Of a stretch of DNA of 64,000 bases, positions 1 to 64,000 are shown piece after piece. Every line of letters starts with the position of its first letter. Positions within the stretch are counted from its first letter, which is position 1. The notes under the pieces are model-generated. The model was not told where the DNA came from and did no database searches. It was given only the letters and a program-made list of their open reading frames with translations. Source of the DNA: Marivirga atlantica (GTDB taxonomy: Bacteria > Bacteroidota > Bacteroidia > Cytophagales > Cyclobacteriaceae); assembly GCF_016734805.1 (NCBI RefSeq), contig NZ_JAERQG010000004.1, positions 496,001 through 560,000 of the forward strand. The letters are read 5' to 3'. The position numbers and the translations under genes are program-made.

Positions 1-129
1 TTGTTCCAGAGCAATAACTGTAGAGTCTTCCTGAAAAACATCATCGCCCACTTGTGCCTCCATCATTGCTTCTTTCATGGCTAAAGTTGGCTTTGTTACG
101 GTATCACTTCTTAAATCAATAAGCGCCAT
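1..129 (-). CDS. ltaE: Low-specificity L-threonine aldolase, N-terminal part (cut by window edge)
   Basis: The 43 codons present read [15 protein letters not shown] and continue with [17 protein letters not shown], the conserved N-terminus of fold-type I PLP-dependent threonine aldolases, which cleave L-threonine or allo-threonine to glycine and acetaldehyde. The PLP lysine lies beyond the window. The ATG (129-127) overlaps the TAA stop of the 88-residue gene by one base, so it is the third gene of a translationally coupled operon with the GNAT-nitrilase protein. The family call is firm from the N-terminal motif. Exact substrate preference cannot be judged. Confidence 0.9.
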
Positions 130-395
130 TAATCAGGTGTTTGATGGAATAAATCTTTAGGTAATTTAATCTGGTCGGTATAAAATTTTCTACGACTGTT
201 GTTAGCGTTAAAAGGAGTTATTTTCTCTATTCTGTCAGTTTTAGGATGATAGAAAGCCTCTACATAAAATCCATGCAATAAAAATAGGTTGACTTTATAT
301 CGATAGTATCTGATGGAAGTAATAAACTCTCCTTCCACATAAAGCTCCTTAATTCTTTTAAACAGGGTTAAACTCTTAAATTCTTCTAACTGCAC
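129..395 (-). CDS. Conserved hypothetical protein, 88 residues
   Basis: I do not recognise a family. The protein is small, basic and rich in Tyr, Phe and Lys, with no signal peptide or membrane segment. Its central part (about residues 25-60) alternates hydrophobic and charged residues and is probably a small beta-sheet fold. It starts with GTG, overlapping the TAG stop of the GNAT-nitrilase gene by one base, and its own TAA overlaps the ATG of the threonine aldolase gene by one base. This tight packing on both sides is the main evidence that it is real and co-translated. Function unknown. Confidence 0.7.
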
Positions 396-1918
396 TACTG
401 ACTCTTCTTTTTTAGTGAATATAAGTCCTTTCTTCTATCATTCAAATTTCTAACACTGCCATATGTATGAAGTTCCTTTAATAAATCTACATCAACATCA
501 GCTATAAGCGTCATTTCAGTATTAGGAGTAGCTTCTGCCTTAACAGCATTTGTAGGAAAAGCAAAATCTGAAGGAGTGAAAACTGCTGATTGAGCAAACT
601 GAATATCCATATTATTAACCTTAGGCAGGTTACCTACGCTACCCGCTATTGCCACGTAACATTCATTCTCAATCGCTCTGGCTTGGGCACAATGCCTTAC
701 CCTCATGTAGCCATTTTGAGTGTCCGTAAGAAAAGGTACGAACAGAATCTTCATATCTTCATCTGCCATAAGCCTACTTAATTCTGGAAACTCTACATCA
801 TAACAAATATTGACTCCTATTTTGCCACAATCAGTGTCAAAGGTTTCTATCTTTTTTCCTCCACTCATTCCCCAGGCACTTACCTCTGCAGGTGTCATAT
901 GTATTTTTTCATAAGTTTCGTAAGTACCATCTCTTCTGCACAGAAATCCTTTATTATATAATTTCCCTCTGAACATAACCGGCATACTTCCGGTGATAAT
1001 GTTCACATTGTAATTAATGGCATACTCCTGGAAAATCTCCCTTAAAGGCTCTGTGTATTTGGCTAACTCACGAATGGCACTTGGCTCATCCATATGGTTA
1101 AACTCAGCCATTAAAGGGGCATTGAATAGCTCAGGAAATAATATAAAGTCACATTTATAGCCACTAACCACATCTACGAAGAATTCAATTTGTTCTTGCA
1201 TAGCTCTTAAAGATGGCGTAGGCCTCATTTGCCATTGCACCAAACCCAGCCGAATAACAGTTTTAGGTAAGTCAACCAGCTTATCAGATGGTTCATAAAA
1301 AATATTATTCCACTCTATGAGAGCAGCATAATCCATCGACTCTTTATCGCCAGGCAGATAGCCTTTTATAACTTTCTTAACATGAAAATCATTAGACAGC
1401 TGAAATGACAAGGTAGCATCATACAATTCCTTATTCTTTACTTTCTGAATATATTGCTTTGGTGATAACTTATCGGCATGCTCTCTATAGCTTGGTAGTC
1501 TTCCACCAGCTAAAATAGATTTGAGGTTTAATTGCTCTGCTAGATCCTTTCGTGCATCGTACATCCTTCTTCCTACTCTCATGCCTCTATAGTCAGGATG
1601 AACAAAAACATCTATTCCATAAAGCACATCACCTTCATCATCATGCGTTTCAAAGGTTTCATTCCCAGTTATTTCAGGGTAGGTATGCTTATCACCAAAT
1701 TTTTCATAATCCACTATGATTGAAAGTGCGCAACCGGCCACCTGTCCATTAACAAGCACACATAGTTGTCCTTCAGGAAATTTATTAATAAGTGTTTCGA
1801 TGTGTTTTTCCTCCCAGAGGTCATCCCAGCCCTCATAGGCCTTTTTCATGGAAGAGATTAGAGAACGATAATTGCTGATTTTCAAATTCTCTAAAGTGAT
1901 GATGAGGTTGTCTTGCAT
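395..1918 (-). CDS. Fused GNAT acetyltransferase / nitrilase-family carbon-nitrogen hydrolase
   Basis: A 507-residue two-domain protein. Residues about 1-210 form a GNAT N-acetyltransferase domain, with an acetyl-CoA-binding stretch VHPDYRGMRVGRRMYDAR around 107-124. Residues about 220-507 form a nitrilase-superfamily amidase with the full catalytic triad: Glu263 in FPELFNAP, Lys338 in YEKIHMTP and Cys372 in NICYDVEFPE. This architecture is known in bacteria as a bifunctional GNAT/carbon-nitrogen hydrolase, with no settled physiological substrate. It likely acts in the cytoplasm on an amide or amine metabolite. It is first in an operon with the 88-residue gene and threonine aldolase. The ATG at 1918 is clear. 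Confidence 0.93.
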   Translation of the reverse strand: MQDNLIITLENLKISNYRSLISSMKKAYEGWDDLWEEKHIETLINKFPEGQLCVLVNGQVAGCALSIIVDYEKFGDKHTYPEITGNETFETHDDEGDVLYGIDVFVHPDYRGMRVGRRMYDARKDLAEQLNLKSILAGGRLPSYREHADKLSPKQYIQKVKNKELYDATLSFQLSNDFHVKKVIKGYLPGDKESMDYAALIEWNNIFYEPSDKLVDLPKTVIRLGLVQWQMRPTPSLRAMQEQIEFFVDVVSGYKCDFILFPELFNAPLMAEFNHMDEPSAIRELAKYTEPLREIFQEYAINYNVNIITGSMPVMFRGKLYNKGFLCRRDGTYETYEKIHMTPAEVSAWGMSGGKKIETFDTDCGKIGVNICYDVEFPELSRLMADEDMKILFVPFLTDTQNGYMRVRHCAQARAIENECYVAIAGSVGNLPKVNNMDIQFAQSAVFTPSDFAFPTNAVKAEATPNTEMTLIADVDVDLLKELHTYGSVRNLNDRRKDLYSLKKKSQ

Positions 1919-2014
1919 ATATTTCTAAGAAATAAAAAGTATAGGACCAAAAAAAGCCACTGCATTCATAATACAATATAAATACAATGGCTACAGTATT
2001 TTGTTAAAAAATAT

Positions 2015-2902
2015 TTAGATAGGAACGTTTACATGACGCTCAGCATGGTATGACGATCTTACCAAAGGACCTGACTCAACATACTTAAGTCCTCGTTTTA
2101 ATCCTTCCTCTCTATACATATCAAAAACTTCAGGATGCACATATTCTATGACTTCGTGGTGTCTTTTTGTTGGCTGAAGATATTGACCCACTGTTAAAAT
2201 ATCGCAACCATGAGCTACTAAATCGTCCATCGCAGCAAACATTTCATCCTGTGTTTCTCCTAAACCTACCATTATGCCTGTCTTAGTTCGCTTGCCGTAC
2301 TCTTTAGTTAGTTTGATTTGATCAAGGCTTCTTTGATACTTAGCCTGAGGCCTAACTCTTCTATATAAACTAGGAACAGTTTCTACGTTGTGAGAAACAA
2401 CTTCCTGACCTGCTTCAATCATTCTGTATAAAGCATCCCACTTACCTTTTACATCAGGTATTAAGGTTTCGATTGTAGTTTCAGGAGATAGTTCTTTAGT
2501 TTTCACCACTGTCTGATACCATATTTCAGCGCCTCTATCTTTAAGCTCATCTCTATTTACTGACGTTAAAACAGCATGTTTTACTCCCATTTTCTGAATA
2601 GCCTCAGCTACTCGAAGTGGCTCCTGCTCATCATACTCTGGCGGTCGACCAGTTGCTACTGCGCAAAACGAACAACTTCTGGTACACACATTACCTAAAA
2701 TCATAAAGGTTGCTGTTCCTGCTCCCCAGCACTCACCCATATTCGGGCAATTACCACTTTCGCAGATCGTATGTAAATTATGTTCATCAACCAGCTTACG
2801 AACATTCGCATATTCTTTACCAACTGGCAGCTTTACTCTCAACCAATCCGGCTTTTTTGATTTTTTCTTTTCCTCTTTACTTACAACCGGTAAATCTATC
2901 AT
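2015..2902 (-). CDS. lipA: Lipoyl synthase (radical SAM)
   Basis: Inserts two sulfur atoms into protein-bound octanoyl groups to make lipoyl cofactor for 2-oxoacid dehydrogenases and glycine cleavage. The 295 residues carry both clusters of the family: auxiliary cluster C47-x4-C52-x5-C58 ([12 protein letters not shown]) and radical-SAM C73-x3-C77-x2-C80 (CTRSCSFC), plus the C-terminal RSSYHAERH motif. Length is normal. It lies 26 bp downstream of the outer-membrane-type gene at 2929-3639 and is probably co-transcribed with it. A lipoate-dependent E1 component is encoded nearby at 5728-7704, although not in the same operon. Confidence 0.97.
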
Positions 2903-2928
2903 ATCAATTATCCTTTCTCTTTTTAAAT

Positions 2929-3639
2929 CTATTTCCTTGAGCCAAAAAGAATGCTCAAAAATAAAGCAGGGTAAAAATTATAATTTTTTGTTCCTGTAGG
3001 TACAATCTCAACCTCTTGTGCAAAATACTCTGCTACTCCTCCAACCTCAAAACCAGTAATACTACTCTTAAAGGTTCCAAATTCGAACAACAAAGATAAC
3101 CTTAAATTAAGTCCGACTGTAGCATCCATTTCACCAAATCCAGCGAAATAATTTGCTGCGCCTATAATACCTTGAGGGTTTGATAAGTATTCTGAATATT
3201 GGAGCAATTCGCCCGATTCACCTCTCAAATAATAAGGTGAAATAAAACCTACTGATGGGCCTCCTGCCATTACTGCATTTATCTGTACTCCTTTTCTGTC
3301 AGCTTTTTTAAATAATAACGCATCGTATCCGTACATTAAGCGCATACTCATCAAATAGTTCTCTTTACCTTCGTAAATATTAGAACCATAAAAATTGCTT
3401 TGCACTTTTCTTTCTTGCGGATGACGTATATTGGCAAATTCTATCCCGTAAGTTTGTAGAATCCTATCGGTCTGCTTAGCACTGTATCTGAAAAAAGCAC
3501 CAGATATAAAACCACTATTGGTTGAAGTGCTTACACCAAAAAGAAACTCCTGACCGTAATCAAAGGGATCATCTTCCTGTCCTACAGATAAGAAGGGCAT
3601 TGTTAAAATGAAGCATAAAATCAGGAAGTATCTGTTCAT
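2929..3639 (-). CDS. Predicted outer-membrane beta-barrel protein of unknown function
   Basis: The 236 residues begin with a clear signal peptide ([21 protein letters not shown]), followed by alternating hydrophobic/polar stretches and many Gly, Tyr and Phe residues. The protein ends near a strand-like [15 protein letters not shown]. This is typical of small Bacteroidota outer-membrane barrels (porin-family/OmpW-like proteins), but I cannot name a family. It is transcribed towards lipA with a 26-bp gap. A -7-like box, TAAATTTG, lies at 3665-3658, about 20 bp upstream of the ATG, without a well-spaced TTTG partner. Confidence 0.72.
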
Positions 3640-3702
3640 TCTTTACTTAATATTCTACAAATTTAAGCTTTTAACCCAAACGATAAAAAACTCTTATAGT
3701 TT

Positions 3703-4116
3703 ATGGCAACAGCAAAGATTTATTACCAGCATTCACTAAAGACCAAAGCTACACATTTAAACTCTGGAGAAGTAATAACTACTGATGCACCAAAAGATAA
3801 TAATGGTGATGGTGCTTACTTTTCTCCAACAGATTTAGCTGCTACATCACTAGTTAGCTGTATGCTAACTGTAATGGGTATTTATGCTAACCAAAACAAA
3901 TTGGAACTTGGTTCCATTTCATGTGAAATGACCAAAATCATGGCATCAAACCCTAGAAGAATAGCAGAAATCAAAATAGATGCTGACTGGAAAACTGATC
4001 TTAATGAAGCATCAATTAACAAGTTAAAAGAAATAGGCTTAAACTGCCCGGTAGCCAAAAGTCTTCATCCGGATATCAAGCAAACTATCAATTTCGATAT
4101 ATCTACATTAAGCTAG
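3703..4116 (+). CDS. OsmC family peroxiredoxin-like protein
   Basis: A 137-residue OsmC/Ohr-superfamily protein, a thiol-dependent hydroperoxide reductase acting in the cytoplasm. The two redox cysteines are present: Cys53 in LVSCMLTVMG and Cys115 in LNCPVAKSLHPD. The sequence resembles the YhfA-like OsmC branch rather than Ohr proper. It is a single gene, divergent from the outer-membrane gene at 2929-3639. Its last nine bases overlap the end of the convergent ytxJ gene, so the two mRNAs are antisense at their 3' ends. Both products are thiol-redox proteins. Confidence 0.92.
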   Translation: MATAKIYYQHSLKTKATHLNSGEVITTDAPKDNNGDGAYFSPTDLAATSLVSCMLTVMGIYANQNKLELGSISCEMTKIMASNPRRIAEIKIDADWKTDLNEASINKLKEIGLNCPVAKSLHPDIKQTINFDISTLS

Positions 4117-4452
4117 TGCCTGCTCCTTTACATCACTGTAGCTAATTCCCATATGAGAATTGTCGTAAATGCACGTGCCATTTTTTATGACAAGAATTTG
4201 CGGAGATTGATGCTCTATACCAAATTCAGCTGCAATAGCATTAGATACATCTCTATTAGCTATTAAATCGAGGTAGTAAGCATCAGCAGACGACATCTCT
4301 GTTTCATTCCATGAGCGCTCAAGTCTGTTAAGTGCCATAGCACTTATAGAACAGCTTGTGCTGTGCTTAAAAATAATAACAGGCTTCTCTTTCGATAATT
4401 CTTTTATATGCTCAAGTTCTTCCAGCTTGTCTAATTTCTTCCAGTCTAACAT
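4108..4452 (-). CDS. ytxJ: Bacillithiol system redox-active protein YtxJ
   Basis: A 114-residue thioredoxin-fold protein of the YtxJ/BrxC family (DUF2847), thought to take part in reversing bacillithiol mixed disulfides or acting as a monothiol bacilliredoxin. The family signature KHSTSCSISAMALNRLERSW is present at 29-48 with the active Cys34. Many Bacteroidota make bacillithiol, so the gene fits the lineage. It lies 8 bp downstream of the repeat-rich exported protein gene in the E1-dehydrogenase operon and overlaps the end of osmC. Confidence 0.92.
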   Translation of the reverse strand: MLDWKKLDKLEELEHIKELSKEKPVIIFKHSTSCSISAMALNRLERSWNETEMSSADAYYLDLIANRDVSNAIAAEFGIEHQSPQILVIKNGTCIYDNSHMGISYSDVKEQALA

Positions 4453-4460
4453 ATGTTATT

Positions 4461-5678
4461 TCATTGTTCTTCACCTGACTCAGCTTGTTCAGGTTTCTTA
4501 TTCCATTCATCAGGGTGTACGGTCGTATCCCAAATTTGCCCCTCTTTCTTATCTCTTCTCAGCTTAGGCTTTTTCTCTGTAACTGAAGAAGGTTGCAAAT
4601 CCCAAGGCCAGATTTTTGACCAGAACATTGACAGGCTTTGCTGAGTTCGTCTTAACCACGGAATACCATGTCTTGAAGCAGACAAATGCCTACTACTAGG
4701 ATGATAATCTTTACCCTTTTTAGTGGTTATCTTATAGTCACCGTCATACTTAGCAATATCTTCAGTTATGCGCTTCATAGTTGATGATGGGTACTGCCTT
4801 TCCTTTACCGTTAGCAACCTTTCGTCATGTAACTTTGAGCGTTCAATCTTAGGGACAGTTATCATGAGCCTGTCATCATGCAACTCCGCCTTTTTAGGTT
4901 TTTCCGGAGCTGCTACAAGTAGCCGGTCGTCATGAAGTTCTCTCTTTTTTGGTTTCTCTGGAGCAGAAACTAACAAACGCTTGCCATGAACTTCTTGCTT
5001 CTTAGGATCCTCCTTTGTGATGTACATCAGTTTATCGTCATCATAAGGCTTTGGCTTATCTGCCACCTGAAAATTCATGAGCTTATCATTATCAAGCTTA
5101 GTTGGTTTGGACTTTCTTTTTGAACTTTCAAGTTCGTCAAAATCATAAGGTTTAGGCCTGTCACTTTCTTTAGCAGTGTAAAGTCTTTTGCCATCTACTT
5201 TCCTATCTGTTTTATCCTTCTTTTTATTCTGAAGTGTTTTTTCCGGTCTAATAATACCAATGATAGGGACATCTACCCGAGGACCAACATCTTTACCACT
5301 AGGCTTTTTAGCTTTGTTTTTTTTCTGAAGAATAGGCCCCTTTTCTGCAACGCGGGTATCATACGGAATAAGAGGTGTTTTTAACTCAACAGCGCCTTCA
5401 CCTGGCTTTCTACTTTCTGATCGTATTTCAGGCTTTTCATTGTAAACTTTGCGCTTTGGCCGTTTATCAGGATTATACTTTTTTGTTTCGTAATCACTCT
5501 TTCTGGCCTTGAACCACATAATTTTACTCCAATCCCATTTGGTAATCTTAGAACGTTTACTGGTTTTCACCTTTTTAAGATCCATTTTAGGTGGATCAAT
5601 TTTTTCCGTTTCTAAAGGGTTCTTACCTCTTCTGATTTGGGCAAAGCTTTCCTGCGTTGCTCCACAAATGAGGAGCAA
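4461..5678 (-). CDS. Basic exported repeat protein of unknown function (no ATG start)
   Basis: I do not recognise this protein. It is lysine- and proline-rich, low in complexity and strongly basic. Residues roughly 180-290 hold about six imperfect 20-22 residue units ending in KPYDDDKLM, VHGKRLL, LHDDRLL, LHDDRLM or LHDERLL. The first in-frame standard start is TTG at 5678, which gives only a stunted signal sequence. Codons upstream to a TAG stop before 5738 extend it with KIRKSVPYLIIIGLLLICGATQESFAQ, a much better signal peptide but without ATG, GTG or TTG. The true start is therefore probably non-canonical (CTG at 5738 overlaps the end of the E1 gene) or the start is mutated. It lies between the E1 dehydrogenase and ytxJ genes. 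Confidence 0.6.
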   Translation of the reverse strand: MLLICGATQESFAQIRRGKNPLETEKIDPPKMDLKKVKTSKRSKITKWDWSKIMWFKARKSDYETKKYNPDKRPKRKVYNEKPEIRSESRKPGEGAVELKTPLIPYDTRVAEKGPILQKKNKAKKPSGKDVGPRVDVPIIGIIRPEKTLQNKKKDKTDRKVDGKRLYTAKESDRPKPYDFDELESSKRKSKPTKLDNDKLMNFQVADKPKPYDDDKLMYITKEDPKKQEVHGKRLLVSAPEKPKKRELHDDRLLVAAPEKPKKAELHDDRLMITVPKIERSKLHDERLLTVKERQYPSSTMKRITEDIAKYDGDYKITTKKGKDYHPSSRHLSASRHGIPWLRRTQQSLSMFWSKIWPWDLQPSSVTEKKPKLRRDKKEGQIWDTTVHPDEWNKKPEQAESGEEQ

Positions 5679-5727
5679 ACCAATAATTATTAGATATGGT
5701 ACACTTTTTCTGATTTTACTAAAGTAA

Positions 5728-7704
5728 TTAAAATTCAGCTAAGGCCTTAATTTTATCTTTTATTCGCTCCTTTGGTAGAAAGTCTTTTTCCAGTTCGCTA
5801 TTAAAAGGAACAGGGGTATCTAAACTACCTTCTCTCATAATAGGCGCATCAAGATCATTAAAGCAATTTTCAGCTACCCAAGCCGAAATCTCCCCACTGA
5901 TACTTCCTGTGAGACAGTCTTCGTTAAAAATAAAGACCTTACCAGTTTTCTTAATACTAGCTGCTATAGTTTCCTTGTCCCAAGGAAGTAAAGTTCTTAA
6001 ATCAATCAACTCAACAGAAATATCAGGAAAATCATTCATTGCTTCTTTTGCCCAGTGAACGCCCATTCCATAAGTCACCAACGTGAGGTCAGTTCCTTCC
6101 TGAATAATTTTGGCTTTTCCGATTTCGGTAGTGTAATAATCATCAGCAACTTCTGAAGTTATTGATCTGTAAAGTGCTTTGTGCTCAAAGAACATAACTG
6201 GGTTAGGATCTTCAATGGCAGCATTTAATAATCCTTTCGCTTCTTCTGGATTAGATGGATATACAATTTTCAATCCTGGAGTATGGAAAAACCAGGCTTC
6301 ATTAGATTGTGAGTGGAAAGGACCCGCTGCTACACCTGCACCCGTAGGCATACGCACCACAACATCAGCATTTTGCTGCCATCTATAATGAGATTTAGCC
6401 AGGTTATTGACAATCTGGTTAAAACCGCAAGTAACAAAATCAGCAAACTGCATCTCAATTACTGATTTCTGCTTCTTAATACTCATGCCCAGACCGACAC
6501 CAATAATGGCTGATTCACAAAGTGGAGTATTTCTAATTCTATCCTTGCCAAATTTATCCACAAAGCCTTCAGTAATCTTAAATACACCTCCATATTCAGC
6601 AACATCTTGCCCCATTATGACCAATTCAGGATATTTCTCCAATGATTGATTAAGCGCATCAGAAATGGCATCTACAAACCTTTTGTCGGACTTTTTACCT
6701 GAAGGCTCTATTAGCTGCTGATCATGCTGCTGAAACATGTCATCTACCTGATCCTGGGCTTTAACAATAGGATAAACATCTTTTGAAGCTATATCCAAAC
6801 CTTCATTAATCTGAGCCTTTATTTCAGCTCTTAGGTCTGCTACTTCCTGTTCATTGATGACACCTTCTTTTAATAAATATGCCTCGTAATTATTAACAGG
6901 ATCTTTTTTAGCCCACTCATCAAATAGTTCCTGTGGTACATATTTAGTTCCTGAAGCTTCTTCATGGCCGCGCATTCTGAAGGTCATTGCCTCCATGAGA
7001 ATAGGTTGCGGTTTCTTTCTTATTTTCTTGGATGCTGCTTCTACCGCATGATAGACTTCCAATACGTTATTACCATCAACCTTAACCGCTTCCATGCCAT
7101 AACCAGGTCCCTTATCAATGAAGTTCTTGAATTTAAACTGCTCATTGCTAGGTGTTGAAAGTCCGTACCCATTATTTTCGATCATAAAAATCACAGGCAA
7201 ATCCCAAACCGCTGCTACATTTAGCGCTTCATGGAAGTCTCCCTCGGAGCTTCCACCATCACCACTAAAAACTAAAGTAGCCTTCTCCTCTTGGCTTATT
7301 TTATTAGCTAGCGCTATTCCATCGGCTACTCCAAGCTGCGGCCCTAAGTGAGAAATCATTCCTACGATGTGGTACTCATTCGTTCCAAAGTGAAACGATC
7401 GATCTCTACCTTTTGTAAAACCCTGCATTTTCCCCTGAAACTGAGAAAACAGTCTATTTAAAGGAATGCCTCTGGAAGTAAATACTCCAAGGTTCCTATG
7501 CATAGGCAGAATATATTCATCGTTTTCAAGTGCTAATGTTGCACCCACAGAAATGGCCTCTTGACCAATTCCTGAAAACCATTTACTAATCTTGTTTTGA
7601 CGCAGCAGTATTAACATTTTCTCCTCAATGAGGCGTGGTGTTAATAACTGTTTATAGATATCTAATAACTTTTCGTCTGTTAATTGCTTTCTCTTAAATT
7701 GCAT
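5728..7704 (-). CDS. 2-oxoacid dehydrogenase E1 component, fused alpha and beta subunits
   Basis: A thiamine-diphosphate enzyme that decarboxylates a 2-oxoacid (pyruvate or a branched-chain oxoacid) and passes the acyl group to the lipoyl E2 subunit. Alpha spans residues about 1-320, with the TPP motif GDG at 148-150 to ENN at 176-178. Beta starts near residue 335 with KRFVDAISDALNQSL. The two are usually separate genes, but a single 650-700 residue fusion is common in Bacteroidota. I chose ATG at 7704; an in-frame TTG lies two codons upstream. E2 and E3 are not in the window. Pyruvate versus branched-chain specificity cannot be read from motifs alone. Confidence 0.93.
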   Translation of the reverse strand: MQFKRKQLTDEKLLDIYKQLLTPRLIEEKMLILLRQNKISKWFSGIGQEAISVGATLALENDEYILPMHRNLGVFTSRGIPLNRLFSQFQGKMQGFTKGRDRSFHFGTNEYHIVGMISHLGPQLGVADGIALANKISQEEKATLVFSGDGGSSEGDFHEALNVAAVWDLPVIFMIENNGYGLSTPSNEQFKFKNFIDKGPGYGMEAVKVDGNNVLEVYHAVEAASKKIRKKPQPILMEAMTFRMRGHEEASGTKYVPQELFDEWAKKDPVNNYEAYLLKEGVINEQEVADLRAEIKAQINEGLDIASKDVYPIVKAQDQVDDMFQQHDQQLIEPSGKKSDKRFVDAISDALNQSLEKYPELVIMGQDVAEYGGVFKITEGFVDKFGKDRIRNTPLCESAIIGVGLGMSIKKQKSVIEMQFADFVTCGFNQIVNNLAKSHYRWQQNADVVVRMPTGAGVAAGPFHSQSNEAWFFHTPGLKIVYPSNPEEAKGLLNAAIEDPNPVMFFEHKALYRSITSEVADDYYTTEIGKAKIIQEGTDLTLVTYGMGVHWAKEAMNDFPDISVELIDLRTLLPWDKETIAASIKKTGKVFIFNEDCLTGSISGEISAWVAENCFNDLDAPIMREGSLDTPVPFNSELEKDFLPKERIKDKIKALAEF

Positions 7705-7870
7705 GTTCAAATGTAATGATGGCAGGTTTTGCCTTTCAAGTTAGGTTAATAGTAATTTGATTTGGCATAAGCGTAAAATTTAACGAGCAGCTGCCTTAAT
7801 CATCAGGCAAAATTAAAGTAATGCGCCAATCTGCAAAAGGCCGTTATATTTTTTATTTTTGAATCACACT

Positions 7871-9112
7871 ATGATAAAATTTAATTCATTCGTTCTTGAT
7901 AATGGTTTACAGGTATTTGTTCATGAAGATGATAAAACCCCTTTAGCCGTAGTTAACATTTTGTATGACATTGGATCAAGGGACGAATCTCCTGATAAAA
8001 CCGGCTTTGCACACTTGTTTGAGCACTTAATGTTTGGTGGCTCTGAAAACATCCCTAATTATGACGAGCCTTTACAAAAAGTAGGTGGTGAAAATAATGC
8101 TTTTACCAGCCCTGACATTACTAACTATTATGTGACAATTCCTTCCAAAAATATTGAAACAGCCTTTTGGCTCGAATCAGACAGAATGAAATCTCTTTCT
8201 TTCGATCCAAAAGTTTTAGAGGTACAGCAAAAGGTGGTTATTGAAGAGTTTAATCAGCGCTACTTAAATCAACCTTATGGTGATTTATGGTTAAAGCTGA
8301 GGCCATTAGCTTATCAGGAACACCCATACAAATGGGCCACTATTGGTAAAGAAATAAAGCATATTGAAAACGCTACTATGGCCGATGTGAAAGATTTTTT
8401 CTTTACATATTACAGACCCAATAATGCGTACATGGTGGTAGCAGGAGATGTAAAAACTGATGAGGTTAAAAAATTAGCTGAAAAATGGTTTGGGGATATT
8501 CCTTCTGGTGAAAAGTTGGAAAGAAAATTACCTAAAGAACCTGAACAAACAAAAGCTCGGTTTTTAGAAGTAGAAGCTGACGTTCCTGTTAATAACATAT
8601 ACAAAGCTTACCACATGCCCGGAAAAAAAGAGGATGCCTTTTATGCCTCGGACTTGGTGAGTGATTTATTAGGCAGGAGTAAATCTTCAAGACTTTATCA
8701 AAAACTGGTAAAAGAAGCAGGCATTTTCACTGGCATATCAGCTTACGTGACGGGATCAATAGATCCGGGACTTTTAATGATCAGCGGTCAGGTTGCCGAT
8801 GGCATTCCGCTTGATCACGCCAATAGAGCGGTAGAAGAAGTCATAGCTGACTTCAAAACTTCAGAATTATCAAATAAAGAAATAGAGAAAGTAAAAAATC
8901 AGGCCATATCAACAATTGTTTATGGCGAAGTTGAACTATTAAACCGTGCCATGAGTATAGCCTTTGGAGCCGTAATGGGTAATCCTAATTTGGTGAACGA
9001 AGAAGCTGACAAAATAAGAAGCGTTAGCAAAACAGATATTGAAACAGCAGCTTCGAAAATATTGAAACCTGAAAATTGTTCTACCTTATATTATAAAGCA
9101 AAATCAGCATAA
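7871..9112 (+). CDS. M16 family zinc metallopeptidase (pitrilysin/processing peptidase-like)
   Basis: About 413 residues, the length of a single-chain M16B subunit. The inverted zinc motif HxxEH is intact (H48, E51, H52 in FAHLFEHLMFGG), and the distal glutamate is expected in VVIEEFNQRYLNQP about 75 residues later. This is therefore the catalytic type rather than the inactive partner. It has no signal peptide. ATG at 7871 is preferred over an in-frame TTG four codons earlier. It is followed two bases later by ispF in the same orientation. Confidence 0.92.
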   Translation: MIKFNSFVLDNGLQVFVHEDDKTPLAVVNILYDIGSRDESPDKTGFAHLFEHLMFGGSENIPNYDEPLQKVGGENNAFTSPDITNYYVTIPSKNIETAFWLESDRMKSLSFDPKVLEVQQKVVIEEFNQRYLNQPYGDLWLKLRPLAYQEHPYKWATIGKEIKHIENATMADVKDFFFTYYRPNNAYMVVAGDVKTDEVKKLAEKWFGDIPSGEKLERKLPKEPEQTKARFLEVEADVPVNNIYKAYHMPGKKEDAFYASDLVSDLLGRSKSSRLYQKLVKEAGIFTGISAYVTGSIDPGLLMISGQVADGIPLDHANRAVEEVIADFKTSELSNKEIEKVKNQAISTIVYGEVELLNRAMSIAFGAVMGNPNLVNEEADKIRSVSKTDIETAASKILKPENCSTLYYKAKSA

Positions 9113-9114
9113 CA

Positions 9115-9597
9115 ATGCAAAAAATTAGAATAGGATATGGCTATGATGTTCATCAACTAGCCGATGGTGAAGAGTTTTGGTTAGGTGGAATCAAGTTAGA
9201 TTATCACCGTGGCGCTGTGGGGCATTCCGATGCTGATGTACTGATCCACGTTATTTGTGATGCTTTACTAGGTGCCGCCAATTTGAGAGATATTGGTTAT
9301 CATTTCCCAGATACTGACCCAAAGTACAAAGGGATTGACAGCAAGAAGCTACTAGCTGAAACCACCAAAATTATCAGGAATGTAGGTTTCGAGATTGGTA
9401 ACATCGATGCTACCGTATCACTCCAAAAGCCTAAGATAAAACCCGTTATCCCAGATATGATAAAATGCCTATCAGAGGTAATGGAAATTGATAAAGAAGA
9501 CTTATCCATTAAAGCAACTACTACAGAAAAACTTGGCTTCGTAGGTCGTGAAGAAGGTGTAGATGCTCATGCAGTAGTGCTTATTTATAAAAAATAA
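9115..9597 (+). CDS. ispF: 2-C-methyl-D-erythritol 2,4-cyclodiphosphate synthase
   Basis: Catalyses the cyclisation step of the non-mevalonate (MEP) isoprenoid pathway, converting CDP-ME 2-phosphate to ME-cPP. The 160-residue length is standard. Zinc ligands Asp11, His13 and His45 are in place (GYGYDVHQL and HSDADVLIHVICDALLGA). The C-terminal KATTTEKLGFVGREEG block is the family signature. It starts two bases after the M16 peptidase gene and is followed by mnmD, in an apparent operon of unrelated housekeeping genes. Confidence 0.98.
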   Translation: MQKIRIGYGYDVHQLADGEEFWLGGIKLDYHRGAVGHSDADVLIHVICDALLGAANLRDIGYHFPDTDPKYKGIDSKKLLAETTKIIRNVGFEIGNIDATVSLQKPKIKPVIPDMIKCLSEVMEIDKEDLSIKATTTEKLGFVGREEGVDAHAVVLIYKK

Positions 9598-9603
9598 TAT
9601 AAA

Positions 9604-10299
9604 ATGAGTGATGTAAAAATTATAGTGACAGAAGATGGAAGTCATTCGCTTTATCATAAAGTGTTGAAAGAAACCTATCACTCATTTCATGGGGCTATCA
9701 ATGAATCTAACTATGTATTTCTTGATAAGGGCATTCGCTATTGGAGAACAAAAGAAGGCTTACCTTCTTCCATCAACATTTTTGAAGTAGGTTTTGGCAC
9801 AGGTTTAAACGCCTTATTGGCAGCTCAATTTGCTGAAGAAAATAGAGTAAACATTCACTTTCACACGATTGAGCCCTTCCCTCTAGACTTAGAAGTAGTG
9901 AAAGATTTAAACTATACTTCAAAAATAAATGATGGTCAATATACTGAGCTATTTAATAAAATTCATGAAGCGGCCTGGGAAGAAAAGATTGAAATTTCGG
10001 AATATTTCTCAATAAGAAAAGACAAGCAGAGGCTTCAACATATTGAAGATCATTTCAACAACAGTTTTGATGTCATATTTTTCGATGCTTTTGCACCAAG
10101 CAAACAAGCTGAAATGTGGGAAATTGCTTTAATAGAACAATGTTTTAATTTACTTAAGGATGGAGGTGTATTTGTAACATACAGTGCTAAAGGTCAGCTT
10201 AAGAGAGATTTAAAACAAGTTGGTTTTGAAGTAGAAACACTTCCAGGGCCTCCTGGTAAAAAGGAAATGGTTCGAGCAACAAAAAACGCATCTACCTAA
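9604..10299 (+). CDS. mnmD: tRNA (5-methylaminomethyl-2-thiouridine)(34)-methyltransferase MnmD
   Basis: A 231-residue SAM-dependent methyltransferase that finishes mnm5s2U at the wobble position of certain tRNAs. The SAM loop EVGFGTG is at 61-67 and the catalytic-region DAFAP at 161-165, both typical of the MnmC methyltransferase domain. The FAD oxidoreductase half of enterobacterial MnmC is absent, so this is the stand-alone MnmD form. The TAA stop overlaps the ATG of the next gene (TAATG), indicating coupled translation. Confidence 0.94.
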   Translation: MSDVKIIVTEDGSHSLYHKVLKETYHSFHGAINESNYVFLDKGIRYWRTKEGLPSSINIFEVGFGTGLNALLAAQFAEENRVNIHFHTIEPFPLDLEVVKDLNYTSKINDGQYTELFNKIHEAAWEEKIEISEYFSIRKDKQRLQHIEDHFNNSFDVIFFDAFAPSKQAEMWEIALIEQCFNLLKDGGVFVTYSAKGQLKRDLKQVGFEVETLPGPPGKKEMVRATKNAST

Positions 10300-11462
10300 T
10301 GGACTTAAGGTTATTTTTTAATCCTGTATCTGAAGAGCTTTTCGATAACATTAAAAAGCAAGGCTCTTTTTATAAAAGCATAAAAGTTTACACAGAAGTT
10401 TTTCCTGACTATAAGGAAGCCGATATTGCTTTGATTGGGATTTCTGATAAGCACAATTCGGATGAAGAACATGGCCTATGGGAAGGCGCAGATGCTATTC
10501 GTAAAAAACTATACCGACTAACAAAAGGTAGCGGAGCCTACAAAATAGTTGATTTGGGTAACATATCTGAAACTATTGATATAGAGCAGAGCTATGGACG
10601 AGTACAAGAGGTGTGCAGAGCCTGTATAGAAAATAACACCCTCCCAGTACTAATCGGTGGTTCTCATGATTTCAGTTATGAGCAATATAAAGCTTATGAA
10701 GAAATGGAAAAGCTCATAAGCATTATAAATGTTGACGCCTTTCTTGATATGGAAGAACCTGAGGCATCACCGAACACCAATTTTGTACAGAAAATATTGA
10801 TGCACCAGCCCAACTATCTTTTCAATTACAGCCATCTGGCTTATCAAAGTTATCTGGTCAGTCAACAAGCTGTTAACATTTTAGAGAGGCTGCATTTTGA
10901 GGCTCACAGAATTGGCGCACTAAGGCATGATATTAAAGAAATGGAGCCTATTATTCGTCAGGCAGATATGATGAGTTTTGATGTAACAGCCATTAAATCG
11001 GCTGATTTCCCTGCTTCTGAAAAAGCACAGCCTTTTGGTTTAACAGGTGAAGAGGCCTGTCAGCTATGCTGGTATGCAGGCATAAATGATAAATTGAGTA
11101 GCGTAGGATTTTTCGAATTTGATCCATGGCTCGATGATCAATCAGAGAAATCTGCCAGCGTATTAGCTACCATGATATGGTATTTCATTGAAGGATTTTA
11201 TCATAGAAAAGATCATACTGATTTTAGGTCTAACGATTATGCCAAATATGTAGTAACGATGCCTGAGGACGAAACGGATGATCATATCATATTTTACAAA
11301 AGCCTTGTTAGTGAAAAATGGTGGATGGAAATCCCCAATCCAAATGATAAAAAGATTTACAATAGAAATTTCATAGTACCCTGTAGTTATTCAGATTATG
11401 AACAAGCTATGAAAGGTGAAATCCCTGAAAGATGGGTTGCCATGCATGCGAAACTCTTTTAA
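10299..11462 (+). CDS. Ureohydrolase-fold protein annotated as formimidoylglutamase, metal ligands degenerate
   Basis: A 387-residue arginase/agmatinase/formimidoylglutamase-superfamily protein. The three metal motifs can be aligned but are altered. GGSHD (120-124) keeps its histidine. The usual DAHxD is DAFLD (146-150), with His replaced by Phe148. The usual SFDVDxxDP is SFDVTAIKS, with the second Asp replaced by Thr230. Bacteroidota homologues with similar losses are commonly annotated formimidoylglutamase by fold. Histidine degradation by this protein is doubtful because a binuclear Mn site could not form normally. It overlaps mnmD by one base. No hut genes are nearby. Confidence 0.75.
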   Translation: MDLRLFFNPVSEELFDNIKKQGSFYKSIKVYTEVFPDYKEADIALIGISDKHNSDEEHGLWEGADAIRKKLYRLTKGSGAYKIVDLGNISETIDIEQSYGRVQEVCRACIENNTLPVLIGGSHDFSYEQYKAYEEMEKLISIINVDAFLDMEEPEASPNTNFVQKILMHQPNYLFNYSHLAYQSYLVSQQAVNILERLHFEAHRIGALRHDIKEMEPIIRQADMMSFDVTAIKSADFPASEKAQPFGLTGEEACQLCWYAGINDKLSSVGFFEFDPWLDDQSEKSASVLATMIWYFIEGFYHRKDHTDFRSNDYAKYVVTMPEDETDDHIIFYKSLVSEKWWMEIPNPNDKKIYNRNFIVPCSYSDYEQAMKGEIPERWVAMHAKLF

Positions 11463-11477
11463 ACGGAATTGTCTCAA

Positions 11478-12203
11478 ATGAAAAATTACTTACTGTTCAT
11501 TTCTTGTCTTCTAATCTTTTCTTGTAATGAAGAAAAAGAATCGGCTGATTCAATTATTAAAAACGCCATAGAATATCATGGAGGCGCTGCTTATGATTCC
11601 GTTAATGTAGAATTCCAGTTCCGAGATAAGCGTTATCAAATAACCCAAAATCACGGCAATTTCAAATACAAAAGAGTTTTTGTAGACAGCTTAGAAAATG
11701 TTCTGCTCGATATACTTACTAATAATGGACTTATAAGACATTACAATGATTCTTTGGTTGAGCTGTCGGCTAAAGATTCATCAGCATATGCCAATTCCGT
11801 GAATTCTGTTCAGTATTTCGCCATGCTGCCACAGCCACTATCTGATCCTGCAGTAATAGCTTCAAGGAAAAAAGATGTTTCTATAAAGCAGAAGGAATAT
11901 TACAGTATCGAAGTAAAATTCTCTGAAAACAATGGAGGTGAAGACTTTGAAGATATTTTTATGTATTGGTTTGACAAAGAAGACTACAGCATGGACTATT
12001 TAGCCTACCAATATAATACTGATGGTGGTGGGGTTAGATTTAGAGAAGCCTATAATTCGCGAGTTATAGATGATATTATTTTTCAGGATTACAATAATTT
12101 TAAAGCCTCAATAGGAACTCCATTAATAGAATTACCTACTCTTTTTGAGCAAAACAAGCTAGAGTTACTTTCTAAAATAGAATTAGAATTTATAAATGAT
12201 TAA
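11478..12203 (+). CDS. Predicted lipoprotein of unknown function (DUF6503-like)
   Basis: About 241 residues, with a lipoprotein signal MKNYLLFISCLLIFSC ending in a lipobox cysteine, then a mature region starting SADSIIKNAIEYHGGAAYDS. That start resembles Bacteroidota lipoproteins of the DUF6503 type, which often resemble outer-membrane lipoprotein-sorting folds; this match is from memory and not firm. It is likely anchored in the periplasm or outer membrane. I prefer ATG at 11478 over an in-frame TTG at 11469. The last 8 bases overlap the start of the next gene. Confidence 0.72.
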   Translation: MKNYLLFISCLLIFSCNEEKESADSIIKNAIEYHGGAAYDSVNVEFQFRDKRYQITQNHGNFKYKRVFVDSLENVLLDILTNNGLIRHYNDSLVELSAKDSSAYANSVNSVQYFAMLPQPLSDPAVIASRKKDVSIKQKEYYSIEVKFSENNGGEDFEDIFMYWFDKEDYSMDYLAYQYNTDGGGVRFREAYNSRVIDDIIFQDYNNFKASIGTPLIELPTLFEQNKLELLSKIELEFIND

Positions 12204-12645
12204 ATCAGGTCCTAAATACCAGACAGTTTTCGCCTTAAGCGTATTTCTCATCTTACTTTTTATTTCCTTCTTCTTTTTATTGAATAGTTTACTTAGCAAC
12301 CCTGAGTTCTTTATTTTAAAACTAATACTTACCCCTATTGTGTTAGTTATTGCATTGTTAATTCTTAACAAGCTGATTGCCGGAGTAAAAACTATTGAAG
12401 CAGGTAATAACCAAATTTCAGTTTTTCACCCCATTAGCAGGAAAAGAATTAAACTTCAAATAGCAGATATATTAGGCTGGCAGGAAGAAGTAGTGAAAAC
12501 CAAAAATGGTGATTTCCGGGAAACAAAAATTCTTTACGCTAAAAAGAAAGTTATTAAGCTTTCTAATAAAGAAAACACCGAATATGATAGACTGGTAAAG
12601 TACCTCCGACAAAAAGCTAAAAAAAAGGAAGTAAGAAATAAGTAA
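12196..12645 (+). CDS. Small membrane protein with PH-like cytoplasmic domain, unknown function
   Basis: The 149 residues have two adjacent transmembrane segments (about 12-34 and 42-64) in a hairpin. A soluble part (70-149) follows, with the beta-strand pattern of bacterial PH-like domains (TIEAGNNQISVFHPISRKRIKLQIADI) and a very basic tail. The family is not recognised with certainty. It overlaps the preceding lipoprotein gene by 8 bp, so the two are probably co-translated, and it may act at the membrane with it. Confidence 0.65.
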   Translation: MIKSGPKYQTVFALSVFLILLFISFFFLLNSLLSNPEFFILKLILTPIVLVIALLILNKLIAGVKTIEAGNNQISVFHPISRKRIKLQIADILGWQEEVVKTKNGDFRETKILYAKKKVIKLSNKENTEYDRLVKYLRQKAKKKEVRNK

Positions 12646-12695
12646 CCTAAAGTGCGCTTTGCAGTTATTAATAGCCAAAACTAAAACGATTTATT

Positions 12696-13196
12696 ATGGC
12701 TAAAATAACTTTAGGCGGACAACCAACCGAAACAAATGGTGAATTACCTGCTGTAAATGAACCAGCACCAGATTTTCAACTTACGAAAACCGACTTTTCT
12801 GAGGTTAATCTATCAGATTATAATGGTAAAAATGTAATACTTAATATTTTTCCTAGTGTTGACACCAGCGTTTGTGCTATGTCTGTAAGAAAATTTAATG
12901 AAGATGCTGCTTCATTGGACAACACAGTAGTATTATGCATCTCTAAAGATTTACCTTTTGCACAAGCTAGGTTTTGCGGAGCAGAAGGTATAGAAAATGC
13001 TATTCCTCTATCAAACTTTAAACATGCTGAATTTGCAGAAAAATACGGTGTGAGAATTCAAAGTGGCAATTTTGCTGATTTAAATGCCAGAGCCGTAGTG
13101 GTTGTAAACCCAGAAGGAAAAGTTGTTCATACTGAATTAGTTCCTGAAATTGGCGAAGAACCAAACTATGAAGAAGCGTTAAACGCTGTTAAATAA
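12696..13196 (+). CDS. tpx: Thiol peroxidase Tpx (atypical 2-Cys peroxiredoxin)
   Basis: Reduces hydrogen and organic peroxides using thioredoxin. The 166 residues show the Tpx signature, with peroxidatic Cys60 in PSVDTSVCAMSVRKFN, preceded by the catalytic Thr of the PxxxTxxC motif, and resolving Cys94 in ARFCGAEGIENA. Length is standard. It stands apart from the upstream genes by 50 bp and is followed directly by a strong hairpin terminator shared with the convergent lipoprotein gene. Confidence 0.97.
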   Translation: MAKITLGGQPTETNGELPAVNEPAPDFQLTKTDFSEVNLSDYNGKNVILNIFPSVDTSVCAMSVRKFNEDAASLDNTVVLCISKDLPFAQARFCGAEGIENAIPLSNFKHAEFAEKYGVRIQSGNFADLNARAVVVVNPEGKVVHTELVPEIGEEPNYEEALNAVK

Positions 13197-13200
13197 AAAA

Positions 13201-13227
13201 AGCCCTTCTGAATAATTCAGAAGGGCT
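13201..13227. terminator. Bidirectional intrinsic terminator between tpx and lipoprotein gene
   Basis: A perfect 12-bp stem (AGCCCTTCTGAA / TTCAGAAGGGCT) with loop TAA is flanked by an A-run on the left and a T-run on the right, so it can terminate both convergent genes. Confidence 0.93.
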
Positions 13228-13253
13228 TTTTTCTTATTTTATCTTAATTACGA

Positions 13254-14189
13254 TTATTCTGCACTTTGAACTTTAACTTCAATGGTAATAGTACCATTTC
13301 CGTTAGTATCATTAATTGCTGTTACTTTGGCTAAACCTAAATAGCCTCCTCTATCGGCATCAAGTTCAAAAGCTACCACACTTCCTACAGATAAATTCGT
13401 AGCTGAAGAATTAGTATTAAGTTCTGAATCTGCAGCAGAAACTAAAGCTGATTCCGATTCAATTCCATCAAAATCTTCCGGTGACAAAGAAGTAACTCTA
13501 AACCTTGTTGAATTTCTTGTACCAAAAGTTGCTGCTATATCTAAATTTGAGTTGGTAGCCTTATAAACCGCTTGAAGTCCACCATCATCAATTGATGCTA
13601 AAGTGTTTTTATCATCATTTCCCCAATAATAGGCAAAATCTACTGGTGAGCTATTTACAGTTGAAGCGTCTCTCGCTTCAGCGAAGGTATATCTTTCATT
13701 ATCAAGTGAGTTGTAAAAACCTTCTTCTGTGTTACCTTGAGCTCCAAATAAAACCGATTCATAGGTGTTAATAGATGCTACAACATCAAATGAAACAGAG
13801 CTTTGTGCTGTTCTATTTTCACCATCTTCTATTTCAACAGTAACGGTTGCTTCTGAATTTAATGATTCTTGAGGTATAGTTAAAGTAACAGTAAACTCGC
13901 CAAGTGTATCACTAGCTACACCAATACTATTAAGATCTAAAACCACAGGATCAAAAGTAACATCGTTATCTGATTCAACAGTAAGCGTAGCACCAATCAG
14001 TTCTGCCTCTGCTCTAAAAGATATGTCAAACTCTGCTGTTGCACCTGCAGAGTAGGAAGTTTCAGATGTTGTTATTGTAACCGAGGGCCCTGATGTTACT
14101 GGTTCTTCAACTGTATCATCGCAAGACGTAAAAAATAATGCCGATCCCATTCCTGCCAGCATTAACGCGTTTCTAAATAATTTTTTCAT
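13254..14189 (-). CDS. Surface or periplasmic lipoprotein with Ig-like domain, unknown function
   Basis: About 311 residues from ATG at 14189, with a lipoprotein signal MKKLFRNALMLAGMGSALFFTSCDD (lipobox TSC). An Asp/Glu/Thr/Ser-rich mature region follows, beginning with an Ig- or Calx-beta-like sandwich (about 35-130: GPSVTITTSETSYSAG and similar strands). The C-terminal half is less clear. The SDD-type acidic start after the lipid cysteine resembles Bacteroidota surface-export signals. It is a single gene. Its upstream region carries a nine-base homopolymer in a possible promoter spacer, suggesting phase-variable expression. Binding partner unknown. Confidence 0.75.
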   Translation of the reverse strand: MKKLFRNALMLAGMGSALFFTSCDDTVEEPVTSGPSVTITTSETSYSAGATAEFDISFRAEAELIGATLTVESDNDVTFDPVVLDLNSIGVASDTLGEFTVTLTIPQESLNSEATVTVEIEDGENRTAQSSVSFDVVASINTYESVLFGAQGNTEEGFYNSLDNERYTFAEARDASTVNSSPVDFAYYWGNDDKNTLASIDDGGLQAVYKATNSNLDIAATFGTRNSTRFRVTSLSPEDFDGIESESALVSAADSELNTNSSATNLSVGSVVAFELDADRGGYLGLAKVTAINDTNGNGTITIEVKVQSAE

Positions 14190-14538
14190 GTTTTTCTCTT
14201 TAAAATGTTGTTTTGGTTTTACTAGTACTATAGACACACTCCCCCCCCCAAAGGTTTGAATTATGATTACTTATTTTCCATTTTCTGATAATTGTTATGG
14301 TTTTAATTGATATAATATTACATTGTAAGGGAGAAGAAAGGGGTATGACAATTTCATCCAGTTATTAACAATAATGGTCTCTTTTTTCATAGAATTGGTA
14401 TAAAATGTAATTTAACTGGTAGAAATTGAAGTAATAAATTTTAAATTGCGTACTGATTTATGAAGAATTTAATTACATTTATAAATCGTTCGCACAAATA
14501 AAACTTTAACTAATTAACCATCACTAAAGAAATTGATT
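14190..14538. other. 349-bp intergenic region between divergent genes
   Basis: This very AT-rich stretch separates the minus-strand lipoprotein gene from the plus-strand zinc-ribbon membrane protein gene. Apart from the C9/G9 tract with its putative promoter at 14227-14252, I see no hairpin terminator, RNA gene or convincing open frame. Nothing between about 14260 and 14500 matches a TTTG/TAnnTTTG promoter for the plus-strand gene. Confidence 0.6.
14227..14252 (-). promoter_or_regulatory. Putative promoter with homopolymeric G9 spacer
   Basis: Read on the minus strand, TTTG is followed by eight further Gs, then AGTGTGTC, then TATAGT. That places a nine-G tract (14249-14241) between a -33/-35-like TTTG and a -10-like TATAGT with a 16-nt spacer. 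The element ends about 38 bp upstream of the lipoprotein ATG. A run of nine Gs in such AT-rich DNA is exceptional, and slipped-strand changes would alter promoter spacing. Confidence 0.45.
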
Positions 14539-15291
14539 ATGGCAGAGAATAACCAGAGCATCTTTGACATGATACACCAATACGGTCCTATGGTGGGCTT
14601 GGGTATTATTGGTATAGCTGTTTTAATTGTTGTTTTGTACTATTTGCGTTTAGCAAGTCTTAAAGAGTTCAAACAGAAATATGACTATATCAACAAAAAT
14701 GAGATTGACACACTTTGGCGTGCAACTGTAGTGCTTTTAATAGGTGCAGTAGTGGCTGTCAACGCACTTTTTGGTGAAACAGAATTTTTATGGTTAGCAG
14801 TTAAAATATTTGTTTCAGCCATGTTAGCACTAATTATTGGTGTTATCATCCAAAATATTCTTCGTTTCTACTTCCCTTTTTACATTGAAAAAAGATTAAA
14901 GAAATTAAGATATACTCCTCGTATTTCGCCTAAAACTGGAAAAGCAATGAAGCTTTTAAGTGAGGAAGAAGAAGATGTTTACCTTGATGAAGGTATGCAA
15001 GCTGAGGAGGATATATTCTCTGTGGATTATGATGTTTGGGTTGATGAAGAAACTGGTTATACTAAAATTGAGAAGTATTCTGGTCACTTACATGCCTTGC
15101 AGTGTTCAGAATGTAATTATCAAACTTTGAAAGTTGTTAAGGAAGAAATCATCAAGTCTCCTACAATGACTGAAGAAGGTGAGCTGATGAAATATTACAA
15201 ATGCTCATATTGTGGGCATAAAGCAAGAAAGACTTTCCACATTGCTAAATTAAAAGATAACGCTGATGCTGCAGATCAGGCGACTGGTTAA
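14539..15291 (+). CDS. Membrane protein with C-terminal zinc ribbon, unknown function
   Basis: About 250 residues. Three hydrophobic segments lie at about 18-40, 64-84 and 88-110. A basic stretch (KRLKKLRYTPRISPKTGK), an acidic linker rich in Glu and Asp, and a C-terminal zinc ribbon of two CxxC pairs (CSEC and CSYC, about 35 residues apart) follow. The family is not named by me. It resembles hypothetical proteins conserved in Cytophagales. The zinc ribbon would sit in the cytoplasm if the N-terminus is periplasmic. ATG at 14539 is preferred over TTG at 14533. It is monocistronic and ends at a strong terminator. Confidence 0.75.
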   Translation: MAENNQSIFDMIHQYGPMVGLGIIGIAVLIVVLYYLRLASLKEFKQKYDYINKNEIDTLWRATVVLLIGAVVAVNALFGETEFLWLAVKIFVSAMLALIIGVIIQNILRFYFPFYIEKRLKKLRYTPRISPKTGKAMKLLSEEEEDVYLDEGMQAEEDIFSVDYDVWVDEETGYTKIEKYSGHLHALQCSECNYQTLKVVKEEIIKSPTMTEEGELMKYYKCSYCGHKARKTFHIAKLKDNADAADQATG

Positions 15292-15311
15292 TAAATAATA
15301 TTAGAGTTAAT

Positions 15312-15343
15312 AAAAAAGGCTTTCCAATTGGAAAGCCTTTTTT
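15312..15343. terminator. Bidirectional intrinsic terminator
   Basis: A fully self-complementary 32-nt element is centred on CCAATTGG, with GGCTTTCC/GGAAAGCC arms flanked by A6 and T6. It serves the convergent membrane-protein gene (+) and aldehyde dehydrogenase gene (-). Confidence 0.92.
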
Positions 15344-15372
15344 ATTGATTGTGATTGAGTATTATTGAAATT

Positions 15373-16812
15373 TTAATGCGCTAAACAAACATTCTTTTGT
15401 TCAGTAAAAAACTTCAAGGCATCAAAGCCTCCCTCCCTACCTAATCCGCTATTCTTAGTTCCTCCAAATGGAGTACGTAAATCTCTATTCATCCAGCAGT
15501 TTATCCATACAATTCCACTTTCAATATTAGCTGCCAAACTATGTGCCTTCGAAATATCATTAGTCCATAAAGTAGTGGCTAATCCATAGGAAGAATCATT
15601 CACCAATGATAGTCCTTCCTCCTGGCTTTTGAATTTTTGTAGTGTAACCAAAGGCCCAAATACCTCTTGCTGATTTACTTTACAGCTGTTTGATAAACCT
15701 TCAAAAACGTGTGGTCTTAGGTAATAGCCAGCTTCATTTTGAGTCTTTAACTCAATACTTTCATTACCACAAAGCAGTTTACCTCCTTCATGATGAGCAG
15801 CACTAATAAAAGCTTTTACTTTTTCAAGATGATCTTTACTAATGAGGGCTCCCATATTTGTTGAAGCATTTCGTGGGTCTCCAACCTTTAGCCTTTTTAC
15901 TCTTTCTACGAAAGCTGTTTTAAACTCCTCATATATGTCTTCTTGAATATAAATGCGAGAAGCACATAGACATATTTCACCCTGATTGGTAAAAGAGGCC
16001 CTCACTAAATCATCAACTGTTTTGTCAAAATCACAGTCATTGAATACGAGAGCGGCATTTTTACCTCCTAACTCTAGGGAGATTTTACGAAGCATAGGAG
16101 CAGAAATTTCGGCAATCTTCTTTCCTGTAACAGTCCCTCCGGTAAAGGAAATTGCTTTTACAGCTTCAGAAGTAACTATTTCATTCCCTATTGAAGCTCC
16201 AGTTCCATGAACAATATTTAGTACACCTGCAGGCAACCCTATCTCAATACATATTTTACTTAAAAGAAATGCTGTATATGGTGTTAGTTCTGACGGCTTT
16301 GCAATTACACAATTACCGGCTGCTAATGCAGGTGCTATTTTCCAACTAAAAAGATATAAAGGAAGATTCCATGGTGAAATACAACCTACTACACCTAAAG
16401 GTTGCCTCAAAGTATAATTGATCGATTCAGTATTTGAATAAGACTCAGATCCAAATTGGGTGATAGCCTGTGCAAAGAATTTAAAATTTTTACTAGCTCG
16501 TGGAATATCTACTCTTTTAGCAAGAGATAATGGTTTGCCGGTATCAGTTGATTCAGCCAAAGCCAGCTCATCCAGTTTATCAGCAATGAGGTTGGCAATA
16601 GCTAAGAGGTAATCAGAACGCTCTTCATTAGATAATTTACTCCAAATAGGATAAGCGGCTTGAGCACTTTTAAGAGCTAAGTTAAAATCATCCCTATTAC
16701 TTTCGGGCACCAAAGAAAATGGTTTTCCTATTGCCGGATTAATATTTTCCCTAAACTCTCCTCCCTTTGGAGCTATCAGCTCCCCATTAATGTAATTGAG
16801 TATTTTCTCCAT
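15373..16812 (-). CDS. Aldehyde dehydrogenase, probably 2-aminomuconate-6-semialdehyde dehydrogenase
   Basis: A 479-residue NAD(P)-dependent aldehyde dehydrogenase with catalytic Cys281 in FTNQGEICLC, general base Glu247 in ELGGKNA, and the NAD-binding SFTGGTVTG loop at 222-230. The family covers many substrates. The divergent nbaC/ACMSD/kynU/kmo genes make oxidation of 2-aminomuconate semialdehyde (the ACMSD product) to 2-aminomuconate the best assignment, and the sequence resembles ALDH8/AMSDH-type enzymes. It lies 3 bp downstream of the SDR gene, in one operon with it. Confidence 0.88.
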   Translation of the reverse strand: MEKILNYINGELIAPKGGEFRENINPAIGKPFSLVPESNRDDFNLALKSAQAAYPIWSKLSNEERSDYLLAIANLIADKLDELALAESTDTGKPLSLAKRVDIPRASKNFKFFAQAITQFGSESYSNTESINYTLRQPLGVVGCISPWNLPLYLFSWKIAPALAAGNCVIAKPSELTPYTAFLLSKICIEIGLPAGVLNIVHGTGASIGNEIVTSEAVKAISFTGGTVTGKKIAEISAPMLRKISLELGGKNAALVFNDCDFDKTVDDLVRASFTNQGEICLCASRIYIQEDIYEEFKTAFVERVKRLKVGDPRNASTNMGALISKDHLEKVKAFISAAHHEGGKLLCGNESIELKTQNEAGYYLRPHVFEGLSNSCKVNQQEVFGPLVTLQKFKSQEEGLSLVNDSSYGLATTLWTNDISKAHSLAANIESGIVWINCWMNRDLRTPFGGTKNSGLGREGGFDALKFFTEQKNVCLAH

Positions 16813-16815
16813 TTT

Positions 16816-17601
16816 TTAAAGACAGCTTAGCCTACCTCCATCAACAGGCATATTAATTCCATTAATATAAGCGGCTCTTTCTGATGCAAGAAATAAGATG
16901 GCATCTGCTACTTCCTTTGGCTCAGCAAATCTTCTTGCGGGAATTGCATTCTGCATTTCTTCACTAATACTTTCTAAAGACTTACCTGAATTTTTACTTT
17001 TGTTTTGAATAATGCTCTCCAACCTACCAGTCAGCGTAGCTCCAGGAAGTACATTGTTTACAGTAATATTGAATTCACCTAATTCATTAGCGAGTGTTTT
17101 TGACCAGTTAGCCACAGCTCCTCTTATTGTATTTGACACTCCTAAATTGTTTAGCGGCTGCTTCACAGAGGTTGATATAATATTAATGATTCTACCATAA
17201 CCCTCTTCCTTCATACTTCCAATTACGGCCTTAACGAGGTATTGATTACATATCAAATGCTGGTTAAAAGCTTGCTGAAATTCCTCTGTTAACGCCTTAT
17301 AGGCAGGACCTGCTTTAGGCCCACCAGTATTATTTACTAAAATATGAACCTTTTTGTCTTTTAAAGACTGAGATAATACTTCATGCAAACCTGCAGGATC
17401 ATTAAAATCTGCCACCAAATAAGTATGTTTTTGGCCTTCTATTGACGGTAATTCATTAATAGTTCTTTTCAATTTATCCTCGTTACGAGCAATAAGAATT
17501 AAGTTTACGCCTTCTGCACTCATAGCATGTGCTACGGCTTTACCTATTCCTGCTGTGCTACCACATATAATGGCAGTTTTTCCTTTTAAATTTAATTCCA
17601 T
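16816..17601 (-). CDS. SDR-family protein lacking the usual catalytic Tyr-x3-Lys
   Basis: A 261-residue short-chain dehydrogenase/reductase fold. The nucleotide-binding glycine motif (CGSTAGIG, 13-20) and NNTGG (90-94, the NNAG equivalent) are present. Where typical SDRs have YSASK, this protein has VSNTI (155-159), so the catalytic Tyr and Lys are replaced while Ser143-Ser145 remain. Similar divergent SDRs exist and are usually annotated 3-oxoacyl-ACP reductase-like. It is the first gene of the operon with the aldehyde dehydrogenase and is divergent from nbaC. Its role in kynurenine degradation is unclear. It may bind NAD(P) and act by an altered mechanism. Confidence 0.85.
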   Translation of the reverse strand: MELNLKGKTAIICGSTAGIGKAVAHAMSAEGVNLILIARNEDKLKRTINELPSIEGQKHTYLVADFNDPAGLHEVLSQSLKDKKVHILVNNTGGPKAGPAYKALTEEFQQAFNQHLICNQYLVKAVIGSMKEEGYGRIINIISTSVKQPLNNLGVSNTIRGAVANWSKTLANELGEFNITVNNVLPGATLTGRLESIIQNKSKNSGKSLESISEEMQNAIPARRFAEPKEVADAILFLASERAAYINGINMPVDGGRLSCL

Positions 17602-17732
17602 AAAATTAATTGCTGAGGGCAGTTTTAGCTGCCTGTTACTTTAAACTGACTCTTAATTTCATTAAATTTAGAAGATAAACAAAATGAGTTTTGAGCTTGT
17701 AGTAAGCTTTTAATTATCAAAGCATTTCTGAT

Positions 17733-18263
17733 ATGGCAATTAAAAAACCTTTTAACTTAAATAAGTGGCTAGATGAGAATAGAGATTTATTAAAGCCACC
17801 CGTTGGTAATAAAAACTTGTATAAAGAAGCTGATGATTACATCGTAATGGTTGTTGCAGGACCAAATGCCAGAAAAGATTATCATTATAATGAAACAGAA
17901 GAGCTTTTTTATCAGCTGGAAGGTGAAATAACCGTAAAGATTCAGGAAAATGGAGAAGCCGTAAGCATGGACCTCAAAGCTGGTGATATGTTTTTATGCC
18001 CAGCCAGAACACCTCACAGCCCAATCAGAAAAGAAGGTTCAATCGGACTAGTGGTTGAAAGGAAAAGAAAAGATACTGACTATAAAGATGGATTATTATG
18101 GTTCTGTGATAATTGTAACCACAAACTTCATGAAACCTATTTTCCACTTGAAGATATTGAAAAAGACTTTCTACCCCGATTCAAAGAATTTTATAGTTCT
18201 GAGGAAAAAAGAACTTGTGACAACTGCGGTCATGTGATGGAAACTGATCCTAGATTTGTTTAA
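17733..18263 (+). CDS. nbaC: 3-hydroxyanthranilate 3,4-dioxygenase
   Basis: Opens the ring of 3-hydroxyanthranilate to give 2-amino-3-carboxymuconate semialdehyde. This is a 176-residue cupin with Fe(II) ligands His51 and Glu57 (DYHYNETEELFYQLEGE) and His95 (RTPHSP). The C-terminal rubredoxin-like metal site of the bacterial enzymes is complete: Cys125/Cys128 (CDNC) and Cys162/Cys165 (CDNC). Length is standard. It is first in the plus-strand operon; the ACMS decarboxylase gene starts one base after its stop. Confidence 0.97.
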   Translation: MAIKKPFNLNKWLDENRDLLKPPVGNKNLYKEADDYIVMVVAGPNARKDYHYNETEELFYQLEGEITVKIQENGEAVSMDLKAGDMFLCPARTPHSPIRKEGSIGLVVERKRKDTDYKDGLLWFCDNCNHKLHETYFPLEDIEKDFLPRFKEFYSSEEKRTCDNCGHVMETDPRFV

Positions 18264-18264
18264 A

Positions 18265-19308
18265 ATGGAAGTAATTAAAAATTTATCGGACCGACCCTTA
18301 AAGATTGATATCCATACTCATATCCTGCCTAAAACATGGCCTGATTTAAAAGACCGTTATGGCTATGGTGGTTTTATTAGGCTTGAGCATCACAAACCCT
18401 GTTGCGCCAGAATGATGATGGATGATAAGTTCTTCAGGGAAGTTGAAGATAATTGCTGGGACCCTAACACAAGAATGCATGAATGCGACCATCATCAGGT
18501 TGATGTTCAGGTGCTTTCTACAGTACCTGTAATGTTTAGCTACTGGGCTAAACCGCAACACGCATTAGATTTATCGATGATTTTGAATGACCACATTGCC
18601 GGCATTGTTCATCGTTATCCCGACAGGTTTATTGGTTTAGGAACTCTTCCTATGCAATCACCTGATTTGGCAATTAAGGAGCTTGAAAGATGTGTGAATG
18701 ATTTAGGCCTAGCCGGAATTCAAATAGGCACTCATATAAATGACTGGAATCTGGAAGCTCCTGAAATATTTGCTGTTTTTCAGGCTGCCGAAGATTTAGG
18801 TGCGTCAATTTTTGTTCACCCATGGGATATGATGGGTAAAGAGGATATGACCAAATACTGGCTTCCCTGGCTGGTTGGAATGCCCGCTGAAACATCCAGA
18901 GCTATTTGTTCTATGATTTTTGGTGGTGTATTTGAAAGATTACCCAAACTGAGAGTAGCATTTGCCCATGGTGGGGGCTCATTTCCCGCAACTATTGGTA
19001 GAGTAAGTCATGGTTTTGATGTTCGCCCTGATTTATGTGCTATCGATAATCCTGTACACCCTCGAAATTATATCGGAAAGTTTTTTATTGACTCATTAGT
19101 GCATGATCCTAAAGCTTTAGAATTTATTGTCAATACTATGGGAGAAGATAGTATCATGCTTGGTACTGATTATCCTTTCCCTTTAGGAGAACTAGAGCCT
19201 GGTAAACTTATTGAAGAAAGTAATTTCACAGATAGTATCAAGGAAAAACTACTCAGCAAAAATGCTTATAAATGGCTGGGCATTAACCAAGAAGTGAATG
19301 TCAGCTAG
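18265..19308 (+). CDS. 2-amino-3-carboxymuconate-6-semialdehyde decarboxylase (ACMSD)
   Basis: An amidohydrolase-superfamily decarboxylase of about 347 residues that converts ACMS to 2-aminomuconate semialdehyde, diverting flux away from quinolinate. The metal motif HxH is at His17/His19 (KIDIHTHILPK). Further expected ligands are the His in SIFVHPWDMMG and the Asp in LGTDYPFPLGE, both present. ATG at 18265 is chosen because an upstream in-frame TTG overlaps nbaC. Its 3' end overlaps the methyltransferase gene by 11 bp. The neighbouring nbaC, kynU and kmo genes make the function firm. Confidence 0.96.
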   Translation: MEVIKNLSDRPLKIDIHTHILPKTWPDLKDRYGYGGFIRLEHHKPCCARMMMDDKFFREVEDNCWDPNTRMHECDHHQVDVQVLSTVPVMFSYWAKPQHALDLSMILNDHIAGIVHRYPDRFIGLGTLPMQSPDLAIKELERCVNDLGLAGIQIGTHINDWNLEAPEIFAVFQAAEDLGASIFVHPWDMMGKEDMTKYWLPWLVGMPAETSRAICSMIFGGVFERLPKLRVAFAHGGGSFPATIGRVSHGFDVRPDLCAIDNPVHPRNYIGKFFIDSLVHDPKALEFIVNTMGEDSIMLGTDYPFPLGELEPGKLIEESNFTDSIKEKLLSKNAYKWLGINQEVNVS

Positions 19309-19777
19309 TGCTATATACTATATTGACAGCCCTTTAGGCAAGTTATTAGCCAGGTTTGAAAATGAACTTTTAGAAAAGTTAGAATTCTCAGAAACCCTTG
19401 GTAAAAATACTTCATCTGTTCCAGTTTATGTTTCTATAATTGAAAAGCAGGTAAAGTCTTATTTTGAAGGGAAAATTCAAGATTTCAACATCCCCTACAA
19501 CTTAAAAGGCACCAACTTTCAGAAAACAGTTTGGAATAAATTATTAGAAATACCTTACGGAAAAACAATCAGCTATGGTAAATTAGCAGCTCTTCTGGGG
19601 AACCCACGAAAAATCAGAGCTGTTGCCAATGCCATTGGTAAAAACCCACTACCCATAATAATTCCTTGCCATAGAGTAGTGGGAAAAAATGGCGAACTAA
19701 CAGGCTATTTGGGAGGCCTAAGAAGAAAAAAGCAGCTTCTGGAGTTAGAAGGCTTTAAACAACTTCAACTATTTTAA
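19298..19777 (+). CDS. ogt: Methylated-DNA--protein-cysteine S-methyltransferase
   Basis: A 159-residue suicide repair protein that removes O6-alkyl groups from guanine. The acceptor motif PCHRVVG contains Cys124, and the helix-turn-helix region GKTISYGKLAALLGNPRKIRAVA precedes it. Length fits Ogt-type proteins without an Ada domain. Its start lies inside the ACMSD gene (11-bp overlap) and kynU follows 20 bp later, so it is embedded in the kynurenine operon despite no obvious metabolic link. ATG at 19298 is the only reasonable start. Confidence 0.95.
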   Translation: MSASAIYYIDSPLGKLLARFENELLEKLEFSETLGKNTSSVPVYVSIIEKQVKSYFEGKIQDFNIPYNLKGTNFQKTVWNKLLEIPYGKTISYGKLAALLGNPRKIRAVANAIGKNPLPIIIPCHRVVGKNGELTGYLGGLRRKKQLLELEGFKQLQLF

Positions 19778-19797
19778 CATTTCAAGAAATTAGCTAC

Positions 19798-21111
19798 ATG
19801 CCAGAAAATTTTGAGAATTCACTTTCATTCGCACAGCAACAAGATAAAAACGATCCTTTAAGACATTTCCGCAATGAATTTCATATTCCTGTTATCGACA
19901 ATCAACAGGTGATATATTATACAGGTAATTCCTTAGGACTGCAGCCTAAAAGAACGCGCAGCTATATTGAAAAGGAAATGAAGGATTGGGAAATGTTCGG
20001 AGTAGAAGGACATTTCAACCCTAAGAAAGAAAATATTTGGTATCATTATCATGAATATGGGAAGCAGGCTTTGGCTTCAGTTTTAGGAGCTAAACCCATT
20101 GAGGTTGTTCCAATGAACAACCTTACTGTAAATCTTCACCTTTTAATGGTGAGTTTTTACAGACCTACAAAACAACGATACAAACTGATTGTGGAAGCTG
20201 GTGCCTTCCCATCAGACCAATATGTTTTTGAAACACAGTTGAAATGGCATGCCAATCATTGGGATCAGCAGTTATTCGATCCTGAAGAAGCTTTAATCGA
20301 ATTATCACCACGCGAAGGTGAAAATACACTTAGGACAGAAGATATTCTAAAAGCAATTGAGGATAATGGAGATGATCTTGCCTTGGTGCTTCTTGGTGGC
20401 GTTCAGTATTATACCGGGCAACTTTTTGATATGCAAGCAATCACCAAAACCACACATCAGGTAGGTGCGTTAGCAGGCTTTGATCTTGCACATGCAGCAG
20501 GGAATATCGATCTTAAATTACATGATTGGGATGTAGATTTTGCTACTTGGTGTAGCTATAAATACTTAAACTCCGGCCCTGGCAATGTATCAGGTGTTTT
20601 TGTAAATGAGCGCTTTGCCAATAAGCCAGACTTAATTCGTTTTGCCGGTTGGTGGGGTCATGATGAAGGCGAGCGCTTCAAAATGGAGAAAGGCTTTAAG
20701 CCTATGCAAGGTGCCGATGGCTGGCAGCTAAGCAATGGTAATATTATAGCAACAGCAGCCCATTTAGCCTCCTTATCAATTTTTGAAGAAACTAATATGG
20801 AAGCGCTTAGATCTAAAAGCAAGTTGCTAACAGGTTATCTCGAATTTTTGATTAAAGAAATCAACAAGGAAGAAGAGATTTTTGAAATTATCACACCTCA
20901 GCATCATAAAGAGAGAGGATGTCAACTCTCTTTGTTTACCTTGAAATACGGCAAAGATTTATTCGATCAGCTAGTAAAGCGTGGTGTGGTTGGAGACTGG
21001 AGAGAGCCTGACGTAATCAGGTTAGCACCAGTTCCTCTGTATAACACTTTTGAAGAACAATTTAGATTTTCAGAGATATTAAGGGATTCAATTAAAACAT
21101 TGAAAGCTTGA
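19798..21111 (+). CDS. kynU: Kynureninase
   Basis: A PLP-dependent hydrolase that cleaves kynurenine or 3-hydroxykynurenine to (3-hydroxy)anthranilate and alanine. The 437 residues show TGNSLGLQP (42-50), typical of the family, FDLAHAAGN (228-236) for PLP contacts, and the Schiff-base Lys255 in WCSYKYLNSGPG. Length is normal. The TGA stop overlaps the TTG start of kmo (TTGA). With kmo immediately downstream, 3-hydroxykynurenine is the expected substrate in vivo. Confidence 0.98.
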   Translation: MPENFENSLSFAQQQDKNDPLRHFRNEFHIPVIDNQQVIYYTGNSLGLQPKRTRSYIEKEMKDWEMFGVEGHFNPKKENIWYHYHEYGKQALASVLGAKPIEVVPMNNLTVNLHLLMVSFYRPTKQRYKLIVEAGAFPSDQYVFETQLKWHANHWDQQLFDPEEALIELSPREGENTLRTEDILKAIEDNGDDLALVLLGGVQYYTGQLFDMQAITKTTHQVGALAGFDLAHAAGNIDLKLHDWDVDFATWCSYKYLNSGPGNVSGVFVNERFANKPDLIRFAGWWGHDEGERFKMEKGFKPMQGADGWQLSNGNIIATAAHLASLSIFEETNMEALRSKSKLLTGYLEFLIKEINKEEEIFEIITPQHHKERGCQLSLFTLKYGKDLFDQLVKRGVVGDWREPDVIRLAPVPLYNTFEEQFRFSEILRDSIKTLKA

Positions 21112-22439
21112 GCAATAAAATAAAAAGCATAGGAATACTTGGAGCAGGTTTAGTAGGCACGTTGCTGAGCCTATATCTTAAAAAAAGAGGCTATCAGGTA
21201 AAAGTATTCGAAAAAAGAAGTGATTTAAGAAAGAGTAATAATGAGGGAGGTCGTTCAATTAACCTTGCCTTAAGCAAAAGAGGTATTAAAGCCCTCGAAG
21301 AGGTCGGTGTTTTTGCAGATGTAAAGTCCGTTCTTATACCCATGGAAGGAAGAATGATGCATAACCGTGAAGGTAATTTAACCTTTCAGCCTTATGGCAA
21401 AGAAGGTCAGCATATTAATTCTGTTTCAAGAAGTGTACTAAATGAGCACCTTATTGAAGCAGCTGAGCAGGAAGGTGTTCAGCTATGTTTTGATCATACG
21501 TGCACAGCAGTAGATTTGGAAAACACAACTATCTCATTTGAGCATAATGGAAAAGAATCTACAGAACATTTTGATTTAGTTTTCGGTGCAGACGGAGCTT
21601 ATTCTCAACTGCGCCAAGCAATGTTCAGAACCAACAGGTTCAACTACCAACAGTTTTATATTGAACACGGCTATAAAGAATTAACCATACCTCCTACAGA
21701 ATCAGGAGATTTCGCCATTAACCCTAATGCCTTGCACATTTGGCCGAGGGGTAAGTACATGCTCATTGCACTTCCCAACCTTGACAGGAGCTTTACATGC
21801 ACATTATTTCTGCCGTTTGAGGGTGATCCTTCTTTTGAGACATTAACAAACAAGAAGTCTGTTCAATCATTCTTTGAAAAGACTTTTGCTGATACTCTTC
21901 CGCTGATTGAAAACTTGGATGAAGAATTCTTTGAAAACCCTACCTCCTCATTAGTGACAGTAAAATGCTATCCATGGGTAAAGAATAATTGTGTATTAAT
22001 AGGCGATGCATCACATGCAATAGTTCCTTTCTACGGGCAAGGTATGAATGCTGGTTTTGAGGATTGCTTTGTACTTAATAAGCTACTTAACGAATTTGAT
22101 GATAATTGGGATAAGACTTTAAATGCTTATCAACAATTACGTAAAGAGGATGGAGATGCCATAACTGATTTAGCTCTTAATAACTTTATTGAAATGCGTG
22201 ACTTAGTAGCTGATGATAAATTTCTACTACAGAAAAAGATAGAGCGACATTTACAAGATGCTTATCCTGACAAGTGGCTCCCTCTTTACTCTATGGTTAC
22301 TTTTAGCGATTTGCGCTATTCCGAAGCTTTGGAAATCGGTAAAAAACAACAAGCTATTATGGATGAGGTTATGAATAGAAATGATATTTTCGAGAACTGG
22401 GAATCCTTAGATTTTGAAGAAATAGTGAACCAATTATAG
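21108..22439 (+). CDS. kmo: Kynurenine 3-monooxygenase (FAD)
   Basis: Hydroxylates kynurenine to 3-hydroxykynurenine with NADPH and O2. The 443 residues start almost directly with the FAD Rossmann motif G12-A-G14-L-V-G17, followed by an acidic strand end (VFEKR). RSINLALSKRG and the second FAD motif GDASHAIVPFYGQGMNAG are typical of KMO. No ATG is available; TTG at 21108, overlapping the kynU stop by four bases, is the most sensible start and implies coupled translation. Unlike eukaryotic KMO it has no clear C-terminal membrane anchor. Confidence 0.96.
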   Translation: MSNKIKSIGILGAGLVGTLLSLYLKKRGYQVKVFEKRSDLRKSNNEGGRSINLALSKRGIKALEEVGVFADVKSVLIPMEGRMMHNREGNLTFQPYGKEGQHINSVSRSVLNEHLIEAAEQEGVQLCFDHTCTAVDLENTTISFEHNGKESTEHFDLVFGADGAYSQLRQAMFRTNRFNYQQFYIEHGYKELTIPPTESGDFAINPNALHIWPRGKYMLIALPNLDRSFTCTLFLPFEGDPSFETLTNKKSVQSFFEKTFADTLPLIENLDEEFFENPTSSLVTVKCYPWVKNNCVLIGDASHAIVPFYGQGMNAGFEDCFVLNKLLNEFDDNWDKTLNAYQQLRKEDGDAITDLALNNFIEMRDLVADDKFLLQKKIERHLQDAYPDKWLPLYSMVTFSDLRYSEALEIGKKQQAIMDEVMNRNDIFENWESLDFEEIVNQL

Positions 22440-22521
22440 CAACATATGTTGTGATAGTTAGACTTTTTTAAAGCCAAATTTTTTATTGGCCCTGTAGTAA
22501 CAACTAACTTTTTAATCTAAT

Positions 22522-22941
22522 ATGTTATCTCAACTTGTTTACGTAAGTAAAAGAAAGAAAAATTGCACTGAGGAAGAAATTGATAAGATTTTAGCCAAAT
22601 GCAAGCAGAACAATCCTGCATTAAGCATCACTGGAGTTCTACTTTACTCAAAGGATAAATTCATTCAATTGGTAGAAGGAAATTCTCAAAGAATCATGGA
22701 TTTGTATGACATCATCAAAAAAGATGAAAGACATGAAAGCTGTGTGATGATATCGTATAATCCAATTGAGGAAAAGACTTTCCCAAGCTGGCATATGGGT
22801 TCAAAAAAGATTGAAGAAAGCAACATCAATTTTGAAACAACAATCAGTAAAGAAGATGAAAAAATATTCAACAGTATTTTGATGGGTACAGCGAATGACG
22901 GAGATAAAGTTGTTAAGACATTAAGAAAATTCTTTGACTAA
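22522..22941 (+). CDS. Short BLUF-domain blue-light photoreceptor
   Basis: A 139-residue stand-alone BLUF (flavin blue-light sensor) protein. The light-reaction residues are at Tyr7 (LVYVSK), Asn31 (NNPALSITG), Gln49 (FIQLVEG), Trp90 and Met92 (SWHMG). Their spacing (24, 18, 41, 2) equals that of the AppA BLUF domain (Y21, N45, Q63, W104, M106). About 40 C-terminal residues form the capping helices. No output domain is fused, so it must signal by protein interaction. It is a separate gene 82 bp after kmo, ending in its own terminator. Confidence 0.95.
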   Translation: MLSQLVYVSKRKKNCTEEEIDKILAKCKQNNPALSITGVLLYSKDKFIQLVEGNSQRIMDLYDIIKKDERHESCVMISYNPIEEKTFPSWHMGSKKIEESNINFETTISKEDEKIFNSILMGTANDGDKVVKTLRKFFD

Positions 22942-22954
22942 TAGTTAAAAAGAA

Positions 22955-22983
22955 AAAGGCCAAACTGGATAAGTTTGGCCTTT
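22955..22983. terminator. Bidirectional intrinsic terminator after BLUF gene
   Basis: A 12-bp perfect stem (AAAGGCCAAACT / AGTTTGGCCTTT) with loop GGATA separates the convergent BLUF and TerB-like genes. Confidence 0.9.
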
Positions 22984-23008
22984 CTTATAATAAGATAATT
23001 TCAACTAA

Positions 23009-23464
23009 TTATATCTTGGTTCCTTCCAATCCTAATTCCTTTGTCAGATAATCAATCACCTCATTTTCATCTGCCGAAACACCATCAGAAGCATGGGCAA
23101 ATAAATACATTGTTTCTAACACAAATTCTTTTGAAGCTTCATTCTTCTCAAAATACTCCTTTAAAGCTGCCAAGAATTTATCTTGCCATTGGTCAAGATT
23201 CTTAATCAAATACCTGAACTCTGACTTATAAATAAGCATCAGATTCTCTTCCTTCTCTTCACCTAAATCATCAGTAGCAAATTCGTCCCCTAAGATTTTG
23301 GCAAGTCTTTTTACTGTAACCCACTCATCCTGATCTACAATACCATCACTCAAGACCACCCTTAATGCTGGAAAAAGGTTGACAATGTATATGAATTGCT
23401 CATTATTCAGTGAAATAAATCTCTCTGTTATATACTCTTTATGGAGTTCTTCCATTTTAGACAT
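23009..23464 (-). CDS. TerB-like acidic protein
   Basis: A 151-residue, strongly acidic, all-helical protein. Two DG-containing acidic motifs, LSDGIVDQDEW (38-48) and ASDGVSADENEV, lie about 85 residues apart. They resemble the paired metal-binding motifs of TerB/DjlA-type domains, suggesting a metal-sensing scaffold rather than an enzyme. There is no signal peptide. It starts 30 bp after the end of the MltF-like gene and is likely co-transcribed with it. The TerB assignment is by motif and moderately sure. Confidence 0.65.
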   Translation of the reverse strand: MSKMEELHKEYITERFISLNNEQFIYIVNLFPALRVVLSDGIVDQDEWVTVKRLAKILGDEFATDDLGEEKEENLMLIYKSEFRYLIKNLDQWQDKFLAALKEYFEKNEASKEFVLETMYLFAHASDGVSADENEVIDYLTKELGLEGTKI

Positions 23465-23494
23465 AGCTATTTGTTTTGTTAGTTGAAACCGCTA

Positions 23495-24982
23495 CTAAAT
23501 TACTGAATTGTCCTCTTCAAAACCCCTAATTTCATCACTTTTTACAAGTTGTTTGTACTGTTTATAACGCTGAAGTATACTCTCAACGTAATTAACAGGC
23601 TCCGAACCTCTGCAATATCCATACCTCACAACAGGATCAGTATAATATTTCTCCTTTGACTTGAGCAACAGATATTTCTCCACATTACCTTCCCACTTAT
23701 TAGGGTCTGCATCATATTTCTTGCAGAGCCTTCTGGCATCTTGAATGTGGCCAATACCCACGTTGTAGGCAGCCAATACAAACTTTAGTCGGGTAACACT
23801 GTCTTGTATTGATTCTGAAAAAGTATTTTGAAGCCAATTAATGTAAGCTGTGCCTGCATTTAGGCTTTCATTAGGATCGTTACGGTTAGAAATCCCATAT
23901 TCTTCAGCTGTATTTTCAACCAACTGCATTAAACCAACGGCTCCTGCCCACGACTGTGCATTAGGATCAAACTTGCTCTCCTGATAAATTAAAGAGGCTA
24001 ATAGCAGCCAATCCCATCCTAGTTGATCTGACGCTACTTTTATTTCCTCATCATAGGGAGATAATTTATCCCCTGCAACTGAAGAAAATTCGCTATATGA
24101 CCTGTTAGCTGAACGCTTAAGATTTTTAAAATATTTGTTATACACTACATAGTAATCTGTAGTTTTTTGCTTCTGCTCCAGCCAACCATTTATAGTGTTT
24201 TCCAGTGAATCAGAATTTTGTCTGATGGCCCAGGCTATTCTTTGAGAAAAACTAATAGGTGTTTTCACATCAATATCCGGAAAGAAAGTGGCGCTCAATA
24301 AGGCTACATCTTCATCAGCAACTGTGTAATCAATTTCACCCTCTGCAACCTGCCTTATTAATTCATCTATCTCAGCATTCACAGTATCTTCTACTATGTT
24401 TATTTCCGAACCTATTTCTTCGGACAGATTCTTTAATCGGGTTATATAAGCAGAAGCCTTTCTAACATGAACCGTTTTACCAGCAAGCTCAATCGGGTCC
24501 CTTATAAGTTCTTGTTCAATTTCATGGATTTTCATAGTGCGCCAGTTATCCGGCCTCTTTTGAACTAAGACCTGTCTGGCATAATAAAGTGGCTCTGTAA
24601 AATCAACAAAGCGTTTACGTTCATTTGTAATTGTCAGGTTGAAAGCTACAATATCACCTTCGCCCTCATTTAACAATTTTAGTGCTTCAGCAATATCATT
24701 TTTGATGATTATTTTAAGTTCAACCTCCAGATAATCGGCCAGCCATCTGAGCATCTCATACTCATACCCCATAGGCCTTCCTTTATAAATAAAATAGCTA
24801 GTGGCACTATTATCGACAATGGCTCTTAATACACCTCTTTCTTTAATTGCCGGTAAGTCAATATCTGGTGGGGAGATGTTATAGATAACATCAGAGTTTG
24901 AATTGTTCGATTTACTACATCCCAGCAATGCTGCTATGAGTGCTAAACACAGCATATAATTTCTCAGGTATGTAGCTTTCAT
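23495..24982 (-). CDS. mltF: MltF-like lipoprotein: solute-binding domain plus lytic transglycosylase
   Basis: A 495-residue envelope lipoprotein (lipobox ALLGC, Cys22). Residues about 45-290 form a periplasmic solute-binding protein family 3 domain. Residues about 310-470 form an SLT lysozyme-like domain with catalytic Glu335 in LIYQESKFDPNAQSWAGAVGLMQL-type context. This is the architecture of MltF, which cleaves peptidoglycan glycan strands to 1,6-anhydro products, with the N-terminal domain sensing muropeptides. It is followed by the TerB-like gene. Confidence 0.9.
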   Translation of the reverse strand: MKATYLRNYMLCLALIAALLGCSKSNNSNSDVIYNISPPDIDLPAIKERGVLRAIVDNSATSYFIYKGRPMGYEYEMLRWLADYLEVELKIIIKNDIAEALKLLNEGEGDIVAFNLTITNERKRFVDFTEPLYYARQVLVQKRPDNWRTMKIHEIEQELIRDPIELAGKTVHVRKASAYITRLKNLSEEIGSEINIVEDTVNAEIDELIRQVAEGEIDYTVADEDVALLSATFFPDIDVKTPISFSQRIAWAIRQNSDSLENTINGWLEQKQKTTDYYVVYNKYFKNLKRSANRSYSEFSSVAGDKLSPYDEEIKVASDQLGWDWLLLASLIYQESKFDPNAQSWAGAVGLMQLVENTAEEYGISNRNDPNESLNAGTAYINWLQNTFSESIQDSVTRLKFVLAAYNVGIGHIQDARRLCKKYDADPNKWEGNVEKYLLLKSKEKYYTDPVVRYGYCRGSEPVNYVESILQRYKQYKQLVKSDEIRGFEEDNSVI

Positions 24983-25097
24983 TTGAACGATAATGTGAAA
25001 AAATATTAAGGAATAGTTCTTTTAATATACAACACTCGAACTTTTTTACCTATTACATAAAGCTATTTTTCGACCAATTGTTCTAAAGATGAAAGTG

Positions 25098-26408
25098 TTA
25101 CCCTTCTGAGATGGCACTACCGCTAATTCTTAAAATCTCAATTTCTGCTAGTTTTGCTTCGTATAAAGCATTTAATAATCTGCCTGCTGCCTGTACAGCA
25201 TTTAGTTGAGCCTCTCTTAAAGCTAAAGAATTACTTCTACCAACCTTAAATCTATCAAGAGCTAACTCTGCATTTTCTTTGGCTACTTCAGTGTTGTTCC
25301 TTTCGATTTCGACAAGTTCAATTTGGTTTCGGAATCGAATATATGCAGCATATAAACTACCTTGAAGTTCATTTCTCAGTTGGTTATAATTGTTCTCATT
25401 GTTATCGAGCTGGATTTGACTTAATTCATTTCTGCGTGATCGGTCTAACTTATTGAACGGAGTCCAGTTAAGACTTAGACCATAATTCACTCCACGTGAT
25501 TGGTTTTGAATAAGAAATCCTGCCTGCGAGTTCAAATTCTGATAACTATAGCCAGCATATGCATCTATGTTTGGAGACCATTCAGTATTAACTTTATTTT
25601 TTTCAAGTTCAAGTAGCTTTCCCTCATACTTCATTGCCAATAAGGCCTTATTGCTTTGTTCCAATTGGTTTACAAGCTTATCTATATTAAAGTAACTATT
25701 AATTTTTATTGAGTCAGAGGCCTGAACTTGACTCATCGGATTTCTACCAATGGCCATATTTAAATTTACCTTAGCATTCTGCAACAATTCGTTTTGACTA
25801 ATCAACGAACTCTGATCTGTATTTAAATCAACTCTGGCTGCCAAGTAATCTGATTTGGAGCTAGTACCTACTTCATATTTATCTTTCGCTATTTTATATC
25901 TAGTTTCCGAAAGCTTTACCGCATCTTCAAGTATAGACCTCTGATAGCTTTGATAAACTAAATTAAAATAAGCCATTGCTATTTGACTTACGGCATTTTG
26001 TAGGGCGAATTGTGTTTCATAATTGGACTGTTGCAGTTCAAGATCAGCTTGTCTTAGATTTAGAAACATCCGTGTCCCGTCAAAAATATTCAAAGTAAGT
26101 GTTGCAGCCCCATTCAGGGAATTTGATTCAGCATTATCAATAATTCTGGGATCTTGATCAACGAAAGTTTGCTCACCATTTTCTATCTGAAAATTATAAC
26201 GACCAGTAATATCCAAAACTGGAAGCAGGGCAGCATATTTATATTCCTCGTTAACCTCATTAATTGCATTATCATTTTTAGCAGCTATAATTGAAAAATT
26301 ATTCTCTAAACCAATGGAAATTGCATCTTCAAGAGATAATACCTCCTCTTGTGCCTGGAGTTTAAAACAACTCACATAAATAAGGATGAATAAAAAGTAT
26401 CTGTACAT
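25098..26408 (-). CDS. TolC-family outer-membrane efflux protein
   Basis: 436 residues with a signal peptide (MYRYFLFILIYVSCFKLQAQ) and two homologous halves of long helices plus strands, typical of OEP/TolC proteins (LSLEDAISIGLENNFSI at the start; LALDRFKVGRSNSLALREAQ near the end). It forms the outer-membrane channel of the tripartite RND pump. It is the third gene of the operon, starting 5 bp after the RND permease gene ends. Substrate unknown. Confidence 0.94.
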   Translation of the reverse strand: MYRYFLFILIYVSCFKLQAQEEVLSLEDAISIGLENNFSIIAAKNDNAINEVNEEYKYAALLPVLDITGRYNFQIENGEQTFVDQDPRIIDNAESNSLNGAATLTLNIFDGTRMFLNLRQADLELQQSNYETQFALQNAVSQIAMAYFNLVYQSYQRSILEDAVKLSETRYKIAKDKYEVGTSSKSDYLAARVDLNTDQSSLISQNELLQNAKVNLNMAIGRNPMSQVQASDSIKINSYFNIDKLVNQLEQSNKALLAMKYEGKLLELEKNKVNTEWSPNIDAYAGYSYQNLNSQAGFLIQNQSRGVNYGLSLNWTPFNKLDRSRRNELSQIQLDNNENNYNQLRNELQGSLYAAYIRFRNQIELVEIERNNTEVAKENAELALDRFKVGRSNSLALREAQLNAVQAAGRLLNALYEAKLAEIEILRISGSAISEG

Positions 26409-26413
26409 AAAAA

Positions 26414-29400
26414 TTAAGATTCAACTCTGGCTAGTCGCCCTTCTTTACTTGATAGATAAGAATAAATTGCCGGGATCACATAAAGTGTTAAGCCTGTTGC
26501 GAAAATCAAGCCTCCAATTATGGCGATACCCATAGACACTCTACTTTCAGAACCGGCTCCTAAGGCCAAAGCTATTGGCAGAATGCCCAAAATAGTAGAC
26601 AGCGAAGTCATTAAAATAGGTCTAAACCTTGATTTAGCAGCTTCACTAATGGCGTCTTTCACGCTTAGACCATGAGCCTTTCTTTGATTCGCAAATTCTA
26701 CAATAAGGATGGCATTTTTAGAAACCAAGCCTATCAACATGATGATACCTATCTGACTGAAGATGTTTAGGGTTTCTCCAAAAAGATATAAGGATAAAAA
26801 TGATCCACCAACGGCCAAAGGAACGGTAAAAAGAATAATAACAGGATCTCTAAAGCTTTCGAACTGCGCTGCTAATACTAAGTAGATTAACACAATTGCA
26901 AAGGCAAAGGCAAAAAGTAAGCTAGATGAACTCTCAAAATAGTCCAGTGAAGCACCTGATAAAGCTGTACTAAAAGATTCATCTAGGACTTCCTTGGCGA
27001 CAGCATCCATTGCTTCTACACCATCACCAATAGTTTTACCCGGTGCTAAACCAGCAGATATTGTTGCAGACAGATAGCGATTATATCGGTATAGAGAAGG
27101 TGGTGTAGAAGATTCACCAAGTGTCACTAAATTATCAAGCTGTACCATTTGTCCATTAGAAGCTCTCACATAAAGTGATCGCAAATCCACCGGATCGTTT
27201 CTGTCACTTCTCTGAACCTGACCAATCACCTGGTATTGCTTGCCATCCATAATGAAATAATCAAAGCGCTGGCCACTCAAGCCTAACTGAAGCGTTCTTG
27301 CGATATCCAAAACCTCAATGCCTAATGACTGCGCTTTTTCTCTATCAATCTGAATATCAATTTGAGGCTTAGTAAATTTCAAATCCTGATCAACCACGGT
27401 AAAAACAGGGTTTTGCTGAGCCTTTTCAAGAAATTCTGGCAGATACTCTTGTAGCTTCTCCAAAGATGTAGCTTGAATTACATACTGGATGGGTAAACCA
27501 CCTCGTCTACCTCCTATAGTTTGCTGTTGAAATGCAAAAGCCTTAGCTGCCGGATACTCACTTAAAAGAGGGGCATATTCCGCATAAAGCTCTTGCTGAG
27601 ATTTTTCTCTGTCTTCTGCATCAACAAGCTTTATGCGCATGAAAGCTGAATTAGCACCTTGTGTTCCAAAACCAGGTGAAGTAACTGAAATAAGGCCATT
27701 GGTAGGCAGCTTCTTCATGGTTAAATCTACCATATTATCCACGTACTCATCCATATATTCAAAAGTGGCTCCTTCAGGACCTGTAGCATTCATGGAAATT
27801 AAGCCTCTATCTTCGAGAGGTGCCAATTCCGATGGAAGTGTTTTAAATAATAAAAAGATCAATCCACCTGCACCGAGGAATATCAGAACTCCCATCCATC
27901 TAACCTTCATAAAAGCATCGAGTGATCTACCATAGCCCTTGTTCAGCCAAACAAAAAATGGCTCCGTTTTTCTGTAAAACCAGTTGTGTCTTTCTCTTTT
28001 TTTAAGGATTCTACTGCTCATCATTGGCGTTAATGAGAGTGCTACAAAAGATGAAATAACCACCGCAGTAGCCACAACCACTCCAAACTCACGGAATAAT
28101 CTACCTGTAATACCTTCTAAGAAAATTACAGGCATAAATACAGCAACCAGGGCAATAGAAGTGGCAATTACGGCAAAAAAGATTTCTATAGATCCTTTTT
28201 TAGCGGCTTCCAAAGGTTTCATCCCCTCTTCTACTTTAGTGTAGATATTTTCAAGTACTACTATGGCATCATCAACTACTAAGCCTATAGCCAGCACTAT
28301 ACCTAGTAGGGTTAGTACATTAATAGAGAAACCAGCTAAATACATCACGAAGAATGTACCGATCAATGAAACAGGAATGGTAGCAATAGGTATCACTGTT
28401 GTCCTCCAATCTCGCAGAAATAAGAATATAATGAGTATTACAAGTAAGAAGGCAATGATGATAGTTTGCTGAACTTCTGTGATAGATTCACGGATGTAAT
28501 CCGTTTGATCGAAGCCTATACCCAGCTTTATATCTTCAGGTAAATCCTTTTCAATACTTTCGACACGCTTGTAAAATTCATCAACAATTTCGATACTGTT
28601 AGAACCAGGCTGAGGAATTAAAACCACCCCCACCATCGGAACGCCATCACGTTTCAGAACTGTTCTCATGTTAAGCGGACCAAGTTCGGCAAAACCTATA
28701 TCTGAGAAACGCACAAAGCTGTTATCGCTTTCTGCTACAATTAAGTTATTAAAATCTTGTTCTGTTTTTAATCTACCTTGTGTACGAACCACCAGCTCAA
28801 TCATCTCACCTTCTATACTTCCCGAAGGTAGTTCTACATTTTGGCTTTCTACGGCATTCAACACATCTAATGGTGTTAGCTGATATGACGCTAGTTTTAA
28901 TGGATCCATCCACAAGCGCATAGCATATTGCTTTTCTCCCCAGATGCGCACTTCACTAACACCAGATATTGTTTGTAATCTTTCTTTAAAAGTATTCTCA
29001 GCTATTGCTGAAAGCTCTAAAAGATTGCGCTGCTCACTATTGATATTTAAAAACACTATAGGCTCAGAATCTGCATCTGCCTTGTTTACGGTTGGCGGTT
29101 CAGCATCTTCAGGTAATCTTCTACGCGCTCCTGATACCTTATCACGAACATCATTGGCTGCAGCTTCCAGGTTTTCCGAAAGATTAAACTCTACGGTAAT
29201 TCTACTTCTACCTTCGGCACTTGTGGAAGTAATAGTTCTAATACCTGCAATACCATTAATGGCTTCTTCAAGCGGTTCCGTTATTTGTGACTCAATTACA
29301 TCGGCATTGGCACCTGCATAATCTGTTGTAACCGTGATGATGGGCGGATCAACAGAAGGGTATTCTCTTACTCCTAAGAAATTAAAGCCTATAGCGCCAA

Positions 29401-29473
29401 ATATCAGTATTACCAGTGATAGCACTATCGCTAAAACTGGTCTTTCAATGCTTATTTTCGATAATGAAGCCAT
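26414..29473 (-). CDS. RND family efflux permease (AcrB/MexF type)
   Basis: A 1019-residue inner-membrane proton/drug antiporter with twelve predicted transmembrane segments and two large periplasmic loops. It has the N-terminal SISIERPVLAIVLS-like opening helix and the TM4 proton-relay aspartates in GLVVDDAIVVLENI. This is the hydrophobic/amphiphilic (HAE1) branch, not the heavy-metal branch. It lies between the membrane fusion protein and TolC genes. The 90-bp gap to the upstream fusion-protein gene has no terminator, so one operon is likely. Confidence 0.96.
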   Translation of the reverse strand: MASLSKISIERPVLAIVLSLVILIFGAIGFNFLGVREYPSVDPPIITVTTDYAGANADVIESQITEPLEEAINGIAGIRTITSTSAEGRSRITVEFNLSENLEAAANDVRDKVSGARRRLPEDAEPPTVNKADADSEPIVFLNINSEQRNLLELSAIAENTFKERLQTISGVSEVRIWGEKQYAMRLWMDPLKLASYQLTPLDVLNAVESQNVELPSGSIEGEMIELVVRTQGRLKTEQDFNNLIVAESDNSFVRFSDIGFAELGPLNMRTVLKRDGVPMVGVVLIPQPGSNSIEIVDEFYKRVESIEKDLPEDIKLGIGFDQTDYIRESITEVQQTIIIAFLLVILIIFLFLRDWRTTVIPIATIPVSLIGTFFVMYLAGFSINVLTLLGIVLAIGLVVDDAIVVLENIYTKVEEGMKPLEAAKKGSIEIFFAVIATSIALVAVFMPVIFLEGITGRLFREFGVVVATAVVISSFVALSLTPMMSSRILKKRERHNWFYRKTEPFFVWLNKGYGRSLDAFMKVRWMGVLIFLGAGGLIFLLFKTLPSELAPLEDRGLISMNATGPEGATFEYMDEYVDNMVDLTMKKLPTNGLISVTSPGFGTQGANSAFMRIKLVDAEDREKSQQELYAEYAPLLSEYPAAKAFAFQQQTIGGRRGGLPIQYVIQATSLEKLQEYLPEFLEKAQQNPVFTVVDQDLKFTKPQIDIQIDREKAQSLGIEVLDIARTLQLGLSGQRFDYFIMDGKQYQVIGQVQRSDRNDPVDLRSLYVRASNGQMVQLDNLVTLGESSTPPSLYRYNRYLSATISAGLAPGKTIGDGVEAMDAVAKEVLDESFSTALSGASLDYFESSSSLLFAFAFAIVLIYLVLAAQFESFRDPVIILFTVPLAVGGSFLSLYLFGETLNIFSQIGIIMLIGLVSKNAILIVEFANQRKAHGLSVKDAISEAAKSRFRPILMTSLSTILGILPIALALGAGSESRVSMGIAIIGGLIFATGLTLYVIPAIYSYLSSKEGRLARVES

Positions 29474-29563
29474 ATTACATAGAGGCTATGAGCCTTTTAC
29501 ATGAGAAAAATTGTGAATAGTTGATTTTCTGTACCAAATAGTAGGGTTTTATAGTTTTAGATA

Positions 29564-30649
29564 CTACTTTTCTTTTAGTGTTTTAATATTTACTGCTGCC
29601 TTATTTTTAAGCTGCGGAACACCAGCAATAGCAACTGTATCTCCTTGTGAAACTCCTTTTACAATTTCAACTTCTGTTGCCGTTCTAATACCTAATTCTA
29701 CATCTTGCGCTGTAGCTTCACCATTATTTATAATAAATACCATATGGCCATTTGACTTTGGCATAATGGCAGTAGTAGGCACTAAAATGGCATTATCTTC
29801 ACTTTCTAAGCTAAGTTTCACTCTCACAAACTGACCAGGAATAAGCGTGTTATTTGGGTTGTCGCATTGGGCACGAACCTTTAATGTTCTGGTTACAGGA
29901 TCAATCTGTGGTTCAATAGCATATATTTTTGCCTCTCTATTAATATTTTCAGCCTCCGACACAAATGAAATATTATTTCCCTCATTCACCAAAGTACTAA
30001 AGCGACTAGGTACCGAGAATTCTATTTTAATAGGATCAACGCTATATAAAGATGCTATCTGTGTAGAAGGTGTAATATAGCTTCCCTCACTTACATATCT
30101 CAGCCCTATATAACCGGAGAAAGGAGCAGAAAGTCTTGATTTCTCAATCTGGGCTTCAACCTCAGCTATTTCAGCTTGAATAGTTTTGTAATTAGTAAAA
30201 GCTATGTCATACTCCTCTTTACTAATGGCTTCAGATTCTAAAAGTTGTTTCTGTCGTTCTTCCGTTTCCTTATTAAGCTTAGCTGTATATTTCAATCGTT
30301 GAAGGTTGGCTTTAACATCATCTACATTGGTTGTTAACAACAATTGCCCTTTTTTCACATATTGGCCTTCTTTAAAATAAATGGCATCTATTTTTCCAGA
30401 AATCTCACTAGCCAATTCAACCGACTCATTCGCTAATAACGAGCCTGCCAAGGTAATATCATTATTGAAAGTCTTGTAATTAACCACTTGGGCATCAATT
30501 ACAACACCTTGATTGGGTGCGGCTTGTTTTTCCTCTTCCTTTTTGGGAGCTGAGTCTTTTCCGAAAGAGACTAAATCAGGAAATGCAAGTAAAATGATTA
30601 CAGCGAGCACTGCAACGAGTGCTATTATGCGGGTAATTGTTTTGTTCAT
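29564..30649 (-). CDS. RND efflux periplasmic adaptor (membrane fusion protein)
   Basis: 361 residues. An N-terminal membrane anchor (about 6-25), then a barrel-sandwich/lipoyl half-motif (SGKIDAIYFKEGQYVKKGQLL), a helical hairpin (about 110-165), a second half-motif (SAPFSGYIGLRYVSEGSYI), a beta-barrel and a membrane-proximal domain follow. It links the RND permease to TolC across the periplasm. It is first in the three-gene operon. No regulator gene is adjacent and I found no convincing promoter match upstream. Confidence 0.94.
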   Translation of the reverse strand: MNKTITRIIALVAVLAVIILLAFPDLVSFGKDSAPKKEEEKQAAPNQGVVIDAQVVNYKTFNNDITLAGSLLANESVELASEISGKIDAIYFKEGQYVKKGQLLLTTNVDDVKANLQRLKYTAKLNKETEERQKQLLESEAISKEEYDIAFTNYKTIQAEIAEVEAQIEKSRLSAPFSGYIGLRYVSEGSYITPSTQIASLYSVDPIKIEFSVPSRFSTLVNEGNNISFVSEAENINREAKIYAIEPQIDPVTRTLKVRAQCDNPNNTLIPGQFVRVKLSLESEDNAILVPTTAIMPKSNGHMVFIINNGEATAQDVELGIRTATEVEIVKGVSQGDTVAIAGVPQLKNKAAVNIKTLKEK

Positions 30650-30781
30650 ATATAAGTTACTATCTACAAAATACCAATAAATGTAGTGACACAGAATTAC
30701 AAAACTCGAATATAGGCAATAAGGTTATGAAAATGATGCATTATGTAATAGACGGTATCCGTTCTATTTAAAAGGGCGTAA

Positions 30782-30812
30782 AAAAACCCTGACGGGAGCC
30801 GTCAGGGTTTTT
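30782..30812 (-). terminator. Intrinsic terminator after secreted nuclease gene
   Basis: A 14-bp stem (AAAAACCCTGACGG / CCGTCAGGGTTTTT) with loop of three and a T-run on the minus strand, 26 bp after the nuclease stop. It is nearly identical to the terminator at 38051-38081. Confidence 0.92.
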
Positions 30813-30837
30813 GAAAATGTTTTCAATTATCTCATCA

Positions 30838-33384
30838 TTACTTCTTAACTAACTTATACACGAAGTTTTGATCATCAGATGTCAATATAACCGTATACAG
30901 ACCAGCTTCAAGTGAACTGATATCAACACTTTCATGTGCATTTATATTTAGGATATGCTTTTGGAGTTGCCCATCTACCGAATAGATTAACATTTTATCA
31001 ATTGACTTTGATGATTCACCATCGATGTTAATATAAATTGTGTTCTTTGATGGGTTAGGATAAATCACATTCTTTGAGAGTTGATAACCTGATATTGCCA
31101 AAGGCTCATCTTCCAATAACTCTATATCCTCTTCAGTTCGAGGTGAAATGTGATAGTAATCGTTATCCTGCCCAACAAAGCCAGTTATATTTAATTTAAC
31201 ACCTGGAATTGACTGATCTACAAGAGGATGCTGCGCACTTCCTATTCTGATTTTCAATTCATTAGTACCATCTGAAATGGTAAAGTCACCGCTAAATCCG
31301 GTACTGGTAAAATCTCCAGACTCTACAAATTGTACGCCCTCAATAGTTATTAACTGAGATTCCAAACTTTCACCTACTTCATCGATAGTAACAATTTTCG
31401 GATTTGGTAAACTAGCATCTGTTCTAATTACTTCAATTAAAACAGGCGATTCCTCAATTTCCATCCACCCATTATATTCTGATAGGCCTCCTGTAACAAC
31501 AACACTATCTCCCTGATTCAAATTAGCTGATTCATTGTCTAGATCTGTTCCTCTAACCACTATACCTGCAGTACCATCATAAATAACTCGGTTAATTGCA
31601 TTATTATTACCATTATCAATAACAACACCACTAACTTTTACCAATGAGCCAAGACTTTTGTTTCTAGCAGCATTGATAGTTGTTAACTCTACATCTTGGG
31701 TTTCATCAGCTAATACTAGATCATTAGCATCTCTTACTGAAATCTGGTAATCACTTTGAAATTGCCCAATGAAACCTGTTATGTTATATGTACCGCTAGG
31801 AACTGTTGAACCCACCAAAGGATGTTCATCCGATCCTATACGAAAAATCATCGTTCCTGTACCATCATTGATATCAAAATTACCAGCACCTCCACTACCT
31901 TGAAAGGTCGCACCAGAAGCATTAAAGGTTACATTTTTGATAGTTACAAGTTCAGATTCATAAGATTCACCAACTTCGGCAATGGTTATTTCTTGTGGTT
32001 CAGGTAGAGTGGCATTTGATTTTAGCAATTCAATAGTTATTGGAGACTTTTCGATCTGTAATAACTCATTATATGAACCTAAACCACCTGTTACTAAAAT
32101 GCTGTCACCAAGCGTATAGTTTGCTGATTCATTTCCAGTATCGAAGCTTCTGACCATAATACCAGCCGTCCCATCATAAATTACTCTGTTATCATCACTA
32201 TTATTACCAGCATCAATTACAACTCCAGCAACTGTAACAACATCATCTAAAGACTTTTGTCTCGCTTCCTGTATGGTTAAAATAGGCTTTTCTCCTTCAT
32301 TACCTTGAACCTCAAAGTTTTCAGTATCGCCAGTAGTGGTATGAGTAACATCTAATACTATCGATTCATCCGAATTAGCAGGCTCATACTTAAGATAAAC
32401 CGTATAAGTTTGTGCTTCAGATCCATCATCAGATAATGTTATCTCGGAAGAAAAAGAATTCCCATCAGTTGACACAAAAAAGGGTGAAGCAACACTTACT
32501 GAAATATCACTCTCTAAATTATAAGCATTAATCGTGTAGGTTTGTACTAAACTCTCTCCCAGAGGGATATATCCGAAATCTGGATTAAAATTTCTTTGAT
32601 CAATAATTAAAGTAGGAGCTGTGGTACTTCCCCATATTTCTGAGACCCATTCAGGATGATCAATAAAAGGATTTCTGTTCTCCTGATACCCATAAGCACC
32701 CTCATGTCTATCAATTTCATATTGATCGACAGGATCTTGTTCATGCCATTTGATCAAGGTATAGAGCACACCCAATTCTGGATCATTTGACCCGCTGATC
32801 CTATCTACAAGCTCAAGATCAAGGAAATCGCTCTCATAACGAGTAGCCATGTAAAATAATATTCTGGCTACATCTCCTTTAATTTCATCACGCGGATCCC
32901 AAAAATCAGAATTTGTATAAGTATCAGGTGCTTCCCCCTCTGCATTTTCAGAGATATTTTCAACGTCATTAAAGTCTTTATTACTTTTTGAAGTGTTAAC
33001 GGAAGCATCTGATGGTCTTAGATTATGAACATCAGTATAGGCTGTATCTGACTCATCAGGAAATCCATGTGATTTTGGCCAGGTATGTTCTCTATTCCAA
33101 AAGTCTTGCTGATTGTTACTAGCGAAATTCGCCTTTGGAATAGAAGCATTCTTATAAAACAAGATGATATTATCTGAATTATCAGGGTCTTCATCCAAAG
33201 TTGGTAAAATCTCGTCTCTGAAATCTCCGTAAGTAAAAACTTTATGACCTCGAATAATTTTATGAAGGGCAAGTTTTAATTCCTCCCCGTTCAGTCCATT
33301 CGCGCCATCATAATATCCAGAAGGAGCCTGAGCATTAGACGATAATACGAATAAGAGTAATAGAAATGTATATAAATGTTTCAT
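30838..33384 (-). CDS. T9SS-secreted endonuclease I family protein with duplicated OB-like domains
   Basis: About 848 residues. A signal peptide (MKHLYTFLLLLFVLSSNAQ) is followed by an endonuclease I (EndA/NucM-type) beta-beta-alpha-metal domain (about 20-235) with the active-site NREHTWPKSHGF. Two homologous DUF5689/OB-like modules, each with a RVIYDGTAGI core and separated by about 190 residues, come next. A C-terminal type IX sorting domain (YPNPSKNTIYINI to the end) exports it to the surface. It should cut extracellular DNA or RNA non-specifically. ATG at 33384 is preferred over an in-frame TTG. It lies downstream of the lipoprotein and TonB-receptor genes, with an intervening weak terminator. 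Confidence 0.9.
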   Translation of the reverse strand: MKHLYTFLLLLFVLSSNAQAPSGYYDGANGLNGEELKLALHKIIRGHKVFTYGDFRDEILPTLDEDPDNSDNIILFYKNASIPKANFASNNQQDFWNREHTWPKSHGFPDESDTAYTDVHNLRPSDASVNTSKSNKDFNDVENISENAEGEAPDTYTNSDFWDPRDEIKGDVARILFYMATRYESDFLDLELVDRISGSNDPELGVLYTLIKWHEQDPVDQYEIDRHEGAYGYQENRNPFIDHPEWVSEIWGSTTAPTLIIDQRNFNPDFGYIPLGESLVQTYTINAYNLESDISVSVASPFFVSTDGNSFSSEITLSDDGSEAQTYTVYLKYEPANSDESIVLDVTHTTTGDTENFEVQGNEGEKPILTIQEARQKSLDDVVTVAGVVIDAGNNSDDNRVIYDGTAGIMVRSFDTGNESANYTLGDSILVTGGLGSYNELLQIEKSPITIELLKSNATLPEPQEITIAEVGESYESELVTIKNVTFNASGATFQGSGGAGNFDINDGTGTMIFRIGSDEHPLVGSTVPSGTYNITGFIGQFQSDYQISVRDANDLVLADETQDVELTTINAARNKSLGSLVKVSGVVIDNGNNNAINRVIYDGTAGIVVRGTDLDNESANLNQGDSVVVTGGLSEYNGWMEIEESPVLIEVIRTDASLPNPKIVTIDEVGESLESQLITIEGVQFVESGDFTSTGFSGDFTISDGTNELKIRIGSAQHPLVDQSIPGVKLNITGFVGQDNDYYHISPRTEEDIELLEDEPLAISGYQLSKNVIYPNPSKNTIYINIDGESSKSIDKMLIYSVDGQLQKHILNINAHESVDISSLEAGLYTVILTSDDQNFVYKLVKK

Positions 33385-33398
33385 ATGCTTAAACGACA

Positions 33399-33428
33399 AA
33401 AAGGCTACTAATAATTTAGTAACCTTTT
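33399..33428 (-). terminator. Probable terminator or attenuator between lipoprotein and nuclease genes
   Basis: A 13-bp hairpin (AAAAGGCTACTAA / TTAGTAACCTTTT, one G-T wobble, loop TAAT) in the 64-bp gap, with a short T-run on the minus strand. It may only partly stop transcription into the nuclease gene. Confidence 0.65.
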
Positions 33429-33448
33429 CGTAAAATTTATTTATTTAA

Positions 33449-35326
33449 TTAATTAGACTCTATCAATTCAAATTCTCCTACACCAACTAATTCAAATGTT
33501 TGTGAATCTGTACCATCATTACCATCATAAGTAGCGTAATTTACAGTATACAATACTTGAATACCAGGAACAGGTTGCGCATCAGCATACTTAGTAGTTA
33601 AGAAAACATCTAAACCTTCAAGTAATCTCTCTTGAATTAATGCTTCTGCCTCAGACTTACTTAAACCTGCATATTCAGGCTGTAATTCAGGATCTCTACT
33701 ATCAACTCTGATATCGAAGTTTTCGAAGAAAGCATCTGCTCCATAATAATCCTCAGCTGTTTCAAAGCTATTCAGTAGTTCAGGACGAGTTTTCGCTACT
33801 TCATCTACGATAATTTGATAATCAGCAGAAGACATGAATATTTCTACAGACGGATCAAATACGAATCCATTACCAGTATTTTTAAACTGATCTGTCTTTT
33901 CAATTTGTACATCCTCAAAGCTTATAGAGTTCCATGTCCCATTTGTATAAACATATGTCGTAGCTCTTGCAGAAGTTGATCCACTAAAATAATCGTAAAC
34001 AACTACAAATTCATCTCCTTCTTGAGCATAAGGCATTAGGTATTCTAAGAATCTTGGTAGATAATCATCAGGTGAAACACTACTGCTAAAATTATCGAAG
34101 GCTCCTGGCTGACCACTTTGCTCTCCAAATGAATCATAATCATCAGAGTTCAAATAATATGCTCCTTCATTAATTGCACTCCATGACGTACCTGTGAACT
34201 CATACAGTTCATTAATTTCACTGGTTTCAGGAGCTGCTCCAACATCTAAACGTATGTTTACTACTTCCCAAAGTGCTGCAAAATCTGTTGTAGATTCATA
34301 ATAAAAAGCTAGTCTTATAGTATTTCCTTGTGCATTTGGTAATGCAACTTCACTTTCATGAAGGTCATAATTATCACCAGATGGGTAAGATGATAAGTTT
34401 GCACCAACAGAAACCCATTCAGTAGTTGCTACATCTCCAGTATAATCTGTCGTAAAAAGAATATCTAATTCTTGTCCGAATTCGGCAGCCCCTTGGAAAT
34501 TAAGAATTTGAGATAACAAAAGTGTTATGTCACCATCTTCACCAGATAAATCAATTTCAGGAGAAACTAACCAATCTTGGTTTGGAACAGCACCACCTGA
34601 GAAACCAGAAATACGCGCATAGGTGTCTTCACCAAAAGTTCCCCATGCCCACTCTTGATCTCCTACTAAGCTTATGCTTTCGTAGCCATTTAATGTGGTA
34701 GCAAATCCTTCGTTGTAAATTGTCTCCCCAGAAAGCTCAGAATAAGCTATGTCAACGAATTCATATGTAACACTATAGATATCACCTTCCTGTGCATCTC
34801 TAACTTGATCGTTAAGAATTACAGGAAGTTCATTACTTACATCAATATTACGATCGAAAAAACCCGCTGAACCAGCCTGACTACTTACACTTGCATAGTC
34901 CTCAGATGATAGCGTATAATTATTTTCAAGATACTCACTATTTGTTGCTCCTAATTCCTCAAGAGTGCTTTCTAATAAATTATAAGTTACCTGAACAGCA
35001 GCTCCTTTCTGAAATTGTGGAAATTCTTCATTCACTATTGCTGATAATTGAGTTGAAGCATCCACATCTGCTGTCAACACATTATTATCCTCAATAAAGT
35101 TTGCCAAAGTACTATCACTGGCAGTGGCGTTAGCTCTGAGTGAATTAGCAACAGTAGCATAATCGGCATCAACCATAGTATATTCTATAGTAACTCCGGC
35201 ATCTACTCCATTCTCTTCAGCAATCTGATCAATTTCATCATATGCATCTTCTAAAGGATCACAACTTATTATTAACATAGCAAATATGCCTGTTAATAAG
35301 GTATTAAATATTGTTGAAAATTTCAT
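33449..35326 (-). CDS. Large surface lipoprotein partner of TonB receptor, with choice-of-anchor J-like domain
   Basis: A 625-residue lipoprotein (lipobox IISC, followed by acidic DPLEDAYDEIDQ). Three related stretches of the form DYDSFGEQSGQPGAFDNF, DYASVSSQAGSAGFFDRN and ADYYGADAFFENFD recur through the protein, suggesting divergent internal repeats. Residues about 205-365 contain a jelly-roll-like domain with DWLVSPEIDLSG, as in cleaved-adhesin/choice-of-anchor J modules. It begins 18 bp after the TonB-dependent receptor gene, the position usually held by a SusD-like partner, but I see no SusD motif. It probably acts as a surface ligand-capture lipoprotein. Confidence 0.78.
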   Translation of the reverse strand: MKFSTIFNTLLTGIFAMLIISCDPLEDAYDEIDQIAEENGVDAGVTIEYTMVDADYATVANSLRANATASDSTLANFIEDNNVLTADVDASTQLSAIVNEEFPQFQKGAAVQVTYNLLESTLEELGATNSEYLENNYTLSSEDYASVSSQAGSAGFFDRNIDVSNELPVILNDQVRDAQEGDIYSVTYEFVDIAYSELSGETIYNEGFATTLNGYESISLVGDQEWAWGTFGEDTYARISGFSGGAVPNQDWLVSPEIDLSGEDGDITLLLSQILNFQGAAEFGQELDILFTTDYTGDVATTEWVSVGANLSSYPSGDNYDLHESEVALPNAQGNTIRLAFYYESTTDFAALWEVVNIRLDVGAAPETSEINELYEFTGTSWSAINEGAYYLNSDDYDSFGEQSGQPGAFDNFSSSVSPDDYLPRFLEYLMPYAQEGDEFVVVYDYFSGSTSARATTYVYTNGTWNSISFEDVQIEKTDQFKNTGNGFVFDPSVEIFMSSADYQIIVDEVAKTRPELLNSFETAEDYYGADAFFENFDIRVDSRDPELQPEYAGLSKSEAEALIQERLLEGLDVFLTTKYADAQPVPGIQVLYTVNYATYDGNDGTDSQTFELVGVGEFELIESN

Positions 35327-35344
35327 TTTAGTACTTTTAAAATA

Positions 35345-37864
35345 TTAAAATTTAAGTCTTAAGCCAATTGTCCATTGTCTACCAGTTCCAGGGTAAACTT
35401 CAACTGTTTCAATAGATCCATCAATGGCATCAGTAATGTAGTCAGCATCCAACACGTTGTTTACATTTCCATAAATGATAGTCTCCTGATTTCCTATTTT
35501 GAAAGAGTAATTAGCATTAATATCTAGGTTAAAGTAATCAGGAATCTGCCATGGTTGAACTCCTATATTAGCTTCGGTCGTTCTGTCATTAGGATCATAG
35601 TCAGCATAGTTATCAGTATAATAGTTTGCTAAAGCGCCAATCTTTAAGTTTTGAAACTGATAGCTAGCACCCAATGAAGCAGTTGTTTGAGCTGAATTAC
35701 CAACTTTTAGACCGGAGATATAAAGATTAATTGGGTCACCAACAGGCTGTTGAAGCTCATTAAAGATTTGAACATCTGAAATATCATTAGCCCATGTCCA
35801 GTCTCCTAATGACACCATACCATTTATTCTCAAACCAGTAATTGGCTTGTAAACCCAGTCGATTTCAACACCTTGGTGAATGGCATTAACACCTGTCAAG
35901 TTAGCTATGTAAAGCGTATCTCCAACTTGAAATGATTCAACTAATGTTCTATCATTCCATCTAGTGTGATATAAGTTAACATTTGCATTAAAGTTGGCAC
36001 TTCTATAACCATAACCTAACTCAACACTTGTAATCTTCTGCATTACAGCATCTTCATTAGTTTCATTAGTAAAGTCTAAGAAAGCTGTTCCAAATTCAGG
36101 TGCCTTTGTAAAATTACCTGCATTAACAAATACATTGTGATTATCAGTTAATCTATAATTAGCTCCACCTTTTACTTGGTAACCTAAGAAATGAAGAAAT
36201 TCTGATTCTTGGTTTTCAGGCTCATATTGAAAATAGTCAACCCTTTTGTATGAAGTATTAGATACAGAAGCAGAAAGAAAAGCGGTCCATTTATCTTGGG
36301 TATATTCAGCTTGTCCAAATAACCCCTCCCACAATACAACACCATCATTGTAATATGAAATCTTATCTCCTACTTTGGCTCTTTTATTAGGATTATTTAT
36401 GTCACTATTGTCTAAAACATAATTAGCTCCTAGTAAGTCTGTAACTTCAGTAAAGTGAATTCCACGATAAGATCTTAAATCTAATCCACCTTGAAATGAA
36501 AGAGAACTATTTATATCTGTGTCAATTGTACTAAGCATTCCATACCATCTGTGGTCATTTCTTGAAGCTCTTAAAAAGCCTGTAGCATTTCCATCACCGC
36601 CATTAGCGTAATCGTTATTTTCATAATTTGCTTGTCTTGTAGCCTCTAGGTCGTATAAATCATCCTCTAACCCATTACCATTTACATCTGGTTGTAAAAG
36701 TGTACCACCTACACCACCACCACCACCAGTACCTGTAGATACGTATAGAGCAGTTGAAATATCTGTAGTTTCATTTAATGACCAGTAATGGTTCAAGGAA
36801 ATCTGTGGTTTGTGATAGAAGTTATCTTCAACATTTACTAACTGACCATCTAAATAACCATAATCTGTATTAAGTTTAATGCCTCTATCATTCTTTTGAT
36901 AAGTTTCAATGGTTTTTCTGCTTTGTCTTTGACCATGTCTTTGAGGAGCACCAAAACCAGTTAATGATAGTGAATGCTGATCATTAATTATTTTTGACAC
37001 ATTAAAGAAATAATTATAGCCTTCAAAAGAAGTACCATCTACAAAACCATCACCTGTAATTTTCGCTCCAGAAAGAGATATAGCCCAATCATTATCTGTA
37101 AGACCTGTCGAAACATAAAAAGATGACTTTTGGAAATTGTTATTACCTAATCCATAATAGATGTTTCCACCCTTTTCAGCATCAGTATTTTGTGTTAGAA
37201 TATTAATAGTACCTCCAATTGATGGTACTGCCACCTTAGATGCTCCTAAACCTCTCTGCACCTGCATGCTAGTAGTTACATCAGTTAAACCTGCCCAGTT
37301 TGACCAGTAAACTCTACCGTTTTCCATGTCGTTTACAGGCACACCGTTTATTAAAACAGCAACGTTTTCAGAGTTAAAACCTCTTAAGTTAATACGAGAG
37401 TCTCCATATCCACCACCTTGTTTAGTTGCATAAACTCCTGGTGTAGATTTTAATAACTCAGGAAATTCCTGGTTACTTGCTCTTTCTAAAATTGTTTTTC
37501 TTTCAACAGTTGAAAACGCAACTGGTGTTTTACGATCCATTGCGACAGAAGCGAGCACTTGAATTTCATTTAAACCCACATATGAAGGCTTCATTTTGAT
37601 TGAACTCAAATCTGATGAAGCAGGGATTTCTATTCTTTCATAACCCACATAGCTTATTTCAAGCATTGCTCCATTATCTACCTTTAATTTGAAGTCTCCT
37701 TCAATATCGGTAGTAACACCATTTCTAGTTCCTTTTTCCAGAACGGTTGCTCCAATAAGCGCTTCACCGCTCTCCGCATCCACAACCTTTCCTGATACAG
37801 TGTTCTGTGCGTAAGCATAAATGCTGCAAACGCTCAAAACAACCATGAGTAAAAATTTCTTCAT
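35345..37864 (-). CDS. TonB-dependent receptor with carboxypeptidase-like N-terminal domain (paralogue 2)
   Basis: About 839 residues from ATG at 37864. A signal peptide, a CarboxypepD_reg-like beta-sandwich (about 20-105: VSGKVVDAESGEALIGATVLEKGT), a plug domain (about 115-230, with NVAVLINGVPVNDMENG) and a 22-strand-type barrel ending in a terminal aromatic-type strand (QWTIGLRLKF) follow. It imports an unknown ligand across the outer membrane using TonB energy. The sequence is close to the receptor at 38104-40821, especially in the plug. The surface lipoprotein follows 18 bp later. The N-domain is of the SusC type but no SusD is present. Confidence 0.95.
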   Translation of the reverse strand: MKKFLLMVVLSVCSIYAYAQNTVSGKVVDAESGEALIGATVLEKGTRNGVTTDIEGDFKLKVDNGAMLEISYVGYERIEIPASSDLSSIKMKPSYVGLNEIQVLASVAMDRKTPVAFSTVERKTILERASNQEFPELLKSTPGVYATKQGGGYGDSRINLRGFNSENVAVLINGVPVNDMENGRVYWSNWAGLTDVTTSMQVQRGLGASKVAVPSIGGTINILTQNTDAEKGGNIYYGLGNNNFQKSSFYVSTGLTDNDWAISLSGAKITGDGFVDGTSFEGYNYFFNVSKIINDQHSLSLTGFGAPQRHGQRQSRKTIETYQKNDRGIKLNTDYGYLDGQLVNVEDNFYHKPQISLNHYWSLNETTDISTALYVSTGTGGGGGVGGTLLQPDVNGNGLEDDLYDLEATRQANYENNDYANGGDGNATGFLRASRNDHRWYGMLSTIDTDINSSLSFQGGLDLRSYRGIHFTEVTDLLGANYVLDNSDINNPNKRAKVGDKISYYNDGVVLWEGLFGQAEYTQDKWTAFLSASVSNTSYKRVDYFQYEPENQESEFLHFLGYQVKGGANYRLTDNHNVFVNAGNFTKAPEFGTAFLDFTNETNEDAVMQKITSVELGYGYRSANFNANVNLYHTRWNDRTLVESFQVGDTLYIANLTGVNAIHQGVEIDWVYKPITGLRINGMVSLGDWTWANDISDVQIFNELQQPVGDPINLYISGLKVGNSAQTTASLGASYQFQNLKIGALANYYTDNYADYDPNDRTTEANIGVQPWQIPDYFNLDINANYSFKIGNQETIIYGNVNNVLDADYITDAIDGSIETVEVYPGTGRQWTIGLRLKF

Positions 37865-37890
37865 TTTGTTGTTTGTTTTAAATTTGGTCG

Positions 37891-37898
37891 CAAAAATA
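37891..37898 (-). promoter_or_regulatory. Putative -7 box of TonB-receptor gene
   Basis: TATTTTTG on the minus strand fits the Bacteroidota -7 consensus TAnnTTTG, 27 bp upstream of the ATG. No TTTG is found at the usual distance upstream (the nearest is 26 nt away), so the assignment is tentative. A matching TATTTTTA lies at the same distance range from the paralogous receptor gene. Confidence 0.35.
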
Positions 37899-38050
37899 GA
37901 ATTCTGCATTTTTTAATGTTTGGTCAAAGCTATTAAGTATTAGTTAAAACTAATGAATATTTTGTTAACAATTTGATAACATTAAACTCAAAAACCCCCT
38001 GGCTCTATTTATTAGTTACTTTTCTATCTAAGTGAATCATTAATATGTTA

Positions 38051-38081
38051 AAAAACCCTGACGAGAGCCGTCAGGGTTTTT
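38051..38081 (-). terminator. Intrinsic terminator after upstream TonB-receptor gene
   Basis: A 13-bp stem (AAAAACCCTGACG / CGTCAGGGTTTTT) with a five-base loop and T-run on the minus strand, 22 bp after the receptor stop codon. The surrounding 37 nt differ at one position from 30781-30817. Confidence 0.9.
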
Positions 38082-38103
38082 GAAAAAAATATGATTTAAA
38101 GAA

Positions 38104-40821
38104 TTAGAATCTTATTGTAACTCCTGCATTAAAGTTTCTTGGTAATCCCAAGAATACTTCTGCATCATCTGCATCATGGTCACCATCAAAGGCATTAAAT
38201 CTTGAGTTATCAGTTGCATCTTGAATGTAAACTTCATCAAACAAGTTGAACACCGATGCAAAAAGTTGTATACTGTAATCACTAGTTTTCATTGGAATAG
38301 TGAAGAAAGTTCTGAAATCAACTACGCTGTAACTAGGGACCTGCCATGATTGAGTTCTATCAGTTTCATCCGTTCTTGTCAGAGGATCAAAGTTTGAATA
38401 AAATCTATCGTAATATCTATAATCGATTTTGAAAGATAAGTTGGATATTGGATTTATCTCTGTAGTTATGAAAAATTGAGACTGAGGGGCATCACCTACC
38501 TTTAAATCTTTTATATAAAGATTAAAATCTTCTTCAACAGGAGAACCATCTTCATATGTTGTGTAAGTTGCACTTACATCATTTGCATAATACCAGTTGG
38601 CAAATGATGCTCCGGCATCAAACCTAAGCTGTTTAATAGGCTTGAAGCTCGCTTCCAGCTCTAAACCTGTATGAATTTGCTCAAGACCTCCTATGAATAA
38701 GAAATCTTCATCACCATTTTGCTGCCTAACATTTCTGGTGATTGTTCTATCTGCCCAAGAAGTGTTGTAGAAAGCTGCATTAATCACGAATGTATTAGTA
38801 AACGCATACTGAGCACCAAATTCGAATGTAGTTATTTTCTCATTTTCTGGGCTATCGTAGGCAACACCATCACCGTCATCAATTGCATAATCAAAAATAG
38901 GGTTTCTTGATATATAACCTCCATTCACATAAGCATTAAAATATCTGCTGAAGTTGTATGTGAAACCCGCTTTTACCTGATAACCTGGAAGATTATCTGT
39001 TACAATATTAAGCTCATTTCCATTATCATCTTGAGTAAAGAAATCTGTATAATCATATTTAACTCCGGTATAACCTCCCATTAAAAAAATATTTACCCTT
39101 TCTGTCTGATATTGTCCTTGAGCGTAAGCACCAAGCCAGTTCACTGTATTAACATTGTGGTAATCAATTTTGTCACCAAGCCTTTTCATATACTGGTTTG
39201 GAGAAGTATCGAAGTCATTACCAGTAAAGGTATAATAATCACCTCCTAATAAATCTCTAACCTCTCTCCAATGATAAATACTTGCTGTTCTGGCATCCAA
39301 CCCAATCTGAACAGAAAGGCTTTCATTTACATCGTAGAATAACTTTGTTATAGCTCCATATGTATCTTGTTGATTAACACTATTTCTCATAATACCAGTA
39401 GAAGCGTATTCAGAAGTTGAGTACGTTGAATCTATGTTCCCGGTATTTTGAGCTATTTCATCGTCCCATTGTCTGACTCCCATTCCATTAAAAGAATAAT
39501 CGGTTGCTACACTACCAAAAGTACCTGAACCACCACCTTTACCTCCAGACCAATAAAGAACTGTATTCCACTGAAGTTTTTCAGAAATATTCATGAAGTA
39601 ATTTAAGTTCACCTGCGGCTTATGGTAGAAATTCTCTCTTTCCATAATGTAATAAGGGCTCTGCCTTTCAGTTGTTCTCTCTTTATACATCTCATAATAT
39701 TGACTTCCTGAATATGTTGGATTCACGCCACCATAATTCTGATTGAAATCACGGCCAGCCTCCCTGTATTGATTGAAAGCTGCTGGATCATACGAGTCTA
39801 GAGAACGAGCAAAGTCATGACTATACCTAGCAATGTTTTGAGCATATAGATTCTGTCCATGTGTTTGTGGAGCTCCTACTACATAACCTTCAATCTTGTT
39901 TTTATCGTTTATCTGGTAGGATAATCCCATATAATAGGCCCATGAATCAGTATAAAGTCCTTGTGCAAAACCATCACCAGTTTTCTTAACCACCGTTGCA
40001 GATGCCGCGAATTTATCATTTATCAAACCTGTATTGTGAGAAATTGTAGTTTTACTAAAGTTCCAACTTCCTACTTCCTGCTTAATCATGGTACCTTCAC
40101 TTCTAGTGGCTGGATCTGTAATTATATTGACAGTACCACCTACTGAAGGAACAGCGAGGTTAACTGGGCTTATACCTTTCTGAACCTGGATAGAAGAAGC
40201 CGCATCACCAAGACCGTCCCAATTGGACCAATATACTAGTCCATTCTCCATATCATTTACAGGAACGCCATTAATCATTACACCAACATTCTGATTATTA
40301 AAACCACGAACTGTTAGTCTGGCATCACCTGACCCTCCTCCTTGGTTGGTAGAATAAACTGAAGGTGCCGTATTTAAAACCATTGGAAGATCTCTAGAAC
40401 CCAAATCTTCTTGAATTTTTTTCTTAGCCACCTCTGTGTAAGTAAATGGCTGATCTCTAGTTATTCTAGAAGCCACAACTTCAATAGTAGAAAGCTCTTC
40501 TATTCCTGACTCTAAGTTTATCTTTCCTAATTTTTTAGAATCATCAGAGTTCAAGGATATAGAGTAAGGTTTAAAACCTATAAATCTGATTTCTAACGTA
40601 ATACTTTTTGTAGGTACTGGTAACGAAAAATTACCCTCTATGTCAGTAGTGGTACCAATAGAAGTACCTTGAATCACCACATTCGCACCAGGTAGTGGCT
40701 CATTAGTATCGCCATCTACAACTTGTCCTGTTACAACATTTTCGTTTTGAGCAACAGCAATTGATGTTGCCACAGCAAATATTAAGCTGAAACTTAATAT
40801 ATAACTTGAAATTCTTTTCAT
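38104..40821 (-). CDS. TonB-dependent receptor with carboxypeptidase-like N-terminal domain (paralogue 1)
   Basis: 905 residues. A signal peptide ending near VAVAQ, a CarboxypepD_reg-like domain (about 28-110: VTGQVVDGDTNEPLPGANVVIQGT), a plug with NVGVMINGVPVNDMENGLVYWS, and a long barrel ending in NFNAGVTIRF follow. It shares plug and barrel features with the receptor at 35345-37864, including NQGGGSGDARLTVRGFN versus KQGGGYGDSRINLRGFN. This indicates an old tandem duplication. It is its own transcription unit, closed by a terminator. Ligand unknown. Confidence 0.95.
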   Translation of the reverse strand: MKRISSYILSFSLIFAVATSIAVAQNENVVTGQVVDGDTNEPLPGANVVIQGTSIGTTTDIEGNFSLPVPTKSITLEIRFIGFKPYSISLNSDDSKKLGKINLESGIEELSTIEVVASRITRDQPFTYTEVAKKKIQEDLGSRDLPMVLNTAPSVYSTNQGGGSGDARLTVRGFNNQNVGVMINGVPVNDMENGLVYWSNWDGLGDAASSIQVQKGISPVNLAVPSVGGTVNIITDPATRSEGTMIKQEVGSWNFSKTTISHNTGLINDKFAASATVVKKTGDGFAQGLYTDSWAYYMGLSYQINDKNKIEGYVVGAPQTHGQNLYAQNIARYSHDFARSLDSYDPAAFNQYREAGRDFNQNYGGVNPTYSGSQYYEMYKERTTERQSPYYIMERENFYHKPQVNLNYFMNISEKLQWNTVLYWSGGKGGGSGTFGSVATDYSFNGMGVRQWDDEIAQNTGNIDSTYSTSEYASTGIMRNSVNQQDTYGAITKLFYDVNESLSVQIGLDARTASIYHWREVRDLLGGDYYTFTGNDFDTSPNQYMKRLGDKIDYHNVNTVNWLGAYAQGQYQTERVNIFLMGGYTGVKYDYTDFFTQDDNGNELNIVTDNLPGYQVKAGFTYNFSRYFNAYVNGGYISRNPIFDYAIDDGDGVAYDSPENEKITTFEFGAQYAFTNTFVINAAFYNTSWADRTITRNVRQQNGDEDFLFIGGLEQIHTGLELEASFKPIKQLRFDAGASFANWYYANDVSATYTTYEDGSPVEEDFNLYIKDLKVGDAPQSQFFITTEINPISNLSFKIDYRYYDRFYSNFDPLTRTDETDRTQSWQVPSYSVVDFRTFFTIPMKTSDYSIQLFASVFNLFDEVYIQDATDNSRFNAFDGDHDADDAEVFLGLPRNFNAGVTIRF

Positions 40822-40845
40822 TTTTTTGCTTGTTTAATTTCATCG

Positions 40846-40853
40846 TAAAAATA
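40846..40853 (-). promoter_or_regulatory. Putative -7 box of paralogous TonB-receptor gene
   Basis: TATTTTTA on the minus strand, 25 bp upstream of the ATG, differs by one base from the TATTTTTG box of the other receptor gene, and the surrounding 5' leaders are also alike (CTATTTTTxCGA then AT-rich). No good -33 partner is seen. Confidence 0.3.
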
Positions 40854-41079
40854 GCCACAAGAACATAAGCACCTGTTCTCTAGATAGTTAATTATTGGTT
40901 AAACTGGTTTTATATATCTAACAATTTCTTAACAATTAGATGGGATTATAAACACAACATATTTATTAAAGTCGTGACTTACAGACTGACAACTTGTGTT
41001 TTGTATAAAATATTCATCTAGAGGAACCCTGTGTGAATCAATTTTTTATATAACTTAGCAGTCTACAAACTATCACCCT

Positions 41080-41532
41080 GTGTACCAAACCTATTTCATC
41101 GATGCTATAAAGCTATTTTTAATAGCTATTCTTTTTAGTTGTGCTACTTCAAGTAAGAAAAAACAAGGTTCCTCAGAATCAAATAATAATGAGCCAATAA
41201 AAGCTGATATACCTTGGGGACCTGATATTCCTCCAGAATATGCCAGATTAGAGGGTAAGCTCATTCATAATGAAGAAGTATTTAATTGTAATGATACAGA
41301 ATGCACAATTCAATTTATTGTAAAGCAAGTTTTGGGTAGAGGTGCCACTTTCTCTGATAAAATTATGACAGGGGATACACTAAAAGCCAAACTTAAATAT
41401 GGAGTCTTTTCAATTAAAGATTCCAGTCAACTGAAGGAGTTAAAAAGCCCAACTTCATTTATTGCAGAAATGCAGGGAAACCCATTAATAGAAAAAAAAT
41501 TCACCATTTATAAATTCCAAAAACTTAATTAA
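41080..41532 (+). CDS. Small predicted lipoprotein, unknown function
   Basis: 150 residues from a GTG start, with a hydrophobic signal IKLFLIAILFSC whose cysteine fits a lipobox. The linker is Lys/Ser/Asn-rich and the mature part holds two cysteines (FNCNDTECTIQF) and an IPWGPDIPPEYARLEG segment. I do not recognise a family. It lies two bases upstream of the 2315-residue T9SS protein gene in the same direction, so the pair is probably one operon and the lipoprotein may assist or accompany that protein at the surface. No ATG fits a full signal peptide. Confidence 0.7.
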   Translation: MYQTYFIDAIKLFLIAILFSCATSSKKKQGSSESNNNEPIKADIPWGPDIPPEYARLEGKLIHNEEVFNCNDTECTIQFIVKQVLGRGATFSDKIMTGDTLKAKLKYGVFSIKDSSQLKELKSPTSFIAEMQGNPLIEKKFTIYKFQKLN

Positions 41533-41533
41533 C

Positions 41534-44500
41534 ATGAAAAGAATTTTAGCAATTCTATTACTTATTTCAGTGACCGGCTCCATATCTGTTGTAGCACAAA
41601 CTGAAAAAAGAAATGATGATCAACCCAGAAGGTTCAATTATAAAAGACTCACTTCAGACCCAAACAGTGAATACTATAATTACAATATTAAAAAATCAAA
41701 AGACAATGCCTCAGAGAGATATAACTTTGAGTTTAACCGGCTTAAAAATCCAAAAACCGGTAAAATACCAGAAAATATAAAAAAGCTTGAGCTTGAATAT
41801 GTGCTTTCTGAAAGAAGCAAACTACAGTTAGCAGATGAGGGTGGCTTTTTCAATTTTAGAAATGGCTTAAATTTCAAAACTGCTAATGGAGATCAGTCTA
41901 GCCCATGGGTAAATAGAGGCCCCTTTAACGTAGGTGGACGAACCAGAGCCCTCGCTATAGACTTGGATGATGAAAATATCATTCTTGCAGGGGGAGTTTC
42001 TGGCGGTATGTGGAGAACTACAAATCAAGGCACTACCTGGACAAGAGTAACATCAGGAAGCGAACATCCTACTGTGACCGATGTGGAGCAAGATCCTAGA
42101 TCAGCATTTAACGACACATGGTATTATAGCACCGGTGAGCGAATTGGCGCCAGCCAAAGCGGGCGAAACGGATCTGCCTTTTTACAAGGAAATGGAATTT
42201 ATAAATCCACAGATAATGGAGTAACATGGTCAGTTTTAACTGCTACTCAAAACAATACTCCTCAATCCTTTGATAATGCCTTTGATTTAATATTCAATAT
42301 AGAAGTTAATCCTGTTAATGGAGATCTATATGTAGCTACTTTTTACGGCATTTTTAGATCAACAGATGGTGGTACATCGTTTACAGAAGTTTTATCTGCT
42401 GAATTCGATAACTTCTCGGATATTCACATTACTAGTACAGGTGTTATATACGCTGCCCTAGATAATGATGGAGGCAATGGAGGCATCTATAGAACTACGG
42501 ATGGTGCAAGTGGTACATGGACTAATATTACAGACGCTAGCTTCCCTTCATCTTATAGTAGAACTGTAATTCATTCTGCTCCTTCAAATGAAAATGTTCT
42601 ATACATTCTGGCTTCTGGAACACCATCAGCTCCTGTAGGACATGATTTCTGGAAATACACCTATGTATCTGGTGATGGAAGTGGCTCTGGCGGAACTTGG
42701 GTGAACAGATCTGCTAACCTTCCTAATATAGGTGGTAGTGTAGGTAGCTTTAATTCTCAAGGAGGCTATGATTTGTACGTTAGAGTACACCCTACAAATG
42801 AAGACATAGTTTTTATTGGCGGAACCAATATTTACAGGTCCTCGGATGCATTTGCCACGAGCTCAGGTGTATGGATAGGTGGCTATTCCCCTCTTAACAA
42901 TGTGAGTCTTTATACAAATCATCACCCCGATCAACATAGCCTGGAGTTTTTTCCATCAGATCCATCAAAAGTTATTACTGGGCATGATGGAGGTATTAGT
43001 ATAACTGATGATATAATGGCTCCTGTTGTAGGTACTGAACCAGTAACATGGACTTCACTGAACAATGGTTACCTGACCACGCAAGTGTATGCGCTTTCAA
43101 TTGGCCCTTCCGATCAACTTATGGCTGGCTTTCAAGATAACAGTACTTGGTTTACTAATAATACCAACCCAGCAGACACTTGGGTAGATGTATTCAGTGG
43201 TGATGGTTCATATAATGCCTTCAATAGTGATGGTACTGTAAGGTACCTTTCATCACAAAGAGGTAATATATATAAAGTAACTTACTCAGATGCGAATAGT
43301 GCCACCCCACAAAGTTTCACCTCCTTATCACCTGCTGAGGGTTTATTTGTAGCTCCATTCGAGCTAGATCCAAACAATGACGAAATCATGTACTACGCAG
43401 CAAGCAATACTGTATGGAGAAATGATAACTTATCAAATGCTACTTCATCAACTGGATGGACTCAGCTTACGAATGCAGCATCTTCAAGCAATGTCTCTAC
43501 TATAGGTGTTTCTACTCAGCCTGCTAATGTTGTTTATTTTGGGACGACTAGTGGTGAAATTTATAGAATAGATGGCGCCAATACCGGGAATCCTTCCGCA
43601 ACAGATATTTTCACTTCTAAAGGATTACCTTCAGGAAATGTCTCAAGTATTAATGTTAATCCATACAATGCTGATGATGTAATTGTTACATTTTCTAATT
43701 ACAGCATCAGAAGTATATTTCAAACTTTAAATGGAGGTACTAGCTGGACTAATATCAGTGGTAACTTAGAGGAAAATACAGACGGAACAGGAAATGGACC
43801 TTCTGTAAGATGGGCTAGCCGCATTGGTAATAATGACAGATACTTCATCGGTACCTCAACTGGTCTCTATTCCGCCACATCTTTGAATGGCACTTCAACC
43901 ATTTGGACGCAAGAAAATATGGAAGGTATCAGTAATGCTGTAGTAGAACAAATAAGGGTAAGAAATACTGATGGCTTAGTTGTAGTTGGAACTCACGGAA
44001 ACGGTTTATTTTCCGCAAATTATGAAGTGAGTCAGCCTGACGTAATTGTTGAGAATCCTTTAAGTGACATCACAACAAGTGCCAACTCTTCCGACATTGT
44101 ACTTGATGTAAGCAATATATTCAAGTCAAATACGGACCCGATACAAACTATTACTGTAACAGTTGACAATAACTCAAATCCTTCACTTTTAAGTGCTGGT
44201 ATTTCAGGAAACAATCTAACTATCTCCTTAATAGCTGATCAATATGGTACTGCAGAGATTTCATTAAGAGGAACAGATGGAAGTGGTGAATTTGCTACTT
44301 CAGCCTTCAATGTATTTGTAACGCCTCCACCAGTTTCAAGCTTTCCCTATACCGTGGATTTTGAAAGCAATTTACCTGATGGCTGGAACACCTCAGGTGA
44401 TATGGATTGGATAATTGCTAGCTCAGGTACTCCATCACCTGGAACAGGTCCTCTTGTAGACCATACTTTCGGAAATTCAACAGGGCAATTTATTTTTAGT

Positions 44501-47500
44501 GAAAGTTCTGATCCTGTAGTCCAAGATGACGAGGCTATACTAACTTCTCGTAAAATTGATTTAAGCACTTTAACTAATCCTAGATTACAGTTTTTCTATC
44601 ATATGTTTGGTGAAAGTATGGGGAGCTTAAAAGTTATTGTAAATGATATTACTAACTCCTCTACTACTGAAGTATTCTCTGTTACAGGCCAGCAACAGCA
44701 AAATCAGGATGATGATTATTTATCACCTGGCCCTACAGGAATAGATTTATCATCCTTTAATAGCTCAGTAGTTACTATTGATTTTATTGCGGTAAAGGGG
44801 ACTAATTTTACCAGTGATGTTGCAATTGATGATATCGAATTTTTTGAATTGCCAGGTAATGATGTCGGTGTTGTTGATGTAAGTGTTTCAAATCAGCCGT
44901 TTTATGGTGCAGACGAAACAGTAACTGCAGCAATTATCAATTATGGAGGAAATTCACAATCATCTTTCGATGTAACATATATATTAGATGGAGGTACTCC
45001 TGTAACCGAAACAGTTTCTGCCACTATAGCATCAGGCGATACGCTTTATTATGATTTCAGCACAAAGCTTGATGCCAGTAGTCTTTCAACTTTTAATGTT
45101 GAAGCTTACACTTCACTTACAGGTGATGTTGATGCTTCAAATGATGCTACAACCAACTCATTTATTAAGGCTATTTTAATCAATAGTTTTCCATATTACA
45201 GCGAAAGCTTTGAATCTGGAACCAATAATTGGTATACCACAGGAGTCAACAATAGCTGGGAACTTGGAGCGCCAAAAGCAACAACTATTAATTCTGCCTC
45301 AGATGGAAGCAATGCATGGGTAACAAACCTTACGGGTGCCTATTCTAATTCTACTGACGCTCAAGTTTATTCGCCATATTTTGATTTAAATACATACGAA
45401 AAACCAGTGGTGCAACTAGACATATGGGCTCAATCAGAAATTGATTGGGATGGAACTGTTTTAGAAGCAACATATAATAGAGGACAAGACTGGCTTGTGG
45501 TTGGTAACTTTGGAGATCCTGATAACTGGTACAATAACGATGAAATAGAATCCTTAGGTGGAGGTCCTGGCTGGGATGATACTGATGGCTCGGGATGGGT
45601 AACAGCCACAAAAGCATTACCACTTTTTGCCATTAATCCTGAGGTTGCTTTCAGAGTTAGGTTTGTTTCCGATGGTAGTTTCACTGATGAAGGTTTTGCT
45701 TTTGACAATTTTAAAGTTTTCGATCTTTTACTAGGCTTAGACCTATCATCAAGTAGAAATACAACAAACATTCCTCTTGAAATCACACCATTTGAGAACG
45801 TCATTTATTACAGAATGGATGTTTCAACTGATAACTTCAGCACCTTTTTACCAGGTTATGAAAACGTTCAGCTTTTCAACCCATCTATTAACATCACAGG
45901 CTTACAGCCTGATACAGAATACAATGTGCGCATTAAGTCATATGTGACAGATGCATATTCATCGGATTACTCCGAATTTATAGTAAGAACCATGGCATTA
46001 CCAGTTGCTACAGCTGCCAGCAATATAACTACCTCTAGCTTTACTGCTAACTGGGAAGTTTATACTGAATATCTTGGTGCTGATTCTTATAAGTTAGAAG
46101 TTTCTGATGATAACTTTGTTACAAATCTGGCCGGTTATGATATGGTTGATATTGTACCAAATTCACTTGATGTTACAGGCTTAACTGAAGGAACTGAATA
46201 TCAATATAGAGTGAGTGCAGTTGTAAACGGAGAGCTTACTGACCCTTCTGAAAGTATTTCAGTAACAACACTAACTAGTCCTCCGAGTGCACCAGACAAC
46301 TTGCAAATAAGTGTAATCAATAGTAACTCACTATCACTTAGCTGGAATGATAATTCAACCAATGAGGATGGTTTTGTAGTTGAAAGAAAACTAGCTTCAG
46401 CAAGCAATTTCGAAGAAGTTACGACCGTACCTACAGATAACACATCTTATACAGATAGTGGCTTAGATGCTAACACTGCCTATATTTATAGAGTCTATTC
46501 AACAAATACAGCTGGCAATTCAGCTTACTCTAATGAATCGGAAGCATTAACATTAGCTGATGCACCTACCGCTCTTGCCGCAACTGAAGTTTTAGAAAAC
46601 TCATTCGTTGCAAACTGGAGCAATACGGGTTCAGGTTTGACCTATCAATTGGATGTATCAACTGATAATTTTGTTACAACCTTAGCCGGTTATAATGCTT
46701 TAGAATTGTCTGAAACATCTAAATCAATTGAAGGGCTAGAAGAAAATACTCAATATCAATACAGGGTAAAAACAGTTAACGCCTCAGGTAATTCATTGGC
46801 TTCTAATATAATTGAAGTTACCACATTAAAAACATTACCTACCGCGCCAACTCAATTAACTATTTCCGTTGGATATAACTTCACAAACCTTGAATGGACT
46901 GATAATGCTGACAATGAGGAGTCCTATACTATTGAAAGAAAACTAAGTTCACAAAGTAACTTTAGTGAAGTAAGTAGTCTAGGTGAAAATATTTCGTCTT
47001 ATCAGGATACAGATGTTGAATTTAACACAGAGTACATATATAGAGTATATGCCAGCAACTCAAGAGGTGTATCAGACTATTCTAATGAATTTACTGTTCA
47101 GACACTTCCCGAAATACCATCGGCACTTAATGCTACTGATATTGCTGAAAACAGCTTTATTGCCAATTGGTCAGATCAAGGAGAAGGTGTTAGTTACGCG
47201 ATAGATGTTTCTGATGATAACTTTGAAACAACACTTGAAAACTATACCACTAAAACTATTAGTAGTGGGAATTCTACTCTAGTGGAAGGTTTAGATGAGT
47301 TTACAGTTTACAAATACAGAGTAAGAAGTGAAAATTCTACAGGCTATACTGATTTCTCAAATATTATTGAGCTTACCACTTTAAAATCATTCCCGTTAGC
47401 TCCATCAAACTTATCACTGTCTGAAACAGAAGAAGGGATTGTTTTATCTTGGGATGATGAATCTTTCAACGAATCAAGCTTTGTAATTCAGAAAAAGTTA

Positions 47501-48481
47501 AGCTCAAATGATGAATTTGTTGATTTAGTGAACTTAAGTGCAAATACAAGCTCTTTTATTGATGATCAAATTAGCTTTAATACCAGTTACACTTATCAAG
47601 TTTTTGCGGTAAATAGCCGTGGTAATTCTAATGCTATTGAAGGAACAATATCAACATTACCAAATGCTCCAACTGCAACAGAGGCTACTTCTTTAAGTAT
47701 TAATAGCTTTACAGCTAACTGGACTGGTGAAGGTGCAGGATTAACCTATTTGGTTGATGTTTCCGAAGATGACTTTGCCAGCACATTAGAAGGGTATAAT
47801 GCATTGGAAGTGGATGCGTTATCAGTTGATGTAACTGGCCTTGATGATTTAAAGAGTTATGCTTATAGAGTAAGGGCTATGAATGCCTCAGGTTCTTCGA
47901 ACTACTCTAATACTATAGAAGCTACTACTTTATTAGATGTTCCAGAAGCACCAAGTGATTTGGCTTTTGAATTGGTTGATGCTGAAATACTTCTTTCATG
48001 GTCTGATAATTCAACTAGTGAAACAGCCTTTATTATAGAACGGAAAATAGGTGGTTCTGAGTTTGTAGAATTAGCTACAGTAGAAACAGACATAACTACA
48101 TATCTTGATGAAATTGGCGCTGTACAGGAGAATGTAACCTACCGTGTGTTTTCTGAGAATTCATCCGGTAAATCTGAAGCTTCTAATGAAATCACTGTTG
48201 GTGTGGAGGTTACTTCTAACAAAGCCAAGAAAATTGCTTCTCAAATAAGCGTTTTACCAAATCCTTCAACAGGAAGATTTAGCATTCAGTGGCAAAAGAA
48301 AATTGAGATAAAAAGTATTAAGATTGTCGATCTATCCGGAAAGGAGATTCTACTAAAACAGCTGAACGCTTTTAATGACAATTTCAATATTGATTTATCT
48401 GAATATGAAAGTGCCGTTTATCTACTGGTCATGGAAACACAAGATGGTTTCCAAATAATGAAGAAGCTTATTAAAAAATAG
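41534..48481 (+). CDS. Giant T9SS-secreted adhesin-like protein: BNR/sortilin propeller plus FnIII array
   Basis: 2315 residues. A signal peptide (1-22) is followed by a Vps10/BNR-type beta-propeller region (about 125-835) with repeated GGVSGGMWRTTNQGTTWTRV-like Asp-box units. A cadherin-like segment (835-930), a MAM/choice-of-anchor-like domain (935-1105), a CARDB-like domain (1107-1205) and a second jelly-roll (1220-1400) come next. Nine fibronectin type III-like domains (about 1405-2225) alternate between two subtypes, then a type IX C-terminal sorting domain (about 2236-2315, LPNPSTGRFSIQW) ends the protein. It is a surface or secreted multidomain adhesin or carbohydrate-binding protein. 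No catalytic motif is seen. It follows a small lipoprotein gene and ends at a strong terminator. Confidence 0.92.
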   Translation: MKRILAILLLISVTGSISVVAQTEKRNDDQPRRFNYKRLTSDPNSEYYNYNIKKSKDNASERYNFEFNRLKNPKTGKIPENIKKLELEYVLSERSKLQLADEGGFFNFRNGLNFKTANGDQSSPWVNRGPFNVGGRTRALAIDLDDENIILAGGVSGGMWRTTNQGTTWTRVTSGSEHPTVTDVEQDPRSAFNDTWYYSTGERIGASQSGRNGSAFLQGNGIYKSTDNGVTWSVLTATQNNTPQSFDNAFDLIFNIEVNPVNGDLYVATFYGIFRSTDGGTSFTEVLSAEFDNFSDIHITSTGVIYAALDNDGGNGGIYRTTDGASGTWTNITDASFPSSYSRTVIHSAPSNENVLYILASGTPSAPVGHDFWKYTYVSGDGSGSGGTWVNRSANLPNIGGSVGSFNSQGGYDLYVRVHPTNEDIVFIGGTNIYRSSDAFATSSGVWIGGYSPLNNVSLYTNHHPDQHSLEFFPSDPSKVITGHDGGISITDDIMAPVVGTEPVTWTSLNNGYLTTQVYALSIGPSDQLMAGFQDNSTWFTNNTNPADTWVDVFSGDGSYNAFNSDGTVRYLSSQRGNIYKVTYSDANSATPQSFTSLSPAEGLFVAPFELDPNNDEIMYYAASNTVWRNDNLSNATSSTGWTQLTNAASSSNVSTIGVSTQPANVVYFGTTSGEIYRIDGANTGNPSATDIFTSKGLPSGNVSSINVNPYNADDVIVTFSNYSIRSIFQTLNGGTSWTNISGNLEENTDGTGNGPSVRWASRIGNNDRYFIGTSTGLYSATSLNGTSTIWTQENMEGISNAVVEQIRVRNTDGLVVVGTHGNGLFSANYEVSQPDVIVENPLSDITTSANSSDIVLDVSNIFKSNTDPIQTITVTVDNNSNPSLLSAGISGNNLTISLIADQYGTAEISLRGTDGSGEFATSAFNVFVTPPPVSSFPYTVDFESNLPDGWNTSGDMDWIIASSGTPSPGTGPLVDHTFGNSTGQFIFSESSDPVVQDDEAILTSRKIDLSTLTNPRLQFFYHMFGESMGSLKVIVNDITNSSTTEVFSVTGQQQQNQDDDYLSPGPTGIDLSSFNSSVVTIDFIAVKGTNFTSDVAIDDIEFFELPGNDVGVVDVSVSNQPFYGADETVTAAIINYGGNSQSSFDVTYILDGGTPVTETVSATIASGDTLYYDFSTKLDASSLSTFNVEAYTSLTGDVDASNDATTNSFIKAILINSFPYYSESFESGTNNWYTTGVNNSWELGAPKATTINSASDGSNAWVTNLTGAYSNSTDAQVYSPYFDLNTYEKPVVQLDIWAQSEIDWDGTVLEATYNRGQDWLVVGNFGDPDNWYNNDEIESLGGGPGWDDTDGSGWVTATKALPLFAINPEVAFRVRFVSDGSFTDEGFAFDNFKVFDLLLGLDLSSSRNTTNIPLEITPFENVIYYRMDVSTDNFSTFLPGYENVQLFNPSINITGLQPDTEYNVRIKSYVTDAYSSDYSEFIVRTMALPVATAASNITTSSFTANWEVYTEYLGADSYKLEVSDDNFVTNLAGYDMVDIVPNSLDVTGLTEGTEYQYRVSAVVNGELTDPSESISVTTLTSPPSAPDNLQISVINSNSLSLSWNDNSTNEDGFVVERKLASASNFEEVTTVPTDNTSYTDSGLDANTAYIYRVYSTNTAGNSAYSNESEALTLADAPTALAATEVLENSFVANWSNTGSGLTYQLDVSTDNFVTTLAGYNALELSETSKSIEGLEENTQYQYRVKTVNASGNSLASNIIEVTTLKTLPTAPTQLTISVGYNFTNLEWTDNADNEESYTIERKLSSQSNFSEVSSLGENISSYQDTDVEFNTEYIYRVYASNSRGVSDYSNEFTVQTLPEIPSALNATDIAENSFIANWSDQGEGVSYAIDVSDDNFETTLENYTTKTISSGNSTLVEGLDEFTVYKYRVRSENSTGYTDFSNIIELTTLKSFPLAPSNLSLSETEEGIVLSWDDESFNESSFVIQKKLSSNDEFVDLVNLSANTSSFIDDQISFNTSYTYQVFAVNSRGNSNAIEGTISTLPNAPTATEATSLSINSFTANWTGEGAGLTYLVDVSEDDFASTLEGYNALEVDALSVDVTGLDDLKSYAYRVRAMNASGSSNYSNTIEATTLLDVPEAPSDLAFELVDAEILLSWSDNSTSETAFIIERKIGGSEFVELATVETDITTYLDEIGAVQENVTYRVFSENSSGKSEASNEITVGVEVTSNKAKKIASQISVLPNPSTGRFSIQWQKKIEIKSIKIVDLSGKEILLKQLNAFNDNFNIDLSEYESAVYLLVMETQDGFQIMKKLIKK

Positions 48482-48499
48482 CAAAAAACAATAATCATT

Positions 48500-48525
48500 A
48501 AAGTCCGCATTTAAATGCGGACTTT
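48500..48525 (+). terminator. Intrinsic terminator after giant T9SS gene
   Basis: A perfect 13+13 palindrome (AAAGTCCGCATTT / AAATGCGGACTTT) followed by further Ts, 18 bp after the stop. Confidence 0.92.
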
Positions 48526-48609
48526 TTTATTTTGAGATTTTTATAAAAAGTATTCACCTTTTGTAATAAACTCAATCAACCTGATACTAACTGATAAAAA
48601 CCTATTTAA

Positions 48610-50094
48610 ATGAACTACCTTTTAAAACATCAATGGCTGCAATTCAGGCGTTCTGGCAGCTTTGGAAGAGAGTTAGGGCTATCAATCTTTATAGGGCTGA
48701 TAGCAGTATTTCTTCTCTTCATGGTATTCTTTCTTTCATTTCAGTTACCTGGAATAATTCCAAAATTGGAGTTTGAAGGAGCTGCTGAAAACCCTATTAA
48801 ATTCTTTAATGGGCTCCTCATTTATTACTTCTTTATGGAGTTATTTATGAGATATTTTCTTCAGAAAGTACCTATTCTGGATATTCAGCCTTATCTCAAC
48901 TTACCCATTAAAAGAAGCTTTATTGCGCGTTTCTTATTAGGCAAATCGTTATTGAATCTCATCAATATACTGTCATTAGTATTAGTGATACCTTTTGCAC
49001 TCAAAACTGTTGCGCCAGCTTCTTCAGGTTTAAATGCATTTCTATGGGTAGCAGGAATATTCCTGATTTCTCTATCACTGCACTTTTTTAACATTCTGTT
49101 TAAGAAAAGATTAGATGATAACCTTTGGGTATGGATAGGAATCATCATCGTTTTTACTGCCAACTATTTTCTGGCCACCTATGGCGGTATAAACTTGCTA
49201 GGCTATGTTGGCCTCGCATTTGATGCTTTTATCTACCAACCAATAACAGTTGCTATACCTCTGGCATTATTCATCGCAGTAGCTATAAGCAGCTATAAAA
49301 TGTATGTTTCCAACCTTTATCTGGAAGAATTGTCAGCCAAAGAAACTGGAAATACTGAAACATACTCAGATAAGCTGAGCTTCTTAGGAAATTACGGATT
49401 GTCAGGCCAGTTAATTCTGGAAGAGTTTAGAATGATCATCAGGCACAAAAGAACCCGTTCTGTACTAATGCTTTCATTGGTATTTCTGGCTTATGGATTG
49501 ATCTTTTTACCAAATCCTGACTATGATGACTTGAAGGGTTTTCATGTATTCCTTGGTATTTTCATTAGTGGAATATTCGCAATTAACTATGGACAGTTTC
49601 TATGGAGTTGGAATACGAATCAGCTCGACTTCTTTTTCACTAGGCCATTGGCATTAACCACATGGATTAAGTCAAGGTATATGTTGATCTTATTTGCAAC
49701 GCTGGTAAGCACTATACTTTCAATACCCTATGTATATTTTGGTTGGGAAGTTTTATTGGCATTCTTAACCTGCAGCATTTATAACATAGGTGTAAATATA
49801 CCAGTAATGATGCGCTTGAGCATGTGGGGACCAAAACCAATCGATTTAAATAAAGGTGCTTTTATGAACTATCAAGGAACTGGTGCTGCACAATGGGTTA
49901 TGGGAATTCCGGTTCTGCTCGGGCCTTTTATAATCTACACCCCACTTTATTACACTTTAGGTCATATTGCCGGATTAATAGGTATTGGCATTATCGGCTT
50001 AATTTCTTTAAGTCTCCGCGATTACTTCATCAAACAGATTGAAAAGAAATTCAGGAAATCTAAATATCAATTAATTCACGAACTAACGGTATAG
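48610..50094 (+). CDS. DUF5687 family ABC-type permease
   Basis: 494 residues with about ten or more hydrophobic segments spread along the protein, a cytoplasmic region near 240-280, and the MNYLLKHQWLQFRRSGSFGRELG start typical of DUF5687 proteins in Bacteroidota. These are membrane components of ABC exporters with unknown substrate. The ATP-binding subunit gene begins 4 bp after its stop, confirming the pairing. The protein would act in the inner membrane. Confidence 0.9.
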   Translation: MNYLLKHQWLQFRRSGSFGRELGLSIFIGLIAVFLLFMVFFLSFQLPGIIPKLEFEGAAENPIKFFNGLLIYYFFMELFMRYFLQKVPILDIQPYLNLPIKRSFIARFLLGKSLLNLINILSLVLVIPFALKTVAPASSGLNAFLWVAGIFLISLSLHFFNILFKKRLDDNLWVWIGIIIVFTANYFLATYGGINLLGYVGLAFDAFIYQPITVAIPLALFIAVAISSYKMYVSNLYLEELSAKETGNTETYSDKLSFLGNYGLSGQLILEEFRMIIRHKRTRSVLMLSLVFLAYGLIFLPNPDYDDLKGFHVFLGIFISGIFAINYGQFLWSWNTNQLDFFFTRPLALTTWIKSRYMLILFATLVSTILSIPYVYFGWEVLLAFLTCSIYNIGVNIPVMMRLSMWGPKPIDLNKGAFMNYQGTGAAQWVMGIPVLLGPFIIYTPLYYTLGHIAGLIGIGIIGLISLSLRDYFIKQIEKKFRKSKYQLIHELTV

Positions 50095-50098
50095 AACT

Positions 50099-50839
50099 AT
50101 GCTAACGATAAGCAACTTAAAAAAACAATATAAAAGTAACGTAGTACTTAACATCAGCTCTCTGGAAGTTCCTCAGGGTCAGTCTTTCGGCCTGGTAGGA
50201 AATAACGGAGCAGGAAAAACTACTTTGTTCAGAATCATTCTTGATCTTATAAGAGCAACAGAAGGTTCAGTTGAAATTGAAGGTCATGATGTAAGTAAAA
50301 CGGAAGACTGGAAAAAATTCACAGGCTCCTTTATTGATGAAAGATTTTTGATAGACTACTTAAAACCAGAAGAGTATTTTGAGTTTCTGGCAAAGATTTA
50401 CGGTCTCTCAAAAGTTGATCTTCAAAATTTCTTAAAGCAGTTCGAAGAGCTTTTTAATGACGAGATTTTAGGACATAAGAAATACATTAGAGATTTATCT
50501 AAAGGAAATAAAAAGAAAGTTGGTGTAGCCGCTGCCCTTATTGGCAACCCATCTGTTGTATTATTAGATGAACCCTTTGAAAATCTAGATCCTACTTCTC
50601 AGATAAGACTAAAGAATATATTGAATGATTATAAGAAGGAGCGAAATGTTACCTTCCTAATTTCAAGCCATGATTTAGGACATGTTACTGAGATTTCTGA
50701 GAGAATAGTAGCGCTCGATAAAGGTGAAGTAATTAAGGATATAATCGTAAATGAAAAAACCCTCGAAGAGCTAAATGATTATTTCAGAGGTAATGCCGAA
50801 CGTAAAGAAACTGCTGATGTTGAAGGAAGCAGTATGTAA
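50099..50839 (+). CDS. ABC transporter ATP-binding protein
   Basis: 246 residues with Walker A GNNGAGKTT, signature LSKGNKKKVGVAAAL (a variant of LSGGQ with Lys and Asn), Walker B VVLLDEPFENLDP and switch His in SSHDLGHV. It resembles CcmA-like drug/exporter ATPases. It forms a two-gene exporter with the DUF5687 permease 4 bp upstream. Substrate unknown. Confidence 0.95.
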   Translation: MLTISNLKKQYKSNVVLNISSLEVPQGQSFGLVGNNGAGKTTLFRIILDLIRATEGSVEIEGHDVSKTEDWKKFTGSFIDERFLIDYLKPEEYFEFLAKIYGLSKVDLQNFLKQFEELFNDEILGHKKYIRDLSKGNKKKVGVAAALIGNPSVVLLDEPFENLDPTSQIRLKNILNDYKKERNVTFLISSHDLGHVTEISERIVALDKGEVIKDIIVNEKTLEELNDYFRGNAERKETADVEGSSM

Positions 50840-50887
50840 AGTTGATGATTGAAGATTAAACAACTATCTTAAACAGATAATACAAAG

Positions 50888-50911
50888 GCTGGTTAGTTTA
50901 AACTAATCAGC
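50888..50911 (+). terminator. Intrinsic terminator after ABC exporter operon
   Basis: A 12-bp stem (GCTGGTTAGTTT / AAACTAATCAGC, one G-T wobble) followed by T6. It lies 49 bp after the stop, just before the M14 peptidase gene. Confidence 0.85.
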
Positions 50912-50938
50912 TTTTTTGTTTTTAAACATCTTTAGAAA

Positions 50939-53488
50939 ATGAAATATTATTTAGCAGTACTACTCTCATTACTTCTATCCATTAATGCCATTCAAGCACA
51001 GGTTGACCTTTCTTATTATTTACCGGATACCGTCAAATATGATCCATCTATTCCTACACCTTCCTCCATAATTGGACATGAAGTTGGGGAATGGCATGTA
51101 ACACATGATAGGCTTGTATATTATATGAGAGCTCTGACGGATGCTTCTGATCGCATTCAGATTCAGCAAACCGGTGTTACCTATGAAGGAAGGCCTCAGC
51201 TACTATTAACTATTACGCATCCTGATAACCTTAGCAACATAGATGACATAAGGAATAATCACAAAAATCTTACAAATCCTGAAGTATCAGCCTCCCTGGA
51301 TACTAAAGAAATGCCAGCAGTAATCTGGATGGGTTACAGTGTACACGGTAACGAACCAAGCGGAAGCAATGCATCAATGCTTATGGCCTATCATTTAGCA
51401 GCAGCCCAAGGTGATGACATTGAAGAAAAACTTAAAAATGTTGTTATCCTTATGGATCCTTCATTTAATCCTGATGGCTTAAACAGATTTGCCACCTGGG
51501 TAAATATGCATAAAAGTGAGCACTTAGTAATAGATCCGAACGATAGAGAATTTAATGAGGTATGGCCCGGAGGTAGAACAAACCATTATTGGTTCGACTT
51601 GAACAGAGACTGGCTACCGGCCCAATTAACAGAGTCCAAAAATAGACTAAAACAATTTCACAACTGGAAACCCAATATTATGACGGACCACCATGAAATG
51701 GGCACAAACAGTACTTTCTTTTTTCAACCAGGTATCCCTTCGAGAACTCATCCTATTACACCAGAAAAAAATCAGAATTTAACAGCCGAAATAGGTGAAT
51801 ATCATGCTAAGTTTTTGGATGCTGCAGGTTCTTTGTATTTCACCAAAGAAAGCTACGATGACTTTTATTATGGTAAAGGCTCTACATTTCCTGATGTACA
51901 AGGTGCTATTGGCATATTATTCGAACAAGCCAGTTCAAGAGGACATGCGCAAGAAAGTGTAAATGGGGTATTAAAGTTTCCTTTTACTATTAAGAATCAG
52001 TTTATCACTTCTTTATCTACTTTGCAGGCGGGTTACGAAATGCGTGAAACGCTCTTAAATTATCAAAGAGACTTTTACATGGAGGCAAAACGCTCAGCAC
52101 GTGAATCTGAAACGCAGGCTTATGTGGTATCAGATCAGGATGCTTCTAAATTATTTGAATTCTCACAAATCTTAACCAGACATGAAATTGATGTTTACCG
52201 ATTAAAACAAGACGTGAAAGGTTTTCAGCCAGACAACAGTATAATTGTACCTGTTCAGCAATATCAGAGCAAATTAATACAAGCAATATTTGAGAAAAGA
52301 ACCAGCTTTACGGATAGTCTTTTCTATGATGTATCAGCCTGGACTTTTCCTCTAGCTTTTAATTTACAGTATGAAAGCCTGAATAGTAAAAATTACACAA
52401 ACAGCTTATTAGGAGATATGTTAACGGCTGAAAGTGAGCCAAAGGCTCAAATAATAGGTCAAGAAAGCAATTATGCCTACTTATTAGAATGGGAAGATTA
52501 CTTTGCACCTAAAGCACTTAAAAAGCTACTTAATGCCGGATTGCACATTAAAGTAGCTACCGAAGAATTCACAGGACCTAATAAGCATTTATTTAAAAGG
52601 GGTACTATTCTAATCCCTGTGAGGCAGCAAAATAAAGATGCAGAAGAGCTCTACAAACTGGTTAAATCTTCTATTGAAAATACAGGAGTTACCGTTCATA
52701 GTTTAAATACTGGCAACACCAAAGGAGTTAATTTAGGTAGTAGAACCTTTGAGCCTATTGAAAAACCAACAGTTGCTATGCTGGTGGGTTCAGGAGTCTC
52801 ATCTTATGATGCAGGAGAAATTTGGCATCTTATGGATCAGCGTTTCCAAATGGCTGTAACAAAATTGGATATAAACAGCTTAAACAGGGTTGATCTAAAT
52901 TCATACAATACACTCGTTATCCCAAATGTTTGGAGTCAATCAGCTTTAAAACCATTTAAGAATAAACTGAATGCCTGGGTTAATGAGGGAGGTAATTTAA
53001 TAACATTCGAAAATGCTTCTAAGTGGTTAGCCGACAGCAAACTAACTGAGGTGCAATTTAAAGTAGATAGCACTAAAAACCCTGGCTTTAAAATGTACAG
53101 CGATAACCGTAATGAAAGAGGAGCGCAAGCCATTGGAGGAGCTATTTTTGAGGCTGATCTGGACTTAAGCCATCCTTTAGCATTTGGGTACAGCAGTAAT
53201 AAAATTCCCATTTTCAAAGGAAATTCTTTGTTTATGAAAACCTCAGATAATGCTTATGCAAACCCTGTAAGATATACCTCCACACCATTAATGAGTGGTT
53301 ATATCTCTAGCGAGAATTTAGCTGACCTCAAGGAAAGTGCAGTTGTTTCGGTAGATGCCGTTGGCAGGGGAAGAATTATTAGTTTCACTGAAAATACTAA
53401 TTTTAGAGCCTTCTGGTACGGTACTAACAAACTATTTATGAATGCCATATTCTTTGGCCCTATTATAAGTCGCTCAACCGCCAATTAA
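50939..53488 (+). CDS. M14 family zinc carboxypeptidase, exported
   Basis: 849 residues with a signal peptide (MKYYLAVLLSLLLSINAIQA). The M14 catalytic domain spans about 40-370, with zinc ligands His136 and Glu139 in GYSVHGNEPSG and a likely third His in TDHHEMGTN. It is followed by a long C-terminal part (about 400-849) including a glutamine-amidotransferase-like segment (PTVAMLVGSGVSSYDAGEIW). This layout is common in Bacteroidota M14 proteins. It probably trims peptides in the periplasm or outside the cell. Monocistronic, between two terminators. Confidence 0.92.
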   Translation: MKYYLAVLLSLLLSINAIQAQVDLSYYLPDTVKYDPSIPTPSSIIGHEVGEWHVTHDRLVYYMRALTDASDRIQIQQTGVTYEGRPQLLLTITHPDNLSNIDDIRNNHKNLTNPEVSASLDTKEMPAVIWMGYSVHGNEPSGSNASMLMAYHLAAAQGDDIEEKLKNVVILMDPSFNPDGLNRFATWVNMHKSEHLVIDPNDREFNEVWPGGRTNHYWFDLNRDWLPAQLTESKNRLKQFHNWKPNIMTDHHEMGTNSTFFFQPGIPSRTHPITPEKNQNLTAEIGEYHAKFLDAAGSLYFTKESYDDFYYGKGSTFPDVQGAIGILFEQASSRGHAQESVNGVLKFPFTIKNQFITSLSTLQAGYEMRETLLNYQRDFYMEAKRSARESETQAYVVSDQDASKLFEFSQILTRHEIDVYRLKQDVKGFQPDNSIIVPVQQYQSKLIQAIFEKRTSFTDSLFYDVSAWTFPLAFNLQYESLNSKNYTNSLLGDMLTAESEPKAQIIGQESNYAYLLEWEDYFAPKALKKLLNAGLHIKVATEEFTGPNKHLFKRGTILIPVRQQNKDAEELYKLVKSSIENTGVTVHSLNTGNTKGVNLGSRTFEPIEKPTVAMLVGSGVSSYDAGEIWHLMDQRFQMAVTKLDINSLNRVDLNSYNTLVIPNVWSQSALKPFKNKLNAWVNEGGNLITFENASKWLADSKLTEVQFKVDSTKNPGFKMYSDNRNERGAQAIGGAIFEADLDLSHPLAFGYSSNKIPIFKGNSLFMKTSDNAYANPVRYTSTPLMSGYISSENLADLKESAVVSVDAVGRGRIISFTENTNFRAFWYGTNKLFMNAIFFGPIISRSTAN

Positions 53489-53528
53489 ACTAATAATAGG
53501 ATAATAATAGAGTTGGTAATAAAATACA

Positions 53529-53560
53529 AAAAGCTAATCAATTCAAATTGATTAGCTTTT
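53529..53560. terminator. Bidirectional intrinsic terminator
   Basis: AAAAGCTAATCAATT pairs with AATTGATTAGCTTTT around a two-base centre, with A- and T-runs on both sides, between the convergent M14 peptidase and imelysin genes. Confidence 0.9.
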
Positions 53561-53594
53561 TTAATGGTGATACCAAATAACTAAGTGGCTTTAA

Positions 53595-54650
53595 TTAATC
53601 ACCATCATTGTCACTAAAAACAGTTAACAAGCCTAGCTGGCTCATCATATCATTTTTGATGATAATGGTTAAGTTGATCATCTCAAGGTAAAGCTCGTCC
53701 AGCTTAGGGTTTTGATTGATTATGGCTGAAGATAAATCCTCCTCTATACTTCTTGCAATATTAATTACCTTATCAAACTGTTGATTAATTTTCTTGGTCA
53801 ATAGTAAGCCTTCGTCATCTTTCACATCAAGTGCATTGAGGTAATCATCCATGCCTGCACCATTTCCTCCATTAAAAACATCTTTCACTGATTCTACATT
53901 TTCTGCCAATAGCTCTAGTGAAACGTTACTGTAAGGAGATTCAACTTTGGCAGGATGTGGTTCACCCAAATCAGCTTTACCCATAGGTTCACCTAGCTTC
54001 ATATTTTTAACTTTCTCTAATAGGAAAATCATTTCATTAGCTACCAAAGTCATTGAGGAAGAGGCTGAATTTCCCGTTTTATCTATAAACTCTTGATGAT
54101 AGGCTGTATTCCATTTGTCCAATACCTTGTCCATATTGTTAGACAAATCGGTACTTAATAATTGAATAAATGCCAGCTGCTGACCAGACAACTCGTCATT
54201 CGAAAATAAAATAAATTCAATAGCAGCTAGCCCCTTTTTGTTGCTCCCTAAGCTTGCCAGGTAGTTCTCCTGATTACTATAGTTTTCAACTGCCTTGCTT
54301 ATAGCAGCAGTATCAACAGGGAAATAATGCATGCTATTTTCAAGAAAGAGACTTTCAATAGGCCCAAAATTATAAGCTTCAGCATATTTCCATACCAGTG
54401 CCATTTGAACCCACGCCTCCCTCAGTTGCTTCATATTAGCATCAGCAGGCTCATTTTCATATACATTTAAACCTGATTGAAATTCAGAAACCTCTAATTG
54501 AAAATTACTGTAAGCCGGAAGGATTAAACTATCACTAATATTAATCAGAATAGGCTTTCTATCATACGAAGAAGCCGTCTCCTCTTTACTATCACAAGAT
54601 AAAACAGCTATTGAAATGGCAATTAAAAATATTTTGTTGAAATGTTTCAT
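53595..54650 (-). CDS. Imelysin family lipoprotein, second copy, GxHxxE motif altered
   Basis: A 351-residue lipoprotein (lipobox LSC, Cys19) of the imelysin/IrpA/EfeO-type M75 superfamily, helical periplasmic proteins linked to iron uptake. The usual GxHxxE motif reads G140-L-A-A-I-E145, so the conserved histidine is alanine. The REAWVQMALVWKYAEAYNFGP segment (77-97) matches family motif 1. It starts directly after the di-heme protein gene (no gap) as third gene of the operon. The missing histidine may mean a different metal mode or a structural role. Confidence 0.88.
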   Translation of the reverse strand: MKHFNKIFLIAISIAVLSCDSKEETASSYDRKPILINISDSLILPAYSNFQLEVSEFQSGLNVYENEPADANMKQLREAWVQMALVWKYAEAYNFGPIESLFLENSMHYFPVDTAAISKAVENYSNQENYLASLGSNKKGLAAIEFILFSNDELSGQQLAFIQLLSTDLSNNMDKVLDKWNTAYHQEFIDKTGNSASSSMTLVANEMIFLLEKVKNMKLGEPMGKADLGEPHPAKVESPYSNVSLELLAENVESVKDVFNGGNGAGMDDYLNALDVKDDEGLLLTKKINQQFDKVINIARSIEEDLSSAIINQNPKLDELYLEMINLTIIIKNDMMSQLGLLTVFSDNDGD

Positions 54651-56048
54651 TTATAAAGAGTTTACGAAATCAATCACATTTTTTCTATCTGTTGCAGTCA
54701 ATTGGCTAAATTGATTTTTGGCTTTTTCAGCTTCTCCACCATGCCACAAAATAGCTTCTTCTACATTTCTGGCTCTACCATCATGCAATAAGAAGGTATG
54801 TCCATTTACAGTTTCACTAAGCCCTATTCCCCATAATGGTGCTGTTCTCCATTCTTTACCATTAGCCAACCCATCAGGTCGGTTGTCAGCTAAGCCTTCT
54901 CCCATGTCATGAACTAATAAATCTGTATATGGAAAAATCTTTTGATTCTCGAACTCAGGTAAGTTAGGATGAGCCCCTGTTGTAAAAGATGGATTATGAC
55001 AACTATTACATCCAATCTGGTTAAATAATTGCTTTCCTTCAAGAATAGAGTCTGAGCTGAATGATCTTCGCATAGGAACAGCCAGCGTTTGAGAATAGAG
55101 TGTAACTCTATTCAAAATTGATTCTTTTAATTCAGGTTCGTTATCCTTAAATGCATCCTCGCAATCTTTTTGAGGTGCGGTACAAGTCTCACTAGGAAAT
55201 ATGCTCGATGTAATACCAATATCACCTAAAAAAGCCGCAGCTACTTGTTGCCTTACACTTGGCTGATTAGCTTTCCAGCCAAATCTGCCAACAACATTTC
55301 GTTTGCTTTCCACATCCCATACGTAATTAATTTTACCAGAAATTCCATCTTGATCTTTATCGTCAATATCTTCTAACTTTTTTAGATCGTCTTCCGGAAT
55401 GGCTTCAAGCAAACCCAAGCCAATTAAATGACTGGCTAAACGAGGTGATATCATAGTACCTGAAGAAAACTCGCCATAATTGAGATCATAGAATTGATAA
55501 TTCGGTCTTCTTAAACTAGCCGTCTTCCCATCAGGATAGGTGACTACTTCTTCTGTATAAGTCACTTTTACTTTACCTTCAGAGGGCACATCTACAATTC
55601 CCAAATGATTAAACTGACCTCCATAGCTTGGCTCAGGAAGAGTTTCCCAATCAATTTCAGAATTCCCAGGAACACTTAAACGGAATAAAAGATCAACAGG
55701 CTCTTCATCAGCTATGGTAGGTGGTGCTCCTTTGCCATCAAATTCATGACAACTAGAGCATGACCGTGCATTAAAAAGCGGGCCCAATCCATCTAAATCT
55801 TCTGTTGAAGATGGGGCCGTAACCCAATTACGCTTGAAAAAGGCGTTACCAGTTACAAAATCCATGTCCTTACCTCCAGTAAGATTAGGAGCTGCGTGCC
55901 CGAAAGCATTCATTGAAAAATCATCCGTAGAGGCTGCACCTCCCGGATATTGCTCACCTTCTTCTAATAAAGACCTGTATAAGTCCTTTTCATTATTACA
56001 GGCAACAAGCAGATGGATTAAGATGGCAAATAGAAGTAAATTTCTCAT
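54651..56048 (-). CDS. Di-heme thiol-oxidoreductase-like cytochrome c lipoprotein
   Basis: About 465 residues with lipobox LVAC (Cys17). Two c-type heme sites are present, C97SSCH101 and GCNSCH near residue 345, as in the di-heme oxidoredictase (DUF1111) family often found with imelysin proteins. The C-terminal GKEWRTAPLWGIGLSE and LLHDGRARNVEEAILWHGGEA motifs are typical. It acts in the periplasm as an electron-transfer or peroxidase-like protein, presumably serving iron redox chemistry. ATG at 56048 gives a proper lipoprotein signal; the upstream TTG/CTG extension is not needed. It is the middle gene of the imelysin operon. Confidence 0.92.
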   Translation of the reverse strand: MRNLLLFAILIHLLVACNNEKDLYRSLLEEGEQYPGGAASTDDFSMNAFGHAAPNLTGGKDMDFVTGNAFFKRNWVTAPSSTEDLDGLGPLFNARSCSSCHEFDGKGAPPTIADEEPVDLLFRLSVPGNSEIDWETLPEPSYGGQFNHLGIVDVPSEGKVKVTYTEEVVTYPDGKTASLRRPNYQFYDLNYGEFSSGTMISPRLASHLIGLGLLEAIPEDDLKKLEDIDDKDQDGISGKINYVWDVESKRNVVGRFGWKANQPSVRQQVAAAFLGDIGITSSIFPSETCTAPQKDCEDAFKDNEPELKESILNRVTLYSQTLAVPMRRSFSSDSILEGKQLFNQIGCNSCHNPSFTTGAHPNLPEFENQKIFPYTDLLVHDMGEGLADNRPDGLANGKEWRTAPLWGIGLSETVNGHTFLLHDGRARNVEEAILWHGGEAEKAKNQFSQLTATDRKNVIDFVNSL

Positions 56049-56117
56049 ACTTATAAAAGGCAAAACCAGCACAAAGATAATGGCTGGTTTATGCTTAAAA
56101 CAAACTAAACAATTTAT

Positions 56118-57290
56118 TTAGATAGCGCTAGGGTCAAATTCGAAACCAAGAACACTAGCAGCCTCGGCTAATTTATCTCCCTGTGCTCGCAATAAGGTTA
56201 TTGCTGTAACAATTCTTTCTCTTCCTTCAGGATTCAGAATCTCTTGATCGAAAGGAGGTTGAATAGCCTTACATGCTGCCACACTTTCTTCCATATTTGT
56301 TTTAATCGCTTCAGCAAGGTCAGCATCTTTATCCTTTAAAAGATCATGAATGCTAACTCCCTTAATAACTGTTCCAGAGTTAGTTTCATACCTACCTAAA
56401 TATACATTTTGAATACCTAATGCATTGTTTACAATATCTCGATGTGTATTATCGCTAAAGCAAGAGTGTTCATCTTCCTTTGATTGTAAATCATAAGCTA
56501 CAAACATTCTTTCTCCTGCCAACTCTCCTTTGCTGAGCTTCCCAAGTGCAGATATTATATTTTCTATTGATTTCTGTGGTGTTGCTGTAAAGCTTTCTCT
56601 AAAATTGTTTCCTCCGCTATCCCATTCTTGCACTAGTGAAGACAAATCTGCAACTAAAAGTTTAGTCACCTCATTTAAATAGGTTGATCTTCTATCTTGG
56701 TTAGAGGCAGTTCCTTCATTAGTTGTAAGGTAATCAGTATAAGGTCTTTCACCTCCTCCAGGGCCTTCACTTAAATCTTGCCCCCAAAGTAAAAATTCAA
56801 TAGCATGATAGCCTGAACTTACGTTGGTCTCACTTCCCTGCTCATTTAGCTCGGCAATCATATCAGCATTGATATCAGGAAAGACGTCTGGGCTATTGAT
56901 AATATTCGCGTTACTTTCTGCACCACCTATGACATAATCAATATATGCCTCATCGAGTGGCCAGGCATTTAACTGTCCTTCAGGACCGTCTTCATCATCA
57001 ATTGGTCCTCCATAAAAACGGAAAGCCTCTGTTTGTCCATAACTTTCTCTGGCATTCAGCCAGGCATCTTTTGCAGCTTCCATTCTAGCTTGAGAAGGTT
57101 CCGCTATAAACTCGTTTATTTTACTCTGAAGTTGCATGGCATCTTCATAGGTATCTTTATAATTGGCTAAAACTATCTCGGAATAGTTTTCTACTACATC
57201 ACTACTTACTGAAGCTTCTTGTTCAGCACTATCACAGGCGCTTAGAATAAAAAAGGATGCTGATAGTATCAGGTAAAAAATATTTCGCAT
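56118..57290 (-). CDS. Imelysin family lipoprotein, first copy, intact GxHxxE
   Basis: A 390-residue lipoprotein (lipobox LSAC, Cys19). The metal motif is intact as G160-Y-H162-A-I-E165 in SGYHAIEFLLWGQD, and motif 1 is KDAWLNARESYGQTEAFRFYGGP (76-98). This group includes the insulin-cleaving membrane protease ICMP and IrpA, but for most members the role is periplasmic iron handling. It is first of the three-gene operon, preceded by a consensus promoter flanked by two Fur-like boxes, which supports iron regulation. Confidence 0.93.
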   Translation of the reverse strand: MRNIFYLILSASFFILSACDSAEQEASVSSDVVENYSEIVLANYKDTYEDAMQLQSKINEFIAEPSQARMEAAKDAWLNARESYGQTEAFRFYGGPIDDEDGPEGQLNAWPLDEAYIDYVIGGAESNANIINSPDVFPDINADMIAELNEQGSETNVSSGYHAIEFLLWGQDLSEGPGGGERPYTDYLTTNEGTASNQDRRSTYLNEVTKLLVADLSSLVQEWDSGGNNFRESFTATPQKSIENIISALGKLSKGELAGERMFVAYDLQSKEDEHSCFSDNTHRDIVNNALGIQNVYLGRYETNSGTVIKGVSIHDLLKDKDADLAEAIKTNMEESVAACKAIQPPFDQEILNPEGRERIVTAITLLRAQGDKLAEAASVLGFEFDPSAI

Positions 57291-57299
57291 TTATATTTT

Positions 57300-57318
57300 A
57301 TTTAGATTGATTAAAAAT
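57300..57318 (-). promoter_or_regulatory. Fur-like box at the start of imelysin operon transcription
   Basis: ATTTAGATTGATTAAAAAT resembles the A/T-rich palindrome of Fur operators. It lies just downstream of the predicted -7 box, where a bound repressor would block transcription. It is only partly palindromic. It shares ATTTAGATT-x-ATT-xxx-AAT with the second box at 57372. Confidence 0.4.
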
Positions 57319-57325
57319 AATAACG

Positions 57326-57356
57326 CAAATATAAGAGGCTTTATGAATGGATCAAA
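57326..57356 (-). promoter_or_regulatory. Consensus Bacteroidota promoter of imelysin operon
   Basis: On the minus strand TTTG (57356-57353) is followed after 19 nt by TATATTTG (57333-57326), an exact match to TTTG-N19-TAnnTTTG. Predicted transcription start is near 57319, about 29 bp upstream of the imelysin ATG. Confidence 0.7.
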
Positions 57357-57371
57357 CAATTGCTTAAAATT

Positions 57372-57390
57372 ATTTAGATTCATTCTTAAT
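57372..57390. promoter_or_regulatory. Fur-like box upstream of imelysin promoter
   Basis: ATTTAGATTCATTCTTAAT matches its own reverse complement at 15 of 19 positions and fits the general ATTTAGA-N5-TCTAAAT shape of Fur sites. It sits between the divergent imelysin and phosphodiesterase genes. Confidence 0.4.
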
Positions 57391-57445
57391 AACTAGATTA
57401 GCAATTAGATAATATATAAATCACCTCTTAATACATCTGAGCCAT

Positions 57446-57453
57446 TAATTTTG
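57446..57453 (+). promoter_or_regulatory. Putative -7 box of phosphodiesterase gene
   Basis: TAATTTTG matches TAnnTTTG and lies 18 bp upstream of the ATG at 57472. No TTTG occurs at the standard upstream distance, so this is a weak call. Confidence 0.3.
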
Positions 57454-57471
57454 AATAAAATTAGCGGTTAC

Positions 57472-58698
57472 ATGAAAATGCGTTTAGTTCTATTCTACTT
57501 ATGTTTTGCAAGTTTAGGTTTTGCACAAAACAAGCAAAAACCCCAGCAATACGTAGTTTTAGTCTCGTTTGATGGATTCAGACATGATTATGTAAAGTTA
57601 TATAACACGCCAAATTTTGATAAACTCATTAAAAAAGGGGTGAGTGCAAAATCATTAATTCCCTCCTTCCCCAGTAAGACCTTCCCCAATCATTATACTC
57701 TAGTAACAGGTCTTTATCCAGCTCATCATGGTTTGGTAGACAACAACTTTTTGGATAGAGATAGAGCAGAAGTTTATACTATGAGCAAACGTGCATTGGT
57801 GCAAGATGATTATTACTATGGAGGCCAGCCTTTATGGCAGTACGTTCATAAATTCGGTTTGAAGTCAGCCTCTTACTTTTGGGTAGGCTCTGAAGCTCCC
57901 ATCAATGGCAGTTATCCTGATTATTACTATCAATATGATGGCTCAGTAAGTAATGAGCAAAGAATTAAGCAGGTGACTAAATGGTTGAAGCTTCCGGCCG
58001 ATAAAAGACCTCAATTTATTAGCCTCTATTTTTCATTGGTCGACTCACAAGGACATAGAAATGGACCTGTATCAGCGGGCGCAGCTCAAGCTGTTGAAGA
58101 AGCTGATAGGCTATTAGGTAAACTGATGAAACAAATCTCTAAAAATGATTTAGCAATTAATCTGATCGTAGTTTCCGATCATGGCATGAGACAGTTAGCA
58201 AATAAACAAGAAACGTTCTTACAACTAGATGATTTTGTAGACTTAAACTCCCCGGATTATAAAGTAGTCAATAGCGGAACTCACGCCCAGGTTTATTTTT
58301 CAGATAGCAGTAAAATTGATGAGTTGTTTAATGGGCTTTCCAATCAGCAGTTTATTAAAGTTTATAAAAAAGGTAAATTTCCTGAACACTGCAATTATAA
58401 TGTTAAGAGTAATAGAATTGGTGATTTAATTATTACTACCGCAGAGAATAATAAAGTATTAAGCACAAGAAATTGGTCTCCTGGTGACTCAGACTATATT
58501 GGCGTACACGGATATGATCCTATTATAGAAGACATGCACGGGATTTTCTATGCCAAAGGCCCCGCTTTCAAGAATGGAATTAGAACAGCTTCTTTCGAGA
58601 ATATACATGTATATCCTCTCATTTGTCAAATTCTGGGTATTCCTATCCCTGATGATATTGATGGTACTATTGAAAAGCTCTCATCGATATTAAAATAA
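57472..58698 (+). CDS. NPP-type nucleotide pyrophosphatase/phosphodiesterase (alkaline phosphatase fold)
   Basis: About 408 residues with a signal peptide (MKMRLVLFYLCFASLGFAQ). An alkaline-phosphatase superfamily domain of the ectonucleotide pyrophosphatase/phosphodiesterase branch follows. The metal Asp34 is in VSFDGFRHDY, the nucleophile Thr70 in SFPSKTFPNHYT, Asn73 stabilises the intermediate, and later ligands are in SLVDSQGHRNGP, VVSDHGM and SGTHAQV. It probably hydrolyses nucleotide or phospholipid phosphodiesters in the periplasm. ATG at 57472 is preferred over TTG at 57451. It is divergent from the imelysin operon. Confidence 0.94.
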   Translation: MKMRLVLFYLCFASLGFAQNKQKPQQYVVLVSFDGFRHDYVKLYNTPNFDKLIKKGVSAKSLIPSFPSKTFPNHYTLVTGLYPAHHGLVDNNFLDRDRAEVYTMSKRALVQDDYYYGGQPLWQYVHKFGLKSASYFWVGSEAPINGSYPDYYYQYDGSVSNEQRIKQVTKWLKLPADKRPQFISLYFSLVDSQGHRNGPVSAGAAQAVEEADRLLGKLMKQISKNDLAINLIVVSDHGMRQLANKQETFLQLDDFVDLNSPDYKVVNSGTHAQVYFSDSSKIDELFNGLSNQQFIKVYKKGKFPEHCNYNVKSNRIGDLIITTAENNKVLSTRNWSPGDSDYIGVHGYDPIIEDMHGIFYAKGPAFKNGIRTASFENIHVYPLICQILGIPIPDDIDGTIEKLSSILK

Positions 58699-58750
58699 AA
58701 AATCCTGATAGTTTTTGCTATCAGGATTTAAAGAAGGGTGAAAGATGGGA
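58692..58750. repeat. Direct repeat, left copy (tRNA-His 3' end plus terminator)
   Basis: This 59-bp segment matches 59097-59155 at 52 of 59 positions in the same orientation. Six of the seven differences are the hairpin loop, which is TTTTTG here and its reverse complement CAAAAA there. The shared part includes the last 15 or so bases of the tRNA-His gene (CATCTTTCACCC on the minus strand). Confidence 0.85.
58700..58729 (-). terminator. Intrinsic terminator, left copy, downstream of GIY-YIG gene
   Basis: A 12-bp stem (AAATCCTGATAG / CTATCAGGATTT) with loop TTTTTG. The long T-run is on the minus strand, so it chiefly terminates leftward transcription from the GIY-YIG gene. For the plus-strand phosphodiesterase gene only TTT follows the stem. 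Confidence 0.8.
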
Positions 58751-58776
58751 TGGTGACGAAGCAGGGCTTGTCACCA
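58751..58776 (-). repeat. Palindromic hairpin downstream of GIY-YIG gene
   Basis: On the minus strand TGGTGACAAGC pairs with GCTT-C-GTCACCA around loop CCT, an 11-bp stem with one bulged C. It adjoins the left direct repeat. Its outer arm TGGTGA equals the first bases of the tRNA-His 5' end. Confidence 0.75.
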
Positions 58777-58796
58777 TGATGACCGAAGCGTCATCA
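58777..58796 (-). repeat. Second palindromic hairpin overlapping the GIY-YIG stop codon
   Basis: On the minus strand TGATGAC / GTCATCA (7 bp) encloses GCTTCG. Its first three bases are the TGA stop of the GIY-YIG gene. It shares arms TGrTGAC/GTCAyCA and the GCTTCG core with the adjacent hairpin. Confidence 0.75.
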
Positions 58797-59090
58797 CTCA
58801 ATCTTATCTACCAATTCTCTTCCTTGAAAAGTCAATTCGTTTGAATATTTGTTTATGAACAAGAGAAGTTTCGTTCTATTTAGATTTTTCAGTTTTCGTT
58901 CTAGTGCTAAAGCTTCCTTCCTATTCTCTTTTGTTGTTACCCAAACCAAAAACCAATCATTAGCTCTGGATGTATAATACTCATTACCACCTAGATGATA
59001 TGATAGTCTCTCATCAAAATTTGAGGTCTGACCTTTATAAAATCTATCTAAAACACTTGAATAAAGAACATACACTTTAAAAGTTGGCAT
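58794..59090 (-). CDS. Small GIY-YIG nuclease family protein
   Basis: A 98-residue single-domain GIY-YIG endonuclease of the YhbQ/UvrC-N-like type. The GIY-equivalent is VYVLYSS (7-13) and the YIG-equivalent FYKGQTSN (17-24), with the catalytic Arg at about 28 and Glu in KEALALERKLKN. No DNA-binding domain is fused. It lies 405 bp-wise between two direct repeats carrying the tRNA-His 3' end, with two hairpins at its 3' side, which suggests it belongs to a small mobile unit rather than to cell repair. Confidence 0.9.
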   Translation of the reverse strand: MPTFKVYVLYSSVLDRFYKGQTSNFDERLSYHLGGNEYYTSRANDWFLVWVTTKENRKEALALERKLKNLNRTKLLLFINKYSNELTFQGRELVDKIE

Positions 59091-59096
59091 GCCTTA

Positions 59097-59155
59097 AAAA
59101 TAAAAAATCCTGATAGCAAAAACTATCAGGATTAAAAGAAGGGTGAAAGATGGGA
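59097..59155. repeat. Direct repeat, right copy (within tRNA-His 3' end and its terminator)
   Basis: Counterpart of 58692-58750. It runs from the A-run beside the GIY-YIG start through the terminator into the T-arm of the tRNA-His gene. The loop of the hairpin is inverted relative to the left copy. Confidence 0.85.
59106..59133 (-). terminator. Intrinsic terminator of tRNA-His
   Basis: An 11-bp stem (AATCCTGATAG / CTATCAGGATT) with loop CAAAAA, followed on the minus strand by T6, starting about 9 bp after the tRNA 3' end. Confidence 0.88.
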
Positions 59156-59216
59156 CTCGAACCCACGACCTCCTGAACCACAATCAGGCGTTCTAACCAA
59201 CTGAACTACGATCACC
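59142..59216 (-). tRNA. tRNA-His (GTG anticodon), acceptor stem with two mismatches
   Basis: On the minus strand: acceptor GTGATCG preceded by the His-specific G-1, D-stem GTTC/GAAC, anticodon stem CCTGA/TCAGG with loop TTGTGGT (anticodon GTG), variable AGGTC, T-stem GTGGG/CCCAT with loop TTCGAGT, and 3' acceptor strand CTTTCAC plus C73. CCA is not encoded. Pairs 5-68 and 6-67 are T-T and C-T mismatches; CGATCAC would pair perfectly. The altered strand lies in the duplicated segment. A consensus promoter precedes it. Confidence 0.92.
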
Positions 59217-59229
59217 ATTTTTGGGATCA

Positions 59230-59258
59230 CAAAGGTATGTCTAATTTATGAAATCAAA
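59230..59258 (-). promoter_or_regulatory. Promoter of tRNA-His
   Basis: TTTG (59258-59255), 17 nt, TACCTTTG (59237-59230) on the minus strand matches the Bacteroidota -33/-7 consensus. The -7 element ends 13 bp before the tRNA 5' end, so the tRNA would be transcribed with a short leader. Confidence 0.7.
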
Positions 59259-59280
59259 AATATGTTTATTGATTTTTTTC

Positions 59281-60618
59281 TTAAACTTTAAAACTCAATC
59301 GTTCTCCTAAGGTTCCCTCAATTATTTTACCATTATCATATACCTTATTACCGTTTACAAAGGTGCTATCAACCCTTGATTTAAAAGTATGACCTTCAAA
59401 AGGTGACCAGCCGCATTTAGAAAGAATATTACTTTCTGTCACCTCAAAACCACCATTAAGATCAACCAAAGTAAAATCGGCATAGTAACCTTCTCTTATG
59501 TATCCTCTATCTTTCACACTAAAAAGTATAGCAGGATTGTGTGCTGCTTTTTGGGCGATAAAAGGCAGCGTCATTTTGCCCTGATGATAAAAATCTAATA
59601 GAGCCAATAAACTATGCTGCACTAAAGGCCCACCGGAAGGTGCCTGAAAGTATTTATTGTTCTTTTCCTCTTTGGTATGCGGTGCATGATCAGTGGCAAT
59701 AACATCAATCCTACCATCAAGCACGGCACGCATAATTTCGTCTCTGTCCTGAGCTGTTTTTACTGCCGGATTCCATTTAATAAACGCACCCTTGTCTTCA
59801 TAGTCCTTATCAGAAAACCACAAATGATGAATACAGGCTTCTGAGGTAATCTTTTTCTGTTCAAGCGGCAAGGTATTACCAAATAAATTAGTTTCCTTTC
59901 CTGTAGAAATGTGCAAGACATGCAACCTGGAACCATGCTTCTTTGCCAGCTCAACCGCCAATGACGAAGACAGATAACAAGCCTCTTCACTTCTTATAAC
60001 AGGGTGCATACTAATAGGTACATCCTCACCAAACTGTTCTTTGGCCTTTGCTGTATTAGCCCTAATGGTTGTTTCATCTTCACAATGCGTGGCAATAAGC
60101 ATAGGTACTTTAGAGAAAATATTATTTAATGTATCTTCATTATCTACCAACATATTGCCTGTAGAACTTCCCATAAAAACCTTTACCCCGCAAACGGACT
60201 TCGGATCAGTTTTTAACACCTCTTCTACATTATCATTACTGGCACCCATGAAGAAGGAATAATTCGCTATAGACTTTTTAGCCGCTAATTGATATTTATC
60301 TTCAAGTAATTCTTGCGTTAAGGCATTTGGTACCGTATTAGGCATTTCCATAAAAGAAGTAACACCTCCGGCAACTGCAGCACGAGACTCAGTAAAAAGC
60401 TCTGCCTTATGAGTTAGACCAGGTTCACGAAAATGTACCTGGTCATCAATTAAACCTGGAAAGAGGTGTTTTCCTGCAGCATCGATTACTTCGTTGGCTT
60501 CACTTGCGCTAATTTGGTTGGCAATTTTCTCAAACCTTCCGTTGCTTATTAATACATCCTTAGGTTCAATCTTACCTTCATTTACTATATTTGCATTTGT
60601 AATCAGTAGCTTTCCCAT
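59281..60618 (-). CDS. pyrC: Dihydroorotase
   Basis: Interconverts N-carbamoyl-aspartate and dihydroorotate in pyrimidine synthesis. 445 residues of the amidohydrolase superfamily, in the range of the type I (multi-domain-like) enzymes. The metal motif reads DDQVHFREPG, so the first His of HxH is Gln60 while His62 remains, a feature I recall in other Bacteroidota dihydroorotases. VKVFMGSSTGNMLV (with the bridging-lysine position), IATHCEDE, HVLHISTG and VIATDHAPH carry the remaining ligands. It is divergent from the helicase gene, with only 21 bp between starts. Confidence 0.92.
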   Translation of the reverse strand: MGKLLITNANIVNEGKIEPKDVLISNGRFEKIANQISASEANEVIDAAGKHLFPGLIDDQVHFREPGLTHKAELFTESRAAVAGGVTSFMEMPNTVPNALTQELLEDKYQLAAKKSIANYSFFMGASNDNVEEVLKTDPKSVCGVKVFMGSSTGNMLVDNEDTLNNIFSKVPMLIATHCEDETTIRANTAKAKEQFGEDVPISMHPVIRSEEACYLSSSLAVELAKKHGSRLHVLHISTGKETNLFGNTLPLEQKKITSEACIHHLWFSDKDYEDKGAFIKWNPAVKTAQDRDEIMRAVLDGRIDVIATDHAPHTKEEKNNKYFQAPSGGPLVQHSLLALLDFYHQGKMTLPFIAQKAAHNPAILFSVKDRGYIREGYYADFTLVDLNGGFEVTESNILSKCGWSPFEGHTFKSRVDSTFVNGNKVYDNGKIIEGTLGERLSFKV

Positions 60619-60639
60619 TCGAATTCAAATTAAAGGTTC

Positions 60640-61959
60640 ATGTCGCAAGATATCTCATCATTTCAGGATTTTAAACTAAATAAACAACTATTCAATGCTA
60701 TTGATGATTTAGGCTATCAACAGCCAAGTGAAATTCAGCAGAAAGCCATACCCTTAGTACTAAATGGTCATGACGTAATCGGCATTGCACAAACTGGAAC
60801 CGGTAAAACTGCCGCCTTTGTGCTACCTCTATTAATGAAAATTAAATTTGCTCAAGGTAATGATCCGCGAGCGCTGATTTTAGCACCCACCAGAGAGCTT
60901 GTAATGCAGGTATATGAAAACATATTAGCACTTGGGAAATATACTGATGTAAGAACAGTTTGCCTTTACGGAGGAATAGGGCCCAAAAAGCAGGCAGCTG
61001 AAGTAGCGGAGGGTTGTGATATTATTGTTTCTACACCTGGCCGATTACTTGATATTTATAAGGAAGGTGTGCTGAACGCCAAACTTATTAAAACCTTTAT
61101 TTTAGATGAGGCTGATAAGATGATGGACATGGGTTTTATGCCACAGATCAGGAATATCCTTGAACTGCTTCCTATGAAAAAACAAAACCTGTTTTTTTCA
61201 GCTACATTTCCTGATAAGGTTGAGAAATATGCTCATGAGTTTACTGATTTTCCTGAAAAAGTAGAGGTAACGCCTCAAGCCACTACAGCAGAATTAATCG
61301 ATCAGTACTTGTATCACGTTCCTAATTTCCTGACAAAAATTAACCTACTGGAGTACCTATTGAAGGATGAGATATTTGAAAGGGTAATCATATTTACTAA
61401 AACTAAGAAGTATGCCGACAATGTATTCCATTTTATTGAAAGGAAAGTAACTGAAAGCGTAAAGGTAATTCATGCGAATAAAGCTCAATCAACACGGATC
61501 AATTCCGTTCAGGCTTTTAGAGATGGTGGCATCAAAATTCTTGTGAGTACAGATGTAACGGCTCGTGGCATTGATATACCAGAAGTGAGCCACGTAATTA
61601 ATTTTGATACTCCTGATAAGCCAACAGAATACGTGCACAGAGTAGGCCGAACCGGAAGAATTAAACATGAAGGTATTGCTATTAGCTTCGTAAATGAGGC
61701 TGAGAAATATAGCATTGAGGATATTGAAGCTCTTACCAACAAGAAAATTAAAGTACTAGCATTACCTGAAAATATAGAGATAGCCGAAACGCTTCCTCAA
61801 GAGCGAAAGGAAATTGAACAGGCCATTGACAGGTATAAGCACTTGAGAGATCCTGATTATAAAGGAGCTTTTCATGAGAAAAAACATAATTACACAGCCT
61901 CAGGAAAAAGAAGAGCTATCAAGAAATCTAAAACAAAAGGTAAGAAAAGGAGAAAGTAA
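60640..61959 (+). CDS. DEAD-box ATP-dependent RNA helicase
   Basis: A 439-residue RNA helicase. The Q motif region is GYQQPSEIQQKAIP. Motif I is AQTGTGKT (50-57), Ia APTRELV, II DEAD (156-159), III SAT, V STDVTARGIDIPEV and VI HRVGRTGR, all intact. It ends in a lysine/arginine-rich tail (KKSKTKGKKRRK), typical of RhlE/CshA-like cytoplasmic enzymes that remodel ribosomal RNA or mRNA. Its start is 21 bp from the divergent pyrC start, and its end is one base from the convergent histidine kinase gene. Confidence 0.95.
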   Translation: MSQDISSFQDFKLNKQLFNAIDDLGYQQPSEIQQKAIPLVLNGHDVIGIAQTGTGKTAAFVLPLLMKIKFAQGNDPRALILAPTRELVMQVYENILALGKYTDVRTVCLYGGIGPKKQAAEVAEGCDIIVSTPGRLLDIYKEGVLNAKLIKTFILDEADKMMDMGFMPQIRNILELLPMKKQNLFFSATFPDKVEKYAHEFTDFPEKVEVTPQATTAELIDQYLYHVPNFLTKINLLEYLLKDEIFERVIIFTKTKKYADNVFHFIERKVTESVKVIHANKAQSTRINSVQAFRDGGIKILVSTDVTARGIDIPEVSHVINFDTPDKPTEYVHRVGRTGRIKHEGIAISFVNEAEKYSIEDIEALTNKKIKVLALPENIEIAETLPQERKEIEQAIDRYKHLRDPDYKGAFHEKKHNYTASGKRRAIKKSKTKGKKRRK

Positions 61960-61960
61960 T

Positions 61961-63937
61961 TTATTTCTGACTAGGAATATTAAGTTTAAAAGTTGTTCCC
62001 TTTTTCTGCTCACTGGTGAAGCTAATTTCACCGCCCAGAATAGTAACTAATTGCTTCACAATTGACAAGCCCAAGCCTGAGCTTGTTTCTTTACCAGTTG
62101 GTTTAGTTGAAATCTTTTGAAATTTCTTAAAAACTTTGTGGTGTTCTTTTTCCGGAATACCGAGACCCTGATCAGCTACTACCACAAATAAGCCTTTTGA
62201 TTTCAATTCATATTTTAACGTGACCTTTGATTCAGAAAAGGAATACTTAAAAGCATTACTTAACAAATTATCAATGATGCGCTGCAGCATATTTTCGTCA
62301 GAATAGAAACTGGCGCCCTCATCAAATCTATGTATAATTTCAAATTCAATATTCTTCTCCTTGGCTATTTGCTTAAACTTATCTTCTAAATCTTCAGCAA
62401 ATGGTTTCAGCTTTATTTCAGCTGGCTGAGGTTTATAAGCATCTTCAAACTGGTAAAGAACCAATAAGTCGTTAATAAATTTTAAGCCTTGTTTACCTAC
62501 ATGCTCAATCATGCCGAGGTATTTTAGGTTATCCTCACTTTTAACCTCGCCTGACTTTTGTATCACGTTTGACAAACCAATGCTTGTATTTAGAGGTGAT
62601 TTTAAGTCATGCGCCACAACATGTAAAATACCATCCTTCTCTTGGTTAATGTTTTTTAGGTTATCATTCGCCTTCATTAAAGCTTCATTTTGTTCATCTA
62701 ATTGGATGGTACGTTCTTTTACCTTTTTCTCTAATTCCGTATTCAATTGTTGAAGAGCTAAGCTTAATTCTTCCGTTTTTTCATAATTAAGATTAGTACG
62801 ATAGGCCATTATTACAACATGCGAAAAAAGATATAGGAAAATGCCGGTAGCAAAAATTACATCTCCCCTCAATTCCGCCTGATGCATTAATATTTCAAAT
62901 ACAGTGGCTGCGAAGAGTATGGTGAAGCCTGCCAGTGCTACTCTTAGTTGAGTACCACCTTTAATGGCATTTTTAGTAATGTAGAATAGAATAGCCGCTC
63001 CGGTCAATACGGTTAAGATCTGGGCAAACGGTACTATGTAAGAAGTGTAATACAGTGGCGCAAAAAAGGTAAATACGGAAGCAACAACCCCAAAAGTAAA
63101 TGCAACAGTATTAATGATTTTAGGAATTACATCAGGAAATAAATAGTAAACAAAACGTGCTGTAAAACCTAAAAGCAAGAAGAAGCTTATAATTTCAATT
63201 CTGGTAACTACAAACCACGACCATCCTGCGTATTCAACCAAAGCGAATTCACCAACACTGGCCGATCTTATAACAGTTAAAAAACAAACAATGGCAAAGT
63301 TTCTGGCCAGTTTATCTTTGTACTTAAATAAATTAAGCGCCAAGTGATACACGCCCATAAAAAGAATAGCCCCCATTAAAAAGAAATCGAGAATAAGCTT
63401 CTTTTCCTTTTTAGCCCTTAGCGTTTTCATACTGCTCATAATTGGAGCACGCCACATTCCTCCCTTTCTGTAATGAAAATTGGATACATGGTAGACTATT
63501 TTTAATGTATCCGTTTCAGGAAGTTCATAAATAATATTCTGATACTTAGGAATAGAAGAATCTTTGCTCTTACCCACTTTACCCAGTTCACCTTTTAATT
63601 CTCCGTTTACGTAAAGCTTGTAATTAAGCCCCGTGATTCTCGCATCCATGCCGAGGTTCTTAGATTCTTTAGGTACTATCACTTTTAAATAGTAGGTAGC
63701 AAACCCTAGGCGCGGTAAATCGCCATCATATTCATCCCAGGTGCTAGGGATACCAACGTATTGCGGATTACTTACAGTATCCATCTGCTGAGCGCTCAGA
63801 AATTCTCCAAAATAAAACTGCCAATCAGCTTCCAGAAACTGTAGCTCGCTGGTATTCTCTTCTGTAAGGTCAAGAATATTTTGCCCCATACTGGTATTTG
63901 TATAAACACACAGCAATAGGGCAAATGCTATTTTCAT
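61961..63937 (-). CDS. 7TMR-DISM sensor histidine kinase
   Basis: About 658 residues from ATG at 63937. A signal peptide (1-19), a galactose-binding-like extracytoplasmic domain (about 20-170, 7TMR-DISMED2 type), seven transmembrane helices (about 182-380), a coiled coil (385-435), a HisKA dimerisation domain with phospho-acceptor His443 (VVAHDLKSPLN), and an HATPase_c domain with N box (IIDNLLSNAFKYS) and G boxes (DQGLGIP, SSGLGLSI) follow. It senses an unknown external, perhaps carbohydrate, ligand. No receiver domain or adjacent response regulator is present, so the partner is elsewhere. Confidence 0.94.
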   Translation of the reverse strand: MKIAFALLLCVYTNTSMGQNILDLTEENTSELQFLEADWQFYFGEFLSAQQMDTVSNPQYVGIPSTWDEYDGDLPRLGFATYYLKVIVPKESKNLGMDARITGLNYKLYVNGELKGELGKVGKSKDSSIPKYQNIIYELPETDTLKIVYHVSNFHYRKGGMWRAPIMSSMKTLRAKKEKKLILDFFLMGAILFMGVYHLALNLFKYKDKLARNFAIVCFLTVIRSASVGEFALVEYAGWSWFVVTRIEIISFFLLLGFTARFVYYLFPDVIPKIINTVAFTFGVVASVFTFFAPLYYTSYIVPFAQILTVLTGAAILFYITKNAIKGGTQLRVALAGFTILFAATVFEILMHQAELRGDVIFATGIFLYLFSHVVIMAYRTNLNYEKTEELSLALQQLNTELEKKVKERTIQLDEQNEALMKANDNLKNINQEKDGILHVVAHDLKSPLNTSIGLSNVIQKSGEVKSEDNLKYLGMIEHVGKQGLKFINDLLVLYQFEDAYKPQPAEIKLKPFAEDLEDKFKQIAKEKNIEFEIIHRFDEGASFYSDENMLQRIIDNLLSNAFKYSFSESKVTLKYELKSKGLFVVVADQGLGIPEKEHHKVFKKFQKISTKPTGKETSSGLGLSIVKQLVTILGGEISFTSEQKKGTTFKLNIPSQK

Positions 63938-64000
63938 TATTTTAACTGTTACTTTCAAAGCGCTGGATACTAACTTATTAAAGTAACTAAAAATAATATA

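Follow-up and report, generated by a model that had tools for sequence, protein, structure and literature searches.

Group I introns with nuclease genes are inserted into tRNA genes and still leave a working tRNA, and phages, ICEs and tycheposons use tRNA 3' ends, of which they bring a copy that restores the tRNA. In REP/RAYT systems, hairpins are linked to a small nuclease gene, and the GIY-YIG homing enzymes known so far carry an additional DNA-binding domain. Among nucleases found beside tRNA genes, SegB is a larger protein of phages, where it amplifies phage loci. PMC13096335 describes SegB of T-even phages as a free-standing GIY-YIG homing endonuclease located beside tRNA genes of many isotypes and, for T6, tandem repeats of tRNA and nuclease gene with a 718-bp unit. 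Phage SegB is probably the closest analogue of the locus described here.

This locus lies in a window of 64,000 nucleotides from Marivirga atlantica (contig NZ_JAERQG010000004.1, positions 496,001 to 560,000). Checks in the window and the genome confirm the tRNA-His/GIY-YIG arrangement described in a sequence-only reading and show it to be an instance of a recurrent design (Table 1). As stated in that reading, a 297-bp GIY-YIG gene and two palindromes lie between 59-bp direct repeats 405 bp apart. The repeats are 88% identical, and both copies contain the end of tRNA-His, only its last 15 nt, together with a terminator hairpin. Since tRNA-His is encoded on the minus strand, the unit is placed 3' of it, with both palindromes located between the ORF and the far repeat. 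Each terminator hairpin is the exact reverse complement of the other. According to the ORF list, the GIY-YIG ORF is the sole ORF of at least 60 aa wholly within the 405-bp unit, in line with the claim that no recombinase is encoded. ARAGORN calls an uninterrupted tRNA-His, and an Rfam gathering search of the eight GIY-YIG loci of the genome returned tRNA and tmRNA alone and no intron, which rules out a group I intron. A REP/RAYT element is likewise ruled out, as neither the ORF list nor Pfam shows a transposase, and the suggested likeness to REP-associated transposases comes down to the presence of hairpins.

Table 1 Features of the tRNA-His unit (window positions)
Feature	Positions	Strand	Basis
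tRNA-His (gtg), intact; host gene	59141..59215	-	ARAGORN; Rfam RF00005 on locus L014
59-nt repeat, near copy: final 15 nt of tRNA-His (59141-59155) and terminator (hairpin 59105-59133)	59097..59155	-	Sequence, repeat comparison
GIY-YIG nuclease ORF, 98 aa	58794..59090	-	ORF list; PF01541 3.7e-12; alignment of 17 members
Palindrome 1, overlapping the ORF stop codon	58778..58795	.	By eye from sequence
Palindrome 2, adjoining the copied tRNA tail	58750..58777	.	By eye from sequence
Putative decoy: copy of last 15 nt of tRNA-His	58736..58750	-	Repeat comparison; census: tRNA positions 61-75 at +390
59-nt repeat, far copy: tail and terminator (hairpin 58701-58729, its loop being inverted compared with the near copy)	58692..58750	-	Repeat comparison
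Single repeat period, 405 bp; inside the 346-499 bp range of array units elsewhere	58692..59096	-	Repeat and array spacings

The match of the window protein to the Pfam GIY-YIG domain covers residues 6-73, and Y7, Y18, G20, R28, H32, E64 and K68 are invariant among the 17 aligned family members; Y7, Y18, R28, H32 and E64 we take to be the catalytic Y, Y, R, H and E of GIY-YIG enzymes. No separate DNA-binding domain was found in the window protein by Pfam, the only other match being SPOR (E 0.13, below cut-off). Having little beyond the catalytic domain counts against a homing-like role, as does the profile ranking of solved structures, where UPF0213 (1zg2, 1ywl; 1e-18 and 1.4e-15) and SLX1 (7cq2 and others; 9.5e-9) are matched and I-TevI comes last (9.9e-4). 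This bare domain, nearest to UPF0213 and SLX1, suits a second explanation, which we consider unlikely but worth serious attention. An SLX1-like, structure-specific nuclease would act on hairpins or cruciforms formed by the decoy, or on single-stranded tRNA DNA, and the hairpin would be a substrate rather than a disabled target; cuts would be repaired between tail-terminator repeats with scarless excision or tandem growth as the outcome, and spread would proceed via the conserved homology of tRNA tails. The window protein has no match in PHROGs, where three nuclease families match 2, 1 and 1 of the 17 members (best E 6e-5), and no tblastn match in phages or plasmids; viral contigs yielded no relatives either for it or for the Val-type set introduced below. 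Phage or plasmid cargo is thereby ruled out, and the lack of such relatives is a further point against homing.

Eight small GIY-YIG genes are present in the M. atlantica genome, of which five immediately follow the 3' end of a tRNA on their own strand (His, Asp, Asn, Leu, Val) and a sixth follows tmRNA; the search for further copies near GIY-YIG genes or tRNA ends, as proposed earlier, was thus rewarded with units at four other tRNAs. All five tRNA units terminate in a duplicated tail of their own tRNA with a terminator; a foreign hairpin lies either inside this copy or ahead of it. A tail-copy census covered 32 of the 33 tRNA matches of the genome (among them Trp, with too little downstream sequence), and downstream partial tRNA copies scored at least 30 for all five GIY-bearing tRNAs and at most 26 for the others, intact tandem pairs of Lys and Glu excepted. 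TCCCGA...TCGGGA palindromes occur at 14 places in the 4.19-Mb genome, compared with 4 for the reversed control pattern, and are absent from the window, which rules out an abundant species repeat. Four of the 14 places belong to two GIY-YIG loci, which would fit hairpins as nuclease substrates. Palindromes of this type are found away from tRNAs as well, several within CGTCATTCCC...-type stretches, and this would agree with an ordinary local history in which tRNA tail and terminator were tandemly duplicated around a chance gene, the palindromes being unrelated dispersed repeats and the nuclease a bystander; array growth, too, is explicable by tandem duplication alone. Yet under random placement a start no more than 120 nt 3' of a tRNA on its own strand, for at least five of the eight GIY-YIG genes, has P = 1.3e-15 in this genome alone, the same design and orientation recur at many isotypes and family codes, and the motifs of Val-type proteins point to tRNA-Val, all of which makes such a history very unlikely. 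On the upstream side of the tRNAs, Asp (66) and Thr(tgt) (74) have conspicuous partial copies in the census.

The same design is found in relatives and across Bacteroidota, often in tandem arrays of two to eight units of 346-499 bp each, as taken from the spacing of match positions. Among 66 GIY-YIG matches in relatives, 28 lie within 250 nt 3' of a same-strand tRNA or tmRNA call (two of these behind decoys named tRNA-Gly by ARAGORN), 13 lie at 250-900 nt (12 later array copies and one displaced from tmRNA), and 20 have no tRNA nearby. In the class sample, 31 of 75 matches fall within 250 nt, 2 at 250-900 nt and 5 have a tRNA just downstream, while another 31 are without a nearby tRNA. The tRNA-less matches of both samples speak against homing; when 20 loci with no tRNA upstream were searched against Rfam, no RNA family was shared among them, the matches being one each to tRNA, Acido-Lenti-1 and, below threshold, tmRNA. 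A placement on the opposite strand within 250 nt was seen in none of 149 rows, M. atlantica included. Together with the units at other tRNAs of the genome, this recurrence points to a family of small elements living on tRNA genes without breaking them. The unit had been described as one of no known named design: the design indeed has no counterpart in bacterial chromosomes among the matches listed from open-licence PMC papers, but the unit is a member of a large tRNA-linked family. In the homing-like explanation set out below, to which we give about even odds, the window locus would be a single-copy member of this Bacteroidota-wide family, its decoy having shrunk to 15 nt of tRNA-His behind two hairpins.

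Nuclease lineages follow tRNA isotype in part. On a nuclease tree with rows lacking a tRNA left out and 12 isotype labels listed, the labels require 26 changes, compared with 47.4 in shuffles, and none of 200 shuffles was as low. All nine Val rows fall into one clade (support 100/99) spanning three family codes. Only Val and Glu each form a single clade; the labels Met, Asn, Ala, Asp, Leu, Arg, Pro, tmRNA, Ser and His are split, and Val requires 4 changes in a smaller quick tree that keeps tRNA-less rows, both of which weigh against the homing-like reading. A search by Val-type protein motifs was used to assemble a Val-type set (best 80 of 232 relatives), in which the nearest same-strand upstream tRNA is tRNA-Val in 59 of 80 cases; 50 loci lie within 120 nt 3' of tRNA-Val(tac), and 8 lie farther away. 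Anticodon-arm likeness as a predictor of isotype switches, with Arg(tct) and Met(cat) as tRNAs that carry Val-type enzymes, found weak support at best: by anticodon arm, Arg(tct) ranks second and Met(cat, L289) fourth of 31, by D arm they rank fifth and third, and by acceptor Met ranks first.

The far tRNA copy is alignable in 42 of the 50 close Val loci, with the last 33 tRNA positions matching in 37-42 of 42 and the first base in 3 of 42. By hand count, in 40 of these 42 (exceptions L261 and L266) a hairpin of the type T(C/T)C(C/T)G... takes the place of the anticodon arm, a few of the hairpins being imperfect. The other 8 of the 50 loci, two of which run off the contig, lack a clear decoy, and in a mixed-isotype test 13 of 58 loci stayed under a score of 28; both results are counted against homing. 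As tRNAs resemble one another (unlike-isotype pairs reach 31 at the 95th percentile and 47 at the highest), the decoy score is insufficient by itself as proof. Two mirror units (L136, L148) retain promoter and tRNA 5' part. Near and far terminators are at least 0.9 identical in 23 of 39 Val loci, the median between loci being 0.62. Proposed entry of the unit at the tRNA 3' end, with duplication of tail and terminator, holds as far as the unit is insertion-like and both parts are duplicated; copies at other loci suggest that the break falls within the gene itself (for Val, in the anticodon arm) and not at its 3' end, and the His decoy is strongly truncated. Decoy hairpins of Val loci vary in sequence and mostly keep their pairing, which a nuclease acting on structure would account for, as it would for the inverted terminator hairpin in the window; such an enzyme leaves unexplained, however, the fidelity of Val-type nucleases to tRNA-Val and the regular replacement of the anticodon arm in Val decoys. 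For annotation, it should be noted that ARAGORN can assign hairpin-swapped decoys to a wrong isotype (Gly(ccc), Cys(gca), Ile(tat)).

Comparison of the tRNA-His junction with and without the unit in relatives, as called for earlier, failed by synteny. The neighbourhood is not conserved: of the 8 relatives in which the dihydroorotase-like neighbour gene is closely matched, none has a tRNA beside it. A direct search recovered tRNA-His in 12 of 18 relatives and showed it unoccupied in these 12. At one convergent Asn/Leu locus, occupancy is opposite, with units on Leu in relative G4 and on Asn in G6. The Asn unit is present in two copies in G6 and in one in its near relative G9, with the aligned sequences suggesting a junction within the ORF. 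Broken nuclease copies occur at Val in G0 and G4 and at Met in G7. Within Marivirga, the units are about as identical as their flanks or somewhat less so; descent looks mostly vertical, which speaks against homing. Values of dN/dS are 0.04-0.22 in 8 between-species pairs within Marivirga and 0.35-0.69 for G6/G9 pairs, with three pairs saturated (the G6/G9 values, the saturation and the broken copies all being counted against homing); as judged by these ratios, purifying selection acts in most pairs tested. The vertical pattern and the low Marivirga ratios would also be expected of a domesticated gene, with nuclease and decoy serving the host, e.g. in upkeep of tRNA loci or as a guard against elements attacking tRNAs or integrating there, and the tRNA-end duplication as a by-product. 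PADLOC models for PDC-S14, UzuA or HEase are weakly matched by 3-4 of 17 members in support of this, but the window protein itself has no PADLOC match, presence at a given tRNA (His) is patchy, copies are broken or arrayed up to eightfold, and 18 of 60 class genomes have no match at 1e-8, so that a host function appears rather improbable.

The explanation that we favour, with doubt and confidence about equal, is that of minimal homing-like GIY-YIG units parasitising tRNA genes throughout Bacteroidota, the gene being restored by a copied 3' part and the units being multiplied by recombination. In its favour we count the recurrence of the design behind same-strand tRNAs in M. atlantica, in relatives and in the class sample, the partial clustering of nucleases by isotype, the Val decoys and mirror units, the unoccupied sites, the difference in Asn copy number, the likeness of near and far terminators, the low dN/dS ratios and the invariant catalytic residues. 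A unit would consist of the restoring 3' tRNA part with terminator, the small GIY-YIG gene in tRNA direction, and a decoy, i.e. the displaced remainder of the original tRNA with one arm, the presumed target, swapped for a hairpin. The nuclease would cut an unoccupied gene within the tRNA, possibly after transfer between cells, and the break would be repaired off an occupied copy with the intact tRNA 5' half and the decoy 3' half as homology arms, giving an intact tRNA first, the nuclease gene next and a decoy that could no longer be cut. Recombination among tails, terminators and nuclease genes may then multiply, remove and homogenise units. As the tRNA remains functional, a unit should have low cost; at the same time, restoring the tRNA re-creates any target within it, so a carrier would not be protected by sequence alone, which tells against homing. 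More tentatively, these units may represent a selfish element class across Bacteroidota, made up of gene-restoring units of about 0.4 kb whose nuclease lineages are linked to particular tRNA genes. Such units would disrupt and reconstitute tRNA genes (also tmRNA and perhaps RNase P RNA), with hairpin-swapped pseudo-tRNAs remaining as protective scars, and would have driven repeated turnover and tandem growth of tRNA loci. If true, many small GIY-YIG genes of Bacteroidota would be explained, a nuclease gene could inhabit essential RNA genes without splicing or integrase, and a natural set of nuclease-target pairs would be at hand from which to learn how a minimal domain chooses its target.

By its domain match and invariant Y, Y, R, H and E, the window protein belongs to the GIY-YIG superfamily, and UPF0213 and SLX1 are its closest solved structures; we know of no UPF0213 proteins acting as tRNA-bound repeat units. 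Unlike in group I introns, the tRNA is restored by a duplicated part and not by splicing. With tRNA-integrating elements the window unit shares the copied tRNA 3' end, here in the 59-nt repeat, but it spans about 0.4 kb with one gene and without an integrase. In contrast to REP/RAYT systems, there is no Y1 transposase, and the hairpins stand in or at copied tRNAs. As in SegB-like homing, the gene adjoins its presumed target without intron or intein, and relatives carry occupied and unoccupied alleles (tRNA-His; Asn/Leu locus), whereas the 98-aa window protein has no extra DNA-binding domain. Both systems combine a GIY-YIG gene next to tRNAs with tandem tRNA/nuclease repeats and no intron carriage, while the units described here are chromosomal, encode proteins of mostly about 80-100 aa, each follow a single tRNA, and contain an arm-swapped decoy and a duplicated terminator.

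The tRNA-bound GIY-YIG unit is real and recurrent. At tRNA-His, the sequence-only reading had placed a GIY-YIG gene and two palindromes between 59-nt direct repeats carrying the tRNA tail and terminator, and the coordinates bear this out, with the repeats sharing 88% identity at a spacing of 405. The ORF encodes a bare GIY-YIG domain and retains all residues invariant across 17 aligned relatives. Its two flanking terminator hairpins are exact reverse complements, meaning that the hairpin is inverted in one copy. Elsewhere in the window, near-identical terminator-like hairpins at 30785-30809 and 38054-38078, 7.3 kb apart, differ by one base (AACCCTGACGGGAGCCGTCAGGGTT versus A for G at position 11).

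Features of the unit at tRNA-His, in unit order
Feature	Position	Strand	Remark
tRNA-His	59215 to 59141	minus	first in order
Near terminator hairpin	59133-59105	minus	after tRNA-His
GIY-YIG ORF	59090-58794	minus	after near terminator
Palindrome 1	58795-58778		after ORF; read by eye
Palindrome 2	58777-58750		after palindrome 1; read by eye
Copied last 15 nt of tRNA-His	58750-58736	minus	after palindromes
Far terminator hairpin	58729-58701	minus	after copied tail

The 4.19-Mb genome holds ten PF01541 matches, two in long frames (603 and 472 aa; presumably one UvrC-like and one other) and eight in small genes. Five of these eight lie directly 3' of a same-strand tRNA (His, Asp, Asn, Leu(taa) and Val(tac), the last gene being interrupted by a stop); of the remaining three, one follows tmRNA at a distance of 226 nt and two are located elsewhere. 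All five tRNA units terminate in a duplicate of their own tRNA's tail and terminator, with a palindrome within or ahead of the tail copy, such as TACCGATAGCTATCGGTA for Asn, where it falls in the T loop of the copy, TACCGAAAGCTTTCGGTA for Val and TCCCGATGAATCGGGA for Asp. Palindromes near GIY-YIG genes or tRNA ends, which the sequence-only reading had suggested looking for elsewhere in the genome, are present at four further tRNA units. In a census of partial copies covering 32 of 33 tRNAs (Trp among them having too little sequence on its 3' side), the five GIY-bearing tRNAs had downstream copies scoring at least 30; the remainder scored at most 26 downstream, except for Lys and Glu, which occur as intact tandem pairs. 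A downstream copy at Pro(tgg) (score 24) and an upstream copy at Thr(tgt) (score 74) resemble scars that lack a nuclease gene.

Among relatives, 66 GIY-YIG matches were read from 18 genomes, excluding those in long frames. A same-strand tRNA or tmRNA call precedes 28 of them within 250 nt, and 13 lie 250-900 nt behind such a call, 12 of the latter being later array copies; one has a tRNA just downstream, four are cut by contig ends and 20 are without tRNA. Twelve of these 20 form a separate clade of 14 rows with two own genes, L006 (C6:1230999) and L012 (C7:160976), none of which adjoins a tRNA in any genome read; L006 is surrounded by palindromic CGTCATTCCC-type stretches. Arrays include three 384-bp units at Glu, three 392-bp units at Asn and two units each at Met, Asp, Val and Leu, with array spacings of 346 to 499 bp. 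In the arrays printed, each unit runs from the nuclease gene through a host-isotype pseudo-tRNA, one arm of which is swapped for a hairpin, to a terminator. Two Pro loci (L016, L158) are without terminator and have the start codon at the tRNA end.

The family profile matches 42 of 60 genomes of the class, own genome included. The 75 matches read there in 69 loci represent about half of the listed places, the other half being mostly weaker, and include a few genes counted twice because L141 and L157 overlap; 31 follow a tRNA or tmRNA by at most 250 nt and two by 250-900 nt, five have a tRNA just downstream, six are at contig ends and 31 are without tRNA. A phylum-wide draw, sharing some genomes with the class draw, gave matches in 36 of 61 genomes, and 17 of 27 new loci read had one no more than 250 nt 3' of a tRNA or tmRNA. 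One genome of this draw has 22 matches, eight tandem units among them. At L365:1380-4400, the tRNA leading the eight tandem units is an initiator-like tRNA-Met truncated to its 3' part (anticodon loop onwards); possibly, this array moved off its tRNA or the tRNA lost its 5' half. At L353 (genome G146, minus strand), the GIY-YIG domain lies at 1501-1713 and an RNase P RNA match at 982-1481. Rfam puts the whole RNA after the ORF; judged from the sequence, the ORF is possibly nested within the RNase P RNA gene, as if in its P3 loop. Pairing is conceivable between AGGAAAGTC, which precedes the ORF, and GACTTTCCT at the RNA 3' end, forming helix P1, and the ORF is bracketed by the two halves of a 19-nt inverted repeat (CCCCGCACATAACATTTAA and complement).

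Binding of nuclease lineages to isotype is partial. When 65 nucleases linked to tRNAs are placed on a tree, from which tRNA-less rows and later array copies were excluded, isotype labels require 26 changes versus 47.4 when shuffled (0/200 shuffles as low). Val nucleases are monophyletic (9/9 rows, support 100/99) and Glu nucleases form one clade (two rows); none of the ten remaining isotypes listed is monophyletic (e.g., Met with three changes in 12 rows, Asp with six in seven). A smaller quick tree keeping tRNA-less rows gave 19 changes versus 38.5 shuffled, with Val needing four. As an independent check, Val-type protein motifs were searched in genome contigs of 84,980 species, yielding 232 relatives. 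Among the best 80 of these 232, 59 have a same-strand ARAGORN call at most 120 nt upstream (50 Val(tac), one Val(aac), five Arg(tct), two Met(cat), one of unclear isotype), ten a call further upstream (eight Val(tac), one Arg(tct), one unclear) and four a downstream call; five are cut and two have no tRNA. By record title, these 80 belong to Bacteroidota (Cyclobacteriaceae, Chitinophagaceae, Flavobacteriaceae, Bacteroidales, Sphingobacteriales and others), apart from one Streptomyces-labelled metagenome bin, which is probably mis-sorted. Searches of viral contigs, and of phages and plasmids with the window protein only, gave no match.

Of the 50 closest Val loci, 42 have a far tRNA copy, or decoy, that aligns. 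Over the last 33 tRNA nucleotides, 37-42 of 42 decoys are identical to the intact copy at each position, whereas anticodon-arm positions match in as few as 8/42 and the first base in 3/42. By manual count, the anticodon arm is a new hairpin starting T(C/T)C(C/T)G in 40/42 (exceptions L261 and L266), whose inner bases vary yet pair, with a few mispairs. This asymmetry is consistent with a 3' homology arm past a destroyed target site. Mirror units, in which a promoter and/or 5' tRNA part precedes the nuclease and the intact tRNA follows (L136 Asn, L148 Ser, L139 Thr, L187 and L142 Arg), are consistent with the opposite arm. Near and far terminators share an identity of at least 0.9 in 23 of the 39 scorable Val loci (11 of 50 were not scorable), against a between-loci median of 0.62. 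Several remaining loci carry two unlike, well-formed terminators, as expected if the unit brought the near one and the host supplied the far one, though divergence after duplication may also account for them. Nuclease-less decoys stand beside tRNA-Val in L317 and L320, those of L317 being hairpin-swapped; L316 and L317, from two genomes of one genus code, have the tRNA-Val cluster in opposite orientations with respect to its flanks. ARAGORN labels some hairpin-swapped decoys tRNA-Gly(ccc), Cys(gca) or Ile(tat) (L050, some of L196-L275); public annotations may contain such false tRNAs.

Unoccupied sites, also proposed as a check by the sequence-only reading, were found: in the 12 of 18 relatives where tRNA-His was recovered, no unit follows it (up to 220 nt viewed, fewer in one relative where the contig ends) and no PF01541 place is near. 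The tRNA-His anticodon stem is TCGGT/ACCGA in three same-genus genomes (L107, L110, L111) and CCTGA/TCAGG in L096-L099 and L101, with anticodon and ends agreeing. At a convergent Asn/Leu locus, units sit on Leu in genome G4 and on Asn in G6; Asn carries two in G6 and one in G9, and alignment suggests a junction within the ORF. Most of the tested pairs show purifying selection, with dN/dS of 0.04-0.22 in eight between-species pairs; three G6/G9 pairs have 0.35-0.69, and three further pairs were saturated. Within the genus, unit divergence is about equal to or somewhat above that of the flanks; hence, recent transfer is not seen there.

The mechanism is unproven, and none of the papers listed describes tRNA-bound GIY-YIG units of such design. 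If the units are, as seems most likely, homing-like parasites of tRNA genes, the nuclease would cut within the tRNA gene and the break would be repaired with the decoy serving as 3' arm, itself presumably protected by its hairpin. A structure-guided enzyme is a less likely alternative, compatible with the small size of the nuclease and its likeness to UPF0213/SLX1. Under the homing model, the restored tRNA should again be a target; for SegB, the authors discuss how the donor allele may be cut inefficiently and stray breaks repaired (PMC13096335).
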